DNA from: a virus
Length of the DNA stretch: 39,978 nt
IMG/VR virus record: IMGVR_UViG_3300044825_000320
Location: 1 to 39,978 of that record
Strand: one strand, 5' to 3'
Below the pieces are notes generated by a model. It had not been told where the DNA came from. It did no database searches and saw only the letters and a program-made list of their open reading frames with translations. A program made the translations under genes and the position numbers. Below, one piece after another: positions 1 to 39,978 of this stretch (its first letter is position 1; each line of letters starts with the position of its first letter).

Positions 1-187
1 CGTTTTGTAAATGATTCTAAGCGGATGGTTGAGGATTCCTATAACTGGAATGCTTTGACCGAAACGCTATCGGCAACGACAACAGCCGATGTATTTAACT
101 ATGTTCTCGTTGGTTCTGGACAACGCTTTCGAGTTATCGATGTTTTAAACGACACCGATAACTTCTTTTTATTAAATGCTCCTACTG
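1..187. repeat. Terminal direct overlap, left copy (closes the circle)
   Basis: Bases 1-187 recur at 39792-39978. The copies differ at one place, base 60 (C) against 39851 (A), a silent Thr codon change. The overlap lies inside one gene and restores its reading frame exactly. The simplest reading is a circular or circularly permuted genome whose contig ends overlap. A packaged terminal repeat is possible but less likely inside a structural gene. Confidence 0.9.
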
Positions 188-552
188 TATGGATGGATCA
201 ACAATTTTTGTTGACTACTGCACAGAAAGGCAGCCCAAAGTATTATAACTTTAACGGTACAAACAGCAACGGTGATACACAAGTTGATTTGTTTCCAATT
301 CCTAATGGAACTTACAATCTACGCTTTAACATTATTAAGCCACAAGAACCATTAGTTAATAATGCTGATGTTTTATTAGTTCCACATGAGCCAGTCATTT
401 TAGGTGCATTGGCTAGAGCGCAAGCCGAGCGTGGTGAAGATGGCGGTGTTCAGTCCGGTGAAACTTATACACTATATCGCCAAAGTTTATCCGATGCGAT
501 TTCGTTAGAGTCAAATCGTTATATTGAAGAAACTCAATGGAATTGGGTCTAA
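1..552 (+). CDS. Head-tail adaptor protein, 3' part (5' part at 39687-39978)
   Basis: This is the C-terminal 183 codons of a protein whose start is at 39687 at the other end of the window. Joined across the overlap it has about 218 residues. It resembles podovirus adaptor / tail tubular protein A-type proteins that form a ring between portal and tail nozzle: mixed alpha/beta, a conserved YNWNALTE stretch near the N-terminal third and a WNWV end. The stop is directly followed by the ATG of the tail nozzle gene. The reading frame is open from base 1, so the internal ATG at 25 is not the real start. The family call rests on protein pattern and gene order. Confidence 0.75.
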   Translation, partial: RFVNDSKRMVEDSYNWNALTETLSATTTADVFNYVLVGSGQRFRVIDVLNDTDNFFLLNAPTVWMDQQFLLTTAQKGSPKYYNFNGTNSNGDTQVDLFPIPNGTYNLRFNIIKPQEPLVNNADVLLVPHEPVILGALARAQAERGEDGGVQSGETYTLYRQSLSDAISLESNRYIEETQWNWV

Positions 553-2178
553 ATGGCTAGTCAGTTACAGACTGCTTCGATAGCAGCTCCCGGCTTTTAC
601 GGGTTAAATTTACAAGAGAGTAGTATTACTCTGTCTTCAGGGTTTGCTCTGAAGGCACAAAACTGTGTGATTGACAAGTACGGTCGTATCGGCGCTAGGC
701 GTGGATGGACTCCAGTTAATACAACGGTTAATACAGACTTAGGAGCTACTAATCCAGTAGAGTTTTTATTTGAAGTGGTTACTGGTGGTGGTACAGAAGT
801 ATTAAGTGCTGGTAATAATAAGCTATTCGTAGGAACAACTACGATGACTACTAAGACAGTTCGTAATGCCGACAATAGTGGTAACGCTACTTATACCATT
901 ACAGCGAATAACTGGCAAGGTGCTGCTCTGTCGTATGGCGATGTAAATGATTTTCATCCTCATGTGTATATGGCACAGGCTGGACATCCCATGTTAGTGT
1001 GGCATGAGTTGCCTACATCTGGTAGTGCTTTTGATGCTCATAACAGCGGTACATTTGGATTTCAGCGTGTAGGAGATGATGCTAAGTTACCTTCTAATCA
1101 TAACACAGCGTCCTTCATGCCAAGTTGGGTCTTATCTGCTTATGGTAGAATCTGGTGTGGTGGTATCTCAGGAGACACACAAACTGTCTATTTCAGTGAT
1201 TTATTAGCTGGAACAGATTTTAGGAACGGTTCTGCTGGGTACTTAAACTTACAAGAAGTTCTTCCTAACGGAGACCCAGTAGTAGCAGCTGCAGCGCACA
1301 ACGGATATATTATATTCTTTGGTAAGAAAAACACAGCAATTTATGCTAATCCGTTAGACACTGCATCCTTGACTTTAGTTGAGGTTATTGCTAATGTCGG
1401 CTGTATTGCTCGTGATTCGGTACAGAGCATGGGAACCGATGTGTTGTTTTTATCTGATGCTGGTGTGCGTAGTTTACAGCGAGTCATTCAAGAGAAGTCG
1501 CTCCCAATGCGAGACATCTCTAAAAATGTTCGTGATGAGTTAATGTCAGCAGTTGGTTCAGAAACAGATTTAACTAAGATTAAAAGTATTTATTTTGAAA
1601 GAGATGCAATCTATCTCTTAACGCTGCCGACAACTAAATTTGTATACTGCTTTGATACTCGTGCTGCGCTGCAAGACGGTGCAATGAGAGTAACTATTTG
1701 GGATAGTTTAGATCCAAAAGCGTTTGCAGTAACACAAGATCGTAACTTGTTAATCGGTAAACCCGGCTATATTGGTAAATATTTTGGGCATTCTGATAAT
1801 GGTTCAGTTTATCGTATGCAGTATTTTACCAATTATTTTGATTTTGAAGCAGCCACTTCATTAAAGATTCTAAAGAAAATTGGATTTGTATTAATTGGTG
1901 GAACAAATCAATCAGTATCAGTAAAGTGGGGATTTGATTACACCGAAGGTTATCAAGCAACAACTTATACATTAGATACCGCTGTTGTATATGAATATAA
2001 CATCGGTGAATATAATATTGCTGAATATAGTTCTGGTATTGTTTTAGATCGTTTTAGCGTTCATGCCGGCGGTCAAGGAACTGTAATGCAGCTTGGTATT
2101 GAAGCAGATATTAATGGAAATCCATTATCAATTCAAAAGATTGATGTAGGAATTAAACAAGGAAAGACTTTAGTCTAA
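553..2178 (+). CDS. Tail nozzle / phage stabilisation-like protein
   Basis: A 541-residue protein encoded immediately after the adaptor gene, with no spacer. The N-terminus (APGFYGLNLQES, then CVIDKYGRIGARRGW) is the pattern seen in podovirus stabilisation / tail tubular B-like proteins. The middle is rich in beta-strand blade-like repeats and the C-terminus is also beta-rich. It would sit below the adaptor ring as the tail nozzle. There is no signal peptide or enzyme motif. The position adaptor-nozzle-collar fibre-internal proteins supports the role. The call is by pattern and order; T7 gp12-like versus P22 gp10-like cannot be decided by eye. Confidence 0.7.
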   Translation: MASQLQTASIAAPGFYGLNLQESSITLSSGFALKAQNCVIDKYGRIGARRGWTPVNTTVNTDLGATNPVEFLFEVVTGGGTEVLSAGNNKLFVGTTTMTTKTVRNADNSGNATYTITANNWQGAALSYGDVNDFHPHVYMAQAGHPMLVWHELPTSGSAFDAHNSGTFGFQRVGDDAKLPSNHNTASFMPSWVLSAYGRIWCGGISGDTQTVYFSDLLAGTDFRNGSAGYLNLQEVLPNGDPVVAAAAHNGYIIFFGKKNTAIYANPLDTASLTLVEVIANVGCIARDSVQSMGTDVLFLSDAGVRSLQRVIQEKSLPMRDISKNVRDELMSAVGSETDLTKIKSIYFERDAIYLLTLPTTKFVYCFDTRAALQDGAMRVTIWDSLDPKAFAVTQDRNLLIGKPGYIGKYFGHSDNGSVYRMQYFTNYFDFEAATSLKILKKIGFVLIGGTNQSVSVKWGFDYTEGYQATTYTLDTAVVYEYNIGEYNIAEYSSGIVLDRFSVHAGGQGTVMQLGIEADINGNPLSIQKIDVGIKQGKTLV

Positions 2179-2187
2179 GGATACAAC

Positions 2188-2922
2188 ATGGCAAATTATG
2201 TAAAAGCAACTAATTTTACTGCTAAAGATAGTTTACCTTCTGGTAATGCTGGCAAGATTATTAAAGGTGCAGAGATTGATACTGAATTTACCGCTATTGC
2301 TTCAGCGGTTTCATCTAAAGCAGATTTAAACAGTCCTGCCTTAACTGGTACTCCTACAGCTCCTACTGCCGCTGCTGGGACAAATACTACTCAAGTAGCA
2401 ACTACTGCTTTTGTAAAAACAGCTTTAGACGGAGCATTTACCACAGGCATGATTATGATGTGGTCTGGAACGATTGCTACGATTCCTACTGGCTGGGTAT
2501 TGTGTAACGGCTCTAACAGCACTCCTGATCTGCGTAATCGATTTATTATCGGCGCACACAGCGATACTACTGGCGTAGCTTACACAACCGTTACTGGAAG
2601 TAACACACAAACTGGAGGTTCTAAAGACTCTATTGTTGTAAGCCATACGCACACTGTAACTGCTGCAAGTACTTCATTAACTGGAACTATTACTGGCATC
2701 TCTGAATCATTTAATGCAAGTGGATCAGCATCTGGTGTGTTTACAAAACAAACTGGCTTTACAGTTAGTGCAACACCAGTACAAAATGACTCAGGTTCAG
2801 GTGGTCAAGCTACTTTAGATGCCTCACACACACACAGTATGACTGTCAGTACAGAAGGTTCTAGTGGTACAAATCAGAATTTGCCTCCCTATTACGCTCT
2901 TGCCTTCATAATGAAAACCTGA
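2188..2922 (+). CDS. Tail fibre with phage collar domain
   Basis: A 244-residue protein. The first ~40 residues (MANYVKATNFTAKDSLPSGN) look like a virion-binding segment. Next comes a Pro/Thr-rich linker (residues ~50-75), and then a tail collar domain: GWVLCNGS near 105, TPDLRNRFIIGA near 113-124, paired SHTHTVT and SHTHSMT metal-binding histidine motifs, and the closing NLPPYYALAFIMKT. Such domains form trimeric fibres near the tail tip that contact the host surface. An SD-like AGGA lies just before the start. The stop overlaps the next ATG (TGATG), indicating coupled translation. Confidence 0.8.
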   Translation: MANYVKATNFTAKDSLPSGNAGKIIKGAEIDTEFTAIASAVSSKADLNSPALTGTPTAPTAAAGTNTTQVATTAFVKTALDGAFTTGMIMMWSGTIATIPTGWVLCNGSNSTPDLRNRFIIGAHSDTTGVAYTTVTGSNTQTGGSKDSIVVSHTHTVTAASTSLTGTITGISESFNASGSASGVFTKQTGFTVSATPVQNDSGSGGQATLDASHTHSMTVSTEGSSGTNQNLPPYYALAFIMKT

Positions 2923-3212
2923 TGATTAAGATTCCTGTCATCATTAGACCGGACTATAAGTTTTATATTGAAGAACACGAAGGTCTCCCGTTCATGCACT
3001 GTGATGTGTATAACTGGAGTCCAACAGTGTTCAAAGCATTAAAGAAAGATTGGAATAGTTTTACAGAGTTACACGGTGGTCCGTTGTTTTGCTGCAAAGA
3101 ACACGAGACAACCGGTTATTTGAAGTTTATTGCAGCGTTAGGTTTTAAACTGTTTCGACAAGTAGTCAGTTTAAAAGGTAACATAGTCTACATTTATTAT
3201 TGGAGCGACTAA
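2922..3212 (+). CDS. Small conserved phage protein, possible GNAT-like fold
   Basis: A 96-residue protein starting inside the stop codon of the collar fibre gene. I do not recognise the family with confidence. Visible features are a neutral, aromatic-rich sequence, an adjacent Cys pair (FCCKEH), and a C-terminal stretch GYLKFIAALGFKLF followed by a beta strand. That end resembles the last helix and strand of GNAT acetyltransferases, but I see no clear acetyl-CoA loop. Its place between fibre and internal virion proteins suggests a virion or assembly role. Confidence 0.55.
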   Translation: MIKIPVIIRPDYKFYIEEHEGLPFMHCDVYNWSPTVFKALKKDWNSFTELHGGPLFCCKEHETTGYLKFIAALGFKLFRQVVSLKGNIVYIYYWSD

Positions 3213-3213
3213 A

Positions 3214-4233
3214 ATGGGTGGAGTAGTAAGTGGAATTGTAGGCGGTATTGGCGGATTATTATCCGGCAGACAAGCCTCTAGCGCAGCATCAGCTGCAGCA
3301 CAAGCACAGCGAGAAGCTGCACAGCGTGCATCGCAGATGGCACAGTTTAGACCAGTCGGTATTACTACCGGATTTGGTTCGTCTCGCTTTAATGTTAACG
3401 ATCTCGGTCAAGTAACTGAAGCTGGTTATACATTAACGCCTGAGTTACAGGCAATTCGTGATCGTCTGTTAACCGGTGCTGGTCAATATGATCCTACACA
3501 GATTCAACAACAGTTAATACCTCAGTTAAGTACTGGCGTATCGTCACTGTTTAATCTCGGTCAAGGCTATTTAGCTGAAAGCCCACAAGAAGCAGCCCAA
3601 CGATTTGTGTCTCAACAGCAAGCTCTGTTAGCACCCAGCAGAGAAGCACAGTTGGCAAATGTTCGTAGTCGCTTATTTGCTCGTGGTCGTGGTGGTTTAG
3701 GCGTACAGACAGGAACCGGAGGCGCTCCAACCTCTCCTGAATTACAAGCCTATTTTAACGCATTGGCACAGCAAGACTTAGAATTAGCTGCTCGTGGACA
3801 ACAAGCCGGAATGGAACAAGCACGATTTGGTGCTGGTTTGTTAACTGGTGCAACAGAGTTAGGTCGTCAGATTCCTGCAATTCAGGCTCAGTCATTCCTG
3901 CCATTAGAGACCCAGTTAGGTCTTGCTCGTACGGTAGAAAGCCTAGGACAGCAACCATTCTTGTTAAGTCAAAATTTAGCTGCAGCACAAGCCGGGGCTG
4001 GTGCAAGAGCTGGAGATATTTATCAAACTGGAATGGGTCCAGCAATTGCTAACCAATATAGAGCAGATGCTTATAGTCCATTAGGATCGTTCCTGAGTGG
4101 TGGCGGTAGTGGCGCTATTAGTGGATTATTCGGAGGCGGTGGATTTGGTGGTTTATTCCAGTCTAGAGTTCCGGGAAGTCAGTATGCATTAGCAAGAGGC
4201 GGCAGCGAAGGCAGCCTAACTTGGGGAGATTAA
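3214..4233 (+). CDS. Internal virion / DNA ejection-type protein A
   Basis: A 339-residue protein, the first of three consecutive large genes after the tail. A Gly-rich hydrophobic N-terminus (GGVVSGIVGGIGGLLSG) is followed by an Ala/Gln-rich helical body with many QQ and AA pairs (about 20-270) and a Gly/Ser-rich C-terminus. Ejection proteins of podoviruses often begin with such amphipathic glycine segments, which may insert into the host envelope. No enzymatic motif is seen. The role is inferred from composition and position. Confidence 0.6.
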   Translation: MGGVVSGIVGGIGGLLSGRQASSAASAAAQAQREAAQRASQMAQFRPVGITTGFGSSRFNVNDLGQVTEAGYTLTPELQAIRDRLLTGAGQYDPTQIQQQLIPQLSTGVSSLFNLGQGYLAESPQEAAQRFVSQQQALLAPSREAQLANVRSRLFARGRGGLGVQTGTGGAPTSPELQAYFNALAQQDLELAARGQQAGMEQARFGAGLLTGATELGRQIPAIQAQSFLPLETQLGLARTVESLGQQPFLLSQNLAAAQAGAGARAGDIYQTGMGPAIANQYRADAYSPLGSFLSGGGSGAISGLFGGGGFGGLFQSRVPGSQYALARGGSEGSLTWGD

Positions 4234-4234
4234 G

Positions 4235-5338
4235 ATGGCTGAAATCGTAAGAAACTTATTTGGTATCGATCCTGCTGCTTTGCAGATGCAGCAAACTGCA
4301 ACGGATACAGCAAATGCTTATCGCTTTGCTCAGTTAGATCCGTTTGAAAGAGCTAATATGGCTCTTTATCAGTCTGGAGCACAGATTGCTAGAGGAGCTG
4401 GAGAGTTATTAGGCGGAGATAGTCAACTTCAACGAGCCACTAGAATCCGTCAATTAGCTTCGCAAGCTGATTTAACTTCGCCAGAAGGTCTAGAAGCCTT
4501 CGCACAGGCTGTATCTCCAATTGCTCCTGATGTGGCTTCTAATGCAGTGCAACGAGCATATGATTTGCGTTTAACTGGCGCTAGAACTGTTCGTGCTTTA
4601 CGAGAGACAGAAAGAATTGAAAAACCTGAAGAACAGGTTGATCGTGATTATTTAACATCTTTATATGCTAAATATCCTGATACCGTAGAAGGTCGTGCTG
4701 CTGCCGCTAATGAGTTTGCTGAATGGAAGAATAAGCGTAGAGAAAGAGTTGCTGCTGCTGGTGTTGCCCCCGGTCAGGCTGCTTTACCAGACCTGAGAAC
4801 TGGACAAAATATTGTTAATGATTATCTAGGTAAATCTAAAGAGAATCTAAGCACTGTTCGTACAATTCAAAACTACGGCGAAATGATTAAGGCTGGAAAT
4901 TCTAGCCAATTACCGCAGTTCCAACGAGCTTTAGTTAAGTTAGTTGGGGATAGTCAAATCGGACAGAATGAATTACGAAACATTTTAGGCTCTGGTGGTA
5001 TTGCCGCTGATATTGTAGACGGAGTGGCTAAGTTTATTACTGGTGCTCCAAGCAATGCTAAAATTGATGATGTTTTAAAAGGTGTTGAAGTTCTTCGTCG
5101 TCAGGTAGAAGCATCTTATACGGCTGGGCAAAATCAAGCTCGTGAAGTCTTATTAGATTCTAAGTTTGATCCTAAGATTGTAAATAATCTAGTCGGTCCT
5201 CCATTAAAGACTACACAGCCTGCTGGTGCTGGTAAAAAGCAAGCGCCTCAAGTTGGTGCTGTTGTTGGTGGTTATAGATTTAAAGGCGGAAATCCAGCTG
5301 ATCAGAAAAACTGGGAATTAGTAACACCTTCGAGATAA
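4235..5338 (+). CDS. Internal virion protein B-like
   Basis: A 367-residue, mostly helical, charged protein encoded one base after the preceding stop. It has no signal peptide, membrane segment or catalytic motif that I can see. The last ~20 residues (VGGYRFKGGNPADQKNWELV) form a compact motif resembling the short C-terminal tails of phage internal proteins. Together with its neighbours it matches the three-gene internal/ejection block of T7-like and P22-like phages. The assignment rests on order. Confidence 0.55.
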   Translation: MAEIVRNLFGIDPAALQMQQTATDTANAYRFAQLDPFERANMALYQSGAQIARGAGELLGGDSQLQRATRIRQLASQADLTSPEGLEAFAQAVSPIAPDVASNAVQRAYDLRLTGARTVRALRETERIEKPEEQVDRDYLTSLYAKYPDTVEGRAAAANEFAEWKNKRRERVAAAGVAPGQAALPDLRTGQNIVNDYLGKSKENLSTVRTIQNYGEMIKAGNSSQLPQFQRALVKLVGDSQIGQNELRNILGSGGIAADIVDGVAKFITGAPSNAKIDDVLKGVEVLRRQVEASYTAGQNQAREVLLDSKFDPKIVNNLVGPPLKTTQPAGAGKKQAPQVGAVVGGYRFKGGNPADQKNWELVTPSR

Positions 5339-5350
5339 TAAAGGAATAAC

Positions 5351-8047
5351 ATGACAGGTCCTTGGGAACAATACAAATCATCTTCGGAAACTGTCCAGCC
5401 TTTAGAAACAAAAGGACCTTGGACAGAGTTTTCTGACGCAGCAATTGCTGATACTCAGGCAACTAAAGCAGTTAGTACTTTTGACTACATTGCTAATCAG
5501 GCTAAACTAGGATTAGCAGATAGCGCTGTTCTTGGACAGGCTATTCTTGATACTTTCCTAATCGAGCCAGTAAAAGGCTTAGTAACTGGTAAAGGTGAGA
5601 AGGGCGGTATCGGTGAACGCTTTGGTCGCAATGTCCAGCGTTTACAGAAAGCTGCCGCAGAAATCACCGGTGCAGAAACTGGAATGAGAGCCCCCGGTGT
5701 GGGATCTGAGATTGTCGGTGGCGGTGCTAGGATGTTATCTGATCCTTTAGGATATCTCGGTGTTGGTCCTGCTGTTAAAACTACTTCTAAACTATCTGAT
5801 TGGGCTGCTCAAGCTGCTACAAATGTTACTGCCCGTGCTACTTCGCTGTTTGGTCTTGGAGCCACTGCAGAGACAGGCGGAATTCTAGGCGAACAAGTTG
5901 AGAAAAGACTTGGTGGCACTGGTGAAACAGGAAGAGCAATTGGAACTGTCAGTACAGCACTTGCTGGAATTCCTTCAGCAGCAGCCGTTGAGCAGAGCAT
6001 TAAAGGAGTTACTAATGTTGCTAAGCAGATCTATGACAAATATCGACTTGTTAAGACTGATCCTGCATCTGCTAACGAAGCCTATGCTTCTGGCGCAGCA
6101 AAGCGTTTACTAGAAAAGATTGCTTCAGATTTACCAACTAATCAGAAGATTGAAGATATTGTAACTGAATTTAATCGTATTGGTGATGTTGTCAGCAAAG
6201 ATCAGATTCCTTTGATGGTTGCAATGTCAGATAATGCTATTGTTAAATCTCAAGTTCAGAAACTGGCTAAAGAAAATCCACAGTTTCGTCAGCGTGTTGA
6301 AAGCGAACTACAGAACTTAGCCTCTGCTATCGATCAGCGGTCAGAGCTGTTGTTCGGTCCTCGTTATGCTGCAGTGCAGCCACAAGGTATCAACCTTCGT
6401 CCTGCACAGAAGCGTATTGAGTCTATTGATGAACAGATTGAGAATCTGAGTTCTAAGTTTATTCCGACAGAGCGCCAAGAAACCATTGGTAAAGCTATTG
6501 AGAATCTTGTTGAAGCTCGTCGTAAAACTGTAGCTGCAGAGATTAAGCCTGTATATCAGTCTATTATTAATGATGCTACCGCTGCTAATGCACAGTTACC
6601 GGCAGAGCAAGTAGAAAGTATCTATCGCTTTGTTGAACAAAATAATCTACGAGACATCTTCGGTCGTAATACTCCTATTGATCGTCAAATTATCTCTAAG
6701 CTAGCGCCAGAAAAAGTAGATGAAGAAGAAGTATTTAAACCTTTATCTTTTGAAAATGTCGATTCGTTAAAGAGAGCCATTAATGAGTTTCAGCGTGAAA
6801 GATTAACACTTGACGAAGCCCGTCGTATTAACCAGTTAGAGAACTTTGTAAATGACGCTCGTCAGTCTATTCCCGGTGACTTTAATCAACGATTGATTGA
6901 CACTGATCGTCTATTTTACGAGAAGATCGGTATTCCTTTCTCAGCTCAGGGCATTAAAGATATTGACGCTAAGCGCTATGCTGAGCAGGTTGCTCCTGTC
7001 ATCATTAAGAATAGTTCATCTTTGAACCAATTCTTAAATGCTGTCGGTCCTGAAGGTGTGCAGGTTGCAAACAATGCAATCATTGCTGATGCCTACAACA
7101 AAGTCATTAAAAACGATGTTCTAGACTATCGAGCATTGCGTAACTATATCCGTCAAAAAGATTCTGTATTAGATCAGCTGCCAGAAATGAGAACCATGCT
7201 AAATACTGCATTGATCGATGATGCTACTCTACGGGTTGCTAGATCAAATATTGACGAACTTAAAAAAGCAGCCGATAAGCGTATTGCAGATAATTTTGTT
7301 CTAAGTGTAAAGGACGACAAAGGTGTGTCTGTCCCGAACTATACAGAGATCGCTAACAAGTTATTTACTGAACCTACTTTCTTTGATAAGATGACTAAGC
7401 AGCTTAAAGATCTAGATCCAGCTAGTTCTAAAGCTGTCTATAACTCCATCCGTGCAGAGATCGTTAACAAGGCACGAGAGTTCCCTGATGGCGGCTTAAA
7501 CTTCTTAGCTGATCCTAAGAATGCTAAAGTTATCAATCAGGTATTTGGGAAAGGTTATCAGGCTTCTATCAGAGACTTTATTAAGCTATCGGATGCGGTT
7601 AACCGAGCCAATGTCGATGATATTAGCGCTGTGTTGATGAGAGCTGAACTTGACTTAGTTAACAAAAAGTTGACTGAGCTAGGAATCCCCGGCTTAGATG
7701 CTCCATTTATTACCTCTACATTCCGTGATCGTATAGCCAGCATTCCGCAAAAGATTGTTCGATTGGCTACTCGTGTCAATACTGCACAGCTTAAAGAAGC
7801 TACGGATAAAGCTATCGGTGATCTGTTATTAGACAAAGACGGTCTGGAGAAGCTATCTAAAGTTGCTAGAACTATGGACTTTAAGATTAATAATCCTACT
7901 AACTTTAAGAAGATTCAAGATACCTTTAAGAGTATCGCTCCCCGCTATATCTACGGTGGAGTTAAAGAAGCCACAATGGAGCAGTTTGAAGAACAACCAG
8001 CTCCAATGGAGCCTAACCTACAATTTGAACTATTTGAGAGCCAATAA
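5351..8047 (+). CDS. Large internal virion protein
   Basis: An 898-residue protein preceded by an AAGGA ribosome site. The N-terminus carries a duplicated GPW motif (GPWEQY and GPWTEF, residues ~3-28). A Gly/Ala-rich, possibly membrane-active region follows (about 60-230), then a long charged helical body to ~860. The C-terminus is acidic and Pro-rich. I see no lytic transglycosylase motif, so any peptidoglycan-degrading role at entry is not supported. It is the largest protein of the phage and the likely third ejection protein. Confidence 0.6.
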   Translation: MTGPWEQYKSSSETVQPLETKGPWTEFSDAAIADTQATKAVSTFDYIANQAKLGLADSAVLGQAILDTFLIEPVKGLVTGKGEKGGIGERFGRNVQRLQKAAAEITGAETGMRAPGVGSEIVGGGARMLSDPLGYLGVGPAVKTTSKLSDWAAQAATNVTARATSLFGLGATAETGGILGEQVEKRLGGTGETGRAIGTVSTALAGIPSAAAVEQSIKGVTNVAKQIYDKYRLVKTDPASANEAYASGAAKRLLEKIASDLPTNQKIEDIVTEFNRIGDVVSKDQIPLMVAMSDNAIVKSQVQKLAKENPQFRQRVESELQNLASAIDQRSELLFGPRYAAVQPQGINLRPAQKRIESIDEQIENLSSKFIPTERQETIGKAIENLVEARRKTVAAEIKPVYQSIINDATAANAQLPAEQVESIYRFVEQNNLRDIFGRNTPIDRQIISKLAPEKVDEEEVFKPLSFENVDSLKRAINEFQRERLTLDEARRINQLENFVNDARQSIPGDFNQRLIDTDRLFYEKIGIPFSAQGIKDIDAKRYAEQVAPVIIKNSSSLNQFLNAVGPEGVQVANNAIIADAYNKVIKNDVLDYRALRNYIRQKDSVLDQLPEMRTMLNTALIDDATLRVARSNIDELKKAADKRIADNFVLSVKDDKGVSVPNYTEIANKLFTEPTFFDKMTKQLKDLDPASSKAVYNSIRAEIVNKAREFPDGGLNFLADPKNAKVINQVFGKGYQASIRDFIKLSDAVNRANVDDISAVLMRAELDLVNKKLTELGIPGLDAPFITSTFRDRIASIPQKIVRLATRVNTAQLKEATDKAIGDLLLDKDGLEKLSKVARTMDFKINNPTNFKKIQDTFKSIAPRYIYGGVKEATMEQFEEQPAPMEPNLQFELFESQ

Positions 8048-8427
8048 TGGATCCATTAACAGCACTAGCCGCCTTTGGTCCTTTAGTCGTTGACTTAGGT
8101 AAATCTTTAATCTCTCGCTTCGTAGCCCCTGCGGAGTTCAAACCAGCTACCGTAGAGCAGTATGTTGAAATGAGAAAGATGGATTTGGAGATGTTTAGAG
8201 CAATGAACGAGGCTGGAGGGTCTAATCCGTCCTATCCTTGGGTTGAGGCTGTAGTGCGTCTAATGCGTCCCTCTATCGCCTTTATCGTGCTTGGAACTTG
8301 GGCTTATCTTGAAGTAGCAACTACCGGAGGTGCAAATGATACTGTTAGCAATTTTGCTTCTGCCATTGGTTTTTATCTATTTGGTGACAGGTCTCTCTTT
8401 TATGCCAAAAAAGGCTTAGGTAAGTAA
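8047..8427 (+). CDS. Holin, GTA 3TM-type
   Basis: A 126-residue protein whose ATG overlaps the preceding stop (TAATG). It has a short hydrophobic N-terminus, an acidic middle helix with a MRKMDLEMF motif, then PWVEAVVRLMRPSIAF leading into a membrane segment (~75-92), and a second C-terminal membrane segment (~98-115) ending in FGDRSLFYAKKG. This matches the three-TM holin family first named from gene transfer agents. The next gene is an endolysin, as expected of a lysis cassette. Confidence 0.75.
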   Translation: MDPLTALAAFGPLVVDLGKSLISRFVAPAEFKPATVEQYVEMRKMDLEMFRAMNEAGGSNPSYPWVEAVVRLMRPSIAFIVLGTWAYLEVATTGGANDTVSNFASAIGFYLFGDRSLFYAKKGLGK

Positions 8428-8795
8428 TGAGTTTTGTGCTTGGTCAACGCTCACGGGAGCGTCTCAAAGGTGTCGATGAAAGGCTCGTAAAAGTAGTCGA
8501 AAGAGCCATTCAGATAACTGAGGTAGATTTTACCGTCCTAGAAGGTCTTAGAACGCCTGAGAGGCAAAAACAGCTCGTAGCTGAGGGTTTCAGTCAAACT
8601 TTGAAGTCAAAGCACCTGACGGGTCATGCAGTCGATTTAGGGGTATTGATAGATAACAAGATTTCTTGGGATAAAGCGCCTTACTTTAAGATTGCTGATG
8701 CCATGAAAAAGTCCGCCGAGGAACTCAAGGTCAACATCCGCTGGGGTGGTGACTTTAAGTCCTTCTTCGACGGACCGCACTTCGAGTTAGTCTAA
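8427..8795 (+). CDS. Endolysin, M15 L-Ala-D-Glu peptidase
   Basis: A 122-residue zinc peptidase that would cut the peptide stem of peptidoglycan. The M15 signature is complete: S61-x-H63-x-x-G66-x-A68-x-D70 (SKHLTGHAVD), then WGG at 106-108 and the third ligand in DGPHFEL (H118). There is no signal peptide, so it needs the holin to leave the cytoplasm. Its start overlaps the holin stop. Confidence 0.85.
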   Translation: MSFVLGQRSRERLKGVDERLVKVVERAIQITEVDFTVLEGLRTPERQKQLVAEGFSQTLKSKHLTGHAVDLGVLIDNKISWDKAPYFKIADAMKKSAEELKVNIRWGGDFKSFFDGPHFELV

Positions 8796-8950
8796 TGTAT
8801 CTTTGGGTTTTAGGCGAACCAGCCGCCTCAGTCGTCGTGAGGAGTGCTGAACAGAATTCGGATGATCCCCAGATCAATGACGAAATGGGATTCATCATCG
8901 AAACTGGGAACATACTCGAACCCGATGCTAAAACCAGTGATCAGGTGTAA
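8795..8950 (+). CDS. Small acidic protein after endolysin
   Basis: A 51-codon frame whose ATG lies in the endolysin stop (TAATG). It begins MYLWVLGEPAASVVVRS and becomes acidic. There is no membrane segment, lipobox or signal peptide, so it does not look like a spanin. It is the last gene of the + arm, 8 bases from the converging reductase gene. Function unknown; it is supported by translational coupling and by filling the gap exactly. Confidence 0.5.
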   Translation: MYLWVLGEPAASVVVRSAEQNSDDPQINDEMGFIIETGNILEPDAKTSDQV

Positions 8951-8958
8951 GTTTATCA

Positions 8959-10863
8959 TCATTTGACTGGGCAAGCTCCGCTGGCACATTCGTCGCCACC
9001 TTCAAAAGCAGCTTCATCAATGTGTGTAATTAGTCGTGTAGAAGCCACTAATTCGTCATACTGTTCCTTAGTAATTTCCTCCAATGGTGCTTGATGGAAG
9101 CCATGCTCGTTATGTAGCAAGAACGACAAGGACTTGTGATTGTTCTTATAGTTCTTCGCCAAGTATTTCTTAATCTCAGGCAATTCTTCCTTACGATAAT
9201 AAACTGTGCAAGACACGCTATTGTCTGACCAGTTAGCCTGTAGCCACTTCACCACTTCCAACTGATCAATAGCGGTCATCTCCGCAGCAATCTTCGTTCC
9301 TTCAGGATAGCAGAACGGAAACGATACAACCATCGTACTATGATCCTCAGAGCCATCGAAGTTACGCTGATACTCGACAGGATAGCCATGCTCACGACAT
9401 ACTTGCACCAACGGATGATCTGCAGCAATACGAATACGACGAATCATGTATTGTGAGTATGCTGGGTGACAGCCTGAAGTAACTCCCGGAAGCAACGACA
9501 AAGTCCCACTTGGTTTCACAGTGGTGAGCTTCACCGACTCAGGGAATCCATGCTCATGGCTGTATTTAAAGTCAAACTCACGCAGACGACGATAGGTGTC
9601 ATTAAGCCAGTTACGCTGCTCGTCAGTCGCTTGTAGCACACCAGTAACACCGATACCCATCCGCATATTCTTATGAACAATGTCTTCTGTCTCTTTGAGA
9701 TGGCAAGGTAGTGCAAGGCTATGCTTGTTAATACGATAAAGTAGTTTGCAAACATCAATCAATTCGTCTTTGCTGTCGATGTTAGGAAGATAGACTTCTG
9801 CTAAACAACAAGTTTCATAAGCAGCCAAAGACTGTTCAGCGCATGGATTGTAACCCATAACATCAGGATCAGGATAGTCAGTCTCACCAAGTCGACCAAT
9901 TTTACGGGAGAGTTTAAGATTGATAAGTCCATAAGGCTCGCCTTTGCCTTCGTAGCCGTCCCAGAAATATTCGTGTAGGTCTTTAATATCGTGGCAAACA
10001 ACAGAATTATTAGACATAGCTCGCCAAGAAGGAATATTCCCCATGTCCCAGCGCTTAGCCAATAGATACTCGACATCGTCAGGGTCTCCTATTGCAATTT
10101 GAGCAGAACGACGCACATTACCAGCCACGACAATAGAACCGATGATGTTCATAATGTCAAGACAGTCAATCGGACGCAGTTTCTTTCCTGCTCGTTTCTC
10201 AAGAATGTTACTGATTTTCTCAATACCGTCACAGAGATCCTCTGGACCAGAAGCAGTGCCGCCAAAGCCCTTAATCGGTGCGCCACGCCCACGAACCAGA
10301 ATTGTGCTGTATGAGAAGGTTGGTTTTGAATCCGCTAGAAACGCCGCTTTGAGCGTTTTACCGAGGAGCTTGACCCATCCTTCACGGGAGTCAGGAACAA
10401 TAAAATCAGCATCAGCGGTATTAACACGAGTAGGAGCGGAAAAATTAGGATTAACCGGAGGAAGTTTATCAACATATTGCCTCTGAATGTTATAGCCAAC
10501 GCCAGAGCCAAGCATCAGCAAGTCCATCGCCCAAGTGAACGGACGGACGGGTTGATCGATAACGGTGAATGCACAGTTCTGTAAACTAGCTAATCCTAGT
10601 CGACCAACTGTCTCTGTCCCCATTTGCCACAAGAATCGTCCAGCAACAGTTCCTTTCAATTCCATTAAGTACTTGCGAAGACGCTCTTGTTCATCCGCAG
10701 TAAAGTTACAACCTAACTGATCGTTAGCTGCTTTAATAACCCTTTCAACTGTATCGGTAAATTCTTCTGTTTTTGATTTCGGATCTGCTTCGTTTAATCT
10801 CCTTGCGTAAGTTCTTTTATATGTTATATATCCTACAGTACTAAAGGGTGTGTTATAAGTCAT
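8959..10863 (-). CDS. nrdJ: Class II (adenosylcobalamin-dependent) ribonucleotide reductase
   Basis: A 634-residue enzyme reducing ribonucleotides to deoxyribonucleotides, giving the phage dNTPs without oxygen-dependent metal cofactors. It follows the monomeric RTPR pattern. C97 (LQNCAF) and C352 form the redox pair. N339-P-C341-A-E343 holds the thiyl cysteine and glutamate, with the same 11-residue spacing from C341 to C352 as in the Lactobacillus enzyme. The C-terminal C626-x4-C631 pair reloads electrons. It is shorter than the ~739-residue reference and no ATP-cone is visible. The cofactor must come from the host. It is the last gene of the - arm. Confidence 0.92.
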   Translation of the reverse strand: MTYNTPFSTVGYITYKRTYARRLNEADPKSKTEEFTDTVERVIKAANDQLGCNFTADEQERLRKYLMELKGTVAGRFLWQMGTETVGRLGLASLQNCAFTVIDQPVRPFTWAMDLLMLGSGVGYNIQRQYVDKLPPVNPNFSAPTRVNTADADFIVPDSREGWVKLLGKTLKAAFLADSKPTFSYSTILVRGRGAPIKGFGGTASGPEDLCDGIEKISNILEKRAGKKLRPIDCLDIMNIIGSIVVAGNVRRSAQIAIGDPDDVEYLLAKRWDMGNIPSWRAMSNNSVVCHDIKDLHEYFWDGYEGKGEPYGLINLKLSRKIGRLGETDYPDPDVMGYNPCAEQSLAAYETCCLAEVYLPNIDSKDELIDVCKLLYRINKHSLALPCHLKETEDIVHKNMRMGIGVTGVLQATDEQRNWLNDTYRRLREFDFKYSHEHGFPESVKLTTVKPSGTLSLLPGVTSGCHPAYSQYMIRRIRIAADHPLVQVCREHGYPVEYQRNFDGSEDHSTMVVSFPFCYPEGTKIAAEMTAIDQLEVVKWLQANWSDNSVSCTVYYRKEELPEIKKYLAKNYKNNHKSLSFLLHNEHGFHQAPLEEITKEQYDELVASTRLITHIDEAAFEGGDECASGACPVK

Positions 10864-11015
10864 TCTACTTCTTTCTCCAATTTGTCAAAGTTGTCTTCAA
10901 TTAAATCTACAAATCTCTCAACGAGATCCTCAGATGATATATCAAGAAGTTCTAACAAGTCAACTTCATTTATTTGCTTTAGTCTGTCTTTTAGATCGTG
11001 TATTGTTAGTGCCAT
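10860..11015 (-). CDS. Small acidic helical protein upstream of nrdJ
   Basis: A 51-codon gene. It begins MALTIHDLKDRLKQINEVDL and continues as an acidic, Leu/Asp/Glu-rich helical protein. GAAGG lies about 10 bases before the ATG. Its stop overlaps the nrdJ start (ATGA), and its start lies within the 3' end of the glycosyltransferase gene by 50 bases. The tight coupling suggests co-translation with the reductase. Function is not known. Confidence 0.75.
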   Translation of the reverse strand: MALTIHDLKDRLKQINEVDLLELLDISSEDLVERFVDLIEDNFDKLEKEVE

Positions 11016-11982
11016 CTTTCTTTACCTTCTGTGGTTGTTGAAAATACTGAACTGCTTTGTTTAATCCCTCTTCCCATGTATCAAACCAAACGGTTTTCAT
11101 ACTATCATACCAGTAAGTAGTTTCGCATTTGGGAAACCATCTCCAGCAAGCTAGTCTTTCTTTACCGATTAAGTTTACTACAGGAACTCCTACCGATCCA
11201 GCACAATGCGCTATTGCAGAATCAACAGAGATTACGCCATCGAGAGTCTGAATATAATCAGCAGTATCGCTCCAGTAAGGAGAAGTAATAACACCTTCGT
11301 CTTGCTGCAACGACACCCAATCAAACTCAGGATGCTCTCGAATAAATCTTAACATAATTTCCTGTGGCATTCTTTTAGCGTCCACATTCCAACTATTGTT
11401 TTTAGTCATATAGCAATAACCTAATAATGGTTTTTCTCTAACAGGCTTGACAATATCGGAATTACGGAATATGCCTTCGCTACCATAAATCTTCTTAACA
11501 GGCTCTGCTGGAATAACATTATGCTCCATTAAGAAGTACGGTAACGACATCACTTTTAGTTTTACTGCGCTAGGGAAAGGCTCTCCTGCACGATAAAAAC
11601 CGTGATGATTCGGTAATCTTTTGAGTAAGCGGATAACAGCGTCAGGAAACAACAACTTGATCTGTTTAACACCCGCTTGAGGAAGTAGCGGAATAAAGCG
11701 ACTAAACTGCATAATATCGCCCCATCCTGCTTCACTCCACACGATAACATTCTTACCTTTGCACTCCATTCCGGGTATCCAGACAGGAGTTTTCTCAAAA
11801 TCAGTCTTGACCCCTTGTGGGAGTCTCAGATTAGGCAAAGAACGCAACTCGTGTAGATAAAAGCCGTATTCCCAATCGCCTTGCTTAATCAGCTCCATCC
11901 CTTGCTGATAAGCTGGATTGGCGGCTTGTTGATCTCGAATAGCGTAGAAGTTAATCCTACGATTCTTATTTAAGTGTATCAT
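10966..11982 (-). CDS. GT9/TPR-type glycosyltransferase-like protein
   Basis: A 338-residue protein. A short TPR-like element (residues ~28-46, GMELIKQGDWEYGFYLHELR) precedes a GT-B-like domain: nucleotide-fold start EAGWGDIMQFSRFIPLL (~85), a middle SLQQDEG segment, and the late motif DGVISVDSAIAHCAGSVGVP with a terminal W-R-W. This is the pattern of TPR-linked proteins related to ADP-heptose:LPS heptosyltransferases. The donor and acceptor are unknown; a capsule, LPS or virion glycan is possible. The basic C-terminal tail overlaps the next gene. It is unusual inside a replication operon. Confidence 0.72.
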   Translation of the reverse strand: MIHLNKNRRINFYAIRDQQAANPAYQQGMELIKQGDWEYGFYLHELRSLPNLRLPQGVKTDFEKTPVWIPGMECKGKNVIVWSEAGWGDIMQFSRFIPLLPQAGVKQIKLLFPDAVIRLLKRLPNHHGFYRAGEPFPSAVKLKVMSLPYFLMEHNVIPAEPVKKIYGSEGIFRNSDIVKPVREKPLLGYCYMTKNNSWNVDAKRMPQEIMLRFIREHPEFDWVSLQQDEGVITSPYWSDTADYIQTLDGVISVDSAIAHCAGSVGVPVVNLIGKERLACWRWFPKCETTYWYDSMKTVWFDTWEEGLNKAVQYFQQPQKVKKDGTNNTRSKRQTKANK

Positions 11983-12245
11983 GAATAGTAGGTTTTGTCA
12001 ATAGTTTCGTAGTTCGCAATAAGAAATTCTATATAATGTTTAGCCTTTTCAAGGTCTTCCTTACCGTTCTTGTACGGAAAGCGGAGTGAGTACTTAATTA
12101 CATTAGCCGTCCAAGGATCTAGCTTGTAAGCCATGAAAATGTCCCAAGGTTGAATTTCTGCGACTTGGTAATGGTCCCCTCCAACTTGCTTCTGATCGGG
12201 TCCCACAGCCTCGTTTATGCGGTCTATATACTCTTTTAACTGCAT
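11979..12245 (-). CDS. DUF3310 protein (T7 gp1.7-like domain)
   Basis: An 88-residue protein. The core VGGDHY, IQPWDIFMAYKL, WTANVIKYSLRF and DLEKAKHYIEFLI is the DUF3310 pattern. That domain is found in T7 gp1.7, a nucleotide kinase, but here it stands alone. I chose the ATG at 12245 because GAGG sits properly before it and the longer frame reads through the upstream gene. It overlaps the exonuclease stop by 10 bases, and its own stop overlaps the glycosyltransferase ATG. A nucleotide-metabolism role fits its neighbourhood. Confidence 0.82.
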   Translation of the reverse strand: MQLKEYIDRINEAVGPDQKQVGGDHYQVAEIQPWDIFMAYKLDPWTANVIKYSLRFPYKNGKEDLEKAKHYIEFLIANYETIDKTYYS

Positions 12246-12973
12246 TGCTTCACCTCTACTGATGGTTTGATTGATTTTGTTCCTTGCGACCAAGTTCCGC
12301 AAGAGCGGCATTGGTATCTTTGATAAGTTCCGGATGACGAGACTGCAGTACCTCGTTTTTGGAGATTCGTCGAAGAACAATTAGGACAAACTTGTCCATC
12401 AACAAAGAGATTGTGATTAGGATGACGACGAATCCAAGGTAACAAAGCCCCGTAAAGACTTTCCAGTAGTACCACATCTTGAATATTATACTTCTCCATC
12501 CGCTTCCATGCATCTTTATCTCCGTTCATGCACTTAACCCAAAGTTCGTGTCCCTCGTGTTCGTGCTTTTTACCGAGGTTGAGTCGCTGGGCTACATAAT
12601 CCAACTTGTTACTAGGAAACCTAAAGTTGCTACGAACAACACGCAACAGGTCAATCTGTTTATAAGGCGATGGTGGATTAAAACTATGTAGTAAGAATTC
12701 CTTGTTAAGAGTAGGAATATCAAACTTAGTACCATTATAGTGAACCACAGCGTCTGCATCGTTGAGAAGCCCATGAATTCCTTTCAGCATTGTTTTAGGT
12801 TTAGATTTGTGAACAGAATCGAATTTGACTTCTTTGTCTCCAAGCCACTTTGCTGCATAGCATAAGACATAGGAAGACTCCATCAACTGATTAATGCTGA
12901 TGTTTTGATTCCACAGTCCCCAAATGTGAGCAGTATTGGGGCTTGATTCAATATCAAGTAGTAAGATTTTCAT
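12236..12973 (-). CDS. DnaQ/RNase H-like 3'-5' exonuclease with C-terminal zinc ribbon
   Basis: A 245-residue predicted nuclease. Exo I is LLLDIESSPN (D and E near residue 6-8), exo II is VVHYNGTKFDIPTL, and exo III is YNIQDVVLLE, giving a DEDDy-type site. A zinc ribbon (CPNC ... CRSCG) ends the protein, probably for nucleic acid binding. The ATG at 12973 is preferred over 12985 because it overlaps the stop of the upstream 37-codon gene (ATGA). The phage polymerase has its own exonuclease domain, so this is a second, separate one for repair or recombination. Confidence 0.78.
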   Translation of the reverse strand: MKILLLDIESSPNTAHIWGLWNQNISINQLMESSYVLCYAAKWLGDKEVKFDSVHKSKPKTMLKGIHGLLNDADAVVHYNGTKFDIPTLNKEFLLHSFNPPSPYKQIDLLRVVRSNFRFPSNKLDYVAQRLNLGKKHEHEGHELWVKCMNGDKDAWKRMEKYNIQDVVLLESLYGALLPWIRRHPNHNLFVDGQVCPNCSSTNLQKRGTAVSSSGTYQRYQCRSCGTWSQGTKSIKPSVEVKQCS

Positions 12974-13083
12974 AGGAGATTCCATTTATGATCTTTCCAG
13001 TAATAAACTTTACCGTCGTCATCAATGCCTAGAACTGTAAAATTAGTGCTATCACCAATTACTTTCCAAGGTTGAATGTTCAT
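12970..13083 (-). CDS. 37-residue conserved-looking microprotein
   Basis: A short gene beginning MNIQPWKVIGDSTNF, with a D/G turn (GIDDDGKVYYW) and ending in WKDHKWNLL. It has a good GAGG ribosome site overlapping the upstream stop, and its own stop overlaps the exonuclease ATG. Beta-hairpin-like with several Trp. Function unknown; exact overlaps at both ends make it a convincing gene. Confidence 0.75.
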   Translation of the reverse strand: MNIQPWKVIGDSTNFTVLGIDDDGKVYYWKDHKWNLL

Positions 13084-13084
13084 A

Positions 13085-13390
13085 TTATTTCCTCATTTCT
13101 TCAAGTTCGTTATCGAAGTCATCGAAGTTAAACTCTTCTTGATCTTGAGTATCACGACCTAAGAAGGCTTCCCATGCAGCTTTTGGAATAGCGTGTTCAT
13201 GCGCTCGATCAGCGAACGATGTAACATCCGTGATAAACTTAATCTTCTGTGATACATCATAGCCGTACTTCGCTGACACAACATCAGCACAAGCTAAAAT
13301 AATATCAAGCCACATCTTGTCTTCATCAAACTCCATCGTTCTTTCGATGGAGTCATAATCATCACTTAGACTTACTTTTAGTACTAACAT
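13085..13390 (-). CDS. Acidic hypothetical phage protein
   Basis: A 101-residue protein, start chosen at the ATG at 13390 with AAAGGA at proper spacing; the upstream extension lies within another gene. It starts MLVLKVSLSDDYDS, is mixed alpha/beta, and ends in a strongly acidic segment (EEFNFDDFDNELEEM). A central KIKFITDVTSF stretch looks structural. No known motif. It lies among DNA metabolism genes, so a DNA mimic or partner protein is conceivable but unproven. Confidence 0.7.
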   Translation of the reverse strand: MLVLKVSLSDDYDSIERTMEFDEDKMWLDIILACADVVSAKYGYDVSQKIKFITDVTSFADRAHEHAIPKAAWEAFLGRDTQDQEEFNFDDFDNELEEMRK

Positions 13391-13556
13391 TTCGTGTTCC
13401 TTTCGGTGGTGTGAACTGCTCGTTAAACTTATCAATGGTTGTTCTTAACATCGCATTAAATCCATACTCAATTAAGAAGCAACGCTCTTCTTCAGTCATG
13501 TCGATTTGAAGATCTGCGCCACCATCTTTGCGTTCTTTCATCTCTAATACTTTCAT
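13362..13556 (-). CDS. Small conserved phage protein
   Basis: 64 residues: a leading MKVLEMKERKDGGADLQIDM strand region, then MTEEERCFLIEYGFNAMLR, a pattern that recurs in small phage proteins of unknown function. It has a basic, Lys/Ser-rich C-terminus. The start overlaps the nuclease stop (TAATG), and the 3' end overlaps the next gene by 29 bases. Confidence 0.75.
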   Translation of the reverse strand: MKVLEMKERKDGGADLQIDMTEEERCFLIEYGFNAMLRTTIDKFNEQFTPPKGTRNVSTKSKSK

Positions 13557-13891
13557 TATTTCCTCGCTATCAAATCAAAAAACTTCTCTGCATCTACAAC
13601 AACTAAAGGTTTCTTGCCATTTTGCTTGACAACAGCAACCGGTTCATGGTTGCCGTGTGTCTTTGCTTGTTCATAATAATTATAAACCGCTACTTTGGCA
13701 AGACTCTTACACTCAAACTGAAACGGTATTGCGTCTCTTGCCGCTGGACTTAGCTTGATGTCCTCGCCTCCGGCTCCCATTGATGTGCTTACGAGATCTC
13801 CTTGGCGTAGTTGTGGGAATCTTTTTTGCAGTTGTTCCACTACCCACTTTTGGAGATTTCTTCCTTTTGCTTTTGCTGACTGCGGTTTCAT
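13556..13891 (-). CDS. PD-(D/E)XK endonuclease (Holliday junction resolvase-like)
   Basis: A 111-residue nuclease. The helix GRNLQKWVVEQL is followed by STSMGAGGEDIKLSPAARDAIPF and the catalytic E60-C-K62, with the acidic residue at D44. This is the compact PD-(D/E)XK fold of phage junction-resolving and debranching enzymes; the role matches T7 gp3 endonuclease I without close sequence similarity. The basic N-terminus may bind DNA. The start lies within the 3' part of the upstream gene, in another frame. Confidence 0.75.
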   Translation of the reverse strand: MKPQSAKAKGRNLQKWVVEQLQKRFPQLRQGDLVSTSMGAGGEDIKLSPAARDAIPFQFECKSLAKVAVYNYYEQAKTHGNHEPVAVVKQNGKKPLVVVDAEKFFDLIARK

Positions 13892-14141
13892 CTTTTGTAT
13901 CCTCTAACTGTTGTGTCAAAATCCAAGACTTAGGAATGCTGATGCGATTATTGCACTCATGATCCGACACTGTTCCTGCGACACAGATTGCGTCTTCAGT
14001 CTCTCCGACGAGAAAGCCTACGGTGACACAATGTGCAATATCAACTTTGGGTTCGTCCCAACCAGCATCGGCTTGAGCGTCAATCCAAGTAATCTTAATA
14101 ACAGGACAATCCTGTAACTTCATTTTGTTGGCGGATGCCAT
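13713..14141 (-). CDS. Hypothetical phage protein with long basic tail overlapping the nuclease gene
   Basis: 142 residues from the ATG at 14141 (AGAGGAG ribosome site). Residues 1-75 form a compact domain (VIKITWIDAQADAGWDEP, then VTVGFLVGETEDAICVAG and ISIPKSWIL) resembling small conserved phage proteins. From ~90 on, the sequence is Lys/Arg/Ser-rich because it runs 179 bases into the nuclease gene in another frame. That tail may be a by-product of a lost stop codon or a genuine basic extension. Confidence 0.65.
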   Translation of the reverse strand: MASANKMKLQDCPVIKITWIDAQADAGWDEPKVDIAHCVTVGFLVGETEDAICVAGTVSDHECNNRISIPKSWILTQQLEDTKDETAVSKSKRKKSPKVGSGTTAKKIPTTTPRRSRKHINGSRRRGHQAKSSGKRRNTVSV

Positions 14142-14797
14142 ACTTGCTTCTCCTCTCTTAATATCCACAATAAACGAGCATTTTCAAGCACTCTGGCTTC
14201 ATCGCCATCATACGCTTTTAACACAGCTTCATACATTTCTAATTCGGTATTGCAAGCTGATAATAACTTCTTGGACTTCACAGGACCTATGCCCTGCAGT
14301 CCAATAATGTTATCAACTTTATCTCCAGTAAGGATTTGAAGATAGAAGTTACGAATAGCTTCTTCTTCTGTCAGATAATATTTTTCTTCTTTGACGAAGT
14401 TAAAGTGATGACCACGAAGCATATTGAGGTCTTTGTCAATACTGACAATGATTATCTCTTCCGGTTCGTTGCGATAAGTTTCAATGCCTATCGCATCATC
14501 TGCTTCCATACCATCTACAACTTCAAATCCCCATGCTCTTTCCATGTATTCACGAAGTAGCTGAAAGTGATACGGCTTTTCTGCTAATCGTGTTCCCTTA
14601 TAAGGAGCAGTAACGGCAATCTCATTTCTGAAATTACCCTTACCTGTGAGATAGCCCCAAACTTCATCAACGCCAAGATCAATGTATAGATTGTCTAGGA
14701 ACTCTGAAAGGCGAGCCAATGCAAACTCTGCCGGATCGCCCTCAGAGGCAAAACCAAATCGATATACAAGGATATCAGCGTCGACTAGGGCTTTCAT
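14120..14797 (-). CDS. 5'-3' exonuclease / flap endonuclease
   Basis: A 225-residue PIN-like/H3TH nuclease, with the role of T7 gp6 in removing RNA primers and degrading DNA. Acidic clusters are D6/D8, GMEADD (E98, D100, D101), SIDKDL (D121, D123) and GDKVDN (158-163). The helix-3-turn-helix GLQGIGPVKSKKLL follows. The start overlaps the SSB stop (ATGA). Confidence 0.87.
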   Translation of the reverse strand: MKALVDADILVYRFGFASEGDPAEFALARLSEFLDNLYIDLGVDEVWGYLTGKGNFRNEIAVTAPYKGTRLAEKPYHFQLLREYMERAWGFEVVDGMEADDAIGIETYRNEPEEIIIVSIDKDLNMLRGHHFNFVKEEKYYLTEEEAIRNFYLQILTGDKVDNIIGLQGIGPVKSKKLLSACNTELEMYEAVLKAYDGDEARVLENARLLWILREEKQVWHPPTK

Positions 14798-15210
14798 AGA
14801 GGAATATCATCCTCTTCCAATTCCGCAGAGCCACCATTATAGACCTTGAGGTCTGTGATAACTAAGCGTTGAAGAGAGGGCGAGATTCCCTTGCGAGATT
14901 GAAACTTCCACTCGTAAGGCTTAACTAAAGCAGTTGCTTTTGATCCGTTAGCGATCAAGTCAGTAATCTGCTTGCCTTTAGGATCAAATGCTTTAATTTC
15001 ATTAGTGCTTTTAACAGTGATATACCAGCCCTTCTCAGGCTTGTCTTCACGGTTAAGAACTTTAATACCTACAGCTTCTAGGGCTGCGACAGCTTTCTCG
15101 GACAGATTGGTCAAATCCACTTGATAGCGGTCAGACATTTCTGACTTCTTATTTAAGAATGCCCATTGAATTTCAGCTTCAAGCTTAATGGGTTTTTCGA
15201 GATTACTCAT
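14794..15210 (-). CDS. Single-stranded DNA-binding protein (gp2.5-like role)
   Basis: A 138-residue protein with a beta-rich OB-fold-like body and an acidic C-terminus ELEEDDIPL. That end closely mimics the protein-docking tip of bacterial SSB (DDDIPF) and T7 gp2.5, which recruits polymerase and helicase. The gene lies between polymerase and 5'-3' exonuclease. The fold call rests mainly on the tail, size and position. Confidence 0.72.
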   Translation of the reverse strand: MSNLEKPIKLEAEIQWAFLNKKSEMSDRYQVDLTNLSEKAVAALEAVGIKVLNREDKPEKGWYITVKSTNEIKAFDPKGKQITDLIANGSKATALVKPYEWKFQSRKGISPSLQRLVITDLKVYNGGSAELEEDDIPL

Positions 15211-15247
15211 TTTAACTCCTATAAAATTACTGCGTTAATAAATACTA

Positions 15248-15448
15248 CTAGTGTAGCTTTCCGGAGAAAGCTTTCATTTCATCGATACCTTCCATTGTTT
15301 CTTCGACAATTCCGTCCGCGGCTGCAATTAAGCAGTCAACGGTTGTCTCTAAATCAACAGAAGTTCCGATAGAAAATGTGCGATCGGTATACAAGGTAAG
15401 AATAATCTGACCTTCAACTTCTTTATCTTTTAGTGCGTTTCTTTCCAT
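15248..15448 (-). CDS. Small hypothetical protein between polymerase and SSB
   Basis: 66 residues, starting within the 3' end of the polymerase gene by 19 bases. A beta-rich N-terminal half (GQIILTLYTDRTFSIG) leads to an acidic helix (DLETTVDCLIAAADGIVEE). No known motif. Confidence 0.68.
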   Translation of the reverse strand: MERNALKDKEVEGQIILTLYTDRTFSIGTSVDLETTVDCLIAAADGIVEETMEGIDEMKAFSGKLH

Positions 15449-17088
15449 GTATCACCTATCTTATATTCACCTGTTAAAGGGCAGTTCATTTTAAATGACA
15501 ATCCGGCTTTGCGTATTGCGATTACACCGGACTGACCAACTTCATCAGCATACTTCTCAGGAACTTCAATCTGCCATTCGTCGTGAACATTAGCTACAAA
15601 TTTAAACGGTATTTTTCGTTTTGTCAAGTTCCTGTGGAGTAAAACCAACGCTTTCTTCATTACTATCGCACCAGCGCCTTGCAATAGCGTGTTGAGCGCC
15701 GAATGCTCCGACCGAACGAGTAACTTGCGTCCGTCAATGGCAAGAAGGACTCCCCTCTTAGCATACGCATCAGCCACTCTTTCTCTGAGCCTTTCGAGCT
15801 TCGGTGTGTTTTGTAAAAAATTAGTAATGAGCTTTTGTCCTTCTTTCGCTGAGCCTCCAACAATCTTCCCGATCTTGGCAGCTCCTGCGCCATAAAGGAA
15901 GGCATAGATAAAAGTCTTAGCTTGATTCCTCGTCTCCAGCCCTGCCGCTGTTTGATTGGCTGTGTGTATGTCGCCCGATACAACTTCATTTGTATATTCA
16001 TGATCATTCATGTAATGAGCCAGCATCCGTAACTCTAAGCCGCTTGCGTCAATGCCGACTAACTTCCATCCTTTCTCAACTGTCCAAAGGTTTCTACATT
16101 CTGCACCGTAAATAGCACCTGTATTTGGCACTTGCGCCATGTTAGGACTGTGATGTGTCATGCGTCCTGTCACAGCCCCATTGGTAATTACTCTGCCATG
16201 CACACGACCGTCGGGCTGAATGTGTTCGATCCAACTTTCGATCTGTGCAATACGCTTTTGCAACATCAAGTATTCTGCGATGGCTTTCGCTTCGGGGAAG
16301 TCGAGACCTTCGAGGGTCGTTTCATCGACGATGACGCTGCCTTTTTCGGTGAACTTTTCGGGCTTCCAGCCTTTCTCGATGAGCCTTTCTGCGATTTGCT
16401 GGCGGCTACCGGGGTTGAACGGCTCGATGATGTCTTTGAGCGGTTTGCCGGTTTTTTTGTGGGTGCGACCAGAAGTGACTCTGGGAGGAAAAATGCTTTG
16501 CATTTCAACCGTAATAGCGTCAAACTTAGCTTTAAGTTCAGCCAGTAATTGCATAGCAGATTGTTCATTGAACTTGAAACCGTTTCTTTCTTGAATTGCG
16601 ATGATTGCTTGAACTTCATGTTCTAACTCCTGTGATTGTGTTGAAAATTCTTGTCGCTTTAATTCAGCTTCAAGGTAATTGTAAATCCGATGTAATACTT
16701 CCACATCTTGTTTGCAATACTTTACCATCTCTTCAAAGGATTCTGTCTGTAAATCAAAATCGGTGAACTCACTCTTCTGTATTCCCAACAGTTTCCCTAG
16801 ATTGGCGAGACTGTGTCCGCCTTCGAGACTTGGATTTAGTAAGCGGCTTAGAACGAGTGTATCTCTGACTCTCTTCAATGTAATCTGACATTTCCATAAC
16901 TTGTTCAGTAAGTAGAAATCGAATGCGATCCCATTGTGAGCCACTATCAAATTCGCTGCCTTTATGAACTCCGACAAGTCTTTTGCTTCTTTCCATGTTC
17001 TTACCTCGTTTGTATCTAAATCCTTCGTAACAACACACCAGATTTTACTCTGGTCTAGTGTAGTTTCGATGTCCAATAATATCCGCAT
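15430..17088 (-). CDS. Family A DNA polymerase (T7-type) with 3'-5' exonuclease
   Basis: A 552-residue replicative polymerase. The exonuclease has D6/E8 (LLDIETT), D57 in AHNGIAFDF and D128 in YCKQDVEV. Polymerase motif A is GIDASGLELR (D347), motif B is RNQAKTFIYAFLYG (R387, K391, Y395), and motif C is VHDEW (D503, E504). Motifs A and B are nearly the T7 gp5 text. Tyr395 aligns with E. coli Pol I position 762 and T7 Y526. It is shorter than T7 gp5 (~704), and the insert holding the thioredoxin-binding loop appears absent or reduced. Confidence 0.93.
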   Translation of the reverse strand: MRILLDIETTLDQSKIWCVVTKDLDTNEVRTWKEAKDLSEFIKAANLIVAHNGIAFDFYLLNKLWKCQITLKRVRDTLVLSRLLNPSLEGGHSLANLGKLLGIQKSEFTDFDLQTESFEEMVKYCKQDVEVLHRIYNYLEAELKRQEFSTQSQELEHEVQAIIAIQERNGFKFNEQSAMQLLAELKAKFDAITVEMQSIFPPRVTSGRTHKKTGKPLKDIIEPFNPGSRQQIAERLIEKGWKPEKFTEKGSVIVDETTLEGLDFPEAKAIAEYLMLQKRIAQIESWIEHIQPDGRVHGRVITNGAVTGRMTHHSPNMAQVPNTGAIYGAECRNLWTVEKGWKLVGIDASGLELRMLAHYMNDHEYTNEVVSGDIHTANQTAAGLETRNQAKTFIYAFLYGAGAAKIGKIVGGSAKEGQKLITNFLQNTPKLERLRERVADAYAKRGVLLAIDGRKLLVRSEHSALNTLLQGAGAIVMKKALVLLHRNLTKRKIPFKFVANVHDEWQIEVPEKYADEVGQSGVIAIRKAGLSFKMNCPLTGEYKIGDTWKETH

Positions 17089-17092
17089 AAAA

Positions 17093-17746
17093 TTATCTTA
17101 CTTTATGTGCTAGGTTTTTGTCAACAAATATTAAATTTGAACCGCATTTGATTATAGAATAATAACCAACATTGTGCATCAATGTTCGGATGTCCTCTTC
17201 GCTATAAGGTTGGATCTCAACACAAACAACTCTAAACGGGAATCGCCTAAAATCGATGCTCTGTAACACCTCAAAGTCCATGCCTTCAATATCAATCGAT
17301 AATAGGTCAGGTATCCGACGATTCTTTAAAATATGCTCGATAGTGAATATAGGTATCTGTCGAACTTCGGTGATCGAAAACTGCGGATAATCCATCACAA
17401 AGCCTTCAGCAACCTCTTTTATGAAGCTATTTCGACCAGATTCGCCATCAATCATGTAAAAATCCTGAAATCCTGCCTTAATACCAACACCAACATTAAG
17501 GTTAATATCTTGTGGTCTTTGCTCTAGGAACAGTTTATACAGATTTGGATTTGCCTCCACATTAATACCACGAGAACCACTGTCGTAAAGCAGTTTAGTG
17601 TTACTAATATTCTCTGGGTGGTGCGCTCCGAGATCGAGATATGAAGGACAGCTAATACCCAAAGAGTGAAAGACAGCCCTAATAACAATATCATCGCCGT
17701 GTTGTGCATAAGTCTTATCTCCAAAGAGTTGATCAGGATGTGCCAT
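17093..17746 (-). CDS. FkbM-family methyltransferase
   Basis: A 217-residue SAM-dependent methyltransferase. Motif I is SYLDLGAHHPENIS, an acidic strand end (GINVEANPNLYKLF) binds the SAM ribose, and the diagnostic FkbM strand is LLSIDIEGMDFEVLQSIDF, followed by VCVEIQ. FkbM enzymes usually O-methylate sugars or polyketides, so a glycan substrate is likely. The gene sits directly upstream of the polymerase with 4 bases between. Together with the GT9-like gene it suggests surface glycan editing, though the two are 5 kb apart. Confidence 0.87.
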   Translation of the reverse strand: MAHPDQLFGDKTYAQHGDDIVIRAVFHSLGISCPSYLDLGAHHPENISNTKLLYDSGSRGINVEANPNLYKLFLEQRPQDINLNVGVGIKAGFQDFYMIDGESGRNSFIKEVAEGFVMDYPQFSITEVRQIPIFTIEHILKNRRIPDLLSIDIEGMDFEVLQSIDFRRFPFRVVCVEIQPYSEEDIRTLMHNVGYYSIIKCGSNLIFVDKNLAHKVR

Positions 17747-17916
17747 TAATGCTGTCCTTGTGTTGCGCTAATTAACTGATGTCTAAGAGCCTGTATCTCT
17801 GCCATCGCTATCGCTAATTCCGTCAGGTTCTTTACTTCCCGATCCTGAAGTTCTTTGATCTGTTTTTTCAGATCTTCGATGCAAGACTCTCGGTCTTCCG
17901 TCGTCCATGTCGTCAT
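17746..17916 (-). CDS. Small coiled-coil protein
   Basis: 56 residues from the ATG at 17916, with GGAG before it. It is almost entirely a charged helix (CIEDLKKQIKELQDREVKNL...) with heptad-like Leu/Ile spacing, ending in ISATQGQH. The stop overlaps the FkbM start. A frame extending upstream to 17982 has no ribosome site and crosses another gene. Function unknown. Confidence 0.65.
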   Translation of the reverse strand: MTTWTTEDRESCIEDLKKQIKELQDREVKNLTELAIAMAEIQALRHQLISATQGQH

Positions 17917-18094
17917 TTGCTTTCTCCATTTCCATAAGTTGTTCCAGTTGAACAGATTCAGTGGAGGACACTTCCACACCATTCTCTAACTCCTCAATAT
18001 ATGCTTCTAATAATCCAATGTATTCCTTTTGTTTGTAAAGCTCTTCAAGACATCCTTTTGCAAATTCATACACTCTTTTTGTTACATCATCCAC
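17783..18094 (-). CDS. Hypothetical helical protein, GTG start, overlaps the next gene
   Basis: 103 residues from a GTG at 18094 that overlaps the stop of the membrane protein gene. The first ~60 residues are a plausible charged helical protein (KGCLEELYKQKEYIGLLEAY). The last ~45 (Gly/Ser/Asp/Arg-rich) are read out of frame through the coiled-coil gene. This is the second such long overlap in the arm. Confidence is moderate because of the GTG start and the odd tail. Confidence 0.55.
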   Translation of the reverse strand: MDDVTKRVYEFAKGCLEELYKQKEYIGLLEAYIEELENGVEVSSTESVQLEQLMEMEKANDDMDDGRPRVLHRRSEKTDQRTSGSGSKEPDGISDSDGRDTGS

Positions 18095-18294
18095 GAAATC
18101 AATCCCGATAAATAAAAGAATACAGCTACCAATTCAACAATCAAAAGCGGATTGTCTCTTTGCTTCCATCCAGCCCAAGCCCACATTGCACTACCAACAC
18201 CACTAAGAACAATATTCATCGGATAATGGTTAAAACTCGTCAGTGCAATACCGGCTAGGCAGAGATAGGTTGCAATCCACTTTAAGGTTAACAA
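18082..18294 (-). CDS. Small membrane protein, PnuC-like segment
   Basis: 70 residues with three hydrophobic stretches (about 3-20, 27-43 and 49-68). The middle and end (GSAMWAWAGWKQRDNPLLIVE, then LVAVFFYLSGLI) resemble a fragment of PnuC-type nicotinamide riboside transporters or a DUF family of phage membrane proteins. It is much shorter than PnuC (~200), so transport alone is doubtful. The start overlaps the upstream stop. Confidence 0.65.
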   Translation of the reverse strand: MLTLKWIATYLCLAGIALTSFNHYPMNIVLSGVGSAMWAWAGWKQRDNPLLIVELVAVFFYLSGLISWMM

Positions 18295-18611
18295 TCATTT
18301 CTCCATTTGTCAATGGTCAAATCAAGTGCCGTCCCGTCAAGCCATTCCCAAGTGGTCATTTTATTATCGCAAAGAATCACAATCGGGGCATAAGCCGTAG
18401 GCGGAACATCCCAAGCTGAATTGCGAAGCCAAAGGTATCGCTCAGCGTTATTAAAGACTTCTTTATTATCCTGAATCCTACTTAAAACATCTTTATTAAG
18501 TTCTCGCAGGCGTTCAATTTCATTGCAAAGTTCGGTGATTATCTTTCGAGTAACATGATAATCATCATTCTGAGCATACTTCAAAGCTTTTTCTAGTAAA
18601 TCATCTTTCAT
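18288..18611 (-). CDS. Conserved phage protein of unknown function
   Basis: 107 residues. An N-terminal helical coiled coil (EIERLRELNKDVLSRIQ) is followed by NNAERYLWLRNSAW and ends in LDGTALDLTIDKW. This AERYLWLR...LDxAID layout is common among phage hypothetical proteins. Its start overlaps the primase-helicase stop (ATGA). No function is known. Confidence 0.78.
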   Translation of the reverse strand: MKDDLLEKALKYAQNDDYHVTRKIITELCNEIERLRELNKDVLSRIQDNKEVFNNAERYLWLRNSAWDVPPTAYAPIVILCDNKMTTWEWLDGTALDLTIDKWRNDC

Positions 18612-20200
18612 AAGGTTTCCTTTATTTCAAACATTCTTCCGGTAGATGGATTGTAAAGTAAATCACAAGCACCGCCTGTGTAGCCACTAAAGCGATTCTT
18701 TAAAACCCTAACATGAGTAGTGTTTCTCTCAATTGGGTCGGTAGCTTGTCCGTTGCGTTCTAGTCCAATAACGATATCCGATAATTGGGCGATTGAGCCT
18801 GAGCCACGCAACTGAGCCAAGGAAGTTACTGCACCCTCTTCGTGTCCTTTAGCGTCAGGTCGTTTAAGATGGCTAACACAGATTAGGCTGATGCCTGTTT
18901 CCTGAACAAGCATTCTCAATCGGGTCATAATAGCATCAAGAGCTTTGCGTTCATCACCAACATCGCCCCCACTAACAATGATACTAATATGATCAAGAAA
19001 GACATAACCGCATCCAAGTCCTTTTGCCATGTATCTAACACGATTAACGATATTATCAAGAGTGCTACTACCAAAGTGATCAAAAAGATATAACCGATTA
19101 GTTCCCAAAGTTCTATCGAAAGCATCTTTCAACTCCTGTTCAGTAACTTCAACATCTGGCAAATGAATAGGCTTGTCAGCCGCTAATGACATCAGCGATC
19201 TAGCCGTCTTACGCACACCTTCTTCCAAGAACATCATGCCGATATTATCCTCAGTATTATTAACGATGTGCCACACAATTTCCCGCAAGAATTGTGATTT
19301 ACCTAAACCTGACCCTGCAGTTATCATCACTAATTCGCCCTTACGAATGCCATAGGTGAGTTTGTTGATTCCGGCATAGGGATATTCAACCTCCGCTGTA
19401 TCAATCGGCTGAGAAACCACATCCCATAGCGTTCCTCCTTGAATAATACCATCAGGCACATAAGGGTCGGCTTTCCACCAATCTTCAATGAAAGCAGAAT
19501 CAGCCTTGCGTTGGAGATAATCTGATGCATCTTTTAATCCTGTTCGCATCTTCATTAGTTTGACTTTACCGCCAAACAACTCAGCCACCGCTTGAGCCGC
19601 CTTCTGCCCCACTTCATCCATGTCAAAGGCTAAGACAATATTCTCAAATGAATCAATGTATTCGTATTGTGCTTTACAGTCCTTGAGAGCCGACTGTGCC
19701 CCACTTCTGACAGAGACAACAGGATACTTAGCCCCCATCATCTGAAAAGCCGAGAGAGCATCTAACTCGCCCTCGCAGATGGTTAGATAACGACCTCCTT
19801 TCGAGAACAAATTCTGCCCGAACAATGTTGCACCATTGAAGTCGCCTGCGATCAAGAAATTCTTGTTTGCCACTAACCTAGTCTTTACCGCTACTAAATT
19901 ATTGTGTTCATCGTAGTAAGGATAATGATGCTTATTACTTTCTTGCTTTACTCCGTATTTTACGCAAACAGCCGAAGAGATTCCTCGTTCTGGAATCGCA
20001 CTCGTTGCAGACCGCTGATAAAATTCTAAGTCTTTATTCATAGGTTTAGATTCATAAGTTACAGTTCCATCACCTGAGACATAAGCGTTGCACACAAAGC
20101 AATGGGTGTGTCCATCATCATATAGAGCATTGCCATCGCTAGAGCCACACTTGTCGCAAGCAATATGTTTTATAAATTTACTTTTTCTTTCCATTAGCAT
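18608..20200 (-). CDS. Primase-helicase, T7 gp4-like
   Basis: A 530-residue replicative protein. A four-Cys zinc-binding domain (C15, C18, C34, C37) reads the priming site. The TOPRIM primase core has ICEGELDALSA (~141-151) and AFDMDEVGQ (~191-199). The RecA-type hexameric helicase has Walker A GSGLGKS (~296-302), Walker B YVFLDHIS, then ICVSHLKRP and RGSGSIAQLSDIVIGLERN. The ATG at 20200 is chosen over 20227 for its AGGA ribosome site. Length is close to T7 gp4 (566). Confidence 0.93.
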   Translation of the reverse strand: MLMERKSKFIKHIACDKCGSSDGNALYDDGHTHCFVCNAYVSGDGTVTYESKPMNKDLEFYQRSATSAIPERGISSAVCVKYGVKQESNKHHYPYYDEHNNLVAVKTRLVANKNFLIAGDFNGATLFGQNLFSKGGRYLTICEGELDALSAFQMMGAKYPVVSVRSGAQSALKDCKAQYEYIDSFENIVLAFDMDEVGQKAAQAVAELFGGKVKLMKMRTGLKDASDYLQRKADSAFIEDWWKADPYVPDGIIQGGTLWDVVSQPIDTAEVEYPYAGINKLTYGIRKGELVMITAGSGLGKSQFLREIVWHIVNNTEDNIGMMFLEEGVRKTARSLMSLAADKPIHLPDVEVTEQELKDAFDRTLGTNRLYLFDHFGSSTLDNIVNRVRYMAKGLGCGYVFLDHISIIVSGGDVGDERKALDAIMTRLRMLVQETGISLICVSHLKRPDAKGHEEGAVTSLAQLRGSGSIAQLSDIVIGLERNGQATDPIERNTTHVRVLKNRFSGYTGGACDLLYNPSTGRMFEIKETL

Positions 20201-20426
20201 TCTTTTTTCCTGTTTCTTGTAAATCAAGATGAGCCATCATCGCCTTACCGGATACTGTGTTAATCTGATCCGCATATTGGTTTACAGTATCGTGTAAAAA
20301 CCACATTGTCCCGCTTGTTAAATCGTCCTCGTCTGCTGATGCCATTGTTTCTAAGGCATTGGCAAAGCACTCCATGCGATACACAATCGTATCTAAATCG
20401 TTGCTAATATCATAAAACTTACTCAT
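20178..20426 (-). CDS. Small helical phage protein
   Basis: 82 residues, helical and acidic in the first two thirds (DLDTIVYRMECFANALETM, SGTMWFLHDTVNQYADQI), with a basic Lys/Gly/Asn tail. An AGGAG site lies about 10 bases before the ATG. It overlaps the primase-helicase start by 23 bases. Unknown function. Confidence 0.75.
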   Translation of the reverse strand: MSKFYDISNDLDTIVYRMECFANALETMASADEDDLTSGTMWFLHDTVNQYADQINTVSGKAMMAHLDLQETGKKNANGKKK

Positions 20427-20494
20427 ATTTATAACTCCTAGGTTGTAAAATGTAATATAAATGTATCCTTATAGGTTATAACGCAACATAAGCA

Positions 20495-20725
20495 TTACCT
20501 TACATCGATAACCCCTTGCACACGAACCCTCCAAGGGTATTCCTTTTCAATCCAAAAACAGCGATAAACTCCATTCTTAACGCTAAGCCATGCTTCATAG
20601 CGTTCATACTTACCGGTGAAGTCATCGCACCCGCTATGATCGAACTCAACACGACTAGCGACTGTGCCAACGAACACACCAAAGGCAAACGCTGACAGAA
20701 TGAATGCTCTCATTAAAATAGACAT
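20495..20725 (-). CDS. Small exported protein with signal peptide
   Basis: About 76 residues from the ATG at 20725; 20743 and 20713 are alternatives. The N-terminus is a signal peptide or anchor (MRAFILSAFAFGVFVG after a short lead). The remainder has a Cys pair (SGCDDF ... YRCFWIEKEYPW) and is likely to be folded in the periplasm. Such small exported early proteins may alter the envelope, for example in superinfection exclusion; that is inference. Confidence 0.7.
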   Translation of the reverse strand: MSILMRAFILSAFAFGVFVGTVASRVEFDHSGCDDFTGKYERYEAWLSVKNGVYRCFWIEKEYPWRVRVQGVIDVR

Positions 20726-20892
20726 TCGCCTAGCCTTTCCCATGCTTCTTTAAATGGATTTGGTTTCACTCGTTGATTGACCTTAATCCAAAAACTAGGG
20801 TCTAACTTACAATGCTCTTGTGCTTCTTGCTTAGTCGCAAAGCATCGCACAATTTCGTTATATTCGTCCCTTACCTCAAAACGGAGTTTCAT
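20713..20892 (-). CDS. Small hypothetical protein
   Basis: 59 residues from the ATG at 20892, chosen for its GAGG site six bases upstream. The pattern LRFEVRDEYNEIVRCFATKQEAQEHC, strand-turn-strand-helix, is typical of small phage proteins that look like single-domain DNA- or protein-binding folds. It overlaps both neighbours. Confidence 0.7.
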   Translation of the reverse strand: MKLRFEVRDEYNEIVRCFATKQEAQEHCKLDPSFWIKVNQRVKPNPFKEAWERLGECLF

Positions 20893-21052
20893 CTTTATCC
20901 TCATTGACAGCCCGTTGAACCAATCGATTTACCTTATCAGCGATAGCGACATCAAGATCAGCCATAACACGATCATAGCCATAATCGCCAATTAGGTCGA
21001 CCATGTCCATCAAAATAAAGTGATACCGAGCTTCTTCGTTATGCGACATCAT
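20876..21052 (-). CDS. Small acidic hypothetical protein
   Basis: 58 residues from the ATG at 21052, with GGAGGA well placed. Helical (ARYHFILMDMVDLIGDYGYD, then MADLDVAIADKVNRLV), ending in DKDETPF. The stop lies inside the next gene. No known family. A ~200-base non-coding stretch precedes it, so it may start a sub-operon. Confidence 0.72.
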   Translation of the reverse strand: MMSHNEEARYHFILMDMVDLIGDYGYDRVMADLDVAIADKVNRLVQRAVNEDKDETPF

Positions 21053-21088
21053 AAACAGTTCCTCCAATGATTGAGACAATATCACACA

Positions 21089-21157
21089 TTAGTTACAAAA
21101 ACAACGACATAAATACAACACAATGCTATTGACAAAATTAACATTCTATGCTACCCT
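21089..21157. promoter_or_regulatory. Short non-coding element resembling the leader at 22.2 kb
   Basis: The 208-base gap 21053-21260 holds no convincing gene. TTAGTTACA (21089-21097), AACGACATAAAT and a TTGACA (21129-21134) recur in the same order as at 22200-22242 (TTAGTTACA, AACGA, ACATAAAT, TTGTCAA). Shared order suggests a common control element for two sub-operons of the - arm. A + strand reading TTGACA-N17-TACCCT is weak and antisense. AT-rich palindromes such as TCTCTAGAGA follow. Confidence 0.35.
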
Positions 21158-21260
21158 CATCTTTATAGACTCTGCTCTGTTCTTTAGATCTCTAGAGAAT
21201 TAGAGTTTAAATAATAGTTTAAATAAGAGAACTATATTACCTATAAAGGTCTTTATTGCA

Positions 21261-21506
21261 TTAACGATCTTCATAGGTATCTCCATTGAAATCGCTTAAG
21301 TCGATAGAATCTTCATAGTAATCAAAGTTCTCCTCTGGGCTAGGCATCTCAGTCTCATGTAAGAGATCTTTCCGGTCAATCGTTGGAATCAGTATTTCCA
21401 AACCAATGTAGCATTCTTGACACATATCCAAATACTGTCCGTCAAGGGTTTTCCGAGTAGCCTCATAGTCATTCAATAATTTATCACATACTGTGCAGTG
21501 CATCAT
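21261..21506 (-). CDS. Small zinc-finger protein with acidic tail
   Basis: 81 residues. The N-terminal half is a CxxC...CxxC zinc finger (MHCTVCDKLL, then DMCQECYIGL), a pattern found in many phage early proteins. The C-terminal half is strongly acidic (EENFDYYEDSIDLSDF). The start overlaps the stop of the exported Cys-rich gene. It could bind host transcription or translation factors, but nothing shows which. Confidence 0.78.
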   Translation of the reverse strand: MMHCTVCDKLLNDYEATRKTLDGQYLDMCQECYIGLEILIPTIDRKDLLHETEMPSPEENFDYYEDSIDLSDFNGDTYEDR

Positions 21507-21652
21507 AACCTCTCGCAGTTAATATATTTACCATCAGAGCAGATAAAGCAAACCATCGACCCATTCGGTGTATCGATTATGACACTTCGGCAGGCATAAG
21601 CATAGGTCGATAACACCATTGTGGTTACTAAAGCCAATAATTTAGTTTTCAT
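21503..21652 (-). CDS. 49-residue exported Cys-rich protein
   Basis: A signal peptide MKTKLLALVTTMVLSTYAYA with a typical A-x-A cleavage site is followed by a 29-residue mature part containing four Cys (ACRS, VCFICSDG, NCERL), probably two disulfides in the periplasm. GAGGTAAATA precedes the ATG. It overlaps both neighbours by a few bases. Confidence 0.78.
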   Translation of the reverse strand: MKTKLLALVTTMVLSTYAYACRSVIIDTPNGSMVCFICSDGKYINCERL

Positions 21653-21830
21653 TATTTACCTCTTCAACTAATTCTACATCTTCAATATCCCAATCGCCAT
21701 ATTGAAACTCTTTCCAATCTACATCGCCTTCGTAAGCGATCTCTTGAGCCTCTTCTGCGGATTCTGCCTCGATTATTGTTTTAGAATAGACTAATTGACT
21801 GCAAACCACTCTATACAGATTCTTTTTCAT
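21642..21830 (-). CDS. DpnD/PcfM-like small protein
   Basis: 62 residues from the ATG at 21830; a longer frame from 21935 runs through another gene. The pattern YRVVCSQLVYSKTIIEAESAEEAQEIA followed by acidic WKEFQYGDWDIEDVELVEE resembles DpnD/PcfM-like domains, common in phages and plasmids with unclear function. GAGG lies 9 bases before the start. Confidence 0.7.
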   Translation of the reverse strand: MKKNLYRVVCSQLVYSKTIIEAESAEEAQEIAYEGDVDWKEFQYGDWDIEDVELVEEVNNEN

Positions 21831-21987
21831 TTTTGTAAGCCTCTCTAGCGTTGTGAATATTAAGCCATAAATCAAATATCTCTTTGTCGGACAATCTCCA
21901 GAGATGATGCTGGTATTCCGGTGATGTCTTACCATTTAGGTAACCCAAGTCCTTCCAAATCTCGTATTGCAGTTCACTTCTAGTCAT
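21811..21987 (-). CDS. 58-residue hypothetical protein
   Basis: It begins MTRSELQYEIWKDLGYLNG and continues with a Trp/His-rich helical region (EYQHHLWRLSDKEIFDLWLN). A GGGAGAGTAAAGC leader gives a good ribosome site and overlaps the upstream stop region. The 3' end overlaps the DpnD-like gene by 20 bases. No known family. Confidence 0.75.
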   Translation of the reverse strand: MTRSELQYEIWKDLGYLNGKTSPEYQHHLWRLSDKEIFDLWLNIHNAREAYKNEKESV

Positions 21988-21990
21988 GCT

Positions 21991-22182
21991 TTACTCTCCC
22001 ATTCCATTGTCGTCATCAGTGCCAAATTCAAATAAAAACCACTCTAAATATTCTTGAGCTTCTCCTTCAGTTTCAAACCATTCATTATCTAATACTTCTT
22101 TTTCATCGAGATCGTATACATACCATGTATTTAACTCGTCTGGGTGATACTCTTGCCTTACTTCTAGGTTATATAACTTCAT
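21991..22182 (-). CDS. Small acidic protein, first gene of the replication arm
   Basis: 63 residues: MKLYNLEVRQEYHPDE, then WYVYDLDEKEVLD and an acidic, aromatic C-terminus (AQEYLEWFLFEFGTDDDN). CGAAAGGATTTAATT before the ATG supplies the ribosome site. It is the first gene after the long non-coding region and so the probable start of the main early transcript. The acidic surface would suit a DNA mimic or host-factor inhibitor, but this is inference. Confidence 0.75.
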   Translation of the reverse strand: MKLYNLEVRQEYHPDELNTWYVYDLDEKEVLDNEWFETEGEAQEYLEWFLFEFGTDDDNGMGE

Positions 22183-22214
22183 AATTAAATCCTTTCGTGT
22201 TAGTTACAACGATG

Positions 22215-22242
22215 TCAGTATTACATAAATTTGATTTGTCAA
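22215..22242 (-). promoter_or_regulatory. Candidate promoter for the replication arm
   Basis: On the - strand TTGACA (22237-22242) is a perfect -35. Sixteen bases on lies TACTGA (22215-22220), a poor -10. The predicted start would be about 25 bases before the ATG at 22182. The weak -10 may mean an activator is needed, perhaps one acting at the three repeats just upstream. Confidence 0.4.
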
Positions 22243-22263
22243 CATTAGGATAAACCCTAATCC

Positions 22264-22358
22264 ACCATTTAGGTTACATAGAGGTCGTATCGAATTCATT
22301 ACCATTGAGGTTACATAGTAATTTCTCGGATCGATTTATCTACCATTGAGGTTACATA
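22264..22358. repeat. Three iteron-like direct repeats
   Basis: ACCATTGAGGTTACATA is found at 22301-22317 and 22342-22358, and as ACCATTTAGGTTACATA (one change) at 22264-22280. Start-to-start spacing is 37 and 41 bases, near 3.5-4 helical turns. Shorter ATTACATAA copies lie at about 22220 and 22362. They sit just upstream of the early promoter in AT-rich DNA: candidate protein-binding sites for origin function or transcription control. Confidence 0.75.
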
Positions 22359-22414
22359 AGAATTACATAAAGTCAATACCCTAATTTCATAATATAAAAT
22401 ATAGGTAAAATTTA

Positions 22415-22432
22415 CAGCTGAAAACCTAGGGT
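22415..22432 (+). repeat. 18-bp inverted repeat, left copy
   Basis: CAGCTGAAAACCTAGGGT occurs here and, in opposite orientation, at 25334-25351. The two copies flank the amidoligase cassette about 2.9 kb apart. The match is exact over 18 bases and ends abruptly on both sides. It contains CAGCTG and CCTAGG palindromes. Confidence 0.75.
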
Positions 22433-22462
22433 AAACCCTAATTCAATTTTAAGGGCATTTTT

Positions 22463-22658
22463 AGGGCTTTACAGCTGTTTTTTAAGTTTAGGCTATATAG
22501 ATATTCCCAATGCCTAAAAAACGGCTTATAGATCGTTTTAAGGGCTTTAAATTGGTATTGATTAGCTAGAATAGGGCTTTAGGGCTTGAATACAGGGCTT
22601 TAGAGAATAAAAAAACCCTGATCCATACAGCGATCAGGGCTAAAGGGTTTAAGGGCTT
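22463..22658. repeat. Cluster of six AGGGCTT words around a terminator
   Basis: AGGGCTT occurs at 22463, 22541, 22573, 22581, 22594 and 22652 on the + strand, four of them followed by T. Between them lies AT-rich DNA with no gene. Spacing is irregular, so this is not a CRISPR. They could be binding sites, or simple sequence drift in an untranslated region. Confidence 0.55.
22609..22639 (-). terminator. Rho-independent terminator of the amidoligase cassette
   Basis: Read on the - strand: CCCTGATC (22632-22639), an 8-base loop, GATCAGGG (22616-22623), then seven T (22609-22615). The 8-bp perfect stem and U-tract are textbook. It lies 84 bases after the amidotransferase stop and would separate that operon from the replication arm. 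Confidence 0.88.
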
Positions 22659-22722
22659 ACAGCTTTAATAGAGAAATATTAGAAATATCAATAATCGAAT
22701 CCTGAGTATAAAGGCATAAATC

Positions 22723-23748
22723 CTAGAAATAAGCGATCTCATTTTCTGCCCTTGCGATCTTAGATTCTTCATTAGATAGCCATTCAAATATTGATTTGGC
22801 ATAACTAAAATCCGATATTGATCGGATAAAAGTATTTTCATCTACTTGATTATCTAAAACCATTACACACAAATCCTGAAAACTTAACATACCAAATTTA
22901 GAAATAAATCGTTTAGCTTGAGTGTATGAAAGAGATCCGGCTTTGTCATAACCCAATTCAAAAAACTCATTTACAGCGATATCAATTTCATTATCAATAT
23001 AGGTATTAGCATTATCAATAGAATTTTCAGAGTAATAGCTTTTATACGGATAAGAATAAGAATAGTCATAAGGGTATGAATAAGACCCATAACTTAATTT
23101 AGGTTTATCCGGATTCTCTAAAATCTGAGATTCCCAGAGTTTTAGATCGTTTTCTTGCTTATCACTCGCTGAATTACTAGCACTCCATGCGTAAGTATTA
23201 CTGAGCCATAAACCTGCCCAATATACTCCCTGATCCTGATTTATGACAGCTGTTCGACCTAGATTATCCATTAGCACAAATTTATTAGATGTCCCAATAT
23301 GATCTGAAATGATGTCATTAAATGCGGGACTAAATGCAAAATCAGGATTCTTATAGAGCATTGGATAGAGATAATCCTTGATGTAATGCCATGTATCAGA
23401 TTTAGAGATATCGGCTTTATTATCTGTATGTAATATGCCATTGTGCATAAGCCATAAATCAATGCCATGATCTGCTTTATTCAGTATTTCGTATGGGTGG
23501 CAGTTGATAAGATCAATGTGCCCATGAGTTTTCATTCTTAAATGAAATGCACAATCGTATCCAAATATATGCTTTTCATAAAAGTTTATAAAATCATCTG
23601 CATCTTTCGGCAAAATTTTCTCTACGATCAATTCATTATTTTCTGATCGCATAACCCCTATGCCATCTGCATTATAAGAATAAAAATCTTTTAACCATTC
23701 ATGGGTTAATTTAGGGCTTACTTTAGATTGTGTAACTAATAGACACAT
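22723..23748 (-). CDS. Class II glutamine amidotransferase-like protein
   Basis: A 341-residue Ntn-type enzyme predicted to release ammonia from glutamine. After Met removal Cys2 (MCLL) is the nucleophile. NADGIGV (26-32), FHLRMKTHG (68-76, the Gln-binding Arg loop) and LMHNGIL (100-106) complete the site. A Ser/Tyr/Pro-rich low-complexity linker (~218-240) precedes a helical C-terminal region with no known domain. AAAAAGGA lies before the ATG. The gene follows the amidoligase gene by 30 bases in the same operon, implying that it feeds nitrogen to the ligase or shares its substrate. The DNA is visibly AT-rich. Confidence 0.83.
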   Translation of the reverse strand: MCLLVTQSKVSPKLTHEWLKDFYSYNADGIGVMRSENNELIVEKILPKDADDFINFYEKHIFGYDCAFHLRMKTHGHIDLINCHPYEILNKADHGIDLWLMHNGILHTDNKADISKSDTWHYIKDYLYPMLYKNPDFAFSPAFNDIISDHIGTSNKFVLMDNLGRTAVINQDQGVYWAGLWLSNTYAWSASNSASDKQENDLKLWESQILENPDKPKLSYGSYSYPYDYSYSYPYKSYYSENSIDNANTYIDNEIDIAVNEFFELGYDKAGSLSYTQAKRFISKFGMLSFQDLCVMVLDNQVDENTFIRSISDFSYAKSIFEWLSNEESKIARAENEIAYF

Positions 23749-23778
23749 AATATTAAATTCCTTTTTAAGTTGAGTTGA

Positions 23779-25134
23779 TTAGATTTCAGCTGTTACTAAT
23801 TGATTGTTTTCGATTCTAGGATTCTGCTTAGGTATTTCAGGGATATTAAATAAATGCTCTTTTAAATATGCCCTTAAATATTTGGTATCAGCTTTGTTTT
23901 CAGGTTTACAGATAAATTGAAAAAACTTTTCTGTTGTCAAATCCTGATATCCGTAATCCTTACAGAAAAACCAAGTTGCGTAAGTAAACTCAAGGCATGA
24001 CATTATTGTTTCAAATTTCAGAGTCCCTTTGAATAAACGAAATTCTACTGTTCGATCATTCTGAAAGTTTAGAGATTCATAGCGATCTTCATTCAAATTA
24101 CACAAGGGATCATGTGATCTTTTTGCCGATTTTAACCATGAATAATCTGCTTTTTTATTTAATACCTTCGAAAAGCGATTAGATGATCTTCTGGCTAGAG
24201 ATTTAATCAGTTTTTGATTACCGCTATCGTTTATAAAGAGAATCATTTTTGCGGCATGGTTTAAACTCATGTGCTTTTTATCAATATGAATGTGTAAACC
24301 GCAAGTTTGCGTATCATGCGATCTTAGACCCCTAATAGGCTTTTTGAAAAATGCTAATTGCTTTTCATGGACATCTAAACCCGTATAACCCGTAACCATT
24401 TCAAAACCATTATTAAGCGATCCATCATTTTCGAGTAAGCAGTAAGTATGCAATCTGCCTTTATGATCTGCATAAAATTTAAGATTATCTAAGATATATT
24501 CAGCTTTTTCTAGTCTTGAATAATCGTCTGTAACTTCCATCTCTAACTCAAGCCCTAAAAATACCTGAGATTTTCGCTTATCAAATTCACTCGGGATTTT
24601 GCCTAGGTGATAGCTAGATGAATGATATTCACCAATGACAGATTCATCTTCATCTTCATCATTTGAATAGTTTTCATCGTCTGAATGAACATATTGTTCT
24701 GATCTTTCATGGTAGTAGTAATCATTAAAACATCTTGAGCATACAGCTGTATCGCCTTCATAGGCATAATTAGCTTGATCCCGATTCTCTATTAAACCGC
24801 AATCATCACAAATATAAACTTCTGTATTAAATTTAGTTTCGAACAATTCATATATATTGTGGATAGTGGATCGAACAGGTCTGAATTCATGATCATTTAG
24901 AAAACCTAAAACACATTCATAATCTTGATCAGAGATACAGCTTCGAATCACAGCGGCAAACCTTTTTCTTAATAGTTTCATCTGCGGATAAAAACTCTGC
25001 TGAATAGAATAATCTCTTGAATATGAAAGATTCTTACTCATCACATTAGTTTTCATATCATCTCGAATTTTCATACTTGCAAAACTATGAGAATTCCTAC
25101 CTTTATATTCATTAAATAGTTGATTTAAATTCAT
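23779..25134 (-). CDS. Amidoligase (carboxylate-amine ligase) with zinc-binding N-terminal region
   Basis: A 451-residue protein. Residues 1-105 are helical and unassigned. A CxxC...CxxC zinc motif (C109, C112, C132, C135) and a Tyr/His/acid-rich stretch follow. The ligase domain begins at FLGLELEMEV (192-201) and continues with LENDGSL (234-240), GFEMVT (243-248), CGLHIHID (278-285) and DRTVEFRLFKGTL (360-372). These are the ordered acidic and His motifs of the glutamine synthetase-like amidoligase superfamily, which uses ATP to form amide bonds. The substrate is unknown. GAAAGGG precedes the ATG. It is paired with the amidotransferase gene and led by a membrane microprotein. Confidence 0.85.
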   Translation of the reverse strand: MNLNQLFNEYKGRNSHSFASMKIRDDMKTNVMSKNLSYSRDYSIQQSFYPQMKLLRKRFAAVIRSCISDQDYECVLGFLNDHEFRPVRSTIHNIYELFETKFNTEVYICDDCGLIENRDQANYAYEGDTAVCSRCFNDYYYHERSEQYVHSDDENYSNDEDEDESVIGEYHSSSYHLGKIPSEFDKRKSQVFLGLELEMEVTDDYSRLEKAEYILDNLKFYADHKGRLHTYCLLENDGSLNNGFEMVTGYTGLDVHEKQLAFFKKPIRGLRSHDTQTCGLHIHIDKKHMSLNHAAKMILFINDSGNQKLIKSLARRSSNRFSKVLNKKADYSWLKSAKRSHDPLCNLNEDRYESLNFQNDRTVEFRLFKGTLKFETIMSCLEFTYATWFFCKDYGYQDLTTEKFFQFICKPENKADTKYLRAYLKEHLFNIPEIPKQNPRIENNQLVTAEI

Positions 25135-25157
25135 TTCTTAACCCTTTCAATAGTTGA

Positions 25158-25256
25158 TTAAATTGAATGTAAGACTACTCGAACAGCTTGAAACACTACA
25201 TAGAAAACACAGATCCAAAGGATCACATTCCAGATACCATCTTGAATAAATTTCAT
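25158..25256 (-). CDS. 32-residue single-pass membrane microprotein
   Basis: A short gene starting MKFIQDGIWNVILWICVFYV and ending in VVLHSI. One hydrophobic segment (about 8-28), a charged N-end and an Arg near the C-end give a clear membrane span. The ribosome context (AAAGGGTTAAAG) is nearly identical to that of the amidoligase gene 23 bases downstream. It is the first gene of the cassette and could anchor the enzymes at the membrane or act on its own. Confidence 0.72.
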   Translation of the reverse strand: MKFIQDGIWNVILWICVFYVVFQAVRVVLHSI

Positions 25257-25306
25257 AGCTTTAACCCTTTATAAATATGCCGATATTGGCACTCTTGATT
25301 TTACTG

Positions 25307-25316
25307 ATCCTATATA
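25307..25316 (-). promoter_or_regulatory. Extended -10 promoter of the amidoligase cassette
   Basis: The - strand reads ATGCTATATAGGAT here. TGC followed by TATATA (25311-25316) is an extended -10, and the same ATGCTATA core is used by the strong + promoter at 25751. TAGGAT (25307-25312), the -10 of two other promoters in this window, overlaps it. There is no good -35. The predicted start is ~25304, giving a ~48-base leader to the microprotein ATG. Confidence 0.55.
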
Positions 25317-25333
25317 GCATTACATTAGTAGTA

Positions 25334-25351
25334 ACCCTAGGTTTTCAGCTG
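25334..25351 (-). repeat. 18-bp inverted repeat, right copy
   Basis: This is the partner of the copy at 22415-22432, in opposite orientation, placed about 20 bases upstream of the cassette's -10 element. Its position suggests either an operator or activator site for the cassette promoter, or an end of a transferred segment. Confidence 0.75.
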
Positions 25352-25727
25352 ATTGTCTGATCCCTAAATTGTGCTGAGTTGATCCTGAATAATTACCTTT
25401 AGAGGGTGCTTCATAGCCCTTCATTCCTCTAACTCTAGCGATCCAGCATAGCTAAAACCTATGAAGTCCTTGATTTCGATAGTTTTTCTCTATCGGGGGG
25501 AGGGCTATCCAGATGTCACTGTAAATGTCGGAGCCTCTACAGCACACAAAATAGTAAAAATAGACTATATTGCACTGCAATGTAAGTCCTTGATTAACAA
25601 GAAAGAATTAAATAGGGACAGAGTAGGCAGAAAAGGGACACAGCGAAGCTGGTCTCTGGCGTGGAATCTGCGCACCGTAGGGTCGCTAGAGTTACTGCTC
25701 TCTAAAGAAAAAAAAGTAAGAAAACAC

Positions 25728-25756
25728 TTGACAAATGTAAAAAAATATGCTATAGT
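25728..25756 (+). promoter_or_regulatory. Strong sigma70-type promoter for packaging/late genes
   Basis: TTGACA (25728-25733), exactly 17 bases, then TATAGT (25751-25756) with an extended TGC just before it. This is one base from full consensus in total. The predicted start is ~25763, about 180 bases upstream of the first gene. A + strand promoter here would serve the whole rightward arm. Confidence 0.85.
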
Positions 25757-25762
25757 TCTACC

Positions 25763-25944
25763 TGTGTAGAAGCTGGTAACGAAGCGTTAGGGAAACTTCG
25801 ATACAGTCTGTGAACATCTGATGCGGTGCTATAGCACTCTTTAGCATGAGTACAGGTCTCTATGTCTGTATAACAGAACCATATAAATAATAATCATATA
25901 GAACTTAAACTCTATATAGAATGTCTCCCGTAAGGAAAAAGACA
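25763..25944 (+). promoter_or_regulatory. Structured 5' leader of the late transcript
   Basis: About 180 non-coding bases separate the predicted start from the first ATG. Visible inverted repeats are TAACG-AAG-CGTTA inside a GAAG...CTTC frame (about 25769-25802), GTGC-TATA-GCAC inside ATGC...GCAT, and CTGT-ATA-ACAG. Such nested hairpins could protect the mRNA, attenuate it, or form a small RNA. I do not recognise a riboswitch class or a tRNA. Confidence 0.45.
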
Positions 25945-26370
25945 ATGTCTAATAGTAATACCCCTGTCGTAACCACCGAGGTCCTTGAAGTTAAAGAGCG
26001 TCCCAAGATTCAAAGAAGAAAACTGGGAAGACCTTTAAAAAAGGATATCGAAGCTAAGAAAAAAGGTAACCGAGGTAAGGTCGGTAGACCTGCCGGAGAC
26101 GCAGCAAGAATCAATGAGTTCAAAGCTCGCTTGCTAGGAACCTCCGGAGATAAGATTATTGAGACGCTGATTCATAAAGCATTAGACCCTAATGACAAGG
26201 ATCAAATCGCTGCACTAAAGATGTGTGTCGACCGTGTCTTACCGCTGTCGATGTTTGATGCCGCTAAGAATAGCGGACAAACACCGCAGATAAGTATTAA
26301 TATCACGGGTCTTACTAACCCTGCGGTAGACGCTGATGTCGTGGACATGGGTGAGGTCGATGAATCTTAA
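25945..26370 (+). CDS. Probable small terminase subunit
   Basis: 141 residues from the ATG at 25945, chosen because TAAGGA precedes it; an in-frame ATG at 25921 lacks a site. Two AT-hook-like motifs, KLGRPLKK and KVGRPAGD (about 33-63), suit DNA binding. A helical part (ARINEFKARLLGTSGDKI, ALKMCVDRVLPLS) follows, with an acidic C-terminus. It is directly upstream of and overlaps the large terminase gene by 11 bases, which is the main support for the role of recognising the packaging site. Confidence 0.7.
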   Translation: MSNSNTPVVTTEVLEVKERPKIQRRKLGRPLKKDIEAKKKGNRGKVGRPAGDAARINEFKARLLGTSGDKIIETLIHKALDPNDKDQIAALKMCVDRVLPLSMFDAAKNSGQTPQISINITGLTNPAVDADVVDMGEVDES

Positions 26371-27616
26371 CTTCCAGCTGCTAAAGTGGCAGCAAGAGGT
26401 CTTTAAGGATAAGACTCGCTTTAAAGTAATAGCAGCCGGGCGGCGCTGCGGTAAAAGCCGACTCGCTACCATGATGTTAATCATCAAGGCGCTTGAGGCT
26501 CCTGAAGGTAGTGCAGTGCTTTATGTCAGTCCTACTTTAGGACAAAGCCGCCAAATTATTTGGGACAGCTTGCTAGAGATTGGCAAGCCAGTGATTAAGT
26601 CAGCACACATTAACAATCTGGACATCACCTTGGTGAATGGTCGTAAGATTCATGTTCGTGGTGCAGACAACAGCGATACCCTTCGTGGTCTCAGTCTGTA
26701 TTATGCAGTATTAGACGAGTGTGCGTTTATTAAGCAGGACACTTGGGAGAAGATTATCCGAGCATCGCTCTCGGACCGTAAAGGTGAAGCGATGTTTATT
26801 TCGACTCCGTCAGGGCGGAATTGGTTCTACGAGATGTACAAACTCGGCGTAGAAGGCGAAGACCCTGAATGGAAGGCTTGGCACTTTACAACCAAAGATA
26901 ATGAGACGATTGACCCAAAAGAGGTGGACGCAGCTAGGAAGACGCTTTCGTCGTTTGCGTTTAAACAAGAATACGAGGCTTCTTTCGATAATGCGGGTCA
27001 GGAAATATTTAAGGAAGAGTGGATCAAGTACGGTGAAGACCCATCCTTCGGCGACTATGTTATTGCAATCGATCTTGCCGGATTTGAGGATGTTGCAAAA
27101 AATGCGGGCGCTTCAAAGAAACGCTTAGACGAATCCGCAATAGCGATTGTAAAGTTAGAAGACAATGGCGATTGGTTTGTAGAGAAGATTATCCACGGTC
27201 GTTGGAATATTCAGGAAACGGCTGGTAAGATATTAAGAGCAGTTCAGGATTATCAGCCAATTGCTGTTGGTATTGAACGAGGCGCTTTGAAAAATGCAGT
27301 ATTACCGTATTTAAATGATCTAATGCGAAAGTATAATGTTTATTTTCATATTACAGATCTAACTCATGGTAATCGTAGAAAAGTAGAACGAATTAGTTGG
27401 GCTTTGCAAGGTCGGCTAGAGCATGGTCGTATTACTTTGAATAAAGAAGAAGACTGGACAGAGTTAGTGGATCAAATGTTATTGTTCCCCACTGCCAATG
27501 TACACGATGACCTTATCGACGCACTTGCGTATGTAGACCAGCTGACTACTTCTAACTATCAACAAGATTACGAAGACGATGGTTATGAAACTTTAGATGT
27601 TATAAGCGGATACTAA
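26360..27616 (+). CDS. Large terminase subunit
   Basis: A 418-residue packaging motor. Walker A is AAGRRCGKSRLA (G27-S33), Walker B is YAVLDECAF (D119, E120), and a coupling STPSG motif follows at ~148. The RNase H-like nuclease domain has D238 (AIDLAG), E306 (GIERG) and D383/D384 (HDDLIDAL). The start is set at the ATG at 26360 in the small subunit's 3' end, giving the usual MNLNFQLLKWQQEV beginning. All catalytic acids are present. Confidence 0.93.
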   Translation: MNLNFQLLKWQQEVFKDKTRFKVIAAGRRCGKSRLATMMLIIKALEAPEGSAVLYVSPTLGQSRQIIWDSLLEIGKPVIKSAHINNLDITLVNGRKIHVRGADNSDTLRGLSLYYAVLDECAFIKQDTWEKIIRASLSDRKGEAMFISTPSGRNWFYEMYKLGVEGEDPEWKAWHFTTKDNETIDPKEVDAARKTLSSFAFKQEYEASFDNAGQEIFKEEWIKYGEDPSFGDYVIAIDLAGFEDVAKNAGASKKRLDESAIAIVKLEDNGDWFVEKIIHGRWNIQETAGKILRAVQDYQPIAVGIERGALKNAVLPYLNDLMRKYNVYFHITDLTHGNRRKVERISWALQGRLEHGRITLNKEEDWTELVDQMLLFPTANVHDDLIDALAYVDQLTTSNYQQDYEDDGYETLDVISGY

Positions 27617-28107
27617 TGAAGATTTGTATTAAGTGTAATCGAAATCTACCGCTAAGTTCTTACTTTAGAAATAAAGCAAAGAAAGACGGACTACAAGCAT
27701 ATTGCAAAGCGTGTCACAAAGAATCTAACAAGGCGTACTTTGCCAATAACAGAGAAAAACTAAATAAGTATCATCAACAGTATAGAGCGGAAAATAAACA
27801 ACAGCATTTAAATACTTTAAAACGATATCGAGAAAAAAATAAACCTTTAAGAACAGCTTTACAGGCAAAGAGAAAAGCTAGCCAACTTCAGCGTACTCCT
27901 AAGTGGTTAACAAAAGATCAATTAGACGAAATAAAAGAATTTTATATAATGGCTCAAGAATTAGAAGCAGTATTTCCTTGGAAACAATGCGTGGATCATA
28001 TTATTCCACTACAAGGCAGAACAGTAAGCGGTCTTCATGTTCCGTCAAACCTTCAGATTTTATCCGCTAAAGCAAACATGGAAAAAGGAAATCGATATTA
28101 TGGCTGA
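27616..28107 (+). CDS. Free-standing HNH endonuclease
   Basis: 163 residues. A CxxC...CxxC zinc finger (CIKCNRNL, YCKACH) leads, followed by a basic helical linker. The C-terminal HNH is CVDHIIPLQG, VSGLHVPSNLQIL, and a final N-M-E-K-G-N. The gene starts within the terminase stop and overlaps the portal start by 8 bases, a typical intergenic homing endonuclease site. Lys-rich and AT-rich compared with its neighbours, suggesting later insertion. Confidence 0.88.
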   Translation: MKICIKCNRNLPLSSYFRNKAKKDGLQAYCKACHKESNKAYFANNREKLNKYHQQYRAENKQQHLNTLKRYREKNKPLRTALQAKRKASQLQRTPKWLTKDQLDEIKEFYIMAQELEAVFPWKQCVDHIIPLQGRTVSGLHVPSNLQILSAKANMEKGNRYYG

Positions 28108-30100
28108 ATTTACCAATGACGAACTCAAACAAAATGAGTTTTACACGCCTACGGAATCTGACAAAGAAATCGTAGAATTTGTAGTTGGTCATACAGACAG
28201 ATGGCGTGATCATCGGGATACCAATTATTTAGAAGATTGGAAAGAATATGAAAGAATTTTTAGAGGTAAATGGGCTGCAGAAGACCGTACTAGAGAATCT
28301 GAGCGAAGCCGTATTATCTCCCCAGCGACTCAGCAAGCTGTGGAAACAAGACACGCAGAGATTTGCGAAGCTATATTCGGAAATGGAGAATGGTTTGATA
28401 TATCTGATGATCTGGCAGACAGCAATCTTATCGATGTTGAAACCCTCAAACTTCAACTCACCGAAGACTTAGAAAAAGAAAACATTAAGAAGGCTATCAC
28501 TCAAGTTGAGTTGTTAGCTGAGATTTACGGTACTGGTATCGGTGAATTGACCGTTACCAAGAAGACTGAGATGTATCCTCAGACGATGCCGATGCCTGAC
28601 GGCACAGCAGCCTACGGAGTGATGGAGAAGGAATATACCTGCGTCAAGTTAAATCCCATCAATCCAAAGAACTTCCTCATTGATCCTAACGCTGTAAGCG
28701 TGGACGATGCGATGGGTGTTGCTATCGAGTCCTATGTTTCCATCCATCAGGTCGTATCGGGTATGGAAAAGGGTATCTACAAGAAAGTCGATATTCAACC
28801 CTACGGTCAAGATGACGACTTAGAGCCAACCCAAGAGGATGTTCAATTTAAGGACGACAAAGTATTACTCTTGAAGTACTACGGTCTCGTTCCTCGTGAA
28901 TATATTGAACAATTGGAGAACAAAGAAGGTGAAGAAGTTGTTGACCTGTTTCCGGAGGATAGCACTGCGGATAAGTATAGCGATCTCGTCGAAGCCATCG
29001 TCGTCATTGCTAATGGCTCGCTACTACTCAAGGCAGAGAAAACTCCATACATGATGAAAGACCGTCCTGTTGTAGCTTATCAGGACGATACTGTACCTAA
29101 CCGTTTCTGGGGTCGTGGCACTGTAGAGAAAGCCTATAATATGCAAAAGGGTATCGATGCTCAGTTGCGTAGTCATCTCGATAGCCTTGCTCTCACAACC
29201 GCACCGATGATTGCGATGGACGCTACTCGTCTACCTCGTGGTGCGAAGTTTGAAGTCAAACCCGGCAAAGCAATACTTACCAACGGTAACCCAGCAGAGA
29301 TCTTGGTTCCGTTTAAGTTCGGTACGACCGATCCCGGCAACTTAGCAATCAGTCAGAACTTTGAGCGTATGCTCCTACAAGCTACTGGCACTGTCGATGC
29401 TTCTGGTCAGCCAACACAATTTACCCGTGATGGTGCTGCTCAGTTCTCGATGTCAATCGCTGGCATCATCAAGAAGTACAAGCGTACCTTGACGAACTTC
29501 CAAGAGGACTTCTTAGTTCCCTTGATTCGCAAAGCAGCATGGCGTTTTATGCAGTTTGACCCTGAGCGTTATCCTGCTGTCGATTATAAGTTCATTCCGA
29601 TGGCTACCTTGGGTATTATCGCCCGTGAATACGAGCAACAGCAGTTGATTGCGTTGCTACAGACCCTCGGTCCCGATACTCCAGTGCTTCCGATGATCCT
29701 CAAAGGCATTATCGCCAGCTCTAGCTTACCAAATCGTGCTGAAATGATCCAGCAGTTAGACGCTATGATGCAGCCAAATCCTGAGCAACAAGCCCTACAA
29801 CAGGCTCAAATTCAGCTCCAAACAGCGGCTGCACAGGCTGAAATCACTAAGATTCAGTCCGAAGCCACTAGAAACAACGCTGCGGCTCAAAAAGATGTCA
29901 TTTCTGCTCAGTTAATGCCAGCAGAGACCCAAGCGAAGGTTATTTCAGGCTTATCGCAGAACATTCGTGGTCAAAATACTAGCGGTGAGTTTGAGCAACG
30001 AGCCAAAATTGCTGAATTAGCCCTCAAAGAAGAGGATATTAAGAGTAACGAGCGTATCGCTACGCTGCAAATGTTGCAAAAACAATCAAAAAGTGCTTGA
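28100..30100 (+). CDS. Portal protein
   Basis: 666 residues from the ATG at 28100 (AAGGA upstream). The body is a podovirus-type portal: an N-terminal wing (DWKEYERIF, RIISPATQQAVETRHAEI), a stem/clip region with RFWGRGTVEKAYNMQKGID, GTVDASGQPTQF and AAQFSMSIAGIIKKY, and a long Gln/Ala-rich helical C-terminal barrel (~560-666). A dodecamer would form the DNA channel. The longer frame upstream lies in the HNH gene. Confidence 0.85.
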   Translation: MAEFTNDELKQNEFYTPTESDKEIVEFVVGHTDRWRDHRDTNYLEDWKEYERIFRGKWAAEDRTRESERSRIISPATQQAVETRHAEICEAIFGNGEWFDISDDLADSNLIDVETLKLQLTEDLEKENIKKAITQVELLAEIYGTGIGELTVTKKTEMYPQTMPMPDGTAAYGVMEKEYTCVKLNPINPKNFLIDPNAVSVDDAMGVAIESYVSIHQVVSGMEKGIYKKVDIQPYGQDDDLEPTQEDVQFKDDKVLLLKYYGLVPREYIEQLENKEGEEVVDLFPEDSTADKYSDLVEAIVVIANGSLLLKAEKTPYMMKDRPVVAYQDDTVPNRFWGRGTVEKAYNMQKGIDAQLRSHLDSLALTTAPMIAMDATRLPRGAKFEVKPGKAILTNGNPAEILVPFKFGTTDPGNLAISQNFERMLLQATGTVDASGQPTQFTRDGAAQFSMSIAGIIKKYKRTLTNFQEDFLVPLIRKAAWRFMQFDPERYPAVDYKFIPMATLGIIAREYEQQQLIALLQTLGPDTPVLPMILKGIIASSSLPNRAEMIQQLDAMMQPNPEQQALQQAQIQLQTAAAQAEITKIQSEATRNNAAAQKDVISAQLMPAETQAKVISGLSQNIRGQNTSGEFEQRAKIAELALKEEDIKSNERIATLQMLQKQSKSA

Positions 30101-30125
30101 CAATTTAGCAAAACTGTGATAGGAT
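30097..30125 (+). promoter_or_regulatory. Sigma70-type promoter after the portal gene
   Basis: TTGACA (30097-30102), 17 bases, TAGGAT (30120-30125), with TGA before the -10. The -35 overlaps the portal stop. The predicted start is ~30132. An inverted repeat (next entry) covers the -10 and start. Confidence 0.75.
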
Positions 30126-30143
30126 GTTGTTTATTATAACATC
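30123..30143 (+). promoter_or_regulatory. Palindrome across -10 and start point
   Basis: GATGTT (30123-30128) and AACATC (30138-30143) form a hairpin or operator; two more pairs (one G-T) extend the stem to 8, followed by TGTAATTTTT. It could be a repressor site, or an AT-rich terminator for portal read-through. No ribosome site remains before the next ATG. Confidence 0.5.
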
Positions 30144-30154
30144 TGTAATTTTTA

Positions 30155-30403
30155 ATGTCAAGAGCTAGTTTTATTTATATTTGGGAGCATCCAGACGGAC
30201 GATATTATTTCGGTAAACGCCGTGGACATCCTGAAGACGGATATACAACTAGCCACATTCGGTTAAAAGCCGAAATCGAAACCGATTCCAAGTGGAAAAG
30301 AACGGTTTTGTTATTGACAGATAATGAAACAGATGCCTACAAGTATGAAGGTAAATTAATTAGAAAACATAAATCTAATCCTTTGTGCTTAAACCGTAAG
30401 TAA
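30155..30403 (+). CDS. GIY-YIG-like small nuclease
   Basis: 82 residues. FIYIWEHPDGRYYFGKRRG is a GIY-YIG-type pair spaced as usual, followed by SHIRLKAEI and the late YEGKLIRKH with Glu, then LCLN with the closing Asn. A short form of the GIY-YIG fold, so it is probably a mobile intergenic nuclease or derived from one. There is no Shine-Dalgarno sequence; the ATG follows a hairpin and TTTTTA. It has its own promoter, as homing genes among structural genes often do. Confidence 0.62.
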   Translation: MSRASFIYIWEHPDGRYYFGKRRGHPEDGYTTSHIRLKAEIETDSKWKRTVLLLTDNETDAYKYEGKLIRKHKSNPLCLNRK

Positions 30404-30426
30404 CAGTTCCTAAAAAGGAGAAAACT

Positions 30427-30687
30427 GTGGACAAACAACTAGAAAAGTATTATGAGGAGCGCTTTTCAACGATGGCAACCGTCGGTTGGAAGCAATTTCT
30501 TGAAGATGTTCAAGGAATCTTTGATGCGGTAAATAAAGTAGCTCCAATTCAGAACGAATTAGATCTGTACTTCCGAAAAGGACAATTAGACATCCTTCAA
30601 TGGGTGCTAACTCTAAAGGAAAGTTCAGAACAGGCTTACGAGGCATTACAAAGAGACTCGTCGGGAGACGCTCAGGATGACTCGTAG
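30427..30687 (+). CDS. Small conserved phage protein, GTG start
   Basis: 86 residues beginning at a GTG with AAAAAGGAG seven bases upstream. Helical, with DKQLEKYYEERF, a WKQFLEDVQGIFDAV core and an acidic end. In related phages a protein of this type sits between portal and scaffold; its function is unknown. Its 3' end overlaps the next gene by 11 bases. Confidence 0.78.
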   Translation: MDKQLEKYYEERFSTMATVGWKQFLEDVQGIFDAVNKVAPIQNELDLYFRKGQLDILQWVLTLKESSEQAYEALQRDSSGDAQDDS

Positions 30688-30910
30688 GATCTTTGAATTC
30701 CGCTGTGAAGCGGATCACTTACAAGAACGGCTGGTTAGTTATGAGGTAGCCAGTATCCCTTGTGAGTTGTGCGGTAAAGACGCACATCGGCAGATCTCTG
30801 CACCTCGTATTAGTCTTGACCCTGTATCGGGAGATCATCCCCAAGCAACAGCAAGGTGGGCTAGACAGCGTGAAGAGAAACGCCTTCGTGAGCGAAAGCT
30901 CAATTCGTGA
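30677..30910 (+). CDS. FmdB-like zinc ribbon protein
   Basis: 77 residues: IFEFRCEADHLQERLVSYEV followed by CELCGKDAHRQISAPRISLD. A zinc ribbon with C10 and the pair C29/C32, of the FmdB type. The rest (DPVSGDHPQATARWARQREEKRLRERK) is basic. Often found beside head genes in phages of this kind. It may bind DNA or structure the head vertex. Confidence 0.75.
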   Translation: MTRRIFEFRCEADHLQERLVSYEVASIPCELCGKDAHRQISAPRISLDPVSGDHPQATARWARQREEKRLRERKLNS

Positions 30911-30978
30911 CAAAGATACTGCATTAGCACCTTTGTTATTTTATAAATCCTACAATCACTTTGTGACAGGAGCAATAT

Positions 30979-31794
30979 ATGGCTGCAAATTTTGTTGAAC
31001 AAGAAGAACTGCAAGAAGAAACCTTTGAGCAGATAGACCAACCAGCGGAACAACCTCAAGCAACTGAGACTCCTCCGGAAGAACCAAAAGAAGAACCCAA
31101 AGCTGAAGAATTACCTGAGAAGTATAAAGGTAAATCAGTCGAAGACATCATTAGGATGCACCAAGAAGCTGAGAAGCTCATTGGTAGACAAGCACAAGAG
31201 GTTCATGAAGTTCGTAGTCTAGCTGATCAGTTACTCAAGCAACAACTCGAATCGAAGCAACAGAGCAAGCCAGCTGAAACAGTTCCAGAAGAAGATTTCT
31301 TCGCTGATCCGAAGCAAGCTGTCTTGAAAACTGTAGACCAGCATCCAGCAGTACTTGAAGCTAAGCAAGCAGCACTCGAACTAAAGAGAATGCAAACTGC
31401 ACAGAAACTGCAGTCTAAGCATCCGGACTTCATGGACATAGCGCAAAACGCTGACTTCCATGAATGGGTCAAAGCAAGCCCAATTCGTGTAGACTTGTTT
31501 ACTAAAGCCGACGCTGAATTTGACTTTAATGCGGCAGATGAACTATTGAGTACCTACAAGGCAATCAAATCTGTTCAAACTACACAAGTTAAAACTCAAA
31601 CAGCAGAAACACAGGCTAAAGCTCAAGAAACTGCCTTAAAAGCTGCAGCAGTAGACACAGGCGGTACAGGTGAAAGCAGTCGAAAGATTTATCGAAGAGC
31701 TGACCTTATCAAACTGAGAATGACAGATCCAGATCGTTACATGGCTTTGCAAGACGAAATTCTTGCGGCTTATAACGAAGGACGAGTCCGTTAA
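30979..31794 (+). CDS. Capsid scaffold-like protein
   Basis: 271 residues, strongly acidic and Gln/Glu-rich N-terminal half (EEQPQATETPPEEPKEEPK), helical middle with QAQEVHEVRSLADQL, basic C-terminus (SSRKIYRRADLIKLRM). This acid-to-base helical profile directly upstream of the coat gene is typical of podovirus scaffolds that guide shell assembly and then leave. No protease motif is seen. Confidence 0.75.
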   Translation: MAANFVEQEELQEETFEQIDQPAEQPQATETPPEEPKEEPKAEELPEKYKGKSVEDIIRMHQEAEKLIGRQAQEVHEVRSLADQLLKQQLESKQQSKPAETVPEEDFFADPKQAVLKTVDQHPAVLEAKQAALELKRMQTAQKLQSKHPDFMDIAQNADFHEWVKASPIRVDLFTKADAEFDFNAADELLSTYKAIKSVQTTQVKTQTAETQAKAQETALKAAAVDTGGTGESSRKIYRRADLIKLRMTDPDRYMALQDEILAAYNEGRVR

Positions 31795-31820
31795 ACTTAT
31801 TAATTTAGGAGATTTATAAA

Positions 31821-32774
31821 ATGGCAACAGCAGCATATCCCGGCGGTAGTAGTTCTATCGTCAACAAAGTAAATGCAGACAAGTTTATTCCAGAGATCTG
31901 GAGTGACGAAGTAGTAGCTGCATACAAAAAGAACCTCGTATTAGCTAACTTGGTTAACAAGATGTCTATGCGTGGTAAGAAGGGCGACACTCTTCATATT
32001 CCTAAGCCAACTCGTGGCACTGCAACTGCTAAAGCTGCAAACACCACAGTTACCATCCAAGCTGATACCGAGACCGAAGTATTAGTCTCGATCGACAAGC
32101 ACTTCGAGTACTCACGCTTTATCGAAGACATCGTCGAAGTTCAAGCATTGGCTTCACTCCGTCGTTTCTACACGGATGACGCTGGTTACGCTTTGGCTAA
32201 GAAAGTTGATGACGAGTTGTTCCAATTGGCTAAGACTTTTGGTGATGGCACAACCACTTTCGTTCATAGCAACTCGTATTTCATTGATTCTGTCAATGGT
32301 TTATCTGCTTACAACGTTGACACTGTACAGACCGGCGATGTATTTACCGATGCTGGTTTCCGTGCTTTGATCAAGAAGATGGACGATGCTGACGCTCCGA
32401 TGGATGGTCGTTTCTTTGCGATTCCTCCTTCACTCCGTCAAGCTATCATGGGTATCGATCGTTATAACAGCTCTGACTTCGTTGATGGTCGTGGCGTTCA
32501 AAACGGTCAAATCGGTACGCTCTATGGTATCGACATCTATGTAACCAGCAACTGCCCAACGATCGAAACCGCCTCTGAGAACACAGCTGGCGACGAGATC
32601 AAGGCTGCAATCCTAGCTCATCGTGATACGATGGTTCTAGCTGAGCAACTCGGTGTTCGTTCGCAAACGCAATATAAACAGGAATATTTATCCACTCTGT
32701 ACACTGCTGACACACTCTTCGGTGTTAAGACTTTGCGTCCTGAGACCGGTTTTGTTCTCGCAGTAAACGCCTAA
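31821..32774 (+). CDS. Major capsid protein
   Basis: 317 residues with AGGAGA before the ATG. The N-arm (PGGSSSIVNKVNADKFIPEIWSDEV) and motifs KKGDTLHIPKP, DKHFEYSRFIEDI and FFAIPPSLRQAIMG fit an HK97-fold coat of the type seen in marine and freshwater podoviruses. It is the usual next gene after the scaffold. The codon use is regular, as expected of a highly expressed gene. Confidence 0.88.
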   Translation: MATAAYPGGSSSIVNKVNADKFIPEIWSDEVVAAYKKNLVLANLVNKMSMRGKKGDTLHIPKPTRGTATAKAANTTVTIQADTETEVLVSIDKHFEYSRFIEDIVEVQALASLRRFYTDDAGYALAKKVDDELFQLAKTFGDGTTTFVHSNSYFIDSVNGLSAYNVDTVQTGDVFTDAGFRALIKKMDDADAPMDGRFFAIPPSLRQAIMGIDRYNSSDFVDGRGVQNGQIGTLYGIDIYVTSNCPTIETASENTAGDEIKAAILAHRDTMVLAEQLGVRSQTQYKQEYLSTLYTADTLFGVKTLRPETGFVLAVNA

Positions 32775-32785
32775 TACAGGCTCTC

Positions 32786-32815
32786 AAGGTTCTCCGGCTT
32801 CGGCTGGGGAACTTT
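32786..32815 (+). terminator. UUCG-tetraloop hairpin after capsid gene
   Basis: AAGGTTCTCCGGC (32786-32798), loop TTCG, GCTGGGGAACTTT (32803-32815): 13 pairs, three of them G-T, with a stable C(UUCG)G loop. The tail is only mildly U-rich (GTCTTAG). This may be a partial terminator or an RNA end that protects the capsid message. Confidence 0.75.
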
Positions 32816-32849
32816 GTCTTAGTGCATTCGGTGAGTGTATTAAGACAAA
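32813..32849 (+). promoter_or_regulatory. Second hairpin before the fibre gene
   Basis: TTTGTCTTA (32813-32821) pairs perfectly with TAAGACAAA (32841-32849), enclosing a 19-base loop. It shares its first three bases with the preceding hairpin, so the two compete slightly. It ends two bases before the AAGGAG site of the fibre gene and could affect its translation. Confidence 0.6.
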
Positions 32850-32863
32850 TAAGGAGATAAATT

Positions 32864-34513
32864 TTGGCTATTTATCGTGGACCCGGCGGATCCGGTGATG
32901 CTGTCAACGATGCTGCAAGTGAAGTATTATTAGCCTTAGCTGCTAAAGACGCAGCAATCGCCGCACAGGTTGCTGCAGAGGCTGCACAAGTAGCTGCTGA
33001 GACAGCCCAAGCTGCAGCAGAACTTGCAGAGACCAATGCAGAGACTGCAGAGACTAACGCTGAAACTGCAGAAACTAATGCAGAAACAGCAGAGACCAAC
33101 GCAGAGACTGCTGCTACTAACGCTGCTAGTTCTGCTAGTGCTGCGTCAACATCTGCAAGTAACGCTGCTACATCGGCTACGAATGCCAGCAACTCAGCAT
33201 CTGCTGCGTCTACATCCGCAAGTAATGCTTCTTCGTCTGCTTCGGCAGCAAGCACATCTGCGTCTAATGCAGCTAGTTCAGCCAGTAGTGCTTCTACTTC
33301 TGCGTCTACTGCTACAACTCAAGCAACAAATGCTTCAAACAGTGCTACTGCTGCAGCGACTTCTGCTACGAATGCCAGCAACAGTGCTTCCGCAGCCTCC
33401 ACTTCAGCGACTAACGCAGCTAATTCAGCTACAGCAGCTCAAACTGCTGAGACCAATGCTGAGACAGCAGAGACTAACGCTGCTGCTTCTGCATCTGCAG
33501 CAAGCACCTCAGCTAGTAACGCAGCTTCTTCAGCGTCTGCAGCATCTACTTCTGCAAGTAATGCAGCTACTTCAGCGACTAACGCTAGTAACTCTGCATC
33601 GGCAGCATCTACTTCAGCGACTAACGCTAATAACTCAGCCAGTGCTGCTGCAACCTCAGCTACCAATGCTGCGAATAGCGCTACTGCTGCTGCTAACTCA
33701 GCCACTGCTGCTGCGGCATCTGCTACACTAGCTGCAAGCTATACTCCTTCTCAAACAGGTAACGCTGGAAAGTATCTCAAAACTGATGGAACAAATACAT
33801 CTTGGGATGCTATTGAGATCAATACTGCTGATATTACTGGTACTCTTCCAATTGCTAACGGTGGTACAAATGCGACAACTGCTGGTGATGCTAGAACAAA
33901 TTTAGATGTTCCTAGCCGTAGTGGTAGTGGTGCAACTGGTACATGGGGTATTAGTATTTCAGGTAATGCAGCAACTGCTACCAGTGCAACTACTGCAACT
34001 ACTTTAGCAACTGGTCGTACTATTTCAATTACTGGTGATTTAAGTTACACTAGCGGTTCTTTTGATGGTTCTGGCAATGTCACAGGAACTGGAACTCTTG
34101 CAACTGTTAATACCAATACTGGTTCATTCGGCTCGTCTACCAATATTCCAGTCATTACCGTTAATGGTAAAGGATTAATCACTGCAGTAAGCACTGCTTC
34201 AGTTCAAGGCGGAGCATCACTAAGCAACGATACAAGCACTGCTAGTGATTTATATCCGATGTTTGCTGCTGCAACATCAGGAACTCCTACAACTGTCTAT
34301 ACTAGCAACGCTAAGTTACTATATAAGCCAAGTACAGGAGAATTAAAGGCTTCTCAGCTTGTAGCCACAAATGGCATCGTAGTAAACAATATGACAATCG
34401 GAGCAAACTATACAATTCCTAGCGGTTATTCTGCTAGTTCTGTTGGAGCAGTGACAATATCTAGCGGAGTTACTGTAACAGTTCCTACTGGTAGTCGCTG
34501 GGTTGTAATTTAA
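32864..34513 (+). CDS. Tail fibre with repetitive Ala/Ser/Asn shaft, TTG start
   Basis: 549 residues. The start is TTG at 32864 with AAGGAG seven bases upstream. After MAIYRGPGGSGDAVNDA comes ~250 residues built of short repeats (TAETNAE heptads, then SAASTSASNAAS units), likely a trimeric coiled shaft. The distal part has PIANGGTNATTAGDARTNL, a phage tail-repeat signature, ISGNAATATSA and a beta-rich end. Placed between capsid and adaptor, away from the other tail genes. The repeats create long false frames on both strands. Confidence 0.82.
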   Translation: MAIYRGPGGSGDAVNDAASEVLLALAAKDAAIAAQVAAEAAQVAAETAQAAAELAETNAETAETNAETAETNAETAETNAETAATNAASSASAASTSASNAATSATNASNSASAASTSASNASSSASAASTSASNAASSASSASTSASTATTQATNASNSATAAATSATNASNSASAASTSATNAANSATAAQTAETNAETAETNAAASASAASTSASNAASSASAASTSASNAATSATNASNSASAASTSATNANNSASAAATSATNAANSATAAANSATAAAASATLAASYTPSQTGNAGKYLKTDGTNTSWDAIEINTADITGTLPIANGGTNATTAGDARTNLDVPSRSGSGATGTWGISISGNAATATSATTATTLATGRTISITGDLSYTSGSFDGSGNVTGTGTLATVNTNTGSFGSSTNIPVITVNGKGLITAVSTASVQGGASLSNDTSTASDLYPMFAAATSGTPTTVYTSNAKLLYKPSTGELKASQLVATNGIVVNNMTIGANYTIPSGYSASSVGAVTISSGVTVTVPTGSRWVVI

Positions 34514-34522
34514 AGGATACAC

Positions 34523-35086
34523 ATGAGTTCTCTTATCACCAAAGGTAATGCTAGTGGCACAGGCTCAGTAACACTAGAAAGCCCTAATACCAATAGCGAC
34601 TTTACTATTACTGTTCCAGCACAAACAGGAACAATGATCACTACGGCATCTAGCGGTCAGATTATTCCTAAAGCCGCATTACCAACAGGAAGTGTTTTGC
34701 AAGTGGTTCAAGGGACAACTGCAACTGCATCAAGTACAAATTCTTCTAGTTATTCTGATACAGGATTAACTGCAAGCATTACTCCAACAAGTTCTACTAG
34801 CAAAATATTAGTTATGGCTTATTGTGGTATGTGCACCAAATCTGCCGTTGATACGCAATTAAATTTACAAATTGTTCGTGCCAGCACTTCTGTTTATTTA
34901 GCATCCGCAGTAAATTCAAATTCTTCAACCGCAGATACTTCAAATCCAACTCTTGTATATTTAGATTCTCCAACAACAACTTCATCAACTCAATACAGCG
35001 TTCAATTTGCAAATAGAACTGCTGGAACTGTTTTTTTTAATACAAATGGCACTGCAACAATTACATTATTGGAGATAGCGGCATGA
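34523..35086 (+). CDS. Fibre-associated structural protein
   Basis: 187 residues, Ser/Thr-rich and all-beta in appearance. The N-terminus (GSVTLESPNTNSDFTITVPA) resembles a fibre attachment repeat, followed by LPTGSVLQVVQG and a jelly-roll-like body. Probably a fibre head or accessory adhesin, working with the shaft protein encoded just upstream. AAGGATACAC before the ATG supplies the site. Confidence 0.65.
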   Translation: MSSLITKGNASGTGSVTLESPNTNSDFTITVPAQTGTMITTASSGQIIPKAALPTGSVLQVVQGTTATASSTNSSSYSDTGLTASITPTSSTSKILVMAYCGMCTKSAVDTQLNLQIVRASTSVYLASAVNSNSSTADTSNPTLVYLDSPTTTSSTQYSVQFANRTAGTVFFNTNGTATITLLEIAA

Positions 35087-35358
35087 CAAATCACCAAGGC
35101 ATTTATGCTCTTAATTCATCTGTAGTAACTATTCGTGGCGATGTTGCTTACGATGCAGACGGCAATGAAGTTGCATACGATAAAGATGCAGTTCAGGCTT
35201 ATGTAGATGCTCATGCTTATATTGCTAAAAGAGCCGCAGAATACCCACCCATCACCGATTACATTGATGGTGTAGTAAAGGGTGACCAAGCACAGATTGA
35301 TAAATACATTGCTGACTGCTTGGCGGTCAAGGCTAAGTATCCTAAAGGAACTAAATAA
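35083..35358 (+). CDS. Small fibre-cassette protein (XkdW/chaperone-like)
   Basis: 91 residues, overlapping the previous stop by 4 bases. A short beta N-terminus (YALNSSVVTIRGDVAYDADG) is followed by YPPITDYIDGVVKGDQAQI and ADCLAVKAKYPKG, a pattern common in proteins that accompany tail fibres, resembling XkdW or tail assembly chaperones. Likely helps fibre folding or attachment. Confidence 0.65.
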   Translation: MTNHQGIYALNSSVVTIRGDVAYDADGNEVAYDKDAVQAYVDAHAYIAKRAAEYPPITDYIDGVVKGDQAQIDKYIADCLAVKAKYPKGTK

Positions 35359-36470
35359 TGACCTACGGCACAGTTCAAGCAAACGCAATACAAGGCTCTA
35401 TCAATAACTTTAGCCCTAATTCTGCTGTATTTCGCAATAGAATCATCAATGGTGCGATGGTGATTGACCAGCGTAATGCTGGTGCTAGTGTTAATGGTAA
35501 TAATGTTTACACACTTGACAGATGGTATGCTCAAGCAAGCCAAAATAATAAATTTACCGTTCAACAAAATGCTGGTTCAGTAACACCACCAACAGGCTTT
35601 AGAAATTATTTAGGGGTTACTTCATCCTCTGCTTATACTGTTGGAAGTGGCGAACAATTTAATCTTTTGCAAGGCATTGAAGGTTTTAATACTGCTGATT
35701 TGATGTGGGGAACTGCTAATGCTCAAACTATAACTCTTAGCTTTTGGGTGCGTAGTTCATTAACTGGAACATTTGGTGGCTCTTTGCAAAACGCTACACA
35801 AAATAGAAGTTACCCATTTACTTACACAATCTCAGCGGCTAATACTTGGGAACAGAAGTCAATTACGATTACTGGTGATACATCAGGCACATGGAATACG
35901 ACTAATGGTGCTGGTATTTATATGTGGTTTGGTCTTGGTGTTGGCTCATCTGTAAGCGGAACTGCTGGCTCATGGAGTGGGTCTAACTTTACTTCAGCCA
36001 CAGGAGCAACATCCGTAGTCGGCACAAACGGAGCAACTTTCTACATTACAGGAGTTCAGCTTGAGGTAGGCTCTACAGCTACTAGCTTTGATTACAGACC
36101 TTATGGAACTGAATTGGCTTTGTGTCAGAGGTATTTGTTTGTAATTAAAGGTTCTGAAAATAGTGACGGATATTGTAGATTTAGTAGTGGTGAATGTATT
36201 TCTGGAGCTGGTTATAATTCAACTTTTTTGCTTCCAGTAAAAATGAGAGCAACACCTGTTCTTACAACTACAGGCACAGCAAGCAATTATGCTATTTATT
36301 CTAGGGCTGTTATAACTGCTTGTAATGCTGTTCCAACTATTGATGCTGGAAATCCTCAAACTATTGTTTTAGCGGCAACTGTTGCTAGTGGATTAACTAC
36401 TGGAAGTGCCGCTCAATTACTAGCAAACAATAACAACACAGCTTATTTATATTTTGGGGCTGAACTATGA
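35358..36470 (+). CDS. Carbohydrate-binding-type tail adhesin
   Basis: 370 residues. NRIINGAMVIDQRNAGA and YTLDRWYA begin a jelly-roll domain, LSFWVRSSLTGTFGGSL is a carbohydrate-binding module-like strand, and GVQLEVGSTATSFDYRPYG closes it. A C-terminal domain (~250-370) has two Cys near 288-295. This architecture is frequent in receptor-binding fibres of aquatic phages. It would bind a host surface glycan. The start overlaps the previous stop. Confidence 0.75.
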   Translation: MTYGTVQANAIQGSINNFSPNSAVFRNRIINGAMVIDQRNAGASVNGNNVYTLDRWYAQASQNNKFTVQQNAGSVTPPTGFRNYLGVTSSSAYTVGSGEQFNLLQGIEGFNTADLMWGTANAQTITLSFWVRSSLTGTFGGSLQNATQNRSYPFTYTISAANTWEQKSITITGDTSGTWNTTNGAGIYMWFGLGVGSSVSGTAGSWSGSNFTSATGATSVVGTNGATFYITGVQLEVGSTATSFDYRPYGTELALCQRYLFVIKGSENSDGYCRFSSGECISGAGYNSTFLLPVKMRATPVLTTTGTASNYAIYSRAVITACNAVPTIDAGNPQTIVLAATVASGLTTGSAAQLLANNNNTAYLYFGAEL

Positions 36471-36685
36471 TTTACAAACTAATCAATGATTCAATTTCTA
36501 AACAACCATCTGCTGTTATGCATTTTAATGAAGATGGAACAATATCTAGTTTTGTGTTTGACCCTGACAACACCGACTACCAAACTTTTAAAAAAGAAGT
36601 CTTAGCTGGTGCAGAACTTCAAGATGCCGATGGGAATGTGATGACACAAGAACAGGCTGAACAATTTATTAAGGAACTTCCATGA
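36467..36685 (+). CDS. Small tail-fibre assembly-like protein
   Basis: 72 residues: MIYKLINDSIS lead, IPF-like strand replaced by SFVFDPDNTDYQTF, then AGAELQDADGNVMTQEQAEQF. The PDNTDY...DADG layout is common among small proteins linked to fibre genes. Overlaps both neighbours by 4 bases. Confidence 0.68.
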   Translation: MIYKLINDSISKQPSAVMHFNEDGTISSFVFDPDNTDYQTFKKEVLAGAELQDADGNVMTQEQAEQFIKELP

Positions 36686-37656
36686 GTGTTATTATTGACG
36701 GCACAAACGGTATCTCGGATGTAGACGGCTCAGCAGCTACTCCAGCAATCCGAGGAACTGACGCTAATACTGGTATTTTCTTCCCAGCAGCAGATACGAT
36801 TGCTTTCTCTGAGGGTGGTGCTGAGTCTATGCGATTAGATTCTACTGGTGATGTTAATTTATACAACGCTAAGTCATTTAAGGTTTACAACCCAGCAAAC
36901 ACAAGATTTGGAAGTTTTTATACCGACGATGGAGGTACTAGAATATCATCGTGGAATGGTTCTGGCGAACCTTTGTTATTAAACGCACCAACGGGATACT
37001 TTACAGTTAGCACTAATGGCTCAGAACGGATGCGTATTACCTCTGCTGGCTATTTAAAAGCAAGCAATGATGGAACATATACTAATGCAACTGGTGCTTT
37101 TCATGAATTAAGAACTGGCGCTCAAACGACAGAAATTGTTGTAATGCAAGCAACTAATGCTTCATATACTGGTGACGCTTGTTTTGTCAGAGTAGACAGA
37201 AACACAACTAATAACTCATTTTATGCGTTTTCTTATTATAATGGCGGAGCAACAGCATATAGGTTTAGAGTTGCAGATTCAGGTAATGTAACAAATACCA
37301 ACGGCACTTATGGAACTATTTCTGATATTAAAAATAAAGAAAATATTGTTGATGCAACTCCTAAGTTAGAAAAGATTAAGCAGTTACAAGTTCGCAACTT
37401 TAACTTTAAAGGCGATGACCTTAAACAAATTGGATTTGTTGCTCAAGAGTTTGAGCAAGTATTTCCATCAATGGTTGAAGAACATCTAGATAAAGATGCA
37501 GAAGGCAATGATTTAGGCACTACAACTAAATCAATCAAAACATCTGTTCTTGTGCCAATCCTCGTCAAAGCAATCCAAGAACTAAACGCTAAAGTAGAAG
37601 CACAAGCAGCCGAGATCGCTGCACTAAAGAATCCTCCACAACCAGTAATTGAATAA
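36682..37656 (+). CDS. Tail spike/fibre with S74 self-cleaving chaperone domain
   Basis: 324 residues. A beta-rich repeat region (MRLDSTGDVNL, RMRITSAGYL; residues 1-200) ends in the S74 intramolecular chaperone (from ~208): GTISDIKNKENI with Ser214 and Lys219 as the expected dyad, GFVAQEFEQVFP, SVLVPILVKAIQEL and a final coiled coil. The C-terminal ~110 residues trimerise the fibre and are then cut off. The dyad spacing (5) equals that of endosialidase S911/K916. Confidence 0.85.
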   Translation: MSVIIDGTNGISDVDGSAATPAIRGTDANTGIFFPAADTIAFSEGGAESMRLDSTGDVNLYNAKSFKVYNPANTRFGSFYTDDGGTRISSWNGSGEPLLLNAPTGYFTVSTNGSERMRITSAGYLKASNDGTYTNATGAFHELRTGAQTTEIVVMQATNASYTGDACFVRVDRNTTNNSFYAFSYYNGGATAYRFRVADSGNVTNTNGTYGTISDIKNKENIVDATPKLEKIKQLQVRNFNFKGDDLKQIGFVAQEFEQVFPSMVEEHLDKDAEGNDLGTTTKSIKTSVLVPILVKAIQELNAKVEAQAAEIAALKNPPQPVIE

Positions 37657-37663
37657 TAATATC

Positions 37664-37870
37664 ATGGCAGACATCGATCCAGTAGAATACGGCAAGTTAG
37701 TTCAAGCTGTTGAGAACTTAGAATCCAAAGTAGGTGTTATGGAGTCCGACATCAAGAAGTTAGTAGCAATGGCTGAGAGATCTAAAGGATCTTTGTGGGC
37801 TATCATGGGAGCTGCCTCAGTCTTTGGTGGTTTTGTAACTTGGATTGCTGACTTGGTATTTAAGAAATGA
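37664..37870 (+). CDS. XhlA-like small membrane protein (second holin candidate)
   Basis: 68 residues from the ATG at 37664. A coiled-coil start (LVQAVENLESKVGVMESDIKK) and one C-terminal membrane segment (LWAIMGAASVFGGFVTWIA) resemble haemolysin XhlA-type proteins linked to lysis. No strong ribosome site. It stands far from the main lysis pair (holin at 8.05 kb), so it may be a holin partner or a virion-membrane protein. Confidence 0.65.
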   Translation: MADIDPVEYGKLVQAVENLESKVGVMESDIKKLVAMAERSKGSLWAIMGAASVFGGFVTWIADLVFKK

Positions 37871-38214
37871 GTAGACCACATTCCGTAGGTAAAGATTTAG
37901 TAGCAAACACTACTACAGTTATGTTTACTGTACCAACTAGGAATATTGCTCGTTGGAGCTTACTCTTTGCAGCGAACCACAGTTCTTCTTCTAAATGGTT
38001 TACTTGCTGGTGGTACGATAAAAGCGAAAATATTGAGATTGAAGTAGTCTTTGAGTATCCACTTACTGCTAAAGCATTTTTAAAGTTTGACGGATCAGAA
38101 GTAATCTTAGATGAAGGTGACGAGATTAGAGTCAAATCAGAGACAGGATCTACAACGACTTGTATTATCACCGTAGAGCTAGAACAACGCAGCACTGTAC
38201 AACAGTTTCTATAA
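37867..38214 (+). CDS. Hypothetical beta-rich protein
   Basis: 115 residues, start overlapping the previous stop (ATGA). MSRPHSVGKDLVANTTTVMF starts a likely beta-sandwich with two Trp in FTCWWYDKS and an acidic turn DEGDEIRVKSE. This pattern recurs in small virion-associated proteins of podoviruses; function is unknown. Confidence 0.72.
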   Translation: MSRPHSVGKDLVANTTTVMFTVPTRNIARWSLLFAANHSSSSKWFTCWWYDKSENIEIEVVFEYPLTAKAFLKFDGSEVILDEGDEIRVKSETGSTTTCIITVELEQRSTVQQFL

Positions 38215-38224
38215 GGAGCAGTAA

Positions 38225-38383
38225 ATGAAAAAGACTAAAGCAGAAAAGAAGATTAGTAAAGTAATGCGTGAGTATAAAGCTGGTGAACTCAACATCGGTA
38301 AGTCTCCTAAGAAAGTTACTTCTCGTAAACAAGCTGTAGCAATCGCATTAAGTCAAGCTGGTAAATCTAAGAAAGGAAAGTAA
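38225..38383 (+). CDS. Small basic protein, DUF6496-like
   Basis: 52 residues, AAGGAG well placed. Lys-rich N-terminus (MKKTKAEKKISKVMREYKAG), then SRKQAVAIALSQAGKS, the DUF6496-type end. Probably binds nucleic acid. First of a run of tiny basic genes. Confidence 0.75.
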   Translation: MKKTKAEKKISKVMREYKAGELNIGKSPKKVTSRKQAVAIALSQAGKSKKGK

Positions 38384-38384
38384 T

Positions 38385-38519
38385 ATGCCAATGGTAAAAG
38401 ACAAGAAGTTCCCCTACACCTCGAAAGGTAAGAAGGAAGCTAAGCAGTATGCTCAGAAGACTGGCTCTAAGATGACCTCGAAGCCAGCTAAGAAGATGGG
38501 TGCTAAGCGTGGCTACTAA
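38385..38519 (+). CDS. 44-residue basic protein
   Basis: Starts MPMVKDKKFPYTSKGKKEA and remains Lys-rich to GAKRGY. Similar tiny proteins occur in many phages near the right end of the structural region. It overlaps the next gene by 11 bases. Possibly packaged with DNA. Confidence 0.75.
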   Translation: MPMVKDKKFPYTSKGKKEAKQYAQKTGSKMTSKPAKKMGAKRGY

Positions 38520-38667
38520 ACCCGGCTTGTATGCCAATATCGCTGCTAAACGCCGTCGGATCGCCGCAGGATCAGGCGAGAAGATGCGGAAGGTAGGCTC
38601 TAAAGGTGCGCCAACGGCTAAAGACTTTAGAGATGCCGCTAAAACGGCTAAGAAAGGCAAAAAGTGA
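38509..38667 (+). CDS. 52-residue basic protein, GTG start
   Basis: Read from a GTG: MATKPGLYANIAAKRRRIAA, then GSGEKMRKVGSKGAPTAKDF and a Lys-rich end. This text is nearly a stock phage small-protein pattern, which makes the GTG start convincing. AAGAAGATGGG supplies a weak site. The stop overlaps the next GTG. Confidence 0.78.
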   Translation: MATKPGLYANIAAKRRRIAAGSGEKMRKVGSKGAPTAKDFRDAAKTAKKGKK

Positions 38668-38852
38668 GTTTCTTTATCGGAGTGTTGTTTTTCTGCGCTA
38701 ATGGCGGATGTTACTTTATGAAGATTAATGACACTTTTGACAAGATTGAACAGTGCCAAGTTGCGGTGCGTCAATGGGACAAATATGCTAGGGATAATGG
38801 CTTAGAAACTGAGTATACTTGCATGGAAATAACCCTAAAGAGTAATGTATAA
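38664..38852 (+). CDS. Small exported Cys-containing protein
   Basis: 62 residues from a GTG overlapping the previous stop (GTGA). N-terminal signal/anchor MSFFIGVLFFCANGGCYFMK, then an acidic helix with paired Cys (QCQVAVRQW, EYTCMEITL). Four Cys, likely periplasmic. The stop overlaps the next ATG. Confidence 0.68.
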   Translation: MSFFIGVLFFCANGGCYFMKINDTFDKIEQCQVAVRQWDKYARDNGLETEYTCMEITLKSNV

Positions 38853-39406
38853 TGCCAAATCCAAGTGTCTGGAAAGAAGTAGATAACATCTTACAAAAAA
38901 GATGTCCAAAATGCACTGAATGGAAATCAGTTGAAGATAATTTTGTTAGATATAAAAAACAAACTTTAATTAATAAACCAAAATATTCTTCTTGGTGTAA
39001 AAAATGTATTTCAGTAAAACAGGCGGAATACCACAAGAAAACATGGGGTCCAGAAAAGCTACAATTTACTGCATATAAAAGAACACAAACGGTACGGTCT
39101 TATTTATCGTATTTAAGAGGAAAAGCAGTACAACGAAAAAAAGAGTGTATTTCTGTAGATGCTCTTGAGACTTTATGGTTTGCTCAGGAAGGAAAATGTG
39201 CTTTAACTGGATGGGATATGACGACTGAACTAGGGTCCGGAGTTATTCCAACAAACTGTAGTATTGATAGAATAGATTCCCGTCTTGGATATGTACCCGG
39301 AAATGTTCAGTTAGTGTGCAGAGCAGCAAATGTGGCAAAACACGATTTAACTGTCCATGATTTTTTAAACCTTTGTAAAGCGGTGATGGAGGCATCAAAT
39401 GCCTAG
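38852..39406 (+). CDS. HNH endonuclease with N-terminal zinc finger
   Basis: 184 residues. A CxxC...CxxC finger (RCPKCTEW, WCKKCISV) precedes a basic stretch and an HNH: CALTGWDMT, SIDRIDSRLGYVPGNVQLVC and AANVAKHDL. A different HNH subtype from the one at 27.6 kb. AT-rich with AAA/AAT-heavy codons unlike its neighbours, so probably inserted. It is flanked by overlapping starts and stops. Confidence 0.88.
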   Translation: MPNPSVWKEVDNILQKRCPKCTEWKSVEDNFVRYKKQTLINKPKYSSWCKKCISVKQAEYHKKTWGPEKLQFTAYKRTQTVRSYLSYLRGKAVQRKKECISVDALETLWFAQEGKCALTGWDMTTELGSGVIPTNCSIDRIDSRLGYVPGNVQLVCRAANVAKHDLTVHDFLNLCKAVMEASNA

Positions 39407-39644
39407 AAAAGAGTTCCAAAACAAAGAAGGCGGTTTAAACGCTAAAGGAAGGGCTTATTTCAAGAGAACTGAGGGCGCTAACCTTAAACCTCCAGTTTCA
39501 GCAAAACAGGCTGCAAAGTCCCCTAAAGCAGCCAAAAGGCGTAAGAGTTTTTGTGCAAGGATGAGTGGTGTTCCCGGTCCTATGAAGGACAGTAAAGGTA
39601 GACCTACTCGCAAAGCCTTGGCTTTAAAGAAATGGGATTGTTAA
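39399..39644 (+). CDS. Basic protein, DUF6321-like
   Basis: 81 residues: FQNKEGGLNAKGRAYFKRTEG, then SFCARMSGVPGPMKDSKGRP and RKALALKKWDC. This FCARMSG...GRPTRKALALKKW text is the DUF6321 pattern seen beside phage head and adaptor genes. Very basic; possibly a DNA- or RNA-binding virion protein. Confidence 0.8.
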   Translation: MPRKEFQNKEGGLNAKGRAYFKRTEGANLKPPVSAKQAAKSPKAAKRRKSFCARMSGVPGPMKDSKGRPTRKALALKKWDC

Positions 39645-39652
39645 GATTTTAC

Positions 39653-39681
39653 TTGACAAAATAGTCAAAATATGATAGGAT
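39653..39681 (+). promoter_or_regulatory. Sigma70-type promoter whose -10 overlaps the ribosome site
   Basis: TTGACA (39653-39658), 17 bases, TAGGAT (39676-39681), preceded by TGA as at 30120. The ATG of the adaptor gene is at 39687, so transcripts from here would start at or next to the start codon and be leaderless. AGGA in the -10 is also a correctly spaced ribosome site for read-through mRNA. Confidence 0.65.
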
Positions 39682-39686
39682 AACGC

Positions 39687-39978
39687 ATGGCTTCGTATAA
39701 TTATATCCAGCTCGTTAATGATGTCTTAATCCGCTTGCGTGAGCCAGAGGCTAGTTCTGTCTCGGATAACGCTTATGTGAAGCTCATTGCTCGTTTTGTA
39801 AATGATTCTAAGCGGATGGTTGAGGATTCCTATAACTGGAATGCTTTGACAGAAACGCTATCGGCAACGACAACAGCCGATGTATTTAACTATGTTCTCG
39901 TTGGTTCTGGACAACGCTTTCGAGTTATCGATGTTTTAAACGACACCGATAACTTCTTTTTATTAAATGCTCCTACTG
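39687..39978 (+). CDS. Head-tail adaptor protein, 5' part
   Basis: The first 97 codons of the adaptor, beginning MASYNYIQLVNDVLIRLREP. It continues without break at base 1 of the window through the 187-base overlap, ending at 552 in circular coordinates. Its start lies directly after the promoter described before it. Confidence 0.78.
   Translation, partial: MASYNYIQLVNDVLIRLREPEASSVSDNAYVKLIARFVNDSKRMVEDSYNWNALTETLSATTTADVFNYVLVGSGQRFRVIDVLNDTDNFFLLNAPT
39792..39978. repeat. Terminal direct overlap, right copy
   Basis: Repeats bases 1-187 with a single C-to-A change at 39851. See the left copy. Confidence 0.9.

Follow-up and report, generated by a model that had tools for sequence, protein, structure and literature searches.

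Gene pairs encoding an amidoligase (AL) and a class II glutamine amidotransferase (GAT) have already been reported from phiEco32, from LUZ24-like and RIO-1-like phages and from OM43 phages (PMC3890496, PMC5498523, PMC10580990). The peptide-modification cassette of the phiEco32, LUZ24 and RIO-1 type consists of an amidoligase, a class II GATase, a COOH-NH2 ligase, a RimK-like ATP-grasp protein and a GGCT. For relatives of the phiEco32 type, modification of the envelope or cell wall against superinfection has been proposed, speculatively (PMC10580990, PMC5498523), and a role in auxiliary metabolism has been proposed for the similar gene set of Phage-ZRK32 (PMC10945688). In GatD/MurT, which amidates lipid II in Gram-positive bacteria, a glutaminase subunit feeds an ATP-dependent amide-forming subunit (PMC3266927). 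Annotations of amidoligase-amidotransferase genes in phages go back to 2009; no demonstrated function for them was found. A sequence-only reading of the present locus had held its microprotein-led arrangement to be undescribed. Within the literature searched, this holds for the microprotein arrangement and not for the enzyme pair itself, which is published; what appear to be new are the recurrent single-span microproteins that accompany the two-enzyme cassette and the copies in defence islands. No description of either, and no paper joining an amidoligase with antiphage activity, was found in that literature, which included few subscription papers.

The window is an entire IMG/VR record of 39,978 bases and belongs to an uncultured tailed phage whose terminase and capsid have distant cultured relatives only. 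Rightward genes encode structural and packaging proteins, and the leftward block encodes a class II ribonucleotide reductase, a PolA-type polymerase, a primase-helicase and an exonuclease. The leftward block begins with the cassette, composed of a 32-aa ORF (25158-25256), AL (23779-25134) and GAT (22723-23748). These three adjacent genes, recognised by the sequence-only reading, are real, and all lie on the minus strand, which that reading had left unstated. The two-enzyme version is minimal, at about 2.4 kb. The GC content of the cassette is 32.2% against 41.7% in the rest of the record, of which it is the lowest-GC 2.5 kb. Across cassettes generally the deficit is weak (median -1.1 points, p 0.057), so low GC marks the clade of the window and not all cassettes. 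The replication block also contains two candidate envelope- or DNA-modifying genes, one for a glycosyltransferase-9-like protein that scored under the cut-off (10966-11982, minus strand) and one for an FkbM methyltransferase (17093-17746, minus strand). No Rfam elements were found in the window.

The cassette is closed by an intrinsic terminator at 22614-22641 on the minus strand (AGCCCTGATC-GCTGTATG-GATCAGGGTT followed by T7), which is supported by folding and by conservation in five phages. The stem, read from 22641 to 22614, has a folding energy of -16.7 kcal/mol (z -3.4) and is almost unchanged in the four related phages L002, L003, L010 and L012, in agreement with the strong U-tract terminator first noticed in the sequence. 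The extended -10 promoter TGCTATATA proposed for the other end did not survive the comparison: it is altered in L002 and missing in L003, L010 and L012, and the promoter scan of the window returned no minus-strand site at that place. The conserved block there is an imperfect palindrome, TGCCAATATCGGCA (25278-25291, minus strand), together with the ribosome-binding site (RBS) of the microORF that follows immediately. The palindrome is kept in five aligned phages while the DNA around it diverges, is also listed as a plus-strand stem, and is a candidate operator or mRNA hairpin. The RBS of the microORF (AAAGGGTT) is likewise conserved in aligned relatives. Near-identical ribosome sites had been claimed for all three genes; this is correct for the microORF (AAAGGGTTAA) and AL (AAAGGGTTAAG) and incorrect for GAT (AAAAAGGAAT). 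On the plus strand, a very strong sigma70-type site (TTGACA-17-TATAGT with an extended TG, 11/12) is present at 25728-25756 and is directed toward the terminase genes. The gap that separates the cassette terminator from the following leftward genes contains three copies of CCATT(T/G)AGGTTACATA, at 22265-22280, 22302-22317 and 22343-22358 (chance expectation 0.08), which are possible regulator or origin sites. In addition, TAGGGCTTTA motifs are repeated around the terminator (22458-22664) and are kept in relatives too.

GAT (341 aa) is a class II (Ntn) amidotransferase as judged from its invariant residues, an AlphaFold model and Foldseek, with an N-terminal Cys2 and a C-terminal helical domain at residues 244-340. 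The sequence alone gave no Pfam match and, at best, a weak match to NCBIfam GlmS (E 0.04-0.07). GATase_4 is matched by 50 of 64 GAT relatives, and the GAT profile matches PurF and GlmS structures, which bears out the class assigned by the sequence-only reading. That reading had let the assignment hang on Cys2 in close homologues; M1-C2 is invariant in all 64, placing the nucleophile Cys directly after Met. Also invariant are R71, T74, G76, H102-N103-G104 and S117-D118-T119, and the glutamine-binding and oxyanion motifs RxxTxG, HNG and SDT are all intact. The AlphaFold model (pLDDT 87.2) recovered the GlmS glutaminase (E 1.6e-6), PurF and EgtC in a Foldseek search of the PDB, that is, the Ntn hydrolase fold.

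AL (451 aa) has a helical N-terminus, a Zn-ribbon formed by C109, C112, C132 and C135, and a catalytic domain of the glutamine synthetase (GS) fold from about residue 190. It matches Pfam PF12224 (Amidoligase_2) with an E-value of 7.8e-7 and 29.6 bits against a curated cut-off of 22, and several PHROG amidoligase families. Residues E196, E198, D237, E245, H281, H283, R316, R351, E364 and R366 are invariant in 67 homologues and include the GS-type motifs ExE (E196/E198), GxHxH (H281/H283) and ExR (E364/R366); their roles are presumably those established for GS-type enzymes. The AL profile returned chance zinc-finger matches only against PDB sequences, and the fold search succeeded instead. With the AlphaFold model (pLDDT 87.8), Foldseek retrieved YbdK, glutamine synthetase, gamma-glutamylmethylamide synthetase and PafA from the PDB at E-values of 2e-5 to 1e-3 and TM-scores of 0.2-0.4, so that the fold class is supported and no structural relative is close. 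The expected amidoligase fold is therefore present in the product of 23779-25134. The four cysteines, described earlier as a CxxC...CxxC insert, are present and more than 90% conserved in homologues; they lie upstream of the catalytic domain as an N-terminal Zn-ribbon and do not interrupt it. Many AL homologues whose match extends over the Zn-ribbon, several per genome and without GAT, were also seen, mostly in genomes of Ruminococcus and other Clostridia (L194-L268); they constitute a large uncharacterised cellular family.

From these folds and invariant residues, glutamine-fed, ATP-dependent amide formation by AL-GAT is very probable. Removal of Met1 would leave Cys2 free to hydrolyse glutamine, and AL, through its GS-type active site, would use ATP to activate a carboxylate and couple it, as an amide, to the ammonia released by GAT or to a different amine, its Zn-ribbon perhaps contacting the substrate or a partner. 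The idea of a self-contained amide-bond-forming module is well supported by the intact catalytic residues, the conserved terminator of its own, a GC content of 32% versus 42%, and the lack of RimK and GGACT elsewhere in the record. RimK ATP-grasp (PF08443) and GGACT (PF06094) were absent from the record, the completeness of which is not stated, and the controls were detected. The COOH-NH2 ligase family PF14395 had no match in the record, but its control also matched nowhere; tblastn with the COOH-NH2 ligase protein of UFV-P2 gave no match.

In viruses, GAT adjoins AL in 101 of 106 distinct viral ALs, the other five end at a contig edge and none is unpaired; some of these loci were collected via GAT, and those collected via AL alone behave alike. 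Eighty-nine representative cassettes (90% identity) form nine groups with no flanking gene in common and occur in many phage backgrounds. Named phages with the pair are MW202733 (Podoviridae sp. ctgrD200), MEP401 and MEP402. The new profiles also find, with low scores, the AL of phiEco32 and UFV-P2 and the GAT of phiEco32, LUZ24 and UFV-P2.

Chromosomal copies also exist. A single scan across 84,980 species genomes placed nine AL-GAT pairs among its best 80 AL loci. Two Polynucleobacter loci (L189, L190) share the gene order tyrosine integrase, AL-GAT, SIR2, HerA and relaxase, and in a third (L191) HicA/HicB and other genes take the place of SIR2-HerA; AL-GAT of L189 and L191 is 91% identical at the DNA level, with different neighbouring cargo. 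Two Ignavibacteria MAGs carry the pair with a resolvase-family recombinase on one side and, on the other, TIR/short pAgo genes (L211) or QatC accompanied by a TatD-like gene (L223). The remaining four pairs (L192, L193, L220, L245) are phage-like, as judged by eye only. Among 399 genomes from the Polynucleobacter family, GAT was detected in three, twice as a weak partial match; it was also detected in 3 of 186 species of the genus Polynucleobacter and in 3 of 294 genomes of the class Ignavibacteria, and the gene is rare in bacteria. The examined chromosomal copies occur in mobile or defence islands and represent about three independent cases. Because they stand beside integrase or resolvase and defence genes, these cases are read as a sign that AL-GAT acts in conflicts between mobile elements, and the chromosomal pairs are possibly an unrecognised defence module. 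Among plasmids, AL adjoins a class II GATase on the linear plasmid pGD21-2 of Mycobacteroides abscessus (L356), near a replicative helicase and with no defence context seen around it; an Ideonella plasmid has a GAT-like ORF without an annotated AL.

The third gene of the cassette (25158-25256, minus strand) encodes a single-TM microprotein, MKFIQDGIWNVILWICVFYVVFQAVRVVLHSI, of a family designated U1 (QxxR motif), as supported by orthologues, purifying selection and its conserved RBS. Orthologues 51-88% identical occur at the same position in seven contigs, the nearest relatives. The microORFs of L003 and L010 differ by 10 synonymous and no nonsynonymous changes and those of the window and L002 by 13 synonymous and six nonsynonymous, which shows purifying selection on the 32-aa protein. 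A chance ORF is ruled out by conservation and synonymous bias. The survey of contigs suggested earlier found the trio of microORF, AL and GAT in seven others, and this retention, with the synonymous bias between L003 and L010, places the trio beyond chance. Short single-TM ORFs recur beside AL-GAT, with families U1, U2 and U3 upstream of AL and D1 and D2 downstream of GAT, where a few-base overlap with the GAT stop is common. In the families tested, nonsynonymous changes per site are fewer than synonymous ones, except in one near-identical pair. Under a strict rule (ATG, RBS, 20-65 aa, a hydrophobic 17-mer of at least 2.0, within 60 nt of the cassette), a microprotein flanks 27 of 65 core cassettes (the freshwater-phage clade of the two-gene cassette). 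The outgroup has one such case in 24 cassettes, and the control set, made up of non-cassette genes of 200 aa or more from the same contigs, has five in 145. Under a relaxed rule the counts are 42/65, 3/24 and 18/145. Fisher's test on 27/65 versus 5/145 gives 1e-11, a value that ignores relatedness among cassettes and rests on a core/outgroup split drawn after the tree was known. No convincing TM segment fused to any AL or GAT was found in a Rosetta-stone check for membrane anchoring. An exclusive tie of microproteins to AL-GAT was considered and is untrue for D2 and partly for U2. D2-like single-span microproteins (e.g., MKKIFDFIGACLLGAVLGAMFAYGLLGGF) were seen by themselves in the early regions of further freshwater phages (L290-L295, L299, L315, L333, L335). 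In L040 and L057, a 29-30 aa CxxC...CxxC peptide (MTTQELRCPICSRNKRWGNHIICAHCRNT) directly after GAT replaces the TM microprotein.

Taken together, the locus is best explained as an acquired phage cassette (moron) with its own terminator that would encode a glutamine-dependent amide-forming enzyme. Its target would most likely be a host envelope peptide or protein, e.g., a carboxylate of a peptidoglycan precursor at the cytoplasmic membrane; a target at the envelope or membrane is about evenly balanced between right and wrong. In the modified infected cell, competing phages or elements would fare worse, making the cassette a superinfection-exclusion or inter-element-conflict module, a benefit judged slightly short of an even chance. 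This exclusion reading draws on the published superinfection proposals for phiEco32-type relatives and on the chromosomal island context. The single-TM microprotein would be a fast-evolving, phage-specific and optional accessory, most likely serving to recruit the activity to the membrane, a possibility already raised by the sequence-only reading, and it may equally well be, or not be, such a functional partner; it is dispensable for the chemistry, since it is missing from chromosomal pairs and from some phage clades. The explanation as a whole, with sub-claims that are correlated and the microprotein role as the softest part, is put forward tentatively, at somewhat under an even chance. The few defence-island cases, the rarity of the gene and the lack of a PADLOC match (no family among the PADLOC models matches AL, GAT or the microprotein) count against it, as does the tendency of mobile islands to gather cargo of many sorts.

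AL-GAT might act as just described while the microprotein is an unrelated early membrane gene of the phage, host-takeover or toxin-like, that is merely a neighbour or hitchhiker. Such independence would account for D2 and two U2 microproteins that are also seen apart from AL-GAT in other freshwater phages, for the examined chromosomal islands, in which no clear microprotein was found, and for the several cassette clades that have none or carry the CxxC peptide instead. It fits poorly with U1 and D1, which always adjoined AL-GAT among the collection matches (7/7 each), with the strong enrichment relative to the control genes from those contigs, and with the AL+GAT tree, in which upstream and downstream arrangements occupy separate regions, so that the side of the cassette follows the phylogeny of the enzymes. 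An unrelated microprotein is considered somewhat unlikely.

Counter-defence or host takeover, in which AL-GAT would amidate or conjugate a host protein or small molecule (RNA polymerase or a defence signal, for example) while the phage itself is infecting the cell, is quite unlikely: AL does share its fold class with the protein-modifying ligase PafA, a Zn-ribbon would suit recognition of protein or nucleic acid, and the cassette heads the leftward block that contains the replication genes, but chromosomal copies have defence genes as neighbours in bacterial islands, a setting in which a gene for phage counter-defence would be of no use to the host. Auxiliary metabolism, i.e., synthesis of a gamma-glutamyl or other amide metabolite that aids nitrogen use in infected cells, is very unlikely, since island context and membrane microproteins would be unexpected and no RimK ATP-grasp or GGACT partner is detectable in the window, although it has been proposed for the similar Phage-ZRK32 gene set (PMC10945688) and YbdK and GS, whose substrates are free amino acids, are among the closest solved folds.

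The envelope-directed exclusion cassette remains the preferred reading, and the pairing of AL-GAT with tiny membrane proteins, together with its presence in anti-virus islands, suggests a weapon against competing phages. A bolder form, that AL-GAT is an undescribed antiphage or superinfection-exclusion system common to phages and bacterial defence islands, and that in phages it is a membrane-bound three-part complex in which fast-evolving single-span microproteins recruit AL-GAT to the membrane or are modified there, is unlikely to hold in full. The minimal cassette, its recurrent membrane partner and the island copies turn a vague proposal of cell-wall modification into a testable one, and raise the question of whether a two-gene amide-forming unit blocks phage infection and what becomes amidated.

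Compared with known systems, the locus resembles the cassette of phiEco32, LUZ24 and RIO-1 in having AL close to a class II GATase and differs in having two enzymes only, of very divergent sequence; the small genes that flank the GATases of phiEco32/LUZ24-type phages are not short single-span membrane proteins. With the OM43 phages MEP401 and MEP402 and with MW202733 it shares adjacent AL and GAT, in that order, at one end of an early region, at 26-35% identity, and no microprotein meeting the rules used here was found beside those pairs. The Pup ligase PafA/Dop has the same GS-like ligase fold and likewise acts on carboxylates, as predicted for AL, which differs in being paired with a GATase and in having no Pup-like protein in sight. 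Like GatD/MurT, AL-GAT is predicted to consist of a glutaminase that supplies an ATP-dependent amide-forming partner. GatD and MurT have the folds of a class I GATase and a Mur ligase, respectively, and AL-GAT differs from them in both subunits, combining a class II Ntn amidotransferase with an enzyme of the GS fold.
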